NCBI GenBank assembly: GCA_026706345.1
Contig: JAPOYX010000066.1
Location: forward strand, 1-45,088
DNA from: Gemmatimonadota bacterium
Lineage (GTDB): Bacteria; JAAXHH01
Reading direction: 5' to 3'
Length of the DNA stretch: 45,088 nt
Position 1 is the first letter of the stretch; each line of letters begins with the position of its first letter. The notes beneath the pieces were generated by a model. The model was given only the letters and a program-made list of their open reading frames with translations, was not told the origin of the DNA and did not search any database. The translations under genes and the position numbers were made by a program. Shown here piece by piece: positions 1-45,088 of the stretch.

Positions 1-1368
1 CACCTTTTCGGGCGTCCAGTGGGGATAGGCTTCCAGCAGCAGCGCGGCGACACCCGCCACCAGGGGCGCAGAGAAGGATGTGCCGTTGAGGCGCGTGTAA
101 CCGTCGAAGCTGAACGGGTCCACCGTGTAGACGTCTTCCCCCATGGCCATCACGTCCGGCTTGATGCGGCCGTCGAAGGTGGGGCCGATGGAGGAGAAGA
201 CCCAGCGACTGCCGGATGCGTCGACGGCTCCGACGGAGATCACCTTTTCCGCGTCGGCAGGCGCCCCCATCTTTTCATAGGGGGCGCCGCCCAGGTTTCC
301 CATGCTGTTCACGACCACGATCCCACGGTCCGAAGCCATGGAAGCCGCCCGGGTGATCATGGCGGTTTCGCCATCCATATCTTCATAGGAATACCAGTCG
401 GGGTAACTGAGCGAACTGCTGATTACGTCCACGCCGAGGCTGTCGGCCCATTCCATGGCGGCCACCCAGAAGTCCTCCTCGATCTCGTTCTCGAATGCGA
501 CGGCCTCCGTGCTCGCGAGGAGGTAACGGGCTCCGAAAGCCGGACCGACCAGATGGCCCGGCGCGTATCCGCCGATGGTGCCGAGCACCGCCGTACCGTG
601 ACTGGAGTCCTCCAGTCCGGTGAACCCGGTTTCGTCCCGAAGGAAGTTGCGCCGCGCTTCCACCCGGGTTCTCAGGCTGTCGAATGCTACGTGATCCAGG
701 CTGAATCCCGTGTCGAAGAGCGCCACGAGCACGCCGTTTCCGGTAAGCCCCAGATCGTGGAGTTCCGGTACCTGCAACTGGTTCAGCTGAATGAAGGAAG
801 GACCGTAATCGAGTCGGGCGGACCGGATCGCCCGCAGCCTGACGTCCGTTTCCGCCGGGCCGGGAAGTTGCGGCGGGACGGGGCGCGGATAACGGAGCCT
901 GGCGACCGCGTCGATCCTCAGCACGAAGGGCTGGCCGGCCAGGCCGTCAATATCTCCGGCCGGGATGGATACGCTCGCCGCGTTCAGCCAGCGGGACACC
1001 TGGAGGACCCTGCCCCCCAACCCTTCGATGCGCTCCAGGTAGGGATCGTGGACGGGGATATCCTCCCATCCCGCCAGCCGGTTGCTTCTTGTCGACAGCC
1101 GCCGGCGGGTGCGGGGCGACAGCCTGTCTTCAGCGGCCGCCAGCGCGGTGTCGTATCCGGCCCCCGGGGCCTGGCCTTTGTCCGCCAGGTAAACCCATAC
1201 CTTCAGCACCTCGCCGGGCGGCCTCGTGGCGAGCATGTTCTGAAGGCGGCCGGAAATCCCCGGTTCGCCGCCGGGGGCGATCCCCCGCACCGGCTGCTGA
1301 TCGGGCACGGGGCCGCCGTAAGCATTGGAGGTAACGAGGATGAACAGGAACGGCAGGCATCGCTTCAT
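1..1368 (-). CDS. Secreted subtilisin-like serine protease (S8 family), C-terminus cut by window edge
   Basis: This is a subtilase with the full catalytic triad in the right order: Asp219 in a FDTG context, His257 in SSHGTA, and Ser431 in NGTSFSAP. The first about 19 residues (MKRCLPFLFILVTSNA) look like a signal peptide, so the enzyme is probably exported. Residues about 30-200 precede the catalytic domain and are likely a propeptide or adaptor region. The frame stays open to base 1, giving 456 codons, so any C-terminal domain or sorting signal is lost. An in-frame stop lies four codons upstream of the chosen ATG, which fixes the start. It follows the FtsK-type membrane gene on the same strand after 67 bases. 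The family and triad are certain; the substrate is unknown. Confidence 0.9.
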   Translation of the reverse strand, partial: MKRCLPFLFILVTSNAYGGPVPDQQPVRGIAPGGEPGISGRLQNMLATRPPGEVLKVWVYLADKGQAPGAGYDTALAAAEDRLSPRTRRRLSTRSNRLAGWEDIPVHDPYLERIEGLGGRVLQVSRWLNAASVSIPAGDIDGLAGQPFVLRIDAVARLRYPRPVPPQLPGPAETDVRLRAIRSARLDYGPSFIQLNQLQVPELHDLGLTGNGVLVALFDTGFSLDHVAFDSLRTRVEARRNFLRDETGFTGLEDSSHGTAVLGTIGGYAPGHLVGPAFGARYLLASTEAVAFENEIEEDFWVAAMEWADSLGVDVISSSLSYPDWYSYEDMDGETAMITRAASMASDRGIVVVNSMGNLGGAPYEKMGAPADAEKVISVGAVDASGSRWVFSSIGPTFDGRIKPDVMAMGEDVYTVDPFSFDGYTRLNGTSFSAPLVAGVAALLLEAYPHWTPEKV

Positions 1369-1435
1369 GGCAGGCTTTCATGTGGGCGGGATGGGGACGG
1401 GATCGATACCAGCGGCCTGCGCCCCGCCCTGACTG

Positions 1436-1987
1436 CTATTCGGTTCGGGCGTTGCGCTGTCGGACGGCCCTTCGTCTGATCAGGCACAAGTAGAACATGA
1501 TCCCCAGGACTGCAAGAAAAAAAGCGCCTCCCAGTATCAGCGAGAGGTCCACGCCCAGGACGCCGGCCATCTGCCTTCCGAGGTAGAACCCCAGGACGCC
1601 CCCGATTCTGAACCGAAGGTACTCGGGGAGAATCGGGATCAGGCTCGCGGTGGCGGTTCCGGTAACCACGAGGACCAGGAGCCAGGCGGATTGCCAGATC
1701 AGTCTCGCCGGACGCTGCCCCCGGATCCTGTTCAAGGCGAGCAGGCCGATGAGAACGGGGACGACGTATCCCCCGTATCCCAGGACGAGCATCACGCCGT
1801 AGGATACCAGGGCGCCGGGACGGCCGCCCAGGTTGACCACTTCATCCGGACCGCGGCTTGAATTGGGATAGTCGTCTTCCGCGTGGGTTACGAGGCTGAG
1901 CAGGACGAATACCGCGACGGGCACCAGGAGAAGCCCGATCGCGTGTATGCGGCGTTCGATGGCTCGGCTGAACGGGGGGAAGCTCAA
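1436..1987 (-). CDS. Stand-alone FtsK/SpoIIIE N-terminal 4TM-type membrane protein
   Basis: The 183-residue protein resembles only the N-terminal membrane region of FtsK/SpoIIIE DNA translocases. Hydrophobic segments lie at about 15-31, 60-84, 90-112 and 145-168. Between the first two is the NLGGRPGALVSYG stretch, which matches the N-x-x-G-x-x-G-A pattern of that family. The protein then ends in an arginine-rich tail and a stop codon. No Walker motifs or gamma domain follow, because the next gene downstream is a protease. It starts 21 bases after purQ on the same strand. It could be a dedicated small membrane protein of the division or envelope machinery, or the remnant of a broken ftsK. The open, undamaged frame favours the first. 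Confidence 0.65.
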   Translation of the reverse strand: MSFPPFSRAIERRIHAIGLLLVPVAVFVLLSLVTHAEDDYPNSSRGPDEVVNLGGRPGALVSYGVMLVLGYGGYVVPVLIGLLALNRIRGQRPARLIWQSAWLLVLVVTGTATASLIPILPEYLRFRIGGVLGFYLGRQMAGVLGVDLSLILGGAFFLAVLGIMFYLCLIRRRAVRQRNARTE

Positions 1988-2008
1988 ACGATACGCTCCC
2001 GTCAGGTG

Positions 2009-2809
2009 CTAATGGATCCCGCGGGCATAGTCCACGGCGTTCCGGAAGATGTGCAGTCCGTCGGGCTCCCTGCGGCCCTCCCGGGTCCACCGTGGATGAT
2101 GGGTCGGATGGGTATATCGCTCCGGATGAGGCATGAGCCCGAAGATCCGGCCGGTTGCGTCGCAGATCCCTGCGATGGCGTCCACCGAGCCGTTGGGGCT
2201 CCAGGGATACCCGGCCTCGTCGCCGTCCACCCAGGGCGGATTGGCATACCGAAGGGCGACGTGGCCGCCGGAAACGAGCCGTTCCCGCACACCCCGCGAA
2301 GCGAGCATGACCTTGCCTTCTCCGTTTGCGACGGGTATGTATATGGTGTCCGGCATGTTTCGGGTGAAGACGCAGGGACTCCCGGGGTCTCTTCGCAGGT
2401 AGACCCAGCGGCACTCGAACTTGCCGGAGTCGTTGTAGAACACCGTCGCCTCCTGTCGCCGCCCGCTCGGTTCCGTCTGGGGCAGCAGACCCATCTTGAC
2501 GAGCACTTGGAATCCATTGCAGATACCGAGGATGAGTTTCTCTTCCCCGATAAACGATTCCACGTCTTCCATCAGCTTGTACTGCATTTCGTTGGCGAGC
2601 ACCTTGCCGCCGGAGAGGTCGTCACCGTAGGAGAACCCGCCGGACAGGACCAGTATGTCGTATTCGGACAGGCGACGGCGTCCCTGGATGAACTCGTTGA
2701 TGTGGATAGGATCCACCCGCGCCGCACCGGCGAGCCGGAAAGCATGGGCCGTTTCTTCATCGCAGTTGATCCCCGCGGCGCGTAGAATCAGGACCGAGGC
2801 GGCAGGCAT
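2009..2809 (-). CDS. purQ: Phosphoribosylformylglycinamidine synthase, glutaminase subunit PurQ
   Basis: PurQ hydrolyses glutamine and passes ammonia to PurL for the fourth step of de novo purine synthesis (FGAR to FGAM). It is a class I amidotransferase: the nucleophile Cys97 lies in GICNGFQ, and the His228/Glu230 pair in PHPE. The N-terminal stretch ILRAAGINCDEET is typical of PurQ. At 266 residues it is longer than the about 225 of Bacillus-type PurQ and closer to the long form. The ATG is preceded by GGGAG about six bases upstream. It is the third gene of a purS-purL-purQ operon, separated from purL by a 112-base repeat-rich spacer. Confidence 0.95.
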   Translation of the reverse strand: MPAASVLILRAAGINCDEETAHAFRLAGAARVDPIHINEFIQGRRRLSEYDILVLSGGFSYGDDLSGGKVLANEMQYKLMEDVESFIGEEKLILGICNGFQVLVKMGLLPQTEPSGRRQEATVFYNDSGKFECRWVYLRRDPGSPCVFTRNMPDTIYIPVANGEGKVMLASRGVRERLVSGGHVALRYANPPWVDGDEAGYPWSPNGSVDAIAGICDATGRIFGLMPHPERYTHPTHHPRWTREGRREPDGLHIFRNAVDYARGIH

Positions 2810-2828
2810 GGAAACTCCCGAATTTGAA

Positions 2829-2921
2829 AGGATATGAAAGGCGGATCGCCCGATCCGTTTGGCCCGCGCGGCCCGCCCGGATCGCCCGGATCGCCTGCTC
2901 CGCCTGCTCCGCCCGGTCGCG
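2829..2921. repeat. G-rich nonamer repeats in the purL-purQ spacer
   Basis: Read on the minus strand just after the purL stop, the spacer has GGCGGAGCA twice, then GGCGATCCG twice, then degenerate copies of the same pattern (GGCGGGCCG, CGCGGGCCA and similar) up to about 2829. All units are nine bases, so one frame would read Gly-X-Y triplets, but no start codon or ribosome site supports translation. It is best treated as an expanded short tandem repeat in non-coding DNA. Confidence 0.7.
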
Positions 2922-5354
2922 TCACCATCGCAGGGGACGCTGCCAGGCTTCCTTCAGCGTACGAAGGTCCGCCGATATGATTTCATCGCCCCGGAGGCCG
3001 CGTACGACCAGGCGGTCCTCTTCGGTAACGACGCCCACGCGGCCGAGCGGACTGCCGGCCATCCACGCTTCGAAGTCGGTCTCCCGTCCACTGGGCACTT
3101 CTACCACGAACCGGCTGTTCGATTCGGAAAAAAGGACGATGTCGTCGCGGTCCGCGCCCCCGTCCCGGGGGACGGCATCGAGATCCAGCGTCACGCCGAA
3201 TCCGCCCGCGAAGGCCATTTCCGCCGCGGCCACGGCCAGGCCGCCCTCGGAGCAGTCGTGGCAGGCGGCTACCAGGCCCCGCGACATGGCCCGGTGCAGC
3301 CGGTTCATGGTCGCGCCCCCCGTGTCCGTGTCCAAGGTCGGCACGTTGCGCCCGATGAATCCGAGCATGCTGTAGTACCGGGAACCCCCCAGCTCATCGC
3401 GTGTGCATCCCGCGACGTATATACTGTTACCCGGCGCCTTGACGTCCATGCTGACTGCCCGGCTCACGTCGTCCATGACGCAAATGGCCGATATGAGCAG
3501 CGTGGGAGGAATGGCGATGGCCCGGTTGCCGTCGGAGAATTCGTTGTAGAAGCTGTCCTTCCCCGAGATGAAAGGCGTGCCGTAGGCCACCGCGATATCG
3601 TAACAGGCCCGCGCCGCGCGGACCAGCGCGGCGAGCCGGTCCGGCTTGTCCGGATTGCCCCAGCAGAAATTGTCCAGCAGCGCGGTCCGGTCGACGCTGC
3701 CGCCCACGCAGGTGATCTGCCGGAGGGCTTCGTCTATGGCGGAGGCCGCCATCCAGTACGGGTCGATGTCGGCGTAGGACGGATTGATGCCGTTGGCTAC
3801 GATGACGCCCCGGTCCGACGAAAGCACCGGCCGCACGATGGCGGCGTCGCCGGGTCCGTCGTTCCGGGCGCCCTGGAGGGGCTTCAATACACTGCCCCCC
3901 TGCACCTCGTGGTCGTATTGACGGACGACCCATTCCTTGCTCGCCACGTTCCACGACGACAGCAGCCGCGTCAGGCTCGCCGAAGGATCGGGGCGGTCCG
4001 CTTCGGGGGGCTCGGGATGCTCCGGCGGGTCCCAACGGGCCTTCCGGGCGATACGCGGCACCCCCTTGTGCAGGAATTCCATGTCCAGGTCCGCGACCGT
4101 GGACCGTTCGGCGTCCTCCCGATCGTCCCTGTAGGTGACCCGCAACCTTCCGTCGCCGGTAAAGGCTCCGATCACCGAGGCCTCGACGTCCTCGCTCGCG
4201 CAGAGGTCCCGCAGGGCCTCGATGCGGTCGGGCGGGACCGCCAGGATCATGCGTTCCTGGGACTCCGAGAGGAAGATCTCCCACGGTTTCAACCCGCCGT
4301 ATTTAAGAGGCGCCTTTTCCAGGTGCACTTCCGCGCCCGTGTCCTGACCCATTTCGCCGACGGCCGACGAGAACCCGCCTGCGCCGCAGTCGGTGATGTT
4401 CCGGTAGAGCATGCGGTCCCGGGCCTGCATCAGCACGTCGAGGATCTTCTTCTCCTCGATCGGATTTCCGATTTGAACGGCCTGCGTGGCGGTGGATTCC
4501 GAAGATTCGGTCAACTCGATGGACGAAAACGTGGCCCCGTGGATTCCGTCTCTGCCCGTCCGCCCGCCGATGGAGACGATAAGATCGCCGGGTTCGGCCG
4601 ACTTGTCGACCCGGTCGACCGGGATGATGGCCGCCGTGCCGCAGTAGACCAGCGGATTGCCCAGGTACCGCTCGTCGAACAGGATGGCCCCGTTGACGGT
4701 TGGTATGCCCATGCGGTTGCCGTAGTCCCGGACGCCGGCTACGACGCCCTTGAAGATGCGCTTCGGATGCAATACGCCTTCAGGCAGTTCGTCATAGGGG
4801 AAGTCGGGCGGCGCAAAGCAGAAGACGTCCGTATTGAAGATGGGCTTGCCGCCCAGGCCCGTCCCGAGCGGATCGCGGATGACCCCGCCGATGCCCGTGT
4901 TGGCTCCGCCGTAGGGGTCCAGCGCGGAAGGATGGTTGTGGGTCTCTACCTTGAATACGAGATGATAGTCTTCGTCGAACTCGATGATGCCCGCGTTGTC
5001 GACGAACACGGATACGCAGCGGTCTTCATCGCCCTTCTGCCGGCGGATATCCTCGGTCGCCTTCCTTATGGAGCGGGCGAAGAGATTGTCGATGCGCTCC
5101 GTCTTTCTGCCCGAGACGTAATCGATGACCCCGTTGAAGACCTTGTGCTTGCAGTGCTCGGACCAGGTCTGCGCGATCGTTTCGATTTCCACGTCGGTCG
5201 GGTCCCGTCCGATCGAGGCGAAATAATGCCGTATCGACCGCATTTCCTCCAGGTTGAGGGCTAGCATGCCATCCCGGCTCAACCGCATCATTTCATCGTC
5301 GGTCGCCTTCAGCAAGGGGAGGGTCTCTACCGTGTCGTCGGCCTCGTAGGTCAT
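2922..5354 (-). CDS. purL: Phosphoribosylformylglycinamidine synthase, synthetase subunit PurL
   Basis: PurL is the ATP-dependent synthase that turns FGAR plus ammonia into FGAM. The 810-residue protein has the small-PurL layout of two AIRS-like halves. Landmarks are TWSEHCKH at about 63-70, ETHNHPS at 137-143 followed by a PYGGANTGIGG stretch, DCGAGG in the middle and HDCSEGGL in the C-terminal half. It is somewhat longer than the about 740 residues of Bacillus PurL. Its ATG overlaps the stop codon of purS by four bases (ATGA), indicating translational coupling, as expected for subunits made in fixed ratio. purQ follows on the same strand. Confidence 0.96.
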   Translation of the reverse strand: MTYEADDTVETLPLLKATDDEMMRLSRDGMLALNLEEMRSIRHYFASIGRDPTDVEIETIAQTWSEHCKHKVFNGVIDYVSGRKTERIDNLFARSIRKATEDIRRQKGDEDRCVSVFVDNAGIIEFDEDYHLVFKVETHNHPSALDPYGGANTGIGGVIRDPLGTGLGGKPIFNTDVFCFAPPDFPYDELPEGVLHPKRIFKGVVAGVRDYGNRMGIPTVNGAILFDERYLGNPLVYCGTAAIIPVDRVDKSAEPGDLIVSIGGRTGRDGIHGATFSSIELTESSESTATQAVQIGNPIEEKKILDVLMQARDRMLYRNITDCGAGGFSSAVGEMGQDTGAEVHLEKAPLKYGGLKPWEIFLSESQERMILAVPPDRIEALRDLCASEDVEASVIGAFTGDGRLRVTYRDDREDAERSTVADLDMEFLHKGVPRIARKARWDPPEHPEPPEADRPDPSASLTRLLSSWNVASKEWVVRQYDHEVQGGSVLKPLQGARNDGPGDAAIVRPVLSSDRGVIVANGINPSYADIDPYWMAASAIDEALRQITCVGGSVDRTALLDNFCWGNPDKPDRLAALVRAARACYDIAVAYGTPFISGKDSFYNEFSDGNRAIAIPPTLLISAICVMDDVSRAVSMDVKAPGNSIYVAGCTRDELGGSRYYSMLGFIGRNVPTLDTDTGGATMNRLHRAMSRGLVAACHDCSEGGLAVAAAEMAFAGGFGVTLDLDAVPRDGGADRDDIVLFSESNSRFVVEVPSGRETDFEAWMAGSPLGRVGVVTEEDRLVVRGLRGDEIISADLRTLKEAWQRPLRW

Positions 5355-5839
5355 TGGCCCCCTTCATAGCATTCGTACCGTTCGATCACATCGTTGGCAA
5401 GCAGCCGGCGGCATATGGTGTCGATCTGAGGCCGGTCAAGCGGACCCCCCAGGATGTATCCCCGGCCCGTGTCCACCGATTCAATCCCCGTGACGCCCAG
5501 GTCGCGGCTCCCTTTCAGCGCCGTTTCGCCCACGGCGTCGGTCACCCCCTGCCTGAACCATACTTCCACGCCCCACTGGCCGGATTCGACCGGCAGGCCC
5601 GCGGCGTCGATTTTCAGATGTTCCTGAGTGACCGGGTCGGCGAGCAGACCGGTGGTGATCCGGTCGAGTTCGGCCGTCGACAGTTCCCCGTGGAGCGTGT
5701 AGAGCCGGACGTGCCGAACGCGTTCGACCCCGTTGATGCCTAGGTCAAGGATATCTCCGCGGAGACTTTCTCCCACGGCGTCCACCACGTCTTTCCGATT
5801 CGCTACGGCAATACGCCATGTTTTCGATTCCGCGGCCAT
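5351..5839 (-). CDS. purS: Tandem-duplicated PurS (FGAM synthase bridging subunit)
   Basis: PurS normally is an about 80-residue protein that dimerises and bridges PurL and PurQ. Here one 162-residue chain carries two PurS-like units, about 7-85 and 88-160. They align with each other: DAVGE followed by a DLGI/V-x-GV/IE stretch, then a LYTLHG or GYILGG turn and an LLAD/N segment. The single chain probably supplies both halves of the PurS dimer. It opens the purSLQ operon behind a well-formed promoter at 5903-5931 and overlaps purL by ATGA. The function is firm from context and family; the one-chain dimer is inference. Confidence 0.9.
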   Translation of the reverse strand: MAAESKTWRIAVANRKDVVDAVGESLRGDILDLGINGVERVRHVRLYTLHGELSTAELDRITTGLLADPVTQEHLKIDAAGLPVESGQWGVEVWFRQGVTDAVGETALKGSRDLGVTGIESVDTGRGYILGGPLDRPQIDTICRRLLANDVIERYECYEGGQ

Positions 5840-5902
5840 CCGCCGTTTCCTTGCGGGAAGGATCTCCGGTCATGGAGGTATGCGTCCGATTTCGAGAGTG
5901 CC

Positions 5903-5931
5903 AATGTATCCACCGGTCCTTCTCCTGTCAA
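5903..5931 (-). promoter_or_regulatory. Sigma70-type promoter for purSLQ
   Basis: On the minus strand TTGACA (5926-5931) is followed after exactly 17 bases by TACATT (5903-5908). The -35 box is perfect and the -10 box matches 4 or 5 of the consensus positions. The expected start of transcription is about 5896, giving a leader of about 57 bases before purS. Confidence 0.75.
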
Positions 5932-5948
5932 TCTTAAAGGGAAAACAC

Positions 5949-5978
5949 TTGACTTTACGGGCGATATCGGTTTATTTT
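5949..5978 (+). promoter_or_regulatory. Possible distal promoter for the sigma factor gene
   Basis: TTGACT (5949-5954) is followed at 16-18 bases by AT-rich -10 candidates (TTTATT at 5971 or TATTTT at 5973). A TATACT at 5982-5987 lies too far (27 bases) for this -35. It points away from the purS promoter and would give a long leader of about 330 bases for the sigma gene. Confidence 0.35.
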
Positions 5979-5987
5979 GGGTATACT

Positions 5988-6213
5988 GGGAACTGTCACC
6001 CAGGCAAAGCCTTCTTGTAAGCCTGTACATGCTGGATTCCGGTTGTATTCGATGGCAACCCTTCTCAGTTCCCGTTGTCTGAGTGATGACGCAATTTCAG
6101 TTTTTGAACGCGCATCCGCCGGATTGTCCTTTCCGTTTGTCTGCCGATGGCGTCTTTGCCGCTTGCATATTCTGAAACAGGGTCCTGTATGGCACGCATC
6201 GTTCGGCACGCCG
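5988..6213. other. Intergenic stretch without a recognised gene
   Basis: Several short open frames exist on both strands here, but none has a ribosome site, a recognisable motif or coding-like composition. No tRNA, known small RNA or terminator could be identified. It may simply be the long leader and spacer between the divergent purSLQ and sigma operons. An unrecognised small RNA cannot be excluded. Confidence 0.5.
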
Positions 6214-6241
6214 TTGACACCACAGAGGATCGTGATGTAAC
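6214..6241 (+). promoter_or_regulatory. Sigma70-type promoter for the sigma factor gene
   Basis: TTGACA (6214-6219) is followed after 16 bases by TGTAAC (6236-6241), a 4/6 match to the -10 box. The predicted leader of about 70 bases contains a small hairpin, GGCCT/AGGCC at 6250-6263. Confidence 0.55.
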
Positions 6242-6303
6242 GGGAACCGGGCCTGCGTAGGCCGGAGCGGAAGGGATATCCCGCGCGTGGCGCATGGCGC
6301 GGA

Positions 6304-6322
6304 GGGGAGGTGAAGCAAGATC
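6304..6322 (+). promoter_or_regulatory. Strong ribosome binding site leading to an AUC start codon
   Basis: GGAGGTGA at 6306-6313 is a perfect eight-base match to the 16S anti-Shine-Dalgarno sequence. Nine bases separate GGAGG from ATC at 6320-6322, the normal spacing. An in-frame TGA occupies 6311-6313, so only AGC, AAG and ATC lie between the stop and the conserved coding sequence. This argues for initiation at AUC. Confidence 0.6.
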
Positions 6323-7195
6323 AGCACTTCATATCAAGAGTCCTATGGCAACGGGGCGAGATACGAACAGGCGCTGTATCGCTACCTGGCCGAGATGTCC
6401 AAGTATCCCTTGATAACGGCCGAAGAGGAGGTCAGGCTGGCCCGCCTGATCAAACAGGGCGACCAGAACGCCCTGGACAAGCTGGTGAAGGCCAATCTGA
6501 GATTCGTCGTCAGCGTGGCCCGGCAGTACCAGAACTACGGCCTGCCCCTGCTGGACATGATCAACGAAGGTAACATGGGCCTGATGCGGGCCGCCAAGAA
6601 GTTCGACGAAACCAGGGGTTACAAGTTTATCTCCTATGCTGTCTGGTGGATACGCCAGGCCATCATACAGTCCATTGCCAACCAGTCGAGGACTGTTCGG
6701 GTCCCGGTAAACCGCTCTGAAGAGCTTCGCCGCATCAAGCAGACCTCCAAGCATCTGCAGCACGAGCTCGGCCGCAAACCCGAAATAGACGAGATCGCCG
6801 AGGAAATGGATATCTCGGTCGACGAAATCAACGAGGCCCTCAGTTCATTCAGCCACTGCATCTCCCTCGACGTTCCCTTCAATCACGATGACGACCGCAG
6901 CCTGCTCGACCTCCTGCCCGACGAAATGCAGACGGCGCCGGACGAGAGCACCATGCTCCAATTCCTGAAGTCGGACGTGGGGAAGGTACTGGACACGCTT
7001 CCGCCCCGCGAGGCGGAAGTGATCCGCCTGTACTTCGGCGTAGGGTCGGAAAGGGCCCACACGCTCGAGGAAATCGGTATTCGTTTCGGCCTGACGCGGG
7101 AACGGATACGCCAGATCAAGGAACGTGCGCTGCAGCGTTTGCGGCACGCGACCCGCAGCGGGAAGCTCAGCCCCTATCTCCGGGACGACGACTGA
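6320..7195 (+). CDS. rpoD: Primary-type sigma factor RpoD/SigA, apparent AUC start
   Basis: This is a sigma70 group 1/2 factor that directs RNA polymerase to housekeeping promoters. Region 1.2 starts near YEQALYRYLAEM, region 2 contains NLRFVVSVARQYQNYG and the FISYAVWWIRQAI core, and region 4 ends with the helix-turn-helix GLTRERIRQIKERAL. It lacks region 1.1 and is about 291 residues, the shape seen in Bacteroidota and Chlorobiota RpoD. The first ATG, at 6395, would remove part of region 1.2 and has no ribosome site. The frame upstream is coding-like and reaches a perfect ribosome site with ATC as the only plausible start. A miscalled base at 6322 is the alternative. A strong terminator follows. 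Confidence 0.88.
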   Translation: MSTSYQESYGNGARYEQALYRYLAEMSKYPLITAEEEVRLARLIKQGDQNALDKLVKANLRFVVSVARQYQNYGLPLLDMINEGNMGLMRAAKKFDETRGYKFISYAVWWIRQAIIQSIANQSRTVRVPVNRSEELRRIKQTSKHLQHELGRKPEIDEIAEEMDISVDEINEALSSFSHCISLDVPFNHDDDRSLLDLLPDEMQTAPDESTMLQFLKSDVGKVLDTLPPREAEVIRLYFGVGSERAHTLEEIGIRFGLTRERIRQIKERALQRLRHATRSGKLSPYLRDDD

Positions 7196-7226
7196 GGGGG
7201 AGTCACCGTTCGAATACAGCAGGCAG

Positions 7227-7262
7227 CCCCGGCGCGACCACGCTTTCCCGCCGGGGTTTTTT
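7227..7262 (+). terminator. Rho-independent terminator after the sigma factor gene
   Basis: CCCCGGCG (7227-7234) pairs perfectly with CGCCGGGG (7249-7256) around a 14-base loop and is followed directly by six T residues (7257-7262). It lies 31 bases after the sigma gene stop and separates it from secA. Confidence 0.9.
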
Positions 7263-7273
7263 CTTGAGAAATG

Positions 7274-7299
7274 GAACCGGAAACCGGCCGTTCCGGTTC
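7274..7299. repeat. Perfect inverted repeat upstream of secA
   Basis: GAACCGGAA (7274-7282) pairs with TTCCGGTTC (7291-7299) around an eight-base loop. There is no T run after it, so it is not a plain terminator. It lies 104 bases before the secA start and could be a protein site or an mRNA hairpin. Confidence 0.5.
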
Positions 7300-7402
7300 A
7301 AATAAAAGGGTTGTTCCAGGCTGGCCGCGCCTGTAAGTTTCATCGTCGGCATATCAGCCGCAAGAGTCCGCCTCCACGGCACGGAACGAGGGACGAAACA
7401 CC

Positions 7403-10480
<3,078 letters not shown>

Positions 10481-10542
10481 AAGGTCCGAGGCGCGCGTCA
10501 GCCATCTGCAGCGCCTGAACTCGATCCCACCTGAAAACTGTC

Positions 10543-11319
10543 TTATTCTTCCTCGGCGCCGATCTGCCCCAGGTCCAGGTCCAGTTCGTCGCGCCGCTGG
10601 TTCTTGGTGATCCTTCCGTCCTGTACCCACAGGATGCGGTCTGAAACGTCCAGCATCTTCAGATCGTGGGTCGCGGAAATGATCGTCACCTGTTTTTCCT
10701 GGTTCAGCTCCCGCAACAGTTCGATGATCTCCCGTCCGGTCTTCCGGTCCAGGTTGCCCGTGGGTTCGTCCGCGAGGACGATGGCCGGGTCGTTGGCCAG
10801 CGCGCGGGCCACGGCGACGCGCTGCTGCTGCCCGCCGGACAGTTCCAGCGGCTTGTGCTGGACCCGCTCGCCGAGGCCCACCAGCGTCAGCAGGTCGACG
10901 CCCTTGTCGATGGCTTCGTCCGTCGCCAGGCCGGCGAAAATCATGGGCAGGGTGACGTTTTCCAGGGCGGTCATGACCGGAATCAGGTTGAAGGTCTGAA
11001 AGATGTAACCGATCTTGCGGCACCGCAGCCAGGCCAGTTCATAGGCGTCCAGCTGGGCGACGTCGACCTCGTCGATGTAGACCTTGCCCTCCGTGGGCTT
11101 GTCCAGCGCGCCGATCATGTTGAACAGGGTGGACTTGCCCGAGCCCGACGGGCCCATGATGGAGATGTACTCGCCGCGCTGGACCTCCATGTCGATGCCC
11201 TTGAGCGCCTCCAGGGAGAGCTTGCCCATCTGGTACACTCTCTTGACCCCGCGCGTGCGGACGATATTCTGCGTTTCGGTATCCGGCGCGTCCATTACCG
11301 CGGTCTGTTCTTCTGTCAT
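10543..11319 (-). CDS. ABC transporter ATP-binding protein, LolD/MacB type
   Basis: This is a 258-residue ATPase with Walker A GPSGSGKS at 56-63, Q-loop Gln108, signature LSGGQQQR starting at 160, Walker B VLADEP at 181-186 and the switch His218. The sequence style (ADEPTGNLD, ATHDLKML) is that of the LolD/MacB/FtsE group, which work with FtsX-type permeases to export or extract substrates at the membrane. It lies 68 bases after such a permease gene and is the last gene of the cassette with the 314-residue protein and the PqqD-like protein. The substrate is unknown. Confidence 0.92.
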   Translation of the reverse strand: MTEEQTAVMDAPDTETQNIVRTRGVKRVYQMGKLSLEALKGIDMEVQRGEYISIMGPSGSGKSTLFNMIGALDKPTEGKVYIDEVDVAQLDAYELAWLRCRKIGYIFQTFNLIPVMTALENVTLPMIFAGLATDEAIDKGVDLLTLVGLGERVQHKPLELSGGQQQRVAVARALANDPAIVLADEPTGNLDRKTGREIIELLRELNQEKQVTIISATHDLKMLDVSDRILWVQDGRITKNQRRDELDLDLGQIGAEEE

Positions 11320-11387
11320 TTTCCGCCCCTTTCAGATATCTGTTCGAATCCGCTCGTTCCGGCAAGCGTTCCGGGTGCAGTCCGATG

Positions 11388-12050
11388 TCAAACTTCCGTG
11401 CGCATGGCGTCGGCCGGAGGCATCTGGGATGCCCGGTACGCGGGGTACAACGCCCCGATGATGGCGAGACCCAGTCCGGCCCCCAGCGAATACAGGCCGC
11501 TTCGCACCACGTCCAGCAGAGGAAAAAGCATCAGGGGGTCCCATCCATAGGAGGTCATCATGGAAACCAGCATGAACAGGCAGCCAAGTATGACCCCGCC
11601 CACCGAACCGACCAGTCCCTGGAAGGTAGACTCCAGCACGAACAGCTGTATGATGAACTTGTCCAGCGCCCCCAGGCATTTCATGGTCCCGATTTCCCGG
11701 TACCTTTCGGTCACCGACATCAGCATGGCGTTGGTGATTCCGACCACGCACACCAGCAGGGAGAGGGAAACGAGCCATACCTGCTGCGTCGCCGAATCGC
11801 CGTCCGCGCCTTTCTGTTCCAGCAGCGCCCGGACCTGGGGGGAACCGCCTTCAACGAGCGCTTCGTTGATGGCCGCGCCGGTCAGGATGGACATGAGGAA
11901 GGCGATGCCGAAGAAGATCCCGCCGATCGTGATCAGCGACCGCCAGAACCTGATTCGCAGGCTGCGGAAACTGATCTCGATCGCCTTGGACAAGGGCAAT
12001 GAGATCTGCTTTTCCGTCGTGCCGGCCGTCGCGACTGATTCCGTCGTCAT
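11388..12050 (-). CDS. FtsX-like ABC permease lacking a periplasmic domain
   Basis: The 220-residue protein has four membrane segments, at about 40-60, 90-112, 137-160 and 180-200. The conserved FtsX/MacB cytoplasmic loop RYREIGTMKCLGA follows the second segment, and the chain ends with the AYRASQMPPADAMRTE pattern of that family. Typical MacB and LolC/E permeases have about 200 residues of periplasmic domain between segments 1 and 2; here there are only about 30. Its ATG overlaps the stop of the PqqD-like gene (ATGA), so the two are translationally coupled, and the ATPase follows. A homodimer with the ATPase would complete an exporter (inference). Confidence 0.85.
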   Translation of the reverse strand: MTTESVATAGTTEKQISLPLSKAIEISFRSLRIRFWRSLITIGGIFFGIAFLMSILTGAAINEALVEGGSPQVRALLEQKGADGDSATQQVWLVSLSLLVCVVGITNAMLMSVTERYREIGTMKCLGALDKFIIQLFVLESTFQGLVGSVGGVILGCLFMLVSMMTSYGWDPLMLFPLLDVVRSGLYSLGAGLGLAIIGALYPAYRASQMPPADAMRTEV

Positions 12051-12442
12051 GCGTTCTTTTCTCCTTTTCTGTTTGCCACGGCCAGTCCAATCAGTCCCTT
12101 TTCCGTGAGTTGCTTCAAATACGTCAACGTGGAGACTTCCGCTTCCTTGCGTTCCAGCTTGTATTCGTTCCGGATCGTCGATATCACGTGGTCCACCGTG
12201 TTCCGCCCGTCACATAGCCCCCAGAGGAACGAGCCGATCCGGTCCAGCACCACCGTCCGCCGGCTTGGCACGTAGAACACCCTGGACAGGGTATTGATCC
12301 ACCAGGTCTTTCTCCTCGGGATGCCCAGCACGATTTCCCCGTCGGAGTTTTCTTCGCAGGTCAGTCTTTCATTGCGTACCGGCTTTGCGCGCAACAACTC
12401 CCTTCGAGGCAACGGGGGCGGTTTCTTTCGAAAGAACGACAT
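12047..12442 (-). CDS. PqqD-like (RRE-type) small protein
   Basis: This 131-residue protein carries a PqqD fold signature in its second half: a LDRIGSFLWGLCDGRNTVD stretch (about 65-83), then an acidic helix and EKGLIGL near the end. In characterised systems PqqD domains bind leader peptides of ribosomally made peptides and hand them to a maturase. The N-terminal 60 residues are basic and proline-rich, with a short strand-forming region before the domain. It is coupled by ATGA to the FtsX-like permease and lies 59 bases after the unknown 314-residue gene. No radical SAM enzyme or precursor peptide gene is visible nearby, so peptide modification is only a possibility. Confidence 0.75.
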   Translation of the reverse strand: MSFFRKKPPPLPRRELLRAKPVRNERLTCEENSDGEIVLGIPRRKTWWINTLSRVFYVPSRRTVVLDRIGSFLWGLCDGRNTVDHVISTIRNEYKLERKEAEVSTLTYLKQLTEKGLIGLAVANRKGEKNA

Positions 12443-12501
12443 GATTTACGACCCGTGGAAAAGATGCCGGCCATGGACGAGCGTGTATGCTTCCCGCAAG
12501 A

Positions 12502-13446
12502 TCAGTGGCAAATCACAGTACCGGCTATCCCGTCCAGGAAGTCTGGCCGGTGCGTCTCGCCCATGTGTCGCAGCACGTAGAGCCTATTGCCATCGATACA
12601 ATGCCAGCCGCAACAACTCAATGGTTTTTTGCGCGGACGCCGCCACGGCAGCCACGCCATCCGGCTGTGAACCGTCTCGGGATCCACGCCCTCGCCGGTC
12701 CCGCGGACGCCCGGATGACCGTAAGCGGAAGCGGAGCCATCGACCCAGTTGTCCATCTCGTTTCCGTAGGTATCCTGGAACCACTCCGGGAACGTCCGGT
12801 TCTCGAGGTGCATTTCGGCAAGGCTCATCCTTACCAGTTCCAATCTGGCGCCACCGTACTCAAATGTCAACTCGATCCGTCCCGTCAGAAAGGCATGCTT
12901 CACGAGGGCGCATTCGGACGGCAGTTCGAATTTCAGCCCGTACACGGCCCAGACGGCGGTGTCGCCCCGTGCGTGGTCGTCCAAGGTGTTCAGAAGCCTC
13001 GAGGCCTGGGCCATGATGGATTCGCCCCCGCGTCCGAGGACCTGGGCAAAGACCGTACGTCCGCAGGTTTCGCACATCCACAGGCAGCCATAGGCCTGCA
13101 GGGGGTCGCGCCCTTCCGTCCGCCAGTGGAACCCCTCCACTGTTCTGTCCGCCAGCACGGACTCGTCCTTGATGAGCCCCAGGTCCCGCCGGACTTTCAC
13201 CGGCGGCGCCTTCTTTTCGCCCTTTCCGGAAAGATTCTTGAGATATCTCGCAACCACCTGGTCGACGGGTTCCCGGCCCCGGGTACGCTCCCACCTCAGT
13301 TCGAAACGGGGCATTTCCGTATCGTCGAGCCGCAGGTAGCCCGATGTATAATCTCCCGTTACCGCGCCGATACTCCAGTCTTCCGGCCGCTCGAACGACA
13401 GGTGATGCCAGCCGGTGACCGCCCATTTCGAAGCGCCGCGATTCAT
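12502..13446 (-). CDS. Conserved-looking protein of unknown function, Trp- and Cys-rich (314 residues)
   Basis: I do not recognise the family. The 314-residue protein starts with a WHHLSFERPEDWSIG segment and a GYLRLDD turn followed by PRFELRWE. It has a Cys cluster at 121, 125 and 128, and a second cluster CCGWHC at 278-283; it ends Cys-His. There is no signal peptide or membrane helix. The ATG at 13446 overlaps the pgsA stop by ATGA and has GGGAAAG upstream. The same frame runs further upstream, but that part is only the shadow of pgsA. The next genes are a PqqD-like protein and an ABC permease and ATPase, so it may act in the same unnamed process. A metal site is plausible from the cysteines. 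Confidence 0.75.
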   Translation of the reverse strand: MNRGASKWAVTGWHHLSFERPEDWSIGAVTGDYTSGYLRLDDTEMPRFELRWERTRGREPVDQVVARYLKNLSGKGEKKAPPVKVRRDLGLIKDESVLADRTVEGFHWRTEGRDPLQAYGCLWMCETCGRTVFAQVLGRGGESIMAQASRLLNTLDDHARGDTAVWAVYGLKFELPSECALVKHAFLTGRIELTFEYGGARLELVRMSLAEMHLENRTFPEWFQDTYGNEMDNWVDGSASAYGHPGVRGTGEGVDPETVHSRMAWLPWRRPRKKPLSCCGWHCIDGNRLYVLRHMGETHRPDFLDGIAGTVICH

Positions 13447-14192
13447 GTAAGCGTACTTTCCCGTCGCATTTCCCTGCGATCCATCGTGCCGGAAGCCCCG
13501 GGGACTCCCGCGGTCTCCGGACTGCCCGACCGGGTCCGGACCAGCCGCGCGAACCCCAGGACGTAATGAATGCCCGATCCGACGACGCAGCAGAGCGCCG
13601 CCCAGAGCGCCCACGCCCCATAAGGCTGCAGGTCCGCGGCGTAAAGGAAAAGCGTGCCACCCATGACCAGGGTGGTCAGTTTCCCGATCCGGTCGGCCGG
13701 CAGGACCAGGTTGCCGGGCCTGAGATAAAGATACGCGCCCGCCCCCAGTATGGCCAGGTCGCGGGCGATGACCAGTGCGGCCGCCCACAGGGGGAAGTCC
13801 CGAAACAGCACCAGGAAGACCGCCAGGCTGCCGACCAGGATCTTGTCGGCCAGCGGGTCGAGGACGAGCCCCCATTTGCTTTCCCAGCGGAAACGGCGCG
13901 CCAGGTAGCCGTCGGCCGCGTCCGTCAGAAAAGCCCAGCCGATGAGCGCGTAGAGGCCCAGCTGCGCATCCTGGGCGAAACCCCAGTATATGAACGGCAC
14001 GGCGGCTATCCGCGAGAGGGACAGCAGGTTGGGCGGAGACCAGAACCCTCCCGTTCTTCCGGCCCGCCTGGTCCGCCTCGCCGGCCTGGTCCGCCCTGCC
14101 TGCCCGATTTGCCCGATCTGCCTGGCCTGCCCGATCTGCCTGGCCTGCCCGATCTGCCTGGCCTGCGCGTCCTGCCCGGAATCCGGACTCAT
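13443..14192 (-). CDS. pgsA: CDP-alcohol phosphatidyltransferase, probably phosphatidylglycerophosphate synthase
   Basis: This is an integral membrane enzyme that joins CDP-diacylglycerol to an alcohol, most likely glycerol-3-phosphate. The full CDP-alcohol motif is present: DAADGYLAR, eight residues, then GLVLDPLAD (all four Asp). PNLLSLSRIAAVPF is the usual beginning of PgsA, but here it is preceded by about 52 extra residues of low complexity. These include repeats of ARQIGQ and an Arg/Thr/Gly-rich part. An AAGGA ribosome site seven bases before the ATG at 14192 suggests the extension is translated. The C-terminus after the last helix is also long. It follows recN by 19 bases and overlaps the next gene. 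Confidence 0.88.
   Translation of the reverse strand: MSPDSGQDAQARQIGQARQIGQARQIGQIGQAGRTRPARRTRRAGRTGGFWSPPNLLSLSRIAAVPFIYWGFAQDAQLGLYALIGWAFLTDAADGYLARRFRWESKWGLVLDPLADKILVGSLAVFLVLFRDFPLWAAALVIARDLAILGAGAYLYLRPGNLVLPADRIGKLTTLVMGGTLFLYAADLQPYGAWALWAALCCVVGSGIHYVLGFARLVRTRSGSPETAGVPGASGTMDRREMRRESTLT
14102..14177. repeat. 18-bp tandem repeat inside the 5' end of pgsA
   Basis: The unit GCCTGCCCGATCTGCCTG occurs exactly at 14125-14142 and 14143-14160, with degenerate copies before (from about 14107) and after (14161-14177). Each unit is made of two related nine-base halves. On the minus strand it encodes the hexapeptide ARQIGQ. CTGGTCCGCC motifs just upstream (14068-14095) belong to the same family of repeats. 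Confidence 0.85.
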
Positions 14193-14211
14193 GTCGCCGT
14201 CCTTCGCGGTC

Positions 14212-15921
14212 TCACACGGCCGCCGTGCGCCGAAGCATCTCGCGGGCGTGCGAGAGGGCCATGGCGTCCACCGTCTCCCCGGCCAGCATGCGCGCGATCT
14301 CCCGGATCCTGCCGTCCTCGTCCAGGTGATCGACCAGCGTGACCGACCTTCCTCGAGCCGACTGCTTCTGCACGGTAAAATGCGTACGGCCCCAGCAGGC
14401 GACCTGGTGAAGATGGGTGATGCACAGCACCTGGTGGTCCCTGGACACTAATTTCAAACGGTGCCCGACCGATTCGGCGATGCGTCCGCCGATGCCGATG
14501 TCCAGTTCGTCGAAGACCAGGGTCGGCATGCGGTCCGATTCGGCGAGGATCACCTTCAGGGCCAGCATGACCCGGGATATCTCCCCGCCGGACGCGATAT
14601 TCACCAGCGGCTTGAGCGCCTCTCCGGCATTGGGCGATATCAGGAATTCGATCCGGTCCATCCCGTGGACGTCCACGTGAAAGCGGCGGCCGTCGATGCT
14701 CAGGGGGCCGTCCTCGGACTCCTGCCAGTCGATCCGGACCTGGAATCCCGTCTTCCCCATGCCCAGTTCCGCCAGTTCCGCCACCACCCTGCTTTCCAGT
14801 TTTCGCGCCACCTGCTTTCGCCGGTCCGACAGGGCCTTTGCCCGCACGGTCAACTCCTCGCGGGCCGCTTCTACTTCCGCGTGCAAACGGTCCCGCCGTT
14901 CGTCGACCGTGTCCATCTGGTCCAGTTCTCCGGCGATCCGGTCACGGTAGGCCACGACATCCTCGATCGTGGCGCCGTATTTCCGTTTGAGACGCCCGAC
15001 GAGATCCAGGCGGTCCAACACCTCTTCCAGGCGCGCCGGATCGTACTCGACGCGGTCGCGGTAGCGCCGCAGGAAATCGGTGCAGTCGTCGAGCTGGTAG
15101 CGCGCGTTCCGAACGCCCCCGAGGGCTTCCCCGAGCGCGGGGTCGATCCGCTCCGCTTCCTCCAGCGCGCGGATGACCCGGACCAGTCCGTCGACGGCCG
15201 CGCCTTCCCCTTCGGAGAGCGCGTCGGAAGCGTCCGAGGCGACCCGGATCAACTGCTCCGCGTTTTCGAGGACGGCCCGCTCCCTTTCCAGCGCCTCGTC
15301 TTCTCCCGGAGACAGGTCCGCCTGGTCGAGCTCGTCCAGCTGAAAGCGGTAAAGCTCCTCGCGCTCCCGGGTAGCGGCGAGTTCATCTTCCAGCCGCCCC
15401 AGTGCCTCCGAACACTCCGTGAAACGACGGCAGGATTCGGCGACCTTTTGTTTCGGCGCTCCGGCATCCTCGAACCCGTCGAGGAAATCCCGGTGCGTCC
15501 GCGGGTTCAGAAGCGTCTGGTGATCGTGCTGCCCGTGCAGGTCCACCAGCAGGACGCCCAGGCTCTTGAGGACGGAAACGGGGACCAGGCAGCCGTTGAC
15601 CGTGCACCGGTTGCGGCCGTCGCGGCTGACCTCCCGCCGGATGATCAGCGTATCCTCTTCCACGTCCACGCCGACTTCTGCCAGCAGGGCCTGCACTTGT
15701 GCGTCCCGCGCTCCTTCGAACAACCCTTCGATCGTCGCGGTCCGGGCGCCACTGCGTATGGCATCCGACGTGGCCCGGCCGCCGAGAATGAGTCCCAGCG
15801 CGCCGATCAGGATGGACTTCCCGGATCCGGTCTCCCCCGTGAGCACGTTCAATCCGGGGGTGAATTCGATGTCCACCTCGTCGAGCAGCGCGTAGTTTCT
15901 GACCCTCAGGTTCGCAAGCAT
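14212..15921 (-). CDS. recN: DNA repair protein RecN
   Basis: RecN is an SMC-like ATPase acting in double-strand break repair. The 569-residue protein starts MLANLRVRNYALLDEVDIEF. It has Walker A GETGSGKS at 29-36, the DLHGQHDHQTLL box near 140, a long coiled-coil middle, and a C-terminal half with IASGGEISRVMLALK and LVFDELDIGIGG (Walker B). The ATG at 15921 matches the family start. An upstream in-frame start at 15966 would only add residues encoded by a nine-base repeat. It lies between nadK and pgsA in one strand-wise block. Confidence 0.95.
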   Translation of the reverse strand: MLANLRVRNYALLDEVDIEFTPGLNVLTGETGSGKSILIGALGLILGGRATSDAIRSGARTATIEGLFEGARDAQVQALLAEVGVDVEEDTLIIRREVSRDGRNRCTVNGCLVPVSVLKSLGVLLVDLHGQHDHQTLLNPRTHRDFLDGFEDAGAPKQKVAESCRRFTECSEALGRLEDELAATREREELYRFQLDELDQADLSPGEDEALERERAVLENAEQLIRVASDASDALSEGEGAAVDGLVRVIRALEEAERIDPALGEALGGVRNARYQLDDCTDFLRRYRDRVEYDPARLEEVLDRLDLVGRLKRKYGATIEDVVAYRDRIAGELDQMDTVDERRDRLHAEVEAAREELTVRAKALSDRRKQVARKLESRVVAELAELGMGKTGFQVRIDWQESEDGPLSIDGRRFHVDVHGMDRIEFLISPNAGEALKPLVNIASGGEISRVMLALKVILAESDRMPTLVFDELDIGIGGRIAESVGHRLKLVSRDHQVLCITHLHQVACWGRTHFTVQKQSARGRSVTLVDHLDEDGRIREIARMLAGETVDAMALSHAREMLRRTAAV

Positions 15922-15947
15922 AGGCCACAACAGGAATAGCGGTGACA

Positions 15948-15974
15948 GGCGGACGAGGCGGACCACACGGACCA
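15948..15974. repeat. Three nine-base G-rich repeats upstream of recN
   Basis: On the plus strand GGCGGACGA, GGCGGACCA and CACGGACCA follow one another without gaps between the nadK stop and the recN start. The pattern resembles the repeats near purQ, pgsA and thrS. Confidence 0.6.
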
Positions 15975-15994
15975 GCTGATTCCCTCCGGCTGAG

Positions 15995-16882
15995 TCAGCG
16001 TTCGCCCCATTTCAGCTTCGAACGCAGGACGTCGTAATAAGAACGATCCATGAACCGGATCAGATGTATGGCGTGGTCCGCCCGGCAAAGCTCCACGGTA
16101 CAGCCCGGCTGTATGACCACGTTTTTCTGCCCATCCACCGTCAGCAGGAGATCCGGATGGTCGGCCCGGACTTCGACTCGAATGCGGTCCCGCGCGGCGA
16201 GCACCATCGCCCGGTTGGACAGGGTGTGCGGACAGATGGGCGATACGACGATCGCTTCCATGTCCGGCGCAAGGATCGGGCCGCCCGCCGCCAGCGAATA
16301 GGCCGTGGATCCGGTCGGGGTCGAGACGATCAACCCGTCCGCCACGACGTCATTGACGTATTCGTCGTTGATGTAGATACCCAGTTCGATGACCCGGCAG
16401 ATCGAACCCTTGTCGATTACGATATCGTTCAGCGCCGAAAACACTTCGCCGCCGACCGCGTCCCCCGAAGTTCCGTTTCCTGTCCTTCCTTGCAGGACCA
16501 GCCTCTTGTCCAGCGAGTATCTCCCTCCGAAGACCCGTTCAAGGGCGTCGCCCAGCTCGTCGGGGGTCGTCTGCATCATAAAGCCGAGCTTCCCGGTGTT
16601 GACCCCGAGAATGGGTATGCCGGAAGCGCCTACCAGGCGCGCCGTCTTGAGCAGCGTGCCGTCCCCCCCGATGGCGATGATCCAGTCCGCCTCCCCCGCG
16701 ACGCCGTCGTCCGTATCGACGATCACGCAGCCCCGGCGGGACGCATAATCGCTGACCAGATCCGCCAGGTCGGACGAAAGCGTCGGTTTTCCGGACCGCG
16801 ACGAAAGAAGCCGGACGAGTTCCGGTATCAGGCGGCGGACCATGGGACGGGCTGGATTGGCGATGATACCCACGCGATGCAT
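15995..16882 (-). CDS. nadK: NAD kinase
   Basis: NadK phosphorylates NAD to NADP. The 295-residue protein has the GGDGT motif at 72-76, GVNTGKLGF after it, and the C-terminal DGLIVSTPTGSTAYSLAAGGP block that binds NAD. The usual ALNE motif reads ALND here, a conservative change at a position that contacts the nucleotide. Its ATG overlaps the stop of the polyprenyl synthase gene by one base (TGATG), so the two are translated together. recN follows 73 bases later. Confidence 0.95.
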   Translation of the reverse strand: MHRVGIIANPARPMVRRLIPELVRLLSSRSGKPTLSSDLADLVSDYASRRGCVIVDTDDGVAGEADWIIAIGGDGTLLKTARLVGASGIPILGVNTGKLGFMMQTTPDELGDALERVFGGRYSLDKRLVLQGRTGNGTSGDAVGGEVFSALNDIVIDKGSICRVIELGIYINDEYVNDVVADGLIVSTPTGSTAYSLAAGGPILAPDMEAIVVSPICPHTLSNRAMVLAARDRIRVEVRADHPDLLLTVDGQKNVVIQPGCTVELCRADHAIHLIRFMDRSYYDVLRSKLKWGER

Positions 16883-17979
16883 CAGAAGGACCTTCCGATC
16901 AGGTATTCCGCCCAGTTGACCAGGTACCCCTTATAAGAAGAGTCGGGAATCGCATCGAGATTTCGAATGGCGTCGGCCACGCGCCGTTCCATGAGCGCCC
17001 GGGCGTGGTCGAGACCGCCGTGGGCCAGGATGAGATCGCGTACCTCCGCGATCTGGTCATCGGTAGCCTCCGGTTTTCCGACGACATCAAGCAGGAACCG
17101 CCTTTCGGCGGCCGAAGCCTTTTGGTACGTGTGCACGAGCAGCAGCGTACGTTTCCCTTCCCGCAGGTCGGAGCACACCGGCTTTCCCAGGGTGGCCTCG
17201 TCGGCCGTGAGACCCAGGATGTCGTCCTGCAGCTGGAAGGCCACGCCGCATTCTCCGGTGAAGGATGAAATCGCCCGTACCAGGGGGTGGGTCCGGTCCG
17301 GCGTGTTCAGGCCGATCATCGCGCCGGCGGCGCCCGCGAACGCGTAGAGCGCGCCGGTCTTTCGCCAGAACATATCGATTACGGACGCTTCGTCCATGCG
17401 TTCCATGGGGGCCTTGGCGTATTGGATGTCCAGGGCCTGGCCGCCTACGAGCGCCAGCAGGACCTCCGTTTCCAGGTAACGGATCAGTTCGATCACCATC
17501 TCGCCGTTGTCCGCATCCGCGTCGTACAGTTCAGACAGGAGCGCGGTGGCCCATCCGTGCTGCACCTCGCCCGTCATGATACCGATGGACACGCCGTAGT
17601 GGGCGGCTTCCCGTTCGTCGAAGGCCTCCGTGGCCAGCGCCCGTCTCCGGAACGCCTCGTGGACGGTGGGCGCGCCGCGCCGCAACGCGTCACGGTCCAT
17701 GATGTCGTCATGAACGATGGTCCAGGTGTGGAACACTTCCACGGCGACGGCCGCGGGCGTCGCCGTCTGCTCCTCCCCGCCTACGGCGCCGCAGGAGAAA
17801 TAGAGGACGCAGGGACGAAGCACCTTGCCGGACGCCTGAAGGTAGCTGAGCACCCCGTCGTGAATGTCCTCCGGAACGAACAGCGCTTTACGGCGGTCCC
17901 GTTCCAGGTATTCGTGCACCCAGCCCTTGCGCTCGGCCAGCGCTTCGAGGAATGCCCGCTTTTCCTTGGTATCTGCCAT
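16882..17979 (-). CDS. Polyprenyl (farnesyl/geranylgeranyl-type) diphosphate synthase
   Basis: This trans-prenyltransferase condenses IPP with allylic diphosphates. The first Asp-rich motif is DDIMD at 91-95, and the second is QDDILG at 251-256, with Gly replacing the last Asp as in several GGPP-type enzymes. The residue five places before the first motif is Trp86, a bulky side chain of the kind that limits chain length, so a C15-C20 product is likely. The ATG at 17979 gives 365 residues and fits the family. A longer frame from TTG at 18072 has no support. Its neighbours xseB/xseA and nadK are typical companions of ispA-like genes. Confidence 0.88.
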   Translation of the reverse strand: MADTKEKRAFLEALAERKGWVHEYLERDRRKALFVPEDIHDGVLSYLQASGKVLRPCVLYFSCGAVGGEEQTATPAAVAVEVFHTWTIVHDDIMDRDALRRGAPTVHEAFRRRALATEAFDEREAAHYGVSIGIMTGEVQHGWATALLSELYDADADNGEMVIELIRYLETEVLLALVGGQALDIQYAKAPMERMDEASVIDMFWRKTGALYAFAGAAGAMIGLNTPDRTHPLVRAISSFTGECGVAFQLQDDILGLTADEATLGKPVCSDLREGKRTLLLVHTYQKASAAERRFLLDVVGKPEATDDQIAEVRDLILAHGGLDHARALMERRVADAIRNLDAIPDSSYKGYLVNWAEYLIGRSF

Positions 17980-18122
17980 ATGCCACACCAGGTATATAGT
18001 ATATCGCGTCCGTGCCGGCGCGTCATGCGTCCCTGCCGGCAGGCCGAGCGCGATAGGCGGGACGATTCCCAATGAAACGGACGTCCTTCGCGCCGGGAAC
18101 GCTCAAGGGAGGCGCGCCGATG

Positions 18123-18398
18123 TCAGAAGGACAGGTCGTCGTCCTGGCCAGCCGGTGTTTCGGGTTCGAGGGGCTCGATGACAAACCGGCCGTTCTCCAC
18201 CCGGACCAGCTTCCGCACGTGTTCGTCCGCCGCATTCAACTGGCGCGTGCAGATCCGGGAGAGCTCGATGCCTTCCTGGAACAGGGCGAGCGACTCGTCC
18301 AGCGGAAGATCGCCCTGCTCCATGCGCTCCACGATGTGCTCCAGGCGCTTCAGCGCCTCCTCGAAGGTCGGTCCTTCTTTCTCATTCATCCTGGGCAT
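18123..18398 (-). CDS. xseB: Exodeoxyribonuclease VII small subunit
   Basis: The 91-residue XseB protein has the conserved FEEALKRLEHIVERMEQG helix and LPLDESLALFQEGIEL that pair with XseA. The C-terminal 25 residues are acidic and extend beyond the usual domain. The start is either ATG 18398 or ATG 18389 (MNEKEG), three codons later. It begins 8 bases after the xseA stop, as is usual for the two-subunit nuclease that degrades single-stranded DNA. Confidence 0.93.
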   Translation of the reverse strand: MPRMNEKEGPTFEEALKRLEHIVERMEQGDLPLDESLALFQEGIELSRICTRQLNAADEHVRKLVRVENGRFVIEPLEPETPAGQDDDLSF

Positions 18399-18406
18399 CC
18401 ACTGGG

Positions 18407-19717
18407 TTAGGTATGTTCCGGGGAATCTGATTCGTCGAAGAGACTGAAGGACTCTGCCGCCTCCCCGCGCCGTTTCCTGCGCGGCGCGGCCGCGATTGGT
18501 TCCGCCCTGCCGCGAATGTGTTCGACGCGGCAGAACGCCTCGCCTTTGCGCAGCCGGATGTTCACCCGGTCGTCCACGCTGAGTTCATCCGCGCTGCGGA
18601 CGACGCCGCCGTCGGACGCCCGGTGGCAGACCGCGTATCCACGCTCCAGGACCGAGAGGGGGCTGAGCGCCTGGAGCCGGCCGGCCAGTCCGCTGACCGT
18701 CTGGCCGCGTGTTTCGTGATCGTGGAAGCATCTGTCGGCCAGACGGCGGGTCAGCTCATCGGTGAACTGGGCGTACTGTCCGATCTGGTCCACCGGTCTC
18801 CTGAGTCCGTAACTGGAGACCAGCGCGGCGACGCGCTGGCGGTGCAGGTCCATGTAGGCCGCCATGCCTCCGCAGAGCCGCCTCAATACGCTATCGGACC
18901 GGTCCTTCAGTTCCCGCAGGTCGCGAACGACGATTTCGGCCGCGCCCGACGGCGTGGGGGCCCGGTGGTCGGCGGCGAAATCGGTCAGGGTAAAGTCCGT
19001 TTCGTGCCCCACGGCTGAGACTACCGGAATGCGGGACTTGAAAACGGCCCGGACCACCGCCTCTTCATTGAATGCCCACAGGTCCTCTGCCGATCCGCCT
19101 CCCCGACCGACGATCAGCACGTCCACTTCGCCGTAGTCGTTCATCTCTTCGATGGCGGCGGCGATTTCGGCCGCGGCGCCTTCGCCCTGCACAGGCGCCG
19201 CCCGCAGGATGATCGAGACCCATGGCGCGCGCCGGCGCAGCACCTGTATGATGTCCCGTATCGCCGCGCCGGAGCCCGAGGTGACCACCCCCACGCGCTC
19301 CGGGAAGGACGGCAGCGCTTTTTTGTGCTCCTCCCGGAAGAGGCCCTCTTCCTCGAGCCGTGCTTTCAGGCGTTCGAAGGCCGCCTGGAGCGCGCCTGCG
19401 CCAACTGGCGTCAGCTGCTGGGCGACCAGCTGGTACTGCCCCTGTACTTCGTAGACGGAAAGGACACCCCGTGCCAGGACCTCCATGCCGTCTTCGGGCT
19501 CGAAAGTCAGTTTCCGGTTGGCCGATCGCCACATGACGCAACGCAACTGGCTGCGGTCATCTTTCAGGGAGAAGTAGGCATGGCCGGACGAGTGCCGTTT
19601 GTAGTTGGAGATTTCGCCGGACACCGACACATAGGGGAACGCTTCTTCGAGCAGCGTCTTGACCCCCGCGGTCAGTTCGGTAACGGTAAGGATACGGGTA
19701 TCGGCATCGGTCCCCAC
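18407..19717 (-). CDS. xseA: Exodeoxyribonuclease VII large subunit
   Basis: XseA is the catalytic subunit of exonuclease VII. The 436-residue protein has an N-terminal OB fold (about 9-105, with VSGEISNYKRHSSGHAYFSL). The catalytic domain contains VGVVTSGSGAAIRDI at 142-156, GRGGGSAEDLWAFN at 204-217 and GHETDFTL at 237-244. The start is GTG, preceded by GGAGGA at nine bases. It lies between rny and xseB. Confidence 0.95.
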   Translation of the reverse strand: MGTDADTRILTVTELTAGVKTLLEEAFPYVSVSGEISNYKRHSSGHAYFSLKDDRSQLRCVMWRSANRKLTFEPEDGMEVLARGVLSVYEVQGQYQLVAQQLTPVGAGALQAAFERLKARLEEEGLFREEHKKALPSFPERVGVVTSGSGAAIRDIIQVLRRRAPWVSIILRAAPVQGEGAAAEIAAAIEEMNDYGEVDVLIVGRGGGSAEDLWAFNEEAVVRAVFKSRIPVVSAVGHETDFTLTDFAADHRAPTPSGAAEIVVRDLRELKDRSDSVLRRLCGGMAAYMDLHRQRVAALVSSYGLRRPVDQIGQYAQFTDELTRRLADRCFHDHETRGQTVSGLAGRLQALSPLSVLERGYAVCHRASDGGVVRSADELSVDDRVNIRLRKGEAFCRVEHIRGRAEPIAAAPRRKRRGEAAESFSLFDESDSPEHT

Positions 19718-19754
19718 GCCTGGTCTTCCTCCCCTGCCTCTATCGGCAACGCCG

Positions 19755-21311
19755 CTACCTGGCGAATTCGACCGCGCGGGTCTGCCGGATTACGGTCACC
19801 TTGATCTGACCCGAGTACTCCATCCTGACCTGGATCTTCCGGGCGATTTCCGTGGCGAGCTGTACGGCCCGGAGGTCGTCGACTTCTTCGTGATCGATCA
19901 TGACCCGCACTTCTTTGCCCGCCTTCATCACGAAGGCCCCGGATACGCCTTCGAAGGAACTCACCAGCTTTTCGATCTCCCGGAGCCGGCGTACGAATTT
20001 CTCCAGCGGCTCTCTGAGCGCGCCGGGCCTGGACACGGAGAGGACGTCGGCGGTCCTGACCACCACGGCCATGGGGCTGGCCTCATCCAGGTTTTCGTGG
20101 GTAACGCCTATACATTCCAGTACTTCGGGCGGCTCGCCGTACTTTTCGGCGACCGATCTTCCCAACGCGCCATGGGCGCCTTCCGGGCCGCCCTCCACGG
20201 CCTTGCCGATATCGTGGAGCAGTCCGCAGCGCCTGGCCAGGGTCACATCCAACTCCAGTTCCTGCGCCATAAGACCTGCCAGTTCGGCCACCTCGCGGCT
20301 GTGATGCAGCGCGTTCTGCCCGCCCGTCATACGGTATTTCAACTGTCCGAGCAGGATGGCCAGCTCGGGGCGGACGCCGGTAACACCCAGGTCGAAGAGG
20401 ATCTGGTCGCCCGTATCCTGGATCAGATCGTTGATTTCTTCCTGGGTCTTGGAGACCACCTGCTCGATGAATCCGGGATGTATCCGCCCGTCCTGGATCA
20501 ACTTCTCCATGGAGAGCTTCGCGATTTCCCGGCGCATGGGATTGAACCCGGAGAGGACGACGGCATTGGGCGTGTCGTCGACGATGACATCGATCCCCGT
20601 AGACATTTCGAACGCCTGGATGTTGCGTCCGTCGCGCCCGATGATGCGTCCTTTCATTTCATTGTCGGGCAGCGATATGACCGATGTCGTCGTTTCCGTC
20701 ACGTGATCCAGCGTGTACTTCTGCATCGCGTGCGTGATGATTTCCCGGGCTTCGATCTCGGCGTTCTGGCGGGCTTCTTCGATGATGCTGCGGGCCTGTT
20801 GGCCGGCTTCGGCGCGTATCCGCGCGTCGATGTTGCTGAGCAGCGACCGCCTCGCTTCTTCCGTCGACATGCCGGCGGACTGCTCGAGTTGTTCGGTCTG
20901 CCGCTTGACCAGCTGTTCCAGCCGCTCTTCTTCTTCCGTCAGTTTCTCGTCCCGCTCCTGCAGCGACTGGAGCTGCTTCTGAATGCCCCTTTCCTGCTTG
21001 GCCACGTAGTCGGCCTTGCGCTCTACATTCTGTTCCCTGATCGCGATGCGTTTCTCGGCCCTGTTGTATTCCTGGCGGGCCTGGTTACTCTCTCGCTCGA
21101 ATTTCGCCTTGGCCTGATACGATTCCTCCTCCATTTCGATCCTGGCCGTGTTTTTTATCGTATCAGCTTCTTCCACCGCCTCTGCAAGGATGCTCTCTGC
21201 CAAGCGCTCCATACTGTCGGTCTTACGTTTTTCGACACGCTTTCGAATGTACCATCCGAAGAGAAACATGATCAGGGCGGTGCCGGCGTAGAGACTGATC
21301 GTCACAAGCAT
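19755..21311 (-). CDS. rny: Ribonuclease Y
   Basis: RNase Y is a membrane-anchored endoribonuclease that starts mRNA decay. The N-terminal helix (about 1-20) anchors it. A long Glu/Arg-rich coiled coil follows to about 170, then a KH domain with GRIIGRDGRNIQ, and an HD domain whose His366-Asp367 pair lies in LLHDIGKA. The ATG at 21311 has AAGGTGG eight bases upstream; an extension to a TTG at 21332 has no ribosome site. At 518 residues it matches the usual 510-520. It follows zapA, the common order pheT-zapA-rny. Confidence 0.96.
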   Translation of the reverse strand: MLVTISLYAGTALIMFLFGWYIRKRVEKRKTDSMERLAESILAEAVEEADTIKNTARIEMEEESYQAKAKFERESNQARQEYNRAEKRIAIREQNVERKADYVAKQERGIQKQLQSLQERDEKLTEEEERLEQLVKRQTEQLEQSAGMSTEEARRSLLSNIDARIRAEAGQQARSIIEEARQNAEIEAREIITHAMQKYTLDHVTETTTSVISLPDNEMKGRIIGRDGRNIQAFEMSTGIDVIVDDTPNAVVLSGFNPMRREIAKLSMEKLIQDGRIHPGFIEQVVSKTQEEINDLIQDTGDQILFDLGVTGVRPELAILLGQLKYRMTGGQNALHHSREVAELAGLMAQELELDVTLARRCGLLHDIGKAVEGGPEGAHGALGRSVAEKYGEPPEVLECIGVTHENLDEASPMAVVVRTADVLSVSRPGALREPLEKFVRRLREIEKLVSSFEGVSGAFVMKAGKEVRVMIDHEEVDDLRAVQLATEIARKIQVRMEYSGQIKVTVIRQTRAVEFAR

Positions 21312-21364
21312 AGTGGCAGCCACCTTCTTCAAATATGATATTTAATCCGGACATGGTCCGTTCC

Positions 21365-21718
21365 TCAACAAGACCGGTCATGGTTTTCTTTCTCGTCATC
21401 CTGTTCAGGAATCGCGCTTTCCAGCAATTCGTCCATGCGCCGGATCAGATCCGCGATCCGCTCGTCGTGCATGGACTCCGATACGACCTGCTCCTGCTTT
21501 TTTTCACGTTCCTTGTGCAACTCGTCGGCAATCCTGATCGCCGTAAGGACCGCCACGCTGGTGAGGGACTGCATGGTCACACTGACGGGCACCTCGCGCA
21601 TGCGTTCGTCGACGTAGGCCGCGATCCGCTGTATGTACTCGGCTTCCTCCTCCGCCTGTATGGGATACTCGGTCCCGCAGATGTTGACGCGAACGGTGAC
21701 TTTTTCGTCATCCATCAT
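21365..21718 (-). CDS. zapA: Cell division protein ZapA
   Basis: ZapA bundles FtsZ filaments at the division site. The 117-residue protein has the typical VTVRVNICGTEYPIQ start and the YIQRIAAYVDERM helix. These are followed by SLTSVAVLTAIRIADEL, which leads into a charged coiled coil. The last 20 residues are polar and variable. It lies between a small coiled-coil gene and rny, downstream of pheT, which is the expected place. Confidence 0.9.
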   Translation of the reverse strand: MMDDEKVTVRVNICGTEYPIQAEEEAEYIQRIAAYVDERMREVPVSVTMQSLTSVAVLTAIRIADELHKEREKKQEQVVSESMHDERIADLIRRMDELLESAIPEQDDEKENHDRSC

Positions 21719-21800
21719 GTGTTCATCCCCGTAAGCAGCCGATGCCTGATCGTACGCGATACGAACGAGTCTTCCGGGTCGATTGAGCTGGGGACAGATC

Positions 21801-22064
21801 TTACTCGATGACGTCGAGACGCGACAGCATGGTGTCTATGCGTGCCTTGATGTCGTCCTGCTTGACGCGCAACTCCTGATTTTCCTGTTCCAGCTCTTCT
21901 TTCGTGGTAACCGACTGCTCCTGGACGCGCTGCAGTTCCTGGACCTGTGACTCCAGGTTCTGATTCTGGCTGCGCAGGCCGGCGTTCTCGTCCTTCAGTC
22001 GCTGAATCAGGTCAATCATCGTTTCTATTCGGCCCAACAACAACTCTATGGATTGCTCTTGCAT
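21801..22064 (-). CDS. Small coiled-coil protein, ZapB-like
   Basis: The 87-residue protein is almost entirely a heptad-patterned coiled coil (about 5-85) rich in Glu, Gln and Leu, with no membrane segment. Size, composition and position directly before zapA suggest a ZapB-like division factor. Coiled coils are poor evidence for homology, so this is a tentative call. GGAGGG lies three bases before the ATG. It starts 40 bases after pheT. Confidence 0.65.
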   Translation of the reverse strand: MQEQSIELLLGRIETMIDLIQRLKDENAGLRSQNQNLESQVQELQRVQEQSVTTKEELEQENQELRVKQDDIKARIDTMLSRLDVIE

Positions 22065-22104
22065 GATCCCTCCGCTGGAGTGGTTCCTGCGCGCCCCGAC
22101 GACG

Positions 22105-24534
22105 CTAGGAGCGAAGTTCCGCCCGGTACCGGTTTACCAGCCGGCGCAGCACCTTGTCCTGGAGCCGCGTGACTTCGGCGTCCGTCAGCGTCCGTTCACC
22201 GGACCGGAATCGCATGGCGTATGCCATGCTCTTTCGGTTGGCGGCTATCTGCTCTCCACGATATACGTCGAACAGTTCGACGGCTTCCAGCAGGTCGCCA
22301 CTACACGCGCGGATTTCTTCCAGTATGTCCCGGTGCGAAACCTCGTCGGGCACGACTATAGCCAGATCTCTTTCCACCGCGGGGTACTTGGGGGCCGAAT
22401 GATAGGTCCTTCGTTCAGACGCGCCGCCAAACAGGACTCCGCAGTCAATCACCCCCATCCAGACGGGCTCCCGGATGTCGTACCGGTCGAGGATCCCGTG
22501 CGATACCGCGCCGAAACGGCCGATCCGCACCCCGTCCGCGAGCAGTTCGCCGGTCCGGTCCGCGTCGAATAGCGGGTCGTCATTATCATACGGGACGGTT
22601 TCGACCCTGTCAAGTCCTAACCGCCCGGGCAACGCTTCCGCCAGCCCCTTCAAATCGAAGAAGTCGAAGGCCCCCGGCGGCCCGTCCCAGTGCGGGTCGT
22701 GACGCTGTCCCGTAACGGCGATGCAAAGGTGTTCGGGCTCATCTGGAAGGCCGTCGGATTTCGGCCAGAACACGCGGCCGACCTCGAATATCCGGATGTC
22801 CCGCACCTTGCGGTTGGCGTTCCAGCGAAGCACGCTCAACATGGAGGCCGCGAGGCTCGTGCGCATGGCGGAAAGCTCGGGACTCAGGGGGTTGTCGATC
22901 AGGACGCTGGACCGGGAAGGATCTATGAGCTCGTTCCGGTCCGGGTGCACCAAACTGTGGGTGACCACCTCGGTGAAGCCGAAGCCGGCCATGGTGTCGC
23001 GCAGGCGCCGCCGGACATCCTGCTGGGCGCGGCGCTCCTCCACCCGCTTTCGCGCTTCCGCCGTCTCGTCATGACGAGGCACGGAGGGAACCGGCTCGAT
23101 CCGGTCGTATCCGTAGAGCCGTGCGACCTCCTCGGTCAAATCCACTTCGCGGGTTACATCCCTCCTGAAGGAAGGCACCCTGACCTCGAGATCCGCTTCG
23201 GCGGTCCGCATAGGCTGCACGTCGAAGCGGAGTTTACGCAGAAACGAGGCGATTTCGTCCCGGTCCAGGGCGGTTCCGAGCAGTCCGTTTACGCTGCTCG
23301 TGCGCAGCCGGATCACCGGTTCGGGTTCAGCCGGGGTCCGGACGTCAATCATGCCCGTTGCCACGGCGCCGCCGGATACCTCGGCGATCAACCCCGCGGC
23401 CCTGCTTACGGCCGCTCCCTGCAGTTCCGGATCCATGCCGCGCTCGAATCGCCGGGACGCGTCCGTCTGCAGCTGCAGCGCCTTCGAACCCCGGCGCACC
23501 CGAACCGCGTCGAAGCAGGCGCCTTCCAGGAACACCCGGCCGGTGTCGGCCGTGATCTCCGTGTTCAGTCCGCCCATGACGCCGCCGACGCCGATACCCC
23601 GTTCGTGATCGGCGATCATCAATACCTCGTGGCCGAGCGTCCGTTCCACCCCGTCAAGCGTGGTGAACGGTTCCTGCGCCACGGCGCGCCGGACGATGAT
23701 GCCCTGGCCCGCCAACCGGTCCAGGTCGTAGGCGTGCAGCGGCTGACCCATTTCAAGCATCACGTAGTTCGTCACGTCGACGACATTGCTGATGGACCGG
23801 ATGCCGGCGGCTTCGACCCGTCTTTTCAGCCAGTCCGGGGAAGGCCCGATCCGGACACCGGCGATCACGCGGCCTACGAACCGGGGACAGTCTTCGGGTG
23901 CGTCGACACGGACGTTGGCGAGAGATTCGGCGGTGGGGCCCGATTCGTCGACACTGGTGGACGGCATACGCAGTTCGCCGCCCGACAGAGCCGTGATTTC
24001 CCTCGCTATGCCCACGAGGGACAGGCAATCGGGACGGTTGGTGCCTACGTCGATGCTCAGTACGGTCTCCGGTTCGCCCAGAACGTCTTTCAAGGGCAGG
24101 CCGGGCTCGATCGCTTCATCGAGCACCATGATGCCGTCGTGGTCGTCGGACAGGTTCAGCTCGGCCTCGGAGCAGACCATCCCGAAGGATTCCACTCCCC
24201 GGATCTTTGCTTTCTTGATCTTCATGCCGCCGGGCAGCGACGTCCCGATCGGCGCCACCGGCACCTTCTGGCCGGCGGCCACGTTCGGCGCCCCGCATAT
24301 GATCTGGAGGGTCTCCGTTCCCACGTCCACGGAGCAAAGGGAAAGCCTGTCGGCGTTGGGATGGCGTTCCACGCGCGCCACGTGCCCGGTGACAAACCCC
24401 TCGAAGTCGCTACCGACCGTCTCGACGGCATCGACTTCCAGGCCCGTCATGATCAGCCGTTCCACCAGTTCCTCGACGGACCAGGGGATGTCGCAGTACG
24501 CGCGCAGCCACGAAAGGGGGACTTTGATCACCAT
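22105..24534 (-). CDS. pheT: Phenylalanine-tRNA ligase beta subunit
   Basis: PheT forms the alpha2beta2 enzyme that charges tRNA-Phe. The 809-residue chain has an N-terminal VPLSWLRAYCDIPWS and a tRNA-binding EMAP-like domain (about 45-150, with GHVARVERHPNADRLSLC). Then come the B3/B4 editing region, the B5 domain, the catalytic-like core and a C-terminal anticodon-binding ferredoxin-like domain (about 715-808). Length is normal. It follows pheS by 33 bases. Confidence 0.97.
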   Translation of the reverse strand: MVIKVPLSWLRAYCDIPWSVEELVERLIMTGLEVDAVETVGSDFEGFVTGHVARVERHPNADRLSLCSVDVGTETLQIICGAPNVAAGQKVPVAPIGTSLPGGMKIKKAKIRGVESFGMVCSEAELNLSDDHDGIMVLDEAIEPGLPLKDVLGEPETVLSIDVGTNRPDCLSLVGIAREITALSGGELRMPSTSVDESGPTAESLANVRVDAPEDCPRFVGRVIAGVRIGPSPDWLKRRVEAAGIRSISNVVDVTNYVMLEMGQPLHAYDLDRLAGQGIIVRRAVAQEPFTTLDGVERTLGHEVLMIADHERGIGVGGVMGGLNTEITADTGRVFLEGACFDAVRVRRGSKALQLQTDASRRFERGMDPELQGAAVSRAAGLIAEVSGGAVATGMIDVRTPAEPEPVIRLRTSSVNGLLGTALDRDEIASFLRKLRFDVQPMRTAEADLEVRVPSFRRDVTREVDLTEEVARLYGYDRIEPVPSVPRHDETAEARKRVEERRAQQDVRRRLRDTMAGFGFTEVVTHSLVHPDRNELIDPSRSSVLIDNPLSPELSAMRTSLAASMLSVLRWNANRKVRDIRIFEVGRVFWPKSDGLPDEPEHLCIAVTGQRHDPHWDGPPGAFDFFDLKGLAEALPGRLGLDRVETVPYDNDDPLFDADRTGELLADGVRIGRFGAVSHGILDRYDIREPVWMGVIDCGVLFGGASERRTYHSAPKYPAVERDLAIVVPDEVSHRDILEEIRACSGDLLEAVELFDVYRGEQIAANRKSMAYAMRFRSGERTLTDAEVTRLQDKVLRRLVNRYRAELRS

Positions 24535-24567
24535 GGGACGCTTGGCTCCTTACCGGACGGACGGCCC

Positions 24568-25578
24568 TTAAGGCCGCTCGAGCAGACGCAGGTCGTTTTC
24601 GAGGAACATGTGGATGCTGTCGATCCCGTACTTGAACATGGCGAGGCGGTCCAGCCCCATGCCGAAGGCGTAGCCGGTGTACACTTCCGGATCGTAGTCC
24701 ACGAAACCGAACACGGCCGGGTCGACCATGCCCGCGCCCGATATCTCGAGCCATCCCGTGTTCTTGCAGATCCTGCAGCCGTCGCCGCCACACGCGATGC
24801 AGGAGAAGTCATACTGTACGCTGGGCTCGGTAAAGGGAAAGAAATCGGGGATGAAACGCACCTTCACCCGTTCGCCGAAAAGCCGCCGGGCGAAATGGGT
24901 CATGTCGCCCTTGAGTTGCGCCATCGTGACCCCCTTGTCCACGTACAGCCCCTCGCACTGATGAAAGGTGAAGGCGTGGGTGGCGTCGGGATTCTCGTGG
25001 CGGTAGGTGCGTCCCGGCACGATCACGCGCACCGGGGGCTGCTGCTGCTCCATGACGCGGACCTGCACCGGGGAGGTATGGGTCCGGAGCACGATGTCGC
25101 GGCCCAGGTAGAAGGTGTCCTGCATATCGCGGGCCGGGTGGTCCTGCGGGATGTTCAATGCTTCGAAGTTGTAGTAGTCCCATTCCACCTCGGGACCGTC
25201 CACCACCGAGAAGCCCATTTCCTGGAAGATCTCGCTGACCTCTTCCCGGATCAGGGTCAGGGGGTGCTTGCTTCCCCGGGGCGGGCGGCGCCCCGGAAGG
25301 GTGACGTCCAGGGAGCCCGCCGTGGATTCCCGTCCCGTGCCGCACGCCGCCTTGCGGGCCTCCAGCGCTTCGCTGACGGCTTTCTTGGCCTGGTTGACCC
25401 GCTGGCCGATCCGGGGGCGGTCTTCAGGGGCCGCCTTGCCCACGGACCGCAGGATCCGGGTCAACTCGCCGTTCTTGCCCATGTACCTGATGCGGATGTC
25501 TTCCAGGTCCGACGGGTCGGCGGCGCGGGCGATTTCATCCAGCGCCCGGGCTTCGATGGCTTCCGCTTCCTGTCCCAT
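24568..25578 (-). CDS. pheS: Phenylalanine-tRNA ligase alpha subunit
   Basis: PheS is the catalytic subunit. The 336-residue chain has an N-terminal coiled coil, the RHPLTLI-like motif 1 entry (here KHPLTLI), FHQCEGL (motif 2) and the GAFGMGLDRL-type motif 3 (here GYAFGMGLDRLAMF). A small zinc-knuckle-like insertion CxxC-x4-CxxC lies at Cys260, 263, 268 and 271, a feature known from some bacterial PheS proteins. It starts 6 bases after rplT, so the two are probably co-transcribed. Confidence 0.97.
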   Translation of the reverse strand: MGQEAEAIEARALDEIARAADPSDLEDIRIRYMGKNGELTRILRSVGKAAPEDRPRIGQRVNQAKKAVSEALEARKAACGTGRESTAGSLDVTLPGRRPPRGSKHPLTLIREEVSEIFQEMGFSVVDGPEVEWDYYNFEALNIPQDHPARDMQDTFYLGRDIVLRTHTSPVQVRVMEQQQPPVRVIVPGRTYRHENPDATHAFTFHQCEGLYVDKGVTMAQLKGDMTHFARRLFGERVKVRFIPDFFPFTEPSVQYDFSCIACGGDGCRICKNTGWLEISGAGMVDPAVFGFVDYDPEVYTGYAFGMGLDRLAMFKYGIDSIHMFLENDLRLLERP

Positions 25579-25584
25579 AGATGG

Positions 25585-25941
25585 TCAGGAAAACTGCGCT
25601 TTTGCCGCGTCCGCTACTTCGGCAAAGGCGGGAGGATCGTTGACGGCGAGTTCGGCAAGGACTTTCCGGTCGATTTCGATATGGGCCAGCTTCATGCCGT
25701 GAATGAGCTGGCCGTACGTCAGGCCGTTGAGCCTTGCCGCCGCATTGATTCGGGTGATCCACAGGCGGCGGAAATCACGCTTGCGCCGGCGCCTGTCGCG
25801 GTACGCGTACGCCCAGCCCCGGTTGACGGCTTCGCGGGCCGTCCGGTAGAGCCGGTTGCGTCGCCCCCAGTATCCCCGGGCAAGCTTGATGATTTTCTTG
25901 CGCCGCCTGTGCGAGGCGGCGGCGTTGGTTGCACGTGGCAT
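25585..25941 (-). CDS. rplT: 50S ribosomal protein L20
   Basis: L20 binds 23S rRNA early in assembly. The 118-residue protein has the typical basic N-terminus ([18 protein letters not shown]) and the [22 protein letters not shown] block. Length is standard. It belongs to the infC-rpmI-rplT operon, which in many bacteria is feedback-controlled by L20; no control structure could be verified here. Confidence 0.98.
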
Positions 25942-25977
25942 GGTTCGTTCCTTCTCTGGTTCGGCGTCCTTCGCCGT

Positions 25978-26172
25978 CTAGTTCGGCATCATCCGCCTGA
26001 GGCGCGGCGTGTCGGCCTTGCTCGCCATGGCGGTACCGCGAAGGCTTCTCGTGCGCTTGCCGTTCTTGGACAACTTATTGTGGGTCGCATGGGAATGGCT
26101 GCGTTTGAACTTGCCGGAAGCGACCCGCTTGAAACGTTTCGCCGCCGCTTTCAACGTCTTCATTTTCGGCAT
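25978..26172 (-). CDS. rpmI: 50S ribosomal protein L35
   Basis: L35 is a short basic protein of the large subunit. It starts PKMKTLKAAAKRFK and contains the HSHATHNKLSKNGKR stretch, 64 residues. The ATG at 26172 has AGGAG upstream at seven bases; a TTG two codons earlier is not needed. It lies between infC and rplT. Confidence 0.97.
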   Translation of the reverse strand: MPKMKTLKAAAKRFKRVASGKFKRSHSHATHNKLSKNGKRTRSLRGTAMASKADTPRLRRMMPN

Positions 26173-26202
26173 GATCAACTCCTGGTATTTGCCGTACTTG
26201 CC

Positions 26203-26715
26203 TTACCTGGGCATGAGGACCAGCGACATGCTGCGTCCTTCCAGCCTGGGCCGCTGTTCAATGGTGCTCACGTCCTCCAGCATTTCCGCCATGTGTTCCA
26301 GCTTCTGCTGACCCAGCTCCACGTGGGTCATTTCCCGGCCCCAGAACCGCACGGACACCTTGACCTTGTTACCGTGCTGCAGAAAATCGCGGGCCTGGTT
26401 GGCCCGGTACTCGAGGTCGTGTTCGCTGATCTTGGGCGTCTTGAAGCGGATTTCCTTCAACTGCGTCACGTGCTGCTTCTTGCGCGATTCCTTTACCCGC
26501 TTGCTCTGCTCGTACTTGTACTTGCCAAAGTCCATGATTTTGCATACGGGCGGGCGGGCGTCGGGCGATACTTCCACGAGGTCCAGATCGGCGCCCGTCG
26601 CAAGTTGCAGGGCCTCCTTGGTATCCATGATGCCGACCTGCTCGCCTTCCGCGCTTATCACCCGTACCTGGGGCACGCGGATCATTCCGTTGACTCTGAC
26701 GGTTCTCTTTTGAAT
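26203..26715 (-). CDS. infC: Translation initiation factor IF-3, AUU start codon
   Basis: IF-3 checks start codons and keeps ribosomal subunits apart. The frame carries both IF-3 domains: the N-terminal PPVCKIMDFGKYKYEQ and the C-terminal KVSVRFWGREMTH. The first ATG (26685) would drop residues that align with the conserved RINEEIRVPEVR start (here RVNGMIRVPQVR). Upstream in frame, ATT at 26715-26713 is preceded by GGAGG at six bases, and no ATG, GTG or TTG exists between. AUU is the classical infC start codon, through which IF-3 represses its own synthesis. With it the protein has 170 residues. Confidence 0.93.
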   Translation of the reverse strand: MQKRTVRVNGMIRVPQVRVISAEGEQVGIMDTKEALQLATGADLDLVEVSPDARPPVCKIMDFGKYKYEQSKRVKESRKKQHVTQLKEIRFKTPKISEHDLEYRANQARDFLQHGNKVKVSVRFWGREMTHVELGQQKLEHMAEMLEDVSTIEQRPRLEGRSMSLVLMPR

Positions 26716-26746
26716 AGTTTTCCTCCCGAATCCTCGTAACCTGGAT

Positions 26747-28729
26747 TCACTTCGCCGCCCGGACCGTCCGAGCGATTTCTTCTTCCATCGTGCCGATCAG
26801 GGCGTCCACTGTCATGTTCCCCTGGTCACCCTCGCCGCGCCGGCGGACCGATACGTCGCCCGCCTCCATCTCGCGGGCGCCGGCAATGGCCATGAAGGGG
26901 ATCTTCTTCGTCTCCGCCTCGCGGATCTTGTACCCGACTTTCTCGTTTCTCACGTCCGTCTCGACCCGGAAACCGGCGTCGGCCAGCCTGCGCTCCACCC
27001 CGCGGACATACTCGGTCTGGTGTTCCGAAATGCCGATCACGACCACCTGGACCGGCGCCAGCCAGGTCGGGAACGCGCCGGCGCAGTGCTCGATGTACAC
27101 GCCGAGGAACCGTTCCAGGCTTCCGAGTATGGCGCGGTGGATCATGACGGGCCGGGCGGGCTTGCCGGATTCGGTGATGTATTCCAGGTCGAAGAGCTCC
27201 GGCATGTTGAAATCGAGCTGGCACGTACCCAGTTGCCAGGGGCGCTGCAGGGCGTCCTTCACGAAGAAATCCACTTTCGGTCCGTAGAAGGCCGCTTCGC
27301 CGGGCGCCACCTCGTAATCGACTCCCAGGCTGTCCAGCACGCGGGCCAGGGTCTCCTCCGCCCGGTCCCAGAGCTCGTCGGAACCGGCGCGCTTGGCCGA
27401 CCGCGTGGACAGGTGGATGACGGTGTCCTCGAACCCGAGCGTGGTATAGGCGTCCGCCAGCATCTTGATGAAATCGTCGACTTCGTCCCGGATCTGGTCG
27501 GGACGGCAGAAGATGTGAGCGTCGTCCTGCGAAAAGGAGCGCACCCGCATCAGGCCGGCCGTCACCCCGGAACGTTCGTGCCGGTGCAGCCGGGCGAAAT
27601 CGGCGTAGCGGATGGGCAGGTCGCGGTAGGAATGGTGGCCCGCCGCGTACATGAGGCAGTGGCTGGGACAGTTCATCGGCTTGGGCGCAAATTCCCGTTC
27701 GTCGGCGTCGATGGTGAACATCTCGTCCCAGAAATGCTCGTAATGTCCCGAGGTCTTCCACAGCCCGGCTTCGTATATCAGCGGGGTGATGACTTCGTCG
27801 TAACCGTGCTTTCTATATAGATCGCGCACGTAGTCGGTCAGGGCGTTGTAGATCTGGGCGCCTTTCGGGAAGAAGAAGGGCGACGCCGGCGCGTAGGGAT
27901 GAAACATGAACAGCCCGAGCTGCCGGCCCAGCTTGCGGTGGTCCCGCCGCTCCGCCTCGGCGCGCCGTTCCAGGTACTCCTCCAGGTCGCTCTGGCGGGG
28001 ATAGGAAACGCCGTATATCCGCTGGAGGCTCTGGTTGTTCTCGTCGCCGTGCCAGTAGGCGGCCGCGACGCTGAGCAGCTTGAAAGCCTTGATCTTTCCG
28101 GTCGACGGGATGTGCGGGCCCCGGCAGAGGTCGATGAAATCCCCCTGCTCGTAGATGCTGATCACCTCGTCCGCGGCGAGGTCGTCGATCATCTCGACCT
28201 TGTAGGACTCGCCCCGCTCGGTGAACAGGGCGCGGGCATCCTCCCGGGAGAGTTCGCGGCGCCGGATCGGCATGTCCGCCCGGGACAGCTCGACCATGCG
28301 GCCCTCGATGCGCTCGAGATCATCTGCCGTGAACGGCGCCGGCATGTCGAAGTCGTAATAGAATCCCTCTTCGATCGGCGGACCGATGGTCAGCCGCGCT
28401 TCGGGGAACAGCTCCTTGGTGGCCTGGGCCATCAGGTGCGTACTGCTGTGCCAGTACACCTCGCGGCCCTCGGGATTGCTGAAGGTCAGCACTTCCAGGG
28501 AGGCGTCTCCGTCCAGCCGGTGGTCCAGGTCGACCTGGGCGCCGTCGATCTTGGCCGCGAGCGCCGCCCTGCCCAGGCCGGGACCGATGCGCGCCACAGC
28601 GTCCATGACCGTCGAACCCTGCTCCATTTCGATCTGACCGCCGTCGGGAAGTGTGATCCTGACGTTTTTCAATGACTTGCTCCTGGGCAGTACTGTGTCA
28701 GTTCCAGGCTGGTCCGCCTGATTCCGCAT
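26747..28729 (-). CDS. thrS: Threonine-tRNA ligase
   Basis: ThrS charges tRNA-Thr. Domains in order are: TGS (about 20-85), the editing domain with HSSTHLMAQA (about 93-102), the catalytic core with the zinc ligand Cys354 in MNCPSH, HRHERSGV (motif 2 region), and the C-terminal anticodon-binding domain. The start is either ATG 28729, 23 bases after the expected transcription start, or TTG 28672. The latter has GGAG upstream and would begin at the usual ThrS start. The extra 19 residues overlap a repeat-like CTGGTCCGCCTG, so the later start is quite possible. No T-box is visible. Confidence 0.95.
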   Translation of the reverse strand: MRNQADQPGTDTVLPRSKSLKNVRITLPDGGQIEMEQGSTVMDAVARIGPGLGRAALAAKIDGAQVDLDHRLDGDASLEVLTFSNPEGREVYWHSSTHLMAQATKELFPEARLTIGPPIEEGFYYDFDMPAPFTADDLERIEGRMVELSRADMPIRRRELSREDARALFTERGESYKVEMIDDLAADEVISIYEQGDFIDLCRGPHIPSTGKIKAFKLLSVAAAYWHGDENNQSLQRIYGVSYPRQSDLEEYLERRAEAERRDHRKLGRQLGLFMFHPYAPASPFFFPKGAQIYNALTDYVRDLYRKHGYDEVITPLIYEAGLWKTSGHYEHFWDEMFTIDADEREFAPKPMNCPSHCLMYAAGHHSYRDLPIRYADFARLHRHERSGVTAGLMRVRSFSQDDAHIFCRPDQIRDEVDDFIKMLADAYTTLGFEDTVIHLSTRSAKRAGSDELWDRAEETLARVLDSLGVDYEVAPGEAAFYGPKVDFFVKDALQRPWQLGTCQLDFNMPELFDLEYITESGKPARPVMIHRAILGSLERFLGVYIEHCAGAFPTWLAPVQVVVIGISEHQTEYVRGVERRLADAGFRVETDVRNEKVGYKIREAETKKIPFMAIAGAREMEAGDVSVRRRGEGDQGNMTVDALIGTMEEEIARTVRAAK

Positions 28730-28758
28730 GGCCTTTCCACCTACCGGACAAACAGAAA

Positions 28759-28787
28759 AAAATAAGGCGCGAGACGGAATTTGTCAA
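28759..28787 (-). promoter_or_regulatory. Sigma70-type promoter for thrS and the infC-pheT block
   Basis: On the minus strand a perfect TTGACA (28782-28787) is followed after 17 bases by TATTTT (28759-28764). The expected transcription start is near 28752, just upstream of thrS. Confidence 0.6.
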
Positions 28788-28812
28788 TAGAATTACCTGG
28801 CCCAAAATCCCG

Positions 28813-30270
28813 TCAACGATCGAACAGACTGCCCATCATGTCGCTGTAAGAACGCCGGCCGTCTGCGACGTTCTTGCTGATCCGAGAATGCTGGTGCAGA
28901 CCCTCGAGCAGGAATTCCATGGCGACGGCGAGTTCGGCCCGGCTTTCCGTTCGGATATGCTCGCCGGCCAGTTTCCGCAACCCGCCGACACCGTTCAACG
29001 CGCTGTAATAGGATTTGTCGTCCATGGTGTCCGAAATCTCGACTGTTTTTCCCTCCTCGAACCAGTCGAGGACTTCCCGGTAGTACGCGCCGCGTTCGTC
29101 ATCCTCGCCGTAAACCGCGGGAAAGTAGTTTCCGAAGACTTCTTTCACGGCCCGCCCGATCAGCGCCTCGGCCACCTTTACCTCGCCTTCCTGCTCGCCC
29201 TCGTACACGAGTTCGAGCTTGCCCGTCATCGCCGGTATCACCGCGGAAAGATCACACATGCGGGGAACGACGGACCGGCGCTTCTGCAATATGCTTCGCT
29301 TTTCGACCTGGCTGACCAGGTTTTCCATGGCGGCGATGGTCATGCGCGTGCTCACGCCGGAAGTCTGGTCGATGAATTCGCTGCCACGGGCCTGGAAGGC
29401 GATCTCTTCCACCGTTTCGCGTATGAAGGACGGCATGTCGATGCGGACGCCGCCGGGCCGGTCGGTCCAGGCCTCCTGGTCGGTGATGGCCAGGGCGTAC
29501 GTGCGGTTGACCGGATAGTGGGTGAGGATCTGCGAGTCGATCCGGTCCTTGAGCGGGGTGATGATGGCGCCCCGGTTGGTGTAGTCCTCCGGGTTCGCCG
29601 AGAAGACGATCATCACGTCCAGGGGAATCCGGACGGGAAACCCCCGGATCTGGATGTCCTTCTCTTCCATGATGTTCAGCAGGCCGACCTGGATGCGGGG
29701 CTGGAGATCGGGCAATTCGTTGACGGCGAAGATGCCCCGGTTCATCCGCGGGATGATGCCGAAGTGGATTACGCCCTCGTGGGCGTAGTGCAGCCGCTGA
29801 GAGGCCGCCTTGATGGGATCGATGTCGCCGATCAGGTCGGAGATGGTCACGTCGGGCGTGGCGAGTTTTTCGCCGTACCGTCGCGACCGGCCGATCCATT
29901 CGATGGGCGTGTCGTCCCCGCGCTCGGTCACGAGGTCCCGGGCGCGCCGGCTGACGGGCGCGAAGGGCGAGCTGTTGATCTCGCAGCCTTCGATCACGGG
30001 CAGGTACTCGTCGAGCAGCGTGACCAGCGATCTCAGGATGCGGGTCTTCGCCTGTCCTCGCAGCCCGAGAAGAATGAAGTCGTGCCGGGACAGGATCGCG
30101 TTGATCAGTTCGGGAATGACGGTCTGGTCATATCCGACTATGCCGGGAAAGACCTGCTCGCCGCGGGTGAGTTTGCCGATCAGGTTGTCCCGCATCTCGT
30201 CTTTAATGGTACGTTGCGGATAACCCATGCCGCGCAGCGCGCCGATGGTAGTGGCAGCGGTATAGTCCAT
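28813..30270 (-). CDS. AAA+ ATPase of the magnesium chelatase ChlI / MoxR type
   Basis: The 485-residue protein has a P-loop GLRGQAKT at 69-76. The Walker B region reads IFAVNELPDL, so the usual Asp-Glu is Asn-Glu. Sensor 1 lies in SANPEDYTNRG. The general layout is that of ChlI/MoxR AAA+ proteins, which often work with a VWA-domain partner on protein or cofactor substrates; no such partner is adjacent. A GTG at 30408 would add 46 residues, but a strong promoter lies inside that stretch, so ATG 30270 is the likely start. It is divergent from the PBP1A operon. Its role is unknown; Mg-chelation is unlikely without ChlH/ChlD. Confidence 0.8.
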   Translation of the reverse strand: MDYTAATTIGALRGMGYPQRTIKDEMRDNLIGKLTRGEQVFPGIVGYDQTVIPELINAILSRHDFILLGLRGQAKTRILRSLVTLLDEYLPVIEGCEINSSPFAPVSRRARDLVTERGDDTPIEWIGRSRRYGEKLATPDVTISDLIGDIDPIKAASQRLHYAHEGVIHFGIIPRMNRGIFAVNELPDLQPRIQVGLLNIMEEKDIQIRGFPVRIPLDVMIVFSANPEDYTNRGAIITPLKDRIDSQILTHYPVNRTYALAITDQEAWTDRPGGVRIDMPSFIRETVEEIAFQARGSEFIDQTSGVSTRMTIAAMENLVSQVEKRSILQKRRSVVPRMCDLSAVIPAMTGKLELVYEGEQEGEVKVAEALIGRAVKEVFGNYFPAVYGEDDERGAYYREVLDWFEEGKTVEISDTMDDKSYYSALNGVGGLRKLAGEHIRTESRAELAVAMEFLLEGLHQHSRISKNVADGRRSYSDMMGSLFDR

Positions 30271-30346
30271 TTGCTCCCGGGAGTCCGTGACGGGATGGAT
30301 TCGAGGGAGGATCCGTGGCGTGGATTTCCCCTTCGACCGTCGACGG

Positions 30347-30375
30347 ATTCTATCGCGGAAGGCCCGTCCTGTCAA
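30347..30375 (-). promoter_or_regulatory. Strong sigma70-type promoter for the ChlI/MoxR-like gene
   Basis: On the minus strand TTGACA (30370-30375) is followed by exactly 17 bases and TAGAAT (30347-30352), an 11/12 match. The transcription start near 30340 gives a leader of about 70 bases to ATG 30270. Confidence 0.8.
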
Positions 30376-30419
30376 CAGTTTTTTGGCTTCTCCCAGGGGC
30401 CGTAACACCGTCTTTTCCT

Positions 30420-30448
30420 TTGACTTCGCCGGCCTTTCGGCCTATGTT
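30420..30448 (+). promoter_or_regulatory. Sigma70-type promoter for the PBP1A operon
   Basis: TTGACT (30420-30425) is followed by 17 bases and TATGTT (30443-30448). The ATG of the first gene lies only nine bases after the -10 box, so the transcript would be leaderless or nearly so. Confidence 0.6.
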
Positions 30449-30456
30449 GAAAGGTC

Positions 30457-31380
30457 ATGAAGAATCTGATCCACGCAGTGCCCGCCGCGTTGCTGACCGT
30501 CGCGCTGATTGCCGTGGGCCTGGTCGAAGTGCGCTGGCACGTCATCGAACGGTTCGTCGGCGCCTACATGGATGCCCGAAACGATTCCCGCGACCGGCTG
30601 GAGCGGTTCGTGAACCAGGAAACCCAGACCAACCAGGCGCTGGAGCATGCGAACCGGTTAATCGAACAGCGCAGCCAGGTAGCGTTGGACACGGAGGGCG
30701 AACCCGCGGAATCGAAAATCCGGTATGCTCCGGCGTCGGAGATCGTCCGGCTGGAACGCGGACACAAGCTGATCATGACCCGGGATCGCTTCCTGGACCT
30801 TCCCGAACGGCTTACCGGGACCGCCGATCCTTCCGGGGAGCCGGCCGATCCGCCTTCGGGCGACCCGTCGTACAAACTGCCGGATGCCCGTCCGGACGCG
30901 CGGTCTCCAGCCCGGGTGGATTTACGGCCCGACGCGCCGTCGCCGTTCGAACCCGATTCCGTGGAAGGCTGGACGCGCACGGTCGTTATCCGGCCGGGGT
31001 GGATTCGCCGGGGCGAAGTCTACCTGGTGGACGACGAAAACTACATCCTCCACCGGATGCCGATATCGGTTGAACAATTCGATCTCATCGACGCGTATGC
31101 GACGGCGGCTGATGGACGGATGCACGAAGACATGGAGCACGTGTACGGGCCCGGGATGTTTTTCGAAACGTTGCGGAGCCTGGACATGGAAATGCGGGAC
31201 GAAATCATCGATCCACTGCGGTTCCGGGAACTCGAGGCCACCGCGCAGCGGGTAGGGGTGTCCGAGAACCAGCGGATCATCCAGATCGAACGGTTGGTAG
31301 ACGGCCGGATCGACGTGGTCACCATACCGGTATCCGCGGATCTGTTCGTGGAACTGTACGTGGCGCTGGGAGCGCTGTGA
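30457..31380 (+). CDS. Membrane-anchored protein of unknown function, coupled to PBP1A
   Basis: I do not recognise the family. The 307-residue protein has one hydrophobic N-terminal segment (about 5-24), probably a signal anchor. A helical region (35-75) follows, then a Pro/Asp-rich linker at about 120-165 and a compact C-terminal part that starts near VEGWTRTVVIRPGWIRRGEVY. The linker contains repeated PDARPDA/RPDAPSP-like units, as in periplasmic spacer regions. Its TGA overlaps the GTG of the PBP1A gene (GTGA), so the two are translationally coupled. A periplasmic partner or regulator of PBP1A is the natural guess (inference only). Confidence 0.8.
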   Translation: MKNLIHAVPAALLTVALIAVGLVEVRWHVIERFVGAYMDARNDSRDRLERFVNQETQTNQALEHANRLIEQRSQVALDTEGEPAESKIRYAPASEIVRLERGHKLIMTRDRFLDLPERLTGTADPSGEPADPPSGDPSYKLPDARPDARSPARVDLRPDAPSPFEPDSVEGWTRTVVIRPGWIRRGEVYLVDDENYILHRMPISVEQFDLIDAYATAADGRMHEDMEHVYGPGMFFETLRSLDMEMRDEIIDPLRFRELEATAQRVGVSENQRIIQIERLVDGRIDVVTIPVSADLFVELYVALGAL

Positions 31381-33764
31381 TCCGTCCGCTTCCGACGGAC
31401 CGGGATTGGGCGATGGATTTCTTTCGATACTTCAGGCGGATAGTGTACGGCATTTCCGGCGCGTTGCTGCTCGGCGTGCTGACGGCCGTCATTCTGTTTT
31501 TCTTCACCGTTCCATCCATTCCCCGCCTGCCGGACGACCTGAACGACATCTTCGGACAGATGACCCGGATCTACGCCCATGACCGGGAGGGCAATCCCCG
31601 CCTGGTCCATACCCTGGGCGGACATAGCCGGGTCGACCTGGAAGAGATTGCGCCGGTGTTCCGTGACGCGATCATCGCCACGGAGGACGCCGATTTCTTC
31701 AACCACCGGGGCGTAGACAAACCCGGCATCGTCCGGGCCTTCGTGACCAATCTCCTCGAAGGCCGGATCCTGGGGCAGGGTGCGAGCACGATCACCCAGC
31801 AACTGGCGCGCCACCTCTTCTTTACCCGCGAGAAGGTATGGATCCGCAAGATCAGGGAAGCTTTGGCGTCGACGCAGATCGAGGCGAGATTCAGCAAGGA
31901 CGAGATCCTCTCCGCCTACTGCAACAACATGTATTTCGGTGCCGACGCCTACGGCGTTGAAGAGGCCGCGCAACGGTTCTTCAGCAAGCGCGCGAGCGAC
32001 CTCACGCTGGGCGAATCCACCCTGCTTGCCGGCCTGGTCCAGCGGCCGAGCGACTACAACCCCTACTATCGCATGGACCGGGCGCTCAGCCGCAGGGAGA
32101 CCGTGTTTCATCGCATGATGGACAACGGGTATATCACGGAGGAAGATGCCGCGCTGGCCCGGGAGGAAGAGCTCACGCTCAAGGGGACAAGCATCGGTCC
32201 GGCCAGGGGCCCGTACTACCTCGATTACGTCGAGGACCTCCTGGTCCGGCGATTCGGCAGCAACCTGGTCTACAACGGCGGACTCACCGTGTACATCGCC
32301 ATGGACCTGGAAATGCAGGAACTCGCCGAGGAGACCATCAGCACCCGTATGGCCTACGTGGATTCGCTGGTCGGCGACCCGGCCTACGAAACGGCCACGG
32401 CGGAAGAGAAGAAGCGGGCGCTCGAAGCGGCGCTGGTCGCCGTCGACACGCGGACCGGAGCGGTTCGCGCCCTGGCCGGGGGCCGAGACTACACGGCGAG
32501 CGAATTCAACCGGGCCGTCGAAAGCAACCGGCAACCGGGGTCCGGCTTCAAGCCCGTCGTCTACCTGGCGGCGCTGGACCACCTGGGTTATTCCGCCAAC
32601 ACGGTCGTCGTGGACGAGCCCGTGGCCTATACCACCGAACTGGGCGATCTCTGGGAACCGCAGAACTTCACCCGGGAATACGAAGGGCCCGTCATCCTCA
32701 AGCGGGCCTTCATGCGTTCGATCAACGTGGTCTCCGCGAAACTGGTCAGCGAAGTCGGTCCGTCGAAGGTCATCGAGTACGCCCGCCGCCTGGGCATCAC
32801 CAGTCCGCTGGAGCCCATACTTTCCCTGGCGCTGGGCACCAACGGCGTCTCGCCGCTGGAGATGGCTTCCGCCTATTCCGTGTTCGCCACGGGCGGGGTC
32901 TACCACAGGCCCTATGTCATCACCCGCGTGGAAGATTCCGAGGGCAGGATGATCGAGGAAACCGAACCGGAATCGCGCCGCGTGATCAGCGAGCAGTCCG
33001 CCTACCTGATGCTCGACCTCCTGCGTGGGGTCATAAGCGGCGGCACGGGCGTCGGTGTACGCTATCGATACGGGTTCACCGCGCCGAGCGGCGGGAAGAC
33101 GGGGACTTCGAGCGAATCCAGGGACGTATGGTTCAACGGTTTTACGAAGGATCTCGCGACTTCCGTCTGGGTGGGGTACGACGATGCCCGGCCCCTCCTG
33201 TCCATCGAGGAAGACGAGGAGATTACCGGCGCTTCCGGCGCCATACCCGTCTGGGCGGCTTTCATGAAACAGGCCACGGCGCTGCAGGAACAAGGTGAAG
33301 TCCAGGCGATGATGGCGGCGGCCGATTCCGCGCGCGGCCTGCCCGCCGGTCTTCCGGCCGACAGAACCGGCGATAGTGTCGGACCGGACGCCGGTGAAGA
33401 AATGACCTCGGACGAGGAAGCGAAACCCCCGCCGGCTTTCCCCATGCCGCTGGGCATCGAAAAGATCCGGGTCGACTTTCGCACGGGCCGGTTGTCGCAG
33501 AACCCGGAACGCTCCCTGGTCGTGACCGTCCGGGGCACGAATCCCAGGGTAAGGACGGAGATGATCTCGCCGGACGGTGCAACACCCGAGGAGACCGGTA
33601 TGATGGAGATGCCGGACGGTGCAGCACCCGAAGAGACCGGACTGATGAAGACGCCGGCGACGAAAGAACCGCCGGGTCAGGCCGATCGGGCGTCACAGGG
33701 GGAACAGTCCGCCGAGACAGGAGAGTCCATCCCGGAGGATTCACCGGGACCTGTTGATCGATAG
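31377..33764 (+). CDS. Class A penicillin-binding protein (PBP1A, glycosyltransferase/transpeptidase)
   Basis: This is a bifunctional peptidoglycan synthase. A membrane anchor (about 24-45) is followed by the glycosyltransferase domain with catalytic Glu103 in ATEDADFF and GASTITQQLA at 135-144. The transpeptidase domain has nucleophile Ser389 in SGFK, SIN at about 448 and KTGT at 574. The C-terminal about 130 residues are a disordered, acidic, Pro-rich tail with two copies of a PDGA(T/A)PEETG unit encoded at 33561-33645. The start is GTG 31377, overlapping the upstream gene, or ATG 31413. It ends convergent with a small unknown gene. Confidence 0.95.
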   Translation: MIRPLPTDRDWAMDFFRYFRRIVYGISGALLLGVLTAVILFFFTVPSIPRLPDDLNDIFGQMTRIYAHDREGNPRLVHTLGGHSRVDLEEIAPVFRDAIIATEDADFFNHRGVDKPGIVRAFVTNLLEGRILGQGASTITQQLARHLFFTREKVWIRKIREALASTQIEARFSKDEILSAYCNNMYFGADAYGVEEAAQRFFSKRASDLTLGESTLLAGLVQRPSDYNPYYRMDRALSRRETVFHRMMDNGYITEEDAALAREEELTLKGTSIGPARGPYYLDYVEDLLVRRFGSNLVYNGGLTVYIAMDLEMQELAEETISTRMAYVDSLVGDPAYETATAEEKKRALEAALVAVDTRTGAVRALAGGRDYTASEFNRAVESNRQPGSGFKPVVYLAALDHLGYSANTVVVDEPVAYTTELGDLWEPQNFTREYEGPVILKRAFMRSINVVSAKLVSEVGPSKVIEYARRLGITSPLEPILSLALGTNGVSPLEMASAYSVFATGGVYHRPYVITRVEDSEGRMIEETEPESRRVISEQSAYLMLDLLRGVISGGTGVGVRYRYGFTAPSGGKTGTSSESRDVWFNGFTKDLATSVWVGYDDARPLLSIEEDEEITGASGAIPVWAAFMKQATALQEQGEVQAMMAAADSARGLPAGLPADRTGDSVGPDAGEEMTSDEEAKPPPAFPMPLGIEKIRVDFRTGRLSQNPERSLVVTVRGTNPRVRTEMISPDGATPEETGMMEMPDGAAPEETGLMKTPATKEPPGQADRASQGEQSAETGESIPEDSPGPVDR

Positions 33765-33800
33765 GGCTGGTGTTGGAGGGGCGTGGGACTACGCAGGGGA

Positions 33801-34076
33801 TCAGTTCCCGGGCGGGTGCTCCGGCCCATTCCGGTTGCGGTCTATCGCTTCCCGCACCGCGGGAATCAGGAACACGTTTTCCAAAGGAAACTCGGAAAAG
33901 GCGCGGCCGAGGAGGTTGATCCGGCTGTCCGTGTCGAGCCGCTTGTTGATCACGATATGATACCTTCCGCGGTATCGGCACAGCCCGCCGTCGCCATCCA
34001 GCTTGCCATATCGGACCCTGATCGACATCCGTTCCGCCAGATCTTCGAATTCCTGCAGTAGCGTCGTACTGTCCAT
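33801..34076 (-). CDS. Small conserved-looking protein of unknown function
   Basis: The protein, 91 residues from ATG 34076, is soluble and ends in a Pro/Gly tail. It has the pattern ERMSIRVRYGKLDGDGGLCRYRG, then a HIVINKRL strand, a helix ending LLGRAFSEFPL and IPAVREAIDR. Small proteins of this layout (a strand, GGLCRxRG, then a helix with a conserved PAVRE end) occur in several FCB-like genomes as far as I recall, without known function. A GTG at 34160 would extend it by 28 residues. Neither start has a clear ribosome site, so the start is open. Confidence 0.65.
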   Translation of the reverse strand: MDSTTLLQEFEDLAERMSIRVRYGKLDGDGGLCRYRGRYHIVINKRLDTDSRINLLGRAFSEFPLENVFLIPAVREAIDRNRNGPEHPPGN

Positions 34077-34179
34077 GTCACACACGGATGTGAAGACGAA
34101 CCGTTCGACCCGGCGGTCCTGCAAGCTCCCGGGAAGCACGGACCGTATTCGGTAATACACGGCGCGTTAATGTACGTAA

Positions 34180-34206
34180 AGTATAGCGGACGCCTGGCCG
34201 GGTCAA
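34180..34206 (-). promoter_or_regulatory. Possible promoter for the small unknown gene
   Basis: On the minus strand TTGACC (34201-34206) and TATACT (34180-34185) are separated by 15 bases, two fewer than ideal. The boxes themselves are good matches. Confidence 0.4.
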
Positions 34207-34305
34207 GAACCGAAGTCCTGTCGCGGGGCCGCGGCCGTCCGATGGAGCCCGGCAGGGCGCAGGTCTCAAGGGTAGTTCCAACCGCCCGTCGAGATCAAAA
34301 AACCC

Positions 34306-34334
34306 TTGACACTCGGTAGGCGGATTTCGATATT
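34306..34334 (+). promoter_or_regulatory. Promoter for the tRNA-Gly/tRNA-Cys pair
   Basis: A perfect TTGACA (34306-34311) is followed after 17 bases by GATATT (34329-34334), a 4/6 match. The predicted start near 34341 lies 40 bases before tRNA-Gly. Confidence 0.65.
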
Positions 34335-34380
34335 CCGGGAAAGTTTCGCGGCACCGTCCTGATGGGTTCGCGTACAATCA

Positions 34381-34452
34381 GCGGGAGTAGCTCAGCGGTA
34401 GAGCATCACCTTGCCAAGGTGAGGGTCGCGGGTTCAAGCCCCGTCTCCCGCC
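34381..34452 (+). tRNA. tRNA-Gly (anticodon GCC)
   Basis: The 72-base cloverleaf has a 7-bp acceptor stem GCGGGAG/CTCCCGC, a D arm GCTC/GAGC, an anticodon loop TTGCCAA and a T arm with TTCAAGC. The anticodon GCC reads GGC codons. The discriminator base appears to be C, unusual for tRNA-Gly, and no CCA is encoded. Confidence 0.95.
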
Positions 34453-34461
34453 TTCGGACGT

Positions 34462-34533
34462 GGCGGCATAGCCAAGTGGCTAAGGCACGGGATTGCAAAT
34501 CCTCGATCGCCGGTTCGAATCCGGCTGCCGCCT
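34462..34533 (+). tRNA. tRNA-Cys (anticodon GCA)
   Basis: The 72-base cloverleaf has acceptor stem GGCGGCA/TGCCGCC, anticodon loop TTGCAAA (GCA) and T loop TTCGAAT. The discriminator is T (U73), the identity base for tRNA-Cys. The outermost anticodon-stem pair is a C-C mismatch followed by a G-U pair. CCA is not encoded. It lies nine bases after tRNA-Gly, so both probably share one transcript. Confidence 0.93.
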
Positions 34534-34682
34534 TGTATCCCTCCAGCCTCCTGTATCCCCATTGCATTCGATCGTGGCCGTCCTTCCCGGAATCGCCGAG
34601 TTCCCGGCGGGCGAACTGTGTTCGCGAGAGCAGTCGTCCTGCCGCGCGCGGCGACAGGCGCCGCCACGCGGTCCGTTCCTCC

Positions 34683-34711
34683 TTGCGACGGTCGAATCCC
34701 CTCCGTATAAT
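34683..34711 (+). promoter_or_regulatory. Promoter for the beta-propeller/PhyH/SDR genes
   Basis: TTGCGA (34683-34688) is followed by 17 bases and a perfect TATAAT (34706-34711). The transcription start near 34718 gives a leader of about 50 bases to the first gene. The rest of the 235-base gap after tRNA-Cys shows no gene. Confidence 0.65.
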
Positions 34712-34768
34712 AGCCATCGAATGATCACAGTTTCTGCCAGAACCTCACCTTAAACAGATTCTTGTGCC

Positions 34769-35794
34769 ATGGTCGAAATCGAGTGGGTACGTCGCATCTA
34801 CGGAGACGGCTGGCACAACGCCTTCACGGACTTCCAGTTGTTTCGAGGCCGGTACTACGTCTGCTTTCGCAACGGCCTCTCCCACGTGAGTCCCGAAGGC
34901 AAGGCTGTGGTAATCGCCAGCGACGACCTGGTCGACTGGCATCGAGCGGGCGTGCCGATAAACACCACGGGCGACGACCGGGATCCTCACATGATCGCGA
35001 CCGCGGACCGGCTGTTCGTCTACGCCGGGAGCGTCGCATGGACCGGACGGTGGGATGACCCGGATGGTGGAGTCCGCATAATACAGACCCGATGCGCGGT
35101 CAGCGAGAACGGGGAGACCTGGTCCGAACCGAGGCCGGTCTACCGGGAGGGGTACTGGTTGTGGGGCGTCGGTCGCGCGAATGACCGGTTCTACGGGCTC
35201 GCCTACGGGAACGAACCGGGGGACCGGCATGGCCGGCCCAGCGAACTCCACCTGGTGCGGTCCGCCGACGGGCTGGACTGGGACCTGGTGTCTGTGGTCA
35301 CGAAAAACGGGAGTGAGGCCACTTTTCGGATCGCGGCCGATGGTGCCATGCGCGTGGCCATCCGAGGCGGCAACGACAACAGGTTCACCATGGCCACCGC
35401 GAAGCCACCGTACACGGACTGGTGGCTCCAGGACCTCGGCAAGGTGATCCCGGCGCCCCTTCTCGTGGAAGTCGGCGGACGGGAATACGTGATCGGCCGG
35501 CAGCACCTGCGGGACCCGGGAGGGCCGGGTGATTCGGGCGATCAGGATGGATCGGGAGATCCCACGGACCGGGAACGGATCGTCGACCGGCGCACGAGCA
35601 TCTGGCGGCTGGAGGGCGAAGGAGTCGTCCATGTCCTCGACCTCCCGTCCGGTGGCGACACGTCCTACGTGGGTGTAGTACAACAGGAGGACGGCGCCCT
35701 GTTGCTCAGCTACTACTCGCAGCACGAAGTGGAGACCGGCGAGAAACACTTTCTCTATCCCGCCAACATCTATCTGGCAAAGGTCAGGCTGTGA
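34769..35794 (+). CDS. Beta-propeller protein resembling sialidase/glycosidase-like families
   Basis: The 341-residue protein consists of repeated short strand blocks with Trp/Asp patterns. Examples are SDDLVDWHRAG, SENGETWSEP and SADGLDWDLVS; each resembles the Asp-box blades of sialidases and five-bladed glycosidases. There is no signal peptide, so it may act in the cytoplasm. No catalytic residues could be assigned. A Gly/Asp-rich insert at about 248-268 (GDSGDQDGSGD and flanks) interrupts one blade and looks like a repeat expansion. It is followed by a PhyH-family and an SDR gene, suggesting a shared small-molecule or sugar pathway. Confidence 0.65.
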   Translation: MVEIEWVRRIYGDGWHNAFTDFQLFRGRYYVCFRNGLSHVSPEGKAVVIASDDLVDWHRAGVPINTTGDDRDPHMIATADRLFVYAGSVAWTGRWDDPDGGVRIIQTRCAVSENGETWSEPRPVYREGYWLWGVGRANDRFYGLAYGNEPGDRHGRPSELHLVRSADGLDWDLVSVVTKNGSEATFRIAADGAMRVAIRGGNDNRFTMATAKPPYTDWWLQDLGKVIPAPLLVEVGGREYVIGRQHLRDPGGPGDSGDQDGSGDPTDRERIVDRRTSIWRLEGEGVVHVLDLPSGGDTSYVGVVQQEDGALLLSYYSQHEVETGEKHFLYPANIYLAKVRL

Positions 35795-35869
35795 GCGGAA
35801 AGTGGGTCAGGCCGTGAGACAGGAACTCGGCCTCGATGCGCGTCCACGGGAATTAGAACGGGAGATACC

Positions 35870-36697
35870 ATGCCACTAAGCGCCATACGGACAGGCGAGC
35901 GGTTCACCGACGACGAGACCGGGCATATCCGCCGCTGCTTTCAGCGGGACGGGTACTACGCCTTCGGCAGGCTGATGGAGGACGAGGAAGTGGAGGCCCT
36001 GCGCGCGGACATGCAGCGCAAGTGGGACGACCCCCGCATGTACGAACCGGCGCGGGACCAGATCCGCGGCACCAGCCTGATGCGCATGTTCGAGTACTCC
36101 TACGCCTTTCGCGACCTGATCGTCCGCGAGCCCTTCGCGAGCCTGGCGGAATCGATTCTCGGCGACGACTGCCACTGCATGTCCCAGAACGCGCTCTACA
36201 CGCCGCCCAATCCCAAGGCCCTCGCGGACGGTCCGGGAGGATGGCACCTGGACGACCTGGTCCACTTCCCCCTGCCCGAAGGCGTGCCGCGCCATGACCC
36301 CGCAGTCCCGCCGCCCTGTTTCGTCGTGCAGATCTTCACGCCGCTGACCGATGTGGAGGCCGTCCGTTACGGCCCGACCCAGGTCGTCCCGGGAACCCAC
36401 TTCGCGGGCCGCCAGCCCCACGAGCAGGACCGGCCGGAATTCGAAGGCCGGGGGCCCCACTCCTTCCTCGTCCGGAAGGGCGACGCCTACATGTTCAACA
36501 ACCAGGTCTGGCACCGCGGGGCACCGAACGCGTCCGACCGCACCCGGCTCATGGCCGGCGTCACCTACAGCAAGCGGTTCATCGCCCAGAAACTCTACCC
36601 CTTCATCGACTACCGCATGCCCGACCACGTGTGGGCCGAGGCATCGCCCCGCCTGCAGCGCATGCTGGGCAGGCACAGTAAAGGAGCGTACGGCTGA
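35870..36697 (+). CDS. Phytanoyl-CoA dioxygenase (PhyH) family protein
   Basis: This is a probable Fe(II)/2-oxoglutarate dioxygenase. The metal triad is visible as His126 and Asp128 in GGWHLDD, and His215 in WHRGAPN. An Arg at 224 or 226 would bind 2-oxoglutarate. GPTQVVPGTH at 168-177 is typical of the family. It has 275 residues, with GGGAG five bases before the ATG. The SDR gene follows with a one-base overlap. The substrate is unknown; the family hydroxylates many small molecules. Confidence 0.9.
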   Translation: MPLSAIRTGERFTDDETGHIRRCFQRDGYYAFGRLMEDEEVEALRADMQRKWDDPRMYEPARDQIRGTSLMRMFEYSYAFRDLIVREPFASLAESILGDDCHCMSQNALYTPPNPKALADGPGGWHLDDLVHFPLPEGVPRHDPAVPPPCFVVQIFTPLTDVEAVRYGPTQVVPGTHFAGRQPHEQDRPEFEGRGPHSFLVRKGDAYMFNNQVWHRGAPNASDRTRLMAGVTYSKRFIAQKLYPFIDYRMPDHVWAEASPRLQRMLGRHSKGAYG

Positions 36698-37479
36698 TGG
36701 CTGATAAAGCGACGCGGTCCGAACGATCCAGGCAGTCCGCGGAATTCGCGGGGCGCACCGCCCTGGTAACCGGCGGTTCCCGGGGGATCGGTCGTTCCAC
36801 GTGTGTCATGCTGGCGGAACACGGCGCCCGGGTGGCGGTCAACTACACGCGCAACGAGGAAGCGGCGAAAACGGCCCTCGGCATGGTGGTGGAGGCTGGC
36901 GCCGAGGGCATGATCGTACAGGCCGACGTATCATCCGAAGCCGACGTGGATCGCATGGCCTCGGAGGTGCGGTCGCGCCTGGGACCCGTCGACCTGCTGG
37001 TCAACAACGCGGGGATCGCGAAGAACCAGGCCCACTCGGAGCTCGCCTTCGCCGACTGGAAACGCATGTTCGAGGTGAACGTGGACGGGGTGTTCCTGGC
37101 GACCTGGGCGGTTAAGGACGAGATGATCGCCCGTGGATTCGGCCGCATCGTCAACGTGGCTTCGCTCGCCGGCATCATCCTGAAGAAGGACATGATCCAT
37201 TACGCCACGACCAAGGCGGCGGTGATTTCCCTCACGCGACACTGTGCCGAGGCCTTCGCGCCCCACAACGTCCGCGTGAACTGCGTGGCCCCGGGCCTGA
37301 CCGATACCGACCTGGCCGGGTCCGGCAACCCGGGCATGATCGACCGGCTCATCGCTTCCACGCCCATGGGCCGCATGGCCCTCCCCGGAGAAATGGCCTC
37401 CGTGATCCGGTTCCTGCTTTCGGAGGATTCCAGCTTCGTGACCGGTCAGACGGTCACGGCCTGCGGGGGCCGGAGCTGA
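36697..37479 (+). CDS. Short-chain dehydrogenase/reductase (FabG-like SDR)
   Basis: This is a classical SDR of 260 residues: cofactor motif TGGSRGIG at 25-32, NNAG at 103-106, catalytic Ser156, and Tyr169-x3-Lys173. The ATG shares a base with the PhyH stop (TGATG). It probably oxidises or reduces a product made by the neighbouring dioxygenase. A role in fatty acid synthesis is less likely because no fab genes are near. Confidence 0.92.
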   Translation: MADKATRSERSRQSAEFAGRTALVTGGSRGIGRSTCVMLAEHGARVAVNYTRNEEAAKTALGMVVEAGAEGMIVQADVSSEADVDRMASEVRSRLGPVDLLVNNAGIAKNQAHSELAFADWKRMFEVNVDGVFLATWAVKDEMIARGFGRIVNVASLAGIILKKDMIHYATTKAAVISLTRHCAEAFAPHNVRVNCVAPGLTDTDLAGSGNPGMIDRLIASTPMGRMALPGEMASVIRFLLSEDSSFVTGQTVTACGGRS

Positions 37480-37559
37480 ACAGCGGCTGCCGTGCCGAAG
37501 GACCGGGCTAGAGCGCCGGTGGTCCAAGCTGCGCGCCGGCGGCCCCAGCCGGGCGGCGT

Positions 37560-39527
37560 TTACCTGTTCTCGATCAACTGGTCCACCACGGCCGGGTCCG
37601 CCAGCGTCGTCGTATCGCCGATCTGGTCCAGCTCGTTGGTGGCGATCTTCCGCAGGATGCGGCGCATGATCTTGCCGGAGCGCGTCTTGGGCAGGGCCGG
37701 CGCCCAGTGGATCACGTCGGGTGTCGCGATGGGTCCGATGATTGAGCGCACCTGCTTCTTCAGGTCGGCGCGCAGGTCTTCCGTGTATTCCTCGCCCACG
37801 TTGAGGGTGACATAGGCGTAGATCCCCTGCCCCTTGATCTCGTGAGGGAACCCCACCACGGCCGCTTCGGCCACCGAGCCGTGGGCTACCAGCGCGCTCT
37901 CCACCTCTGCCGTGCCCATCCGGTGGCCGGATACGTTGATGACGTCGTCCACCCGCCCCGTGATCCAGTAGTAGCCGTCCTCGTCCCGCCGGCAGCCGTC
38001 TCCGGTGAAGTAATACCCCTTGTACTGCTGGAAGTAGGTGTCCTCGAACCGCTGGTGGTCCCCGTACACCGTGCGCATCTGCCCGGGCCACGGCTCCCGG
38101 ATGGCCAACACGCCCATGATCCCGTTGCCCTCCAGTTCCCGGCCGCTCTCGCCGTCCAGCAGCACGGGCTTCACGCCGAAGAAAGGCAGGGTCGCCGAAC
38201 CCGGCTTGGTGGGGATGGCGCCCGGCAGCGGGGTGATCATGATCCCGCCGGTCTCCGTCTGCCACCACGTGTCCACGATGGGGCACCGCTCCTTGCCCAC
38301 GTTCACGTGGTACCACCGCCAGGCCTCGGGATTGATCGGTTCGCCCACTGTGCCCAGGAGTTGCAGCGTGGGCATGGGGTGCCTGGCCGGCCATTCCTCG
38401 CCCTCCCGGGCCAGCGCGCGGATGGCGGTCGGGGCCGTGTAGAACTGGTTGACGCCGTACTTCTCGATGATCTCCCAGCAGCGATCCGGCGCCGGGTAGG
38501 TCGGGATGCCCTCGAACATGATCGTCGTGGCCCCGTTGCCCAGGGGGCCGTAGATGATGTAGGAATGTCCCGTGACCCAGCCGATGTCCGCCCCGCAGAA
38601 GTAGATGTCGCCTTCGTGGTAGTCGAACACCAGGCGGTGGGTGACCCCGGTGTAGACCATGTATCCCCCGACGGTATGCTGCACCCCCTTCGGCTTGCCG
38701 GTGGACCCGGAGGTGTAGAGGATGAACAGGGGATCCTCGGCGTCCATCTCCTCGCACGGGCATTCGGCGTCAGCCTCCGCCATCAGGTCATGCCACCAGA
38801 AATCCCGGCCTTCCTTCATGGGAAACCGGAAATCGGGATCGGCCTTGACCCGGTCGACCACGATGCAGGTGGTGACCGGCTCGCCCATCTCCTTCTCCGC
38901 CGAGGCCATGGCTTCGTCCGCCACCGGCTTCATGAAGACCGGCTTGTCCCCGCGATGGGTCCCGTTGGTGGTGATGACCGTCCTACAGGTAGAATCCACG
39001 ATGCGGTCCGAAAGCGAATCGGCCGAGAATCCGCCGAACACGATGGAATGGACCGCGCCGATCCGGGCGCAGGCCAGCATGGCGACGGCCAGCTCGGGAA
39101 TCATGGGGAGGTAGATCGATACCCGGTCGCCATTCCCGACGCCCCGCGCCTTCAGCACGTTGGCGAACCTGCAGACCTGCTCGTGCAGTTCCCGGTAGGT
39201 GAGCCGGCTGTCTTCGCCCGGTTCGTTGCCTTCCCAGATGATGGCCGTCTGGTCGCCCCGCGTATCGAGATGGCGGTCGATGCAATTGTACACGATATTC
39301 GTCCTGCCGCCCTCGAACCACTTGATGGAAACGGGTCCCTTCCTCAGGTCGTAGTTGTAGGACCGGATCCGGTCCCACTTCCTGAACCAGTGGAACGATT
39401 CCGCCTTCTCGGCCCAGAAGGCCTCCGGGTCGGCAACGGACCGTTCGTATTCCCGCCGGTATTCGTCCAGGCTCTTCAGGTGCGCCTTGTTGCGAAAGGA
39501 TTCGTTGGGCTGATACAGGTCGGACAT
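37560..39527 (-). CDS. acs: Acetyl-coenzyme A synthetase
   Basis: Acs activates acetate with ATP and CoA. The 655-residue protein has the AMP-binding P-loop [19 protein letters not shown], and the [20 protein letters not shown] hinge region. The C-terminal Lys619 in PKTRSGK is the residue controlled by acetylation in other bacteria. Length is normal. It is the last of three minus-strand genes (methyltransferase, SAM hydrolase family protein, acs) and is convergent with the SDR gene. Confidence 0.96.
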
Positions 39528-39577
39528 GTTCGTTCTCCGGTCTCCGGGCTGCGGGTTATGCGATCGGGTGATACCGT

Positions 39578-40366
39578 TCAGTGCTCCACTTCCACGTCTA
39601 CGCGGTCCCCGGTCGACACACCCAGGGTTTCCGCCGCGCTGCCGCCGTTCACGGCGATCTCGAGCAGTCCGGCGCTGTCCAGGATCGCCAGGGCCGCGCC
39701 GCCGGCCGCTTCGTCGTAGGATGCGCTGACCCGGTCCAGCGCCAGGTCGGCCAGCCGGACCAGGAACCGCTTCTCCCGGGTCGTCTCCAGGAAGAGGGAT
39801 TCGCCGATATCCGTTATTATATTGCCATAGCGGTCGATATGCAATACGCGACCCGTGATCCCGCCTTCGCGCGCCACGGGTTCGGTGATCGATCCGGCGT
39901 GACAGTCTTCGATCTCCGGCCCGAAAGCGGATACGGGCGTGCCCACCGCGAGGTGAGCCGCCACGGGCGCGAAGACGTCCCGGCCGTGGAACGTGTTGCT
40001 GATGTGTGGCAGCATGAAACGGGTCTCTGTCACCGAAACGATACGGTTAACGGGCTCTCGCGCATACACGTGGGCGAAAATGCCGTTGTCCGGTCCCACG
40101 AAACGGTACCGGGGCGTTTCAACGATCAGGACCCGCCGCTCGCCGCCCACGCCCGGGTCGACGACGGCCACGTGCACCGTGCCCTCCGGGAAGTAAGCAT
40201 AGGCGGTGCGCAGGACGAAGGCGCCTTCATCGATCCGCTGGGGCGCGATCCCGTGGGACAGGTCCACGATCCGGGCCTCCGGGCAGATCTCCAGGATGAC
40301 CCCCTTCATGGTGCCCACGAAGGCGTCGCGGTGGCCGAAGTCGGTTATGAGCGTGATTACGGACAT
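39578..40366 (-). CDS. S-adenosyl-L-methionine hydrolase (SAM hydroxide adenosyltransferase, DUF62 family)
   Basis: This 262-residue protein belongs to the DUF62/SalL-fluorinase-like family: [15 protein letters not shown] at the start, then [11 protein letters not shown] and the GPDNGIF block. [10 protein letters not shown] in the C-terminal domain is also diagnostic. Characterised members cut SAM to adenosine and methionine using hydroxide from water. Its start overlaps the stop of a methyltransferase gene by ten bases, an apt pairing since both handle SAM. acs follows 50 bases later. Confidence 0.93.
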
Positions 40367-41142
40367 AGGTTGGCCTGCCCGACCAGGATGTTGCGGGGGA
40401 CTTCGGCGCTGACCGGACGCCCATCGAAATCTCCGTACGTCTGCGTGACCTTGAGTCCGGCCCGGTCCATCATGGCTTCGAGCTCTTCCAGCGCATACAT
40501 CCGCACGGACTCGTCGTAACTTCGCTCCGTGCCGTCCTCCCTGATCCGCACCTGCTTGTTGATGCGCACGTGTCCGCCCGCCTTCGACGGGTCCCCCGTG
40601 ATCCAGCGCCTTTGCTCGACCACCATGCCTTCCACGGTGCGGCGGTCCGACGGAACGAGCGTGGCGATCACGTAATCGCGGTTCAGGTAGTCCATGAGGA
40701 ATCGTCCGCCGGGGCGCAGCACCCGCGAGATGGCTGCGAGTACCCGGGCGTTCTCGCCGTCCTCCCGGAAATAGCCAAAACTGGTGAAGAAGTTGACGAC
40801 GAGATCGAAGGCGGACTCCCCGGGCGGATCGCGCATGTCGCCCTCGATGAACGTGATGTCCAGCCCCTCGTCCGAGGTGCGGCGGCGGGCCCGTTCGAGC
40901 AGTTCATCGGAAAGGTCGAGCCCGGTTACCCGGAACCCGCGCCGGGCGAGCTCCAGACTGTGCCGGCCATCGCCGCAACCCAGGTCCAGCACTTCGCACG
41001 ACGGAGGCACATCCAGTCTATGCAGGAGGAAATCGACCTGCCGGCGCGCCTCTGCGTCGTTCCGGTGGGGGTATACCCGCAGGTAGTCGTAACGAAAGGC
41101 GGTCTTGTACCAGTCGGATGCCGGACTGCGATGCGAATCCAT
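40357..41142 (-). CDS. Class I SAM-dependent methyltransferase
   Basis: The SAM-binding motif I reads VLDLGCGDGRHSLELA, followed by an acidic GLDLSDE (motif II) and FIEGDMRD. VLRPGGRFLMDYLNRDY is the post-strand-4 motif. The substrate is unknown. The ATG at 41142 gives 261 residues. A TTG at 41187 lies inside the -10 box of a good promoter and is therefore excluded. It overlaps the SAM hydrolase gene by ten bases. Confidence 0.88.
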   Translation of the reverse strand: MDSHRSPASDWYKTAFRYDYLRVYPHRNDAEARRQVDFLLHRLDVPPSCEVLDLGCGDGRHSLELARRGFRVTGLDLSDELLERARRRTSDEGLDITFIEGDMRDPPGESAFDLVVNFFTSFGYFREDGENARVLAAISRVLRPGGRFLMDYLNRDYVIATLVPSDRRTVEGMVVEQRRWITGDPSKAGGHVRINKQVRIREDGTERSYDESVRMYALEELEAMMDRAGLKVTQTYGDFDGRPVSAEVPRNILVGQANLCP

Positions 41143-41185
41143 GCCCACCTGCCGGGTTTTCGGGTTCCTGATTTGACGAGTTTTC

Positions 41186-41213
41186 AATATACAGCACAGC
41201 GGGTTCGCGTCAA
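41186..41213 (-). promoter_or_regulatory. Sigma70-type promoter for the methyltransferase-SAM hydrolase-acs operon
   Basis: On the minus strand TTGACG (41208-41213) and TATATT (41186-41191) are separated by 16 bases, each a 5/6 match. The start of transcription near 41179 leaves a leader of about 37 bases. Confidence 0.7.
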
Positions 41214-41253
41214 TCCGTGATTGCCGACCCGCCCGGTACTTCGGCGCATTCTA

Positions 41254-41282
41254 TTGACAACAGGTACTCATACGTTTAGTTT
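41254..41282 (+). promoter_or_regulatory. Possible promoter for the small acidic protein
   Basis: A perfect TTGACA (41254-41259) is followed after 17 bases by TAGTTT (41277-41282), a weak -10 box. It is divergent from the methyltransferase promoter. Confidence 0.45.
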
Positions 41283-41344
41283 TACCGTGTCGACTCACGG
41301 CCGCGGCGCCAGATACCACGGTCCGGCCCTGACTGGAGCATGTC

Positions 41345-41629
41345 ATGGCAAGCAAAGACAGGCGGGCAAACGGTTCCGCGGACGACGTGGAATTCGAGAA
41401 GCTGCTCGACGAAATGGACGAACTGGGACGCCAGGCCGACGCCTTGCGTGCTAAGGTGAATCACCTCATCGACGAGATGCGGGAGAACGACGTCCCCCCT
41501 GAAGATGAAGCGGGCGAGGAAGTGGACGGCGTCGCTGTAGACACGGACAACGTAGCGGACGAGGAAGTGGACGAGGAAGTGGACGAGCAAGCGGACGACG
41601 AACCGGACCACGAAGCGGACGCGACGTAA
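41345..41629 (+). CDS. Small acidic coiled-coil protein of unknown function
   Basis: The 94-residue protein has a short heptad-patterned helix (about 15-50, FEKLLDEMDELGRQADALRA). The highly acidic tail that follows contains repeated EEVDEEVDEQ-like units (encoded by repeats around 41510-41620). No known domain is recognised. GGAG lies six bases before the ATG, and a possible promoter is upstream. It resembles small chaperone-like or nucleic-acid-mimic acidic proteins only in composition. It ends convergent with kdgK. Confidence 0.65.
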   Translation: MASKDRRANGSADDVEFEKLLDEMDELGRQADALRAKVNHLIDEMRENDVPPEDEAGEEVDGVAVDTDNVADEEVDEEVDEQADDEPDHEADAT

Positions 41630-41651
41630 TTCCGCCGCGCCGGCCGCGAAT

Positions 41652-41681
41652 CCTCACGTAACCTCACGTAACCTTACGTAA
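41652..41681. repeat. Three 10-bp repeats across the kdgK stop codon
   Basis: CCTCACGTAA (41652-41661), CCTCACGTAA (41662-41671) and CCTTACGTAA (41672-41681) are adjacent. The kdgK stop (41664-41666) lies inside the middle copy, so gain or loss of a unit would change the C-terminus. Confidence 0.8.
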
Positions 41682-42629
41682 CCCGTCGTACACGCCGAAG
41701 GCTTCTTGCCGCGACGGAATCGAGTAGGTCGCCCCGCGGCCGCGGACCTTGAGGCCCGCCATGATGGTGCCGAGCCGGGCGGATTCGACGGCGCCCATGC
41801 CGTGGGTCAGTCCGTACAGCAACCCTCCGTTGAACACGTCCCCGGCCCCCGAGGTATCGGACACGCGCTCGGGGACGTAGGCCGGGATTTCATACATCCC
41901 GTCGTCCAGTCCCAGCACGGCGCCTTCCGCGCCGCACTTCACCGCAACCATATCCACGCCCCGCTCACGGGCCTGCTCGATCACCGCGCGGGCGTCGTCC
42001 GTGCCGAAGAGCGCCTCGCTTTCCTCGGGCGCGCTGGGCAGGAGGATGTCCACGTGGGGGATGATCTCGTCCAGGGCGTCCCGGGCTTCCTCCAACGACC
42101 AGAGTCCCAGCCTGAGGTTCGTGTCGAAGGCCGTGGCGACCTGCCGATCCCGGGCGATTCGAAAGGCCTCCAGCACGGCCGCGCGGCTACTCTTGGATAT
42201 GGCCTGCGTGATGCCGCTGGCATAGACGACCTTCGCGCCGCCGATGTAATCGGGATCGATGTCGGCCGGTTCGAGGAAGCTTGCGGCGCTGCCCGCCCGG
42301 TAGTAGGTGAACTCCCGTTCGCCGCCGGGCAGTATGGAGATGAAGTAGAGTCCGTTGGGCCGGTCCAGCGGGGTGGCGCAGGTGAGGTCGATCCCCTCCG
42401 ACCGCCATGCCCCGGTCAGGAAATCCTGGAAGGGATCGTTGCCGACGTGGGTGACGTACCCGGTCCTCGCGCCGAGGCGGGAGGACGCCACGAGCATGTT
42501 CATCGTGTCGCCGGCGAAGGTGCGGGTGTAGGTGTCGGTACTGGCGAGGGGGCCTTCGCAGAACATCTCGATCATGCACTCGCCGATCGAGATGATGTCC
42601 AGTTCGGACGTGCTGTCGGATATCCGCAC
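41664..42629 (-). CDS. PfkB-family sugar kinase, probably 2-keto-3-deoxygluconate kinase
   Basis: The 321-residue ribokinase-type kinase has the N-terminal SIGECMIEMF and FAGDTMNMLVASSRLG stretches seen in KDG kinases. The C-terminal DTSGAGDVFNGG holds the catalytic Asp. KDG phosphorylation would belong to uronate or Entner-Doudoroff-like breakdown, but no other such gene is near, so the substrate is tentative. The start is GTG. It begins 8 bases after the O-methyltransferase stop. Confidence 0.82.
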   Translation of the reverse strand: MRISDSTSELDIISIGECMIEMFCEGPLASTDTYTRTFAGDTMNMLVASSRLGARTGYVTHVGNDPFQDFLTGAWRSEGIDLTCATPLDRPNGLYFISILPGGEREFTYYRAGSAASFLEPADIDPDYIGGAKVVYASGITQAISKSSRAAVLEAFRIARDRQVATAFDTNLRLGLWSLEEARDALDEIIPHVDILLPSAPEESEALFGTDDARAVIEQARERGVDMVAVKCGAEGAVLGLDDGMYEIPAYVPERVSDTSGAGDVFNGGLLYGLTHGMGAVESARLGTIMAGLKVRGRGATYSIPSRQEAFGVYDGLRKVT

Positions 42630-42637
42630 GGCGGATC

Positions 42638-43267
42638 CTACCTCTTCAGGCTAACGGCCACGCCGTCCCGCAGGGGGATGATCGTCGTCCAGACTTCGCC
42701 GGTGCCGTAGGCCTTCCGGTTGTATTCTTGGATGGCCGAGGTCCAGCGGTCGTCGGACGGCTCGGTCACGCGTCCGCTCCAGAGCACGTTGTCGGTGATC
42801 AGCAGGCCGCCCGATCGAATGCGCGGCAGCGCCAGGTCGAACACGCGGGGATAGTCGTGCTTGTCCACGTCGTTGAAGATCAGGTCGAAGCTGCCCCCGG
42901 TCTGCTCCAGCAGATCCAAGGCGTCCCCCACCTGGATCACGACACGGTCCGCCACGCCGGCGCGCTCGATGAACGCGCGGGCCTGCGCGGCGTTCTGCTC
43001 GCTGCCGTCGGAGTAGTACACCCGGCCTTCAGGGCCCACCGCCCGGGCGAGCCAGATGGTCGAATAGCCGATGGCCGATCCCATTTCGAACACCCGTTTC
43101 GCGCCGCTCAGCACGGCCATCTGGTGCAGCACGCGGCCGACCAGGGGGCCGACGATGGGAATCCGTTCCGCCTGCGCCTTTTCTTCCATCTCGGTAAGGA
43201 CCTCGTCCCTGTCGGGCATCAGGTCCGTCAGGTAGCCGTCGAGCGCTTCCGTCAATACGTTAGGCAT
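42638..43267 (-). CDS. O-methyltransferase (class I, catechol/caffeoyl-CoA type)
   Basis: The 209-residue protein matches the Methyltransf_3 family: VFEMGSAIGYSTIWLARAV (SAM site) and the IFNDVDKHDYPRVFDLALP and GGLLITDNVLWSG segments, with Asp/Asn metal ligands. Members methylate catechol-like or CoA-linked hydroxyls using a divalent metal. GGAG lies nine bases before the ATG. It follows mlaD by 26 bases on the same strand. The true substrate is unknown. Confidence 0.88.
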   Translation of the reverse strand: MPNVLTEALDGYLTDLMPDRDEVLTEMEEKAQAERIPIVGPLVGRVLHQMAVLSGAKRVFEMGSAIGYSTIWLARAVGPEGRVYYSDGSEQNAAQARAFIERAGVADRVVIQVGDALDLLEQTGGSFDLIFNDVDKHDYPRVFDLALPRIRSGGLLITDNVLWSGRVTEPSDDRWTSAIQEYNRKAYGTGEVWTTIIPLRDGVAVSLKR

Positions 43268-43293
43268 GGGGTTGTTGCTCCTGTTTTCAGTAA

Positions 43294-44223
43294 TCAGAAG
43301 ATCTCGACGGTCACGTACCGGCTGGGATTCGATCTCAAATCAACGACGAGTTCGTCCAGGTTGGTCACCAGGCGGTCCATTTTGCCGGCCACGCGGACGG
43401 CGTCCTCGTACAGCCGTTCATCCTGAAGCAGTCTCCCGATCGTACCTTCACCTCGGTCGAGGCGGGTTATGATGTTGTCGAGCGCTGTCGTGGTGCTCTG
43501 CAGCTCGTCCATCATGGCGCTCAACCGGCCGGAAGTACTTTCCAGGTTATCCAAGGTGCTCGACACCTTGGACCGCTCGGTTTCGCTCAGATCCCTCACG
43601 TTGCTCACCAGCGAATCCATGTTCGCCACGACCCGGTTGATCTGGCCGCTCTCCCGTTTCAGGGTCTCCTGCAACTCGACGGTCAGGTCGTGTACGCCGG
43701 CCAGACTGCTCTTGATCGACTTGTCCCGCTCGGGGTCCAGGAGGATGTTGGCGTTTTTAAGCAGGTCGCGCATGTTGAGGGTGACGGAGTCGACCTGCGT
43801 GAACATATCGGAGATCCCCGGCGCGGCCGTACCCTGGATCGTGCCCCCCGGCGGGATCAGTTCCGAACTGATGCCCTTGCGGATGTTGATGGATTTCTCG
43901 CCCATGACGCTGCGCGATATCACCTCCACCTGCGAATCCACGGGGATCTCATAGGGCTCGTCGATACGCAGGGTGACGATGGGCGTCAGGTTGTCGAGCG
44001 ACACGGCCTCCACCTTGCCGATGCGCACGCCACCCACGAGGATCGGGTCGGAGGATTTGACCCCGACATCGCTGCTCAGGCGCACGTCGACGAGGTAGGT
44101 ATCCCCCGTTACTCGCCATTCCTTAAGATAGAAGAGGCCCCAGACGAATATGATGATCGCCAGGAGAAAGACCATGCCCAGTTTCGCCTCGTCGGGCAGT
44201 AGACTGTTTTTAGAGTACGTCAC
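43294..44223 (-). CDS. mlaD: MlaD-family (MCE) phospholipid transport protein
   Basis: The 309-residue protein has a single N-terminal helix (about 16-34) and one MCE domain (about 38-115, with GGVRIGKVEAVSL and VMGEKSINI). A long helical, coiled-coil-like C-terminal region follows. MCE proteins form hexameric channels for lipids between the two membranes. It starts with GTG 15 bases after mlaE. The long helical tail resembles the needle-like MCE proteins rather than E. coli MlaD, which is shorter. Confidence 0.88.
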   Translation of the reverse strand: MTYSKNSLLPDEAKLGMVFLLAIIIFVWGLFYLKEWRVTGDTYLVDVRLSSDVGVKSSDPILVGGVRIGKVEAVSLDNLTPIVTLRIDEPYEIPVDSQVEVISRSVMGEKSINIRKGISSELIPPGGTIQGTAAPGISDMFTQVDSVTLNMRDLLKNANILLDPERDKSIKSSLAGVHDLTVELQETLKRESGQINRVVANMDSLVSNVRDLSETERSKVSSTLDNLESTSGRLSAMMDELQSTTTALDNIITRLDRGEGTIGRLLQDERLYEDAVRVAGKMDRLVTNLDELVVDLRSNPSRYVTVEIF

Positions 44224-44238
44224 GTCGCACCCCCCGGT

Positions 44239-45015
44239 TTACAGTATCGTCCTGGCCAGTATATAGTCCAGGCACAAGATCAGAATGCACGACACCACCA
44301 CCGTGTTGGTGGTCGCTTTGCCCACGCCTTCCGCGCCCGAACCCGGCTTCACCTTGAACCCCTGGTAACAGGCGACCGTGGTGATCGTAATCCCGAAGCA
44401 AAAGGCCTTGGACAGCCCGAAGAAGGCGTCCTTGGTCCGGAAGAACTCCCGCATGCCGCGCTCGAAGTCCGGGATGCTCACCTGCATCCGGTCGAGGGCT
44501 GCGACCATGCCGGACAGCGTGCCGATCAGGTCGGCGAAGACCACGAGGACCGGCAGCATGAACATGCCCGCGATGATGCGGGGAATCGCCAGGTAGACGA
44601 TGGGGTTCATGGCCATCACCTCGTAGGCGTCGATCTGCTCCGTTACCCGCATCGTGCCGAGTTCCGCCGCGATGGTGGCGCCCACCCGTCCCGACAGCAC
44701 CAGGGCGCCCAGGACCGGCGCGAGTTCGAGGACCACCGAAGACAGGACGACGCTGCCCACCAGGTAGGCGGGCACGTATCCCTGGAACTGGTACCCGGTC
44801 TGCACCGCGGTCACCAGGCCGGCGAAGAAGGCGATGATCAGGACGATCGGCATGGAATGTATGCCGATCTCGAACATCTGGTGGACCATCAATCCCCAGT
44901 ACGTCCGGATCTTCGGCAGGTTCCGGACGACTTCGACCATCATCATGCCGAAGTCGCCGATATTCGTCAGCGCCCAGAGGACGCGCCTGCCAAGGAAGGA
45001 GAGGAAAGCAGTCAT
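44239..45015 (-). CDS. mlaE: MlaE-family ABC lipid transporter permease
   Basis: This is a 258-residue permease with about five membrane helices. Family landmarks are GLVTAVQTGYQF, LVLSGRVGATIAAELGTMRVTEQIDA (split here by a short span) and MAMNPIVYLAIPRIIAG. It pairs with MlaD and an MlaF ATPase to move phospholipids. No MlaF gene lies between mlaE and mlaD, so it must be elsewhere. Its ATG overlaps the stop of an upstream frame (ATGA). Confidence 0.93.
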   Translation of the reverse strand: MTAFLSFLGRRVLWALTNIGDFGMMMVEVVRNLPKIRTYWGLMVHQMFEIGIHSMPIVLIIAFFAGLVTAVQTGYQFQGYVPAYLVGSVVLSSVVLELAPVLGALVLSGRVGATIAAELGTMRVTEQIDAYEVMAMNPIVYLAIPRIIAGMFMLPVLVVFADLIGTLSGMVAALDRMQVSIPDFERGMREFFRTKDAFFGLSKAFCFGITITTVACYQGFKVKPGSGAEGVGKATTNTVVVSCILILCLDYILARTIL

Positions 45016-45088
45016 AGTCGGCTTAAAGGGCCGCGCGGCTGCAGGACGACGCAGTCACGCGGCTGCAGGACGACGCAGTCACGCGGCT
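45012..45088 (-). CDS. C-terminal end of an upstream gene with octapeptide repeats (partial)
   Basis: A frame entering from the right edge reads two copies of DCVVLQPR, then GPLSRL and TGA. The TGA overlaps the mlaE ATG in the ATGA manner, as real operon partners do. Only 25 codons are visible, so the gene cannot be identified; an MlaF-type ATPase is possible by operon logic. The repeat tail would be unusual for it. Confidence 0.4.
   Translation of the reverse strand, partial: PRDCVVLQPRDCVVLQPRGPLSRL
45035..45088. repeat. 24-bp tandem repeat running off the right edge
   Basis: The 24-base unit (45035-45058) is repeated exactly at 45059-45082, and the first six bases of a third copy fill 45083-45088. 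The unit length is a multiple of three, which keeps the frame ending at 45012 open. The array may continue beyond the window. Confidence 0.92.

Follow-up and report, generated by a model that had tools for sequence, protein, structure and literature searches.

The four genes at positions 10543 to 13446 of the window (the whole 45,088-nucleotide stretch of DNA that was analysed) form a genuine, conserved cassette encoding a 314-residue protein, a PqqD-like protein, a small FtsX-type permease and a LolD/MacB-type ABC ATPase. We propose, with some reserve, that this cassette may be one half, cytosolic and energising, of a six-component, envelope transport-like system completed by a giant permease and an OPT-like membrane protein. 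The six-part system itself is well supported by nested co-occurrence over 384 genomes and by shared gene clusters in several other lineages; the contacts between its parts, the direction of transport and the substrate we infer. In the literature searched we found no description of a Type VII ABC system with these partners. This partner set, which the 384-genome sample shows in 12 lineages, suggests a role, open to testing, for a PqqD-type protein beyond peptide maturation and for a nameless membrane family, the OPT-like proteins.

All four genes lie on the minus strand. The gene for the 314-residue protein comes first (12502..13446), followed after 59 bases by that for the 131-residue PqqD-like protein (12047..12442), which shares a 4-base ATGA overlap with the gene for the 220-residue FtsX-type mini-permease (11388..12050); a further 68 bases lead to the gene for the 258-residue ATPase (10543..11319). 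The close, same-strand setting described in a first-pass annotation was reproduced, coordinates and gaps included. Another ATGA overlap (13443-13446) joins the 314-residue gene to the CDP-alcohol phosphatidyltransferase gene upstream (13443..14192, minus strand), a relative of which adjoins the 314-residue gene in the other 14 cassette-bearing genomes of the window's phylum, Latescibacterota. The longest frame over the 314-residue gene opens at 13875 (457 aa); family matches start only at 13446. In the window and its congeners secA is the next gene after the ATPase, and a Pfam scan identified those window neighbours of the cassette that it covered as housekeeping genes. The proposal that the four genes make one unit is borne out by a gene order kept in 15 genomes of the phylum, and since these span 50-100% identity of the 314-residue protein the arrangement is not one of chance. 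In the 14 Latescibacterota loci that were measured, no gap within the cassette exceeded 178 bases; at one locus outside the phylum (L067) 413 bases lie between the PqqD and permease genes. A mobile element was rejected, since neither the mini-permease nor the one giant permease searched matched a plasmid, and a defence system was set aside because PADLOC and PHROGs gave no match for the 314-residue and PqqD-like proteins. PADLOC did match the permease to LolE-type entries and the ATPase to ATPase domains (best mad3, 110.7 bits).

The association with two further proteins comes from profile searches for five families over one sample of 384 relatives. Giant permease and OPT-like genes occur in an identical set of 29 genomes, among which 28 carry the mini-permease (at least 175.8 bits; next genome 93.8), 25 the PqqD-like gene (at least 93.5 bits; next genome 63.2) and 23 the 314-residue gene, the score gaps for the mini-permease and PqqD-like protein having been taken from the results after the search. 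Counted by lineage (families, with the window's phylum taken once), the giant, the OPT-like protein and the mini-permease each occur in 12, the PqqD-like protein in 10 and the 314-residue protein in 9; we use these lineage counts, as genome-level Fisher values ignore kinship and are not treated as probabilities. Positive genomes supplied part of the input to profiles A2 and A4-A8 and are bound to match them; G139, G276 and G361 contributed to no profile, yet the searches for the giant, the OPT-like protein and the mini-permease picked them up. The 314-residue and PqqD-like genes are present in 15 of 16 genomes of the window's phylum and adjacent in all 15, and across the sample they adjoin one another in 21 of the 23 genomes with both; the refuting condition named in the first-pass annotation, that the two lie apart in most genomes, was thus not borne out.

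Gene clusters tell a similar story outside the phylum: all 13 genomes there have the giant beside the OPT-like gene, and their cluster includes the 314-residue gene in 7 of 8 and the PqqD-like gene in 8 of 10. In all 28 genomes with the mini-permease, its gene adjoins that of a cassette-type ATPase scoring at least 315 bits against the window's ATPase. Next to some giant, OPT-like or cassette genes stands a gene for an amidohydrolase (L074) or for a SelA-like PLP enzyme (L190, L065), which fits uptake and breakdown and speaks for the six-part reading. Several observations count against it. Only 6 of the 13 outside genomes, and no genome of the phylum, have the mini-permease and ATPase genes in the giant's cluster. 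Of the 29 genomes, 4 lack a strong match to the PqqD-like protein and 6 lack one to the 314-residue protein; both are dispensable. In G331, G054 and G199 one cassette-type ATPase accompanies the PqqD-like gene and another ATPase the mini-permease, so that the giant and the mini-permease may form separate complexes there, and G015, a genome 83% complete, has giants and OPT-like proteins with no cassette gene.

The giant and OPT-like genes lie outside the window, elsewhere in the same genome, and hence were out of view when the cassette was first annotated. The giant permease, roughly 1,500 residues long or longer, combines an M28-like region, a MacB-like domain, an FtsX domain and a conserved C-terminal domain; an N-terminal hydrophobic segment is found in 8 of 10. 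Among six giants scanned, FtsX was above cut-off in all, PF04389 (M28) in five (L186 gave no match at E 0.001), and MacB_PCD was listed in four and above cut-off in two. Judging by its residues the M28-like region is a pseudopeptidase, which favours the six-part reading: the first zinc-ligand His is kept in 2 and the Glu pair in none of the 16 giants checked, these being the giants in retrieved loci and fewer than all those found across the 384 genomes. The region is shared with M28 aminopeptidases and nicalin (the latter a weak match, E 0.0036), and one giant also has a PA match; unlike the aminopeptidases, the giant lacks the catalytic residues and is fused to an FtsX-type permease.

The OPT-like protein is a polytopic membrane protein of about 660 residues, members being 39-53% identical to the first row of profile A8. 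With OPT oligopeptide transporters (PF03169) and DUF6785/DUF6784 it shares a similar length, a polytopic form and weak similarity, and with canonical OPT a context, PqqD genes standing beside the latter at other loci; it differs in being a family of its own. Two of eight members match PF03169 (best E 2.7e-5) and six give nothing at E 0.1, one displayed match scores 19.7 against a cut-off of 25.8, and profile comparison assigned a probability of 4% to canonical OPT and 34% to DUF6785. The tie to OPT is therefore weak, which weighs against the six-part reading. No solved structure matched the OPT-like profile. It should also be considered that an FtsEX- or BceAB-like unit could signal the state of the envelope, with the giant as sensor and the PqqD-like and 314-residue proteins as cytosolic output. 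The giant is receptor-like, with a pseudopeptidase region and, in one lineage, an inserted F5/8 type C domain, and in G053 the gene after that for the ATPase encodes a GAF-GGDEF protein, with similar-looking frames in this place in G232, G090 and G361. We nonetheless think sensing or regulation unlikely: the polytopic OPT-like partner, needless for a pure sensor, is there in 29 of 29 genomes, and it is secA, not GAF-GGDEF, that follows the ATPase in the window and its congeners.

By its sequence the ABC pair belongs to the Type VII ABC superfamily, in which an FtsX permease is joined to a LolD/MacB-type ATPase. Pfam recognised FtsX in the mini-permease (76.1 bits, cut-off 25.5) and ABC_tran in the ATPase (117 bits, cut-off 25). 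The permease had been described as lacking the periplasmic domain of MacB/LolE, and we agree: Pfam gave no match to a MacB-type domain (MacB_PCD) in it, and simple hydropathy puts some 30-35 residues between its first two hydrophobic segments. The LolD model covers ATPase residues 19-238 with 235 bits (cut-off 307.75) and the FtsE model reaches 200.8 (cut-off 264.85). The top-scoring ATPase models, LolD, MacB, DarD and DevA, all fall below their cut-offs, and both proteins are below the cut-off of every NCBIfam model listed (for the ATPase, the best 25 of 204). For the mini-permease, lolCE gave 45.8 bits (cut-off 362.45) with the C-terminal part alone matched. A separate LolC/E-like permease elsewhere in the genome scored 304.9 bits over positions 3-411 of 411, also below cut-off. 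The fused ATPase-permease of MacAB, with its periplasmic domain, was not matched, the cassette having separate genes. With curated cut-offs missed and another LolC/E-like permease in the genome, we rejected a standard Lol, MacAB or FtsEX system. An ordinary Lol/MacB relative lying by chance beside two unrelated genes is very improbable; its parts are recognisable Type VII components, but both miss the listed cut-offs and the nested co-occurrence over 384 genomes disfavours it, unless the sample is strongly biased.

According to passages of PMC12646458, it is usually the partner protein that defines a Type VII ABC system; such machines act with partner proteins, typically passing no substrate across the membrane, which counts in favour of the six-part reading. 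The system here resembles LolCDE, MacAB-TolC, FtsEX-EnvC and YbbAP-TesA in its LolD/MacB-type ATPase and FtsX-family permeases, and in the work with a partner protein that the same passages describe. It differs in having a 220-residue permease that lacks an extracytoplasmic domain, a giant one that includes an M28-like pseudopeptidase part, the OPT-like membrane protein, and the PqqD-like and 314-residue proteins. YbbAP-TesA, given there as a Type VII ABC coupled to a hydrolase, is also a precedent for extraction or export, whereby the ABC pair and the giant would pull lipoproteins, lipids or peptides from the inner membrane in the manner of LolCDE or YbbAP and the OPT-like protein would flip or release them outwards. 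The identity of the top ATPase models, though below cut-offs among the best 25 of 204, and MacB_PCD in four of the six giants agree with such a role. No MacA- or TolC-like gene was evident by eye among the translated neighbours, however, the genome has its other LolC/E-like permease, and some neighbours are catabolic enzymes; we hold export to be possible, if rather doubtful.

Within the 131-residue protein PF05402 (PqqD) scores 46.9 bits against a cut-off of 23.4, over positions 8-67 of 67, and its profile finds lasso-peptide and PQQ chaperones among the solved structures of the PDB, a point in favour of the six-part reading. The protein is thus sequence kin of PqqD/RRE peptide-binding proteins and differs from them in a conserved N-terminal extension of about 55 extra residues, in having no modifying enzyme seen nearby, and in being linked with an ABC machine and with an OPT-like protein. 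Models of known maturation-chaperone families (lasso, ScmD, PQQ, GeoRSP and WgkC) all remained below their cut-offs for it. Fifteen weaker PqqD matches were found in the 384-genome search, and in 4 of the 6 such loci opened a canonical OPT transporter adjoins PqqD, which again favours the six-part reading; the further PqqD-domain genes of G010, G014 and G015 are held against it.

Passages of PMC7470986 indicate that the usual reading of a PqqD-like protein with enzymes and transporters close by is an RRE-dependent RiPP cluster, and a PqqD domain beside an ABC pair suits the RiPP-like peptide maturation and export cassette proposed in the first-pass annotation. That proposal fared poorly and we consider it improbable. 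A CxxxCxxC scan of 28 loci (548 frames of at least 200 aa) gave 14 matches, 11 of them the 314-residue gene itself and the other three unrelated or spurious frames, and no radical-SAM-like frame emerged by this motif, in line with the lack of a visible radical SAM enzyme noted earlier. No RiPP modifying enzyme was found near the cassette by Pfam in the window, by CxxxCxxC at the 28 loci or, for other classes, by eye. The gaps inside Latescibacterota cassettes leave scant space for a precursor, the equivalog PqqD models were all missed, and the cassette keeps its place among housekeeping genes. A radical SAM or RiPP cluster was rejected on this motif and gap scan.

The 314-residue protein, originally called unfamiliar, has indeed no Pfam family, the nearest being DUF1450 at 16.2 bits (cut-off 30.1). 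It has a two-fold internal duplication and, by simple hydropathy, no hydrophobic segment; the giant's C-terminal domain shows no similarity to its halves. Its two reported Cys clusters stood in part: across 23 family members C125 (22), C283 (20), C128 (19) and C313 (19) are mostly kept, whereas C121 (12), C278 (12) and C279 (6) are not. With C121 in 12 of the 23, its CxxxCxxC was rejected as a radical SAM site. No solved structure matched the 314-residue profile, and the single sequence gave two matches (E 0.87 and 1). Predicted structures were poor, with mean pLDDT of 46.6 for this protein and 44.9 for the PqqD-like protein, and neither was usable.

In the six-part system as we picture it, the mini-permease and the giant would pair through their FtsX domains on an ATPase homodimer, by analogy with LolC and LolE on LolD, and ATP hydrolysis would move the giant's extracytoplasmic pseudopeptidase part. 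This part may bind the substrate, probably a peptide or something akin to one, and pass it to the OPT-like protein, which would carry it across the membrane, most likely inwards. On the cytosolic side the PqqD-like protein, with its peptide-binding RRE fold, and the duplicated 314-residue protein would receive the substrate; alternatively, they may couple its presence to the ATPase. The cargo taken up would most likely consist of peptides or comparable small molecules. Latescibacterota would use a single cassette for several giant and OPT-like pairs that can replace one another. More tentatively still, this may be a new kind of transport machine, in which a Type VII ABC engine that itself passes no cargo drives an OPT-like carrier through a giant pseudopeptidase receptor, with the PqqD-like protein and the Cys-containing, duplicated 314-residue protein in the cytosol and one engine for several exchangeable receptor-carrier pairs. 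If so, PqqD-type proteins would have a general role beside oligopeptide carriers, outside natural-product pathways, and the gene pairs of PqqD with canonical OPT would be a further instance of it.

The ATPase is 99.6-100% identical among ten species of the window's genus, SecA being 87-95% identical, and this near-identity suggests a central job in these cells. Its C-terminal tail, past the LolD match, looks by eye like those of cassette ATPases from other lineages.

The four cassette genes lie on the minus strand, and the positions, the 59- and 68-base gaps and the ATGA overlap given for them in the first-pass annotation were all borne out. The gene for the 314-residue protein (hereafter 314; 12502-13446) comes first and is separated by 59 bases from that of the PqqD-like protein (12047-12442), which shares the ATGA overlap with the gene of the FtsX-type mini-permease (220 residues, 11388-12050); after a further 68 bases follows the gene of the ABC ATPase (258 residues, 10543-11319). 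A second ATGA overlap joins the 314 gene to an upstream CDP-alcohol phosphatidyltransferase gene, itself preceded by genes for a RecN-type protein, NAD kinase, polyprenyl synthetase and the exonuclease VII large subunit, and on the opposite flank secA is oriented towards the cassette.

Within the window's phylum (Latescibacterota here) 314, the cassette PqqD protein and the permease, the latter at 77-100% identity, were each present in 15 of 16 genomes; none of the three was found in the remaining genome, G015, which is 83% complete. Gene order was identical in all 15 genomes having the cassette, the locus in G012 being divided over two contigs, and all 15 carry the phosphatidyltransferase and RecN-type genes upstream, while NAD kinase was not found at the G014 locus. 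On the other side secA was present in 14/15, at a distance of 2.6 kb in G014, and was not found within the stretch fetched from G013. Identity of the ATPase is 99.6-100% in the ten congeners whose fetched sequence includes its gene, as against 87-95% for the adjoining SecA. Additional PqqD-domain genes occur in three phylum genomes, bringing totals to three in G010, seven in G014 and two in G015. The seven named relatives are MAGs, four deposited as Candidatus Latescibacterota and three as Gemmatimonadetes; sponges are a source of such MAGs.

Five profile searches were run on a common sample of 384 genomes from 322 genera (genomes and their fetched loci carry G- and L-numbers respectively). 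The 314 profile matched 23 genomes, 15 of the window's phylum and eight others. PqqD adjoins 314 and is followed by a cassette-type ATPase in six of those eight, with the mini-permease between PqqD and ATPase in three of the six. In 7/8 the 314 gene also lies within 5 kb of an FtsX-matching frame of about 1,480-2,550 residues and a polytopic protein of about 660 residues resembling OPT oligopeptide transporters, which we call the giant and the OPT-like protein; the eighth (L071 in G296) is located away from this cluster.

Of the 384 genomes, 29 gave a match to the giant at E ≤ 1e-100, and exactly those 29 matched the OPT-like protein at E ≤ 1e-15. All of these except G015 contain the mini-permease at 175.8 bits or more, the next-best genome scoring 93.8 bits with a 415-residue frame, and a cassette-type ATPase (315 bits or more against that of the window) lies beside the mini-permease in 28/28. 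PqqD scored no less than 93.5 bits in 25 of the 29, the next score being 63.2, and the 23 genomes with 314 are a subset of the 25. Counted as families, with the window's phylum taken once, the lineages number 12 for the giant, the OPT-like protein and the mini-permease alike, ten for PqqD and nine for 314. Giant and OPT-like genes adjoin on one strand in 13/13 outside genomes, and their cluster includes PqqD in 8/10, 314 in 7/8 and the mini-permease with the ATPase in 6/13. At the Latescibacterota loci opened, giants and OPT-like genes occupy loci separate from the cassette; G006 has giants of 1,522, 1,542 and 1,574 residues, one of them accompanied by a nearby OPT-like gene and an adjoining DUF6785 gene, and each of the 16 phylum genomes has at least three OPT-like matches. 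We consider it highly probable that the giant, the OPT-like protein and the cassette proteins form one system.

Its core comprises the giant, the OPT-like protein, the mini-permease and the ATPase; PqqD and 314 are regarded as frequent associates, because some genomes lack one or both of these or have parts separated. Across the 384 genomes the PqqD profile gave no strong match in G139, G276 or G361, all of which have the giant, OPT-like protein and mini-permease, and in G361 the PqqD gene is missing from a locus complete in other respects; the 314 profile likewise found no member in G232 or G090. G331, G054 and G199 each have two cassette-type ATPases, one beside PqqD and the other beside the mini-permease, and in G296 and G306 the PqqD, permease and ATPase genes are located apart from that of 314.

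The 314 family has an internal duplication, residues 1-160 aligning with 161-314 over 141 columns (probability 95.1%, E 3.2e-8); the C125-x-x-C128 region pairs with W281-H-C283, and D157-H158 with C313-H314. W13, W24 and W166 are invariant in all 23 members. The protein has no hydrophobic segment, and no convincing relative was found in Pfam, PHROGs or PDB. A CxxxCxxC stretch resembling the radical SAM motif, seen in most members from the window's genus, is probably a chance likeness, since its first Cys is not kept beyond that genus. In the PqqD protein the PF05402 domain is preceded by an N-terminal stretch kept across the cassette family, and the mini-permease has the FtsX membrane parts with a short loop.

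Six giants, one from the window's phylum, were scanned against Pfam: FtsX was over cut-off in all six and M28 in five, MacB_PCD was listed for four (two over cut-off) and PA for one. The M28-like region aligns with aminopeptidases; the first zinc-ligand His is present in 2/16 giants and the Glu pair in 0/16, residues that are catalytic in M28 enzymes, and all 16 share Asp257, His302 and Asp340 (numbered as in L069). One giant (L068 6847-11745) has an F5/8 type C domain, of sugar-binding type, inserted in its extracytoplasmic part. The OPT-like family matched Pfam OPT weakly in two of eight members and is also weakly tied to DUF6785.

Type VII ABC systems are described in PMC12646458 as driving work at the outer face with partner proteins, typically without cargo crossing the membrane. 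By analogy, the ATPase would drive a pair formed by mini-permease and giant, the pseudopeptidase region of the giant might serve as receptor, and the OPT-like protein could act as carrier; we offer this scheme tentatively, with the chances somewhat against it. As to direction, uptake is favoured, given the OPT resemblance, PqqD-OPT gene pairs and some catabolic neighbours. The neighbours are an amidohydrolase gene located between those of the giant and the OPT-like protein (L074 7737-8960) and SelA-like PLP enzyme genes (L190 3610-4788, L065 11050-12168) beside the OPT-like gene or the cassette ATPase; a partial frame of similar appearance in L079 had no Pfam match. The pairs come from six loci opened for weaker PqqD matches, four of which, all outside the phylum, have a PqqD-domain gene directly beside a canonical OPT transporter (PF03169; L121, L122, L123 and L124 in G196, G359, G060 and G016). 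At the remaining two (L119 in G230, L120 in G089) the match lies in or near a series of genes for peptidyl-prolyl isomerases and SurA-like proteins, the isomerase naming being Pfam-confirmed for G230 only.

The literature library searched contained no description of a PqqD, FtsX and LolD combination, of M28, FtsX and the OPT family together, of any two of FtsX-like permease, peptidase M28 and Poribacteria, or of MacB_PCD with Peptidase_M28 or pairs among three Pfam accessions, and no paper on DUF6785. PqqD with an oligopeptide transporter matched only a plant-growth Burkholderia genome paper (PMC11172717). By word search PqqD, oligopeptide, FtsX, peptidase and LolD are absent from the main text of a sponge Latescibacterota paper (PMC12993501). 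RREs are treated in PMC7470986 and PMC12710340.

Two further kinds of neighbour were seen. A GAF-GGDEF (diguanylate cyclase) gene, assigned by Pfam, follows the cassette ATPase in G053 (L069 9412-10623), and similar-looking frames follow the ATPase in G232, G090 and G361 (L117, L118 and L187). DUF6785/DUF6784 membrane proteins are encoded beside giants at L076 13609-15600, L077 2895-4946 and L068 4571-6589.
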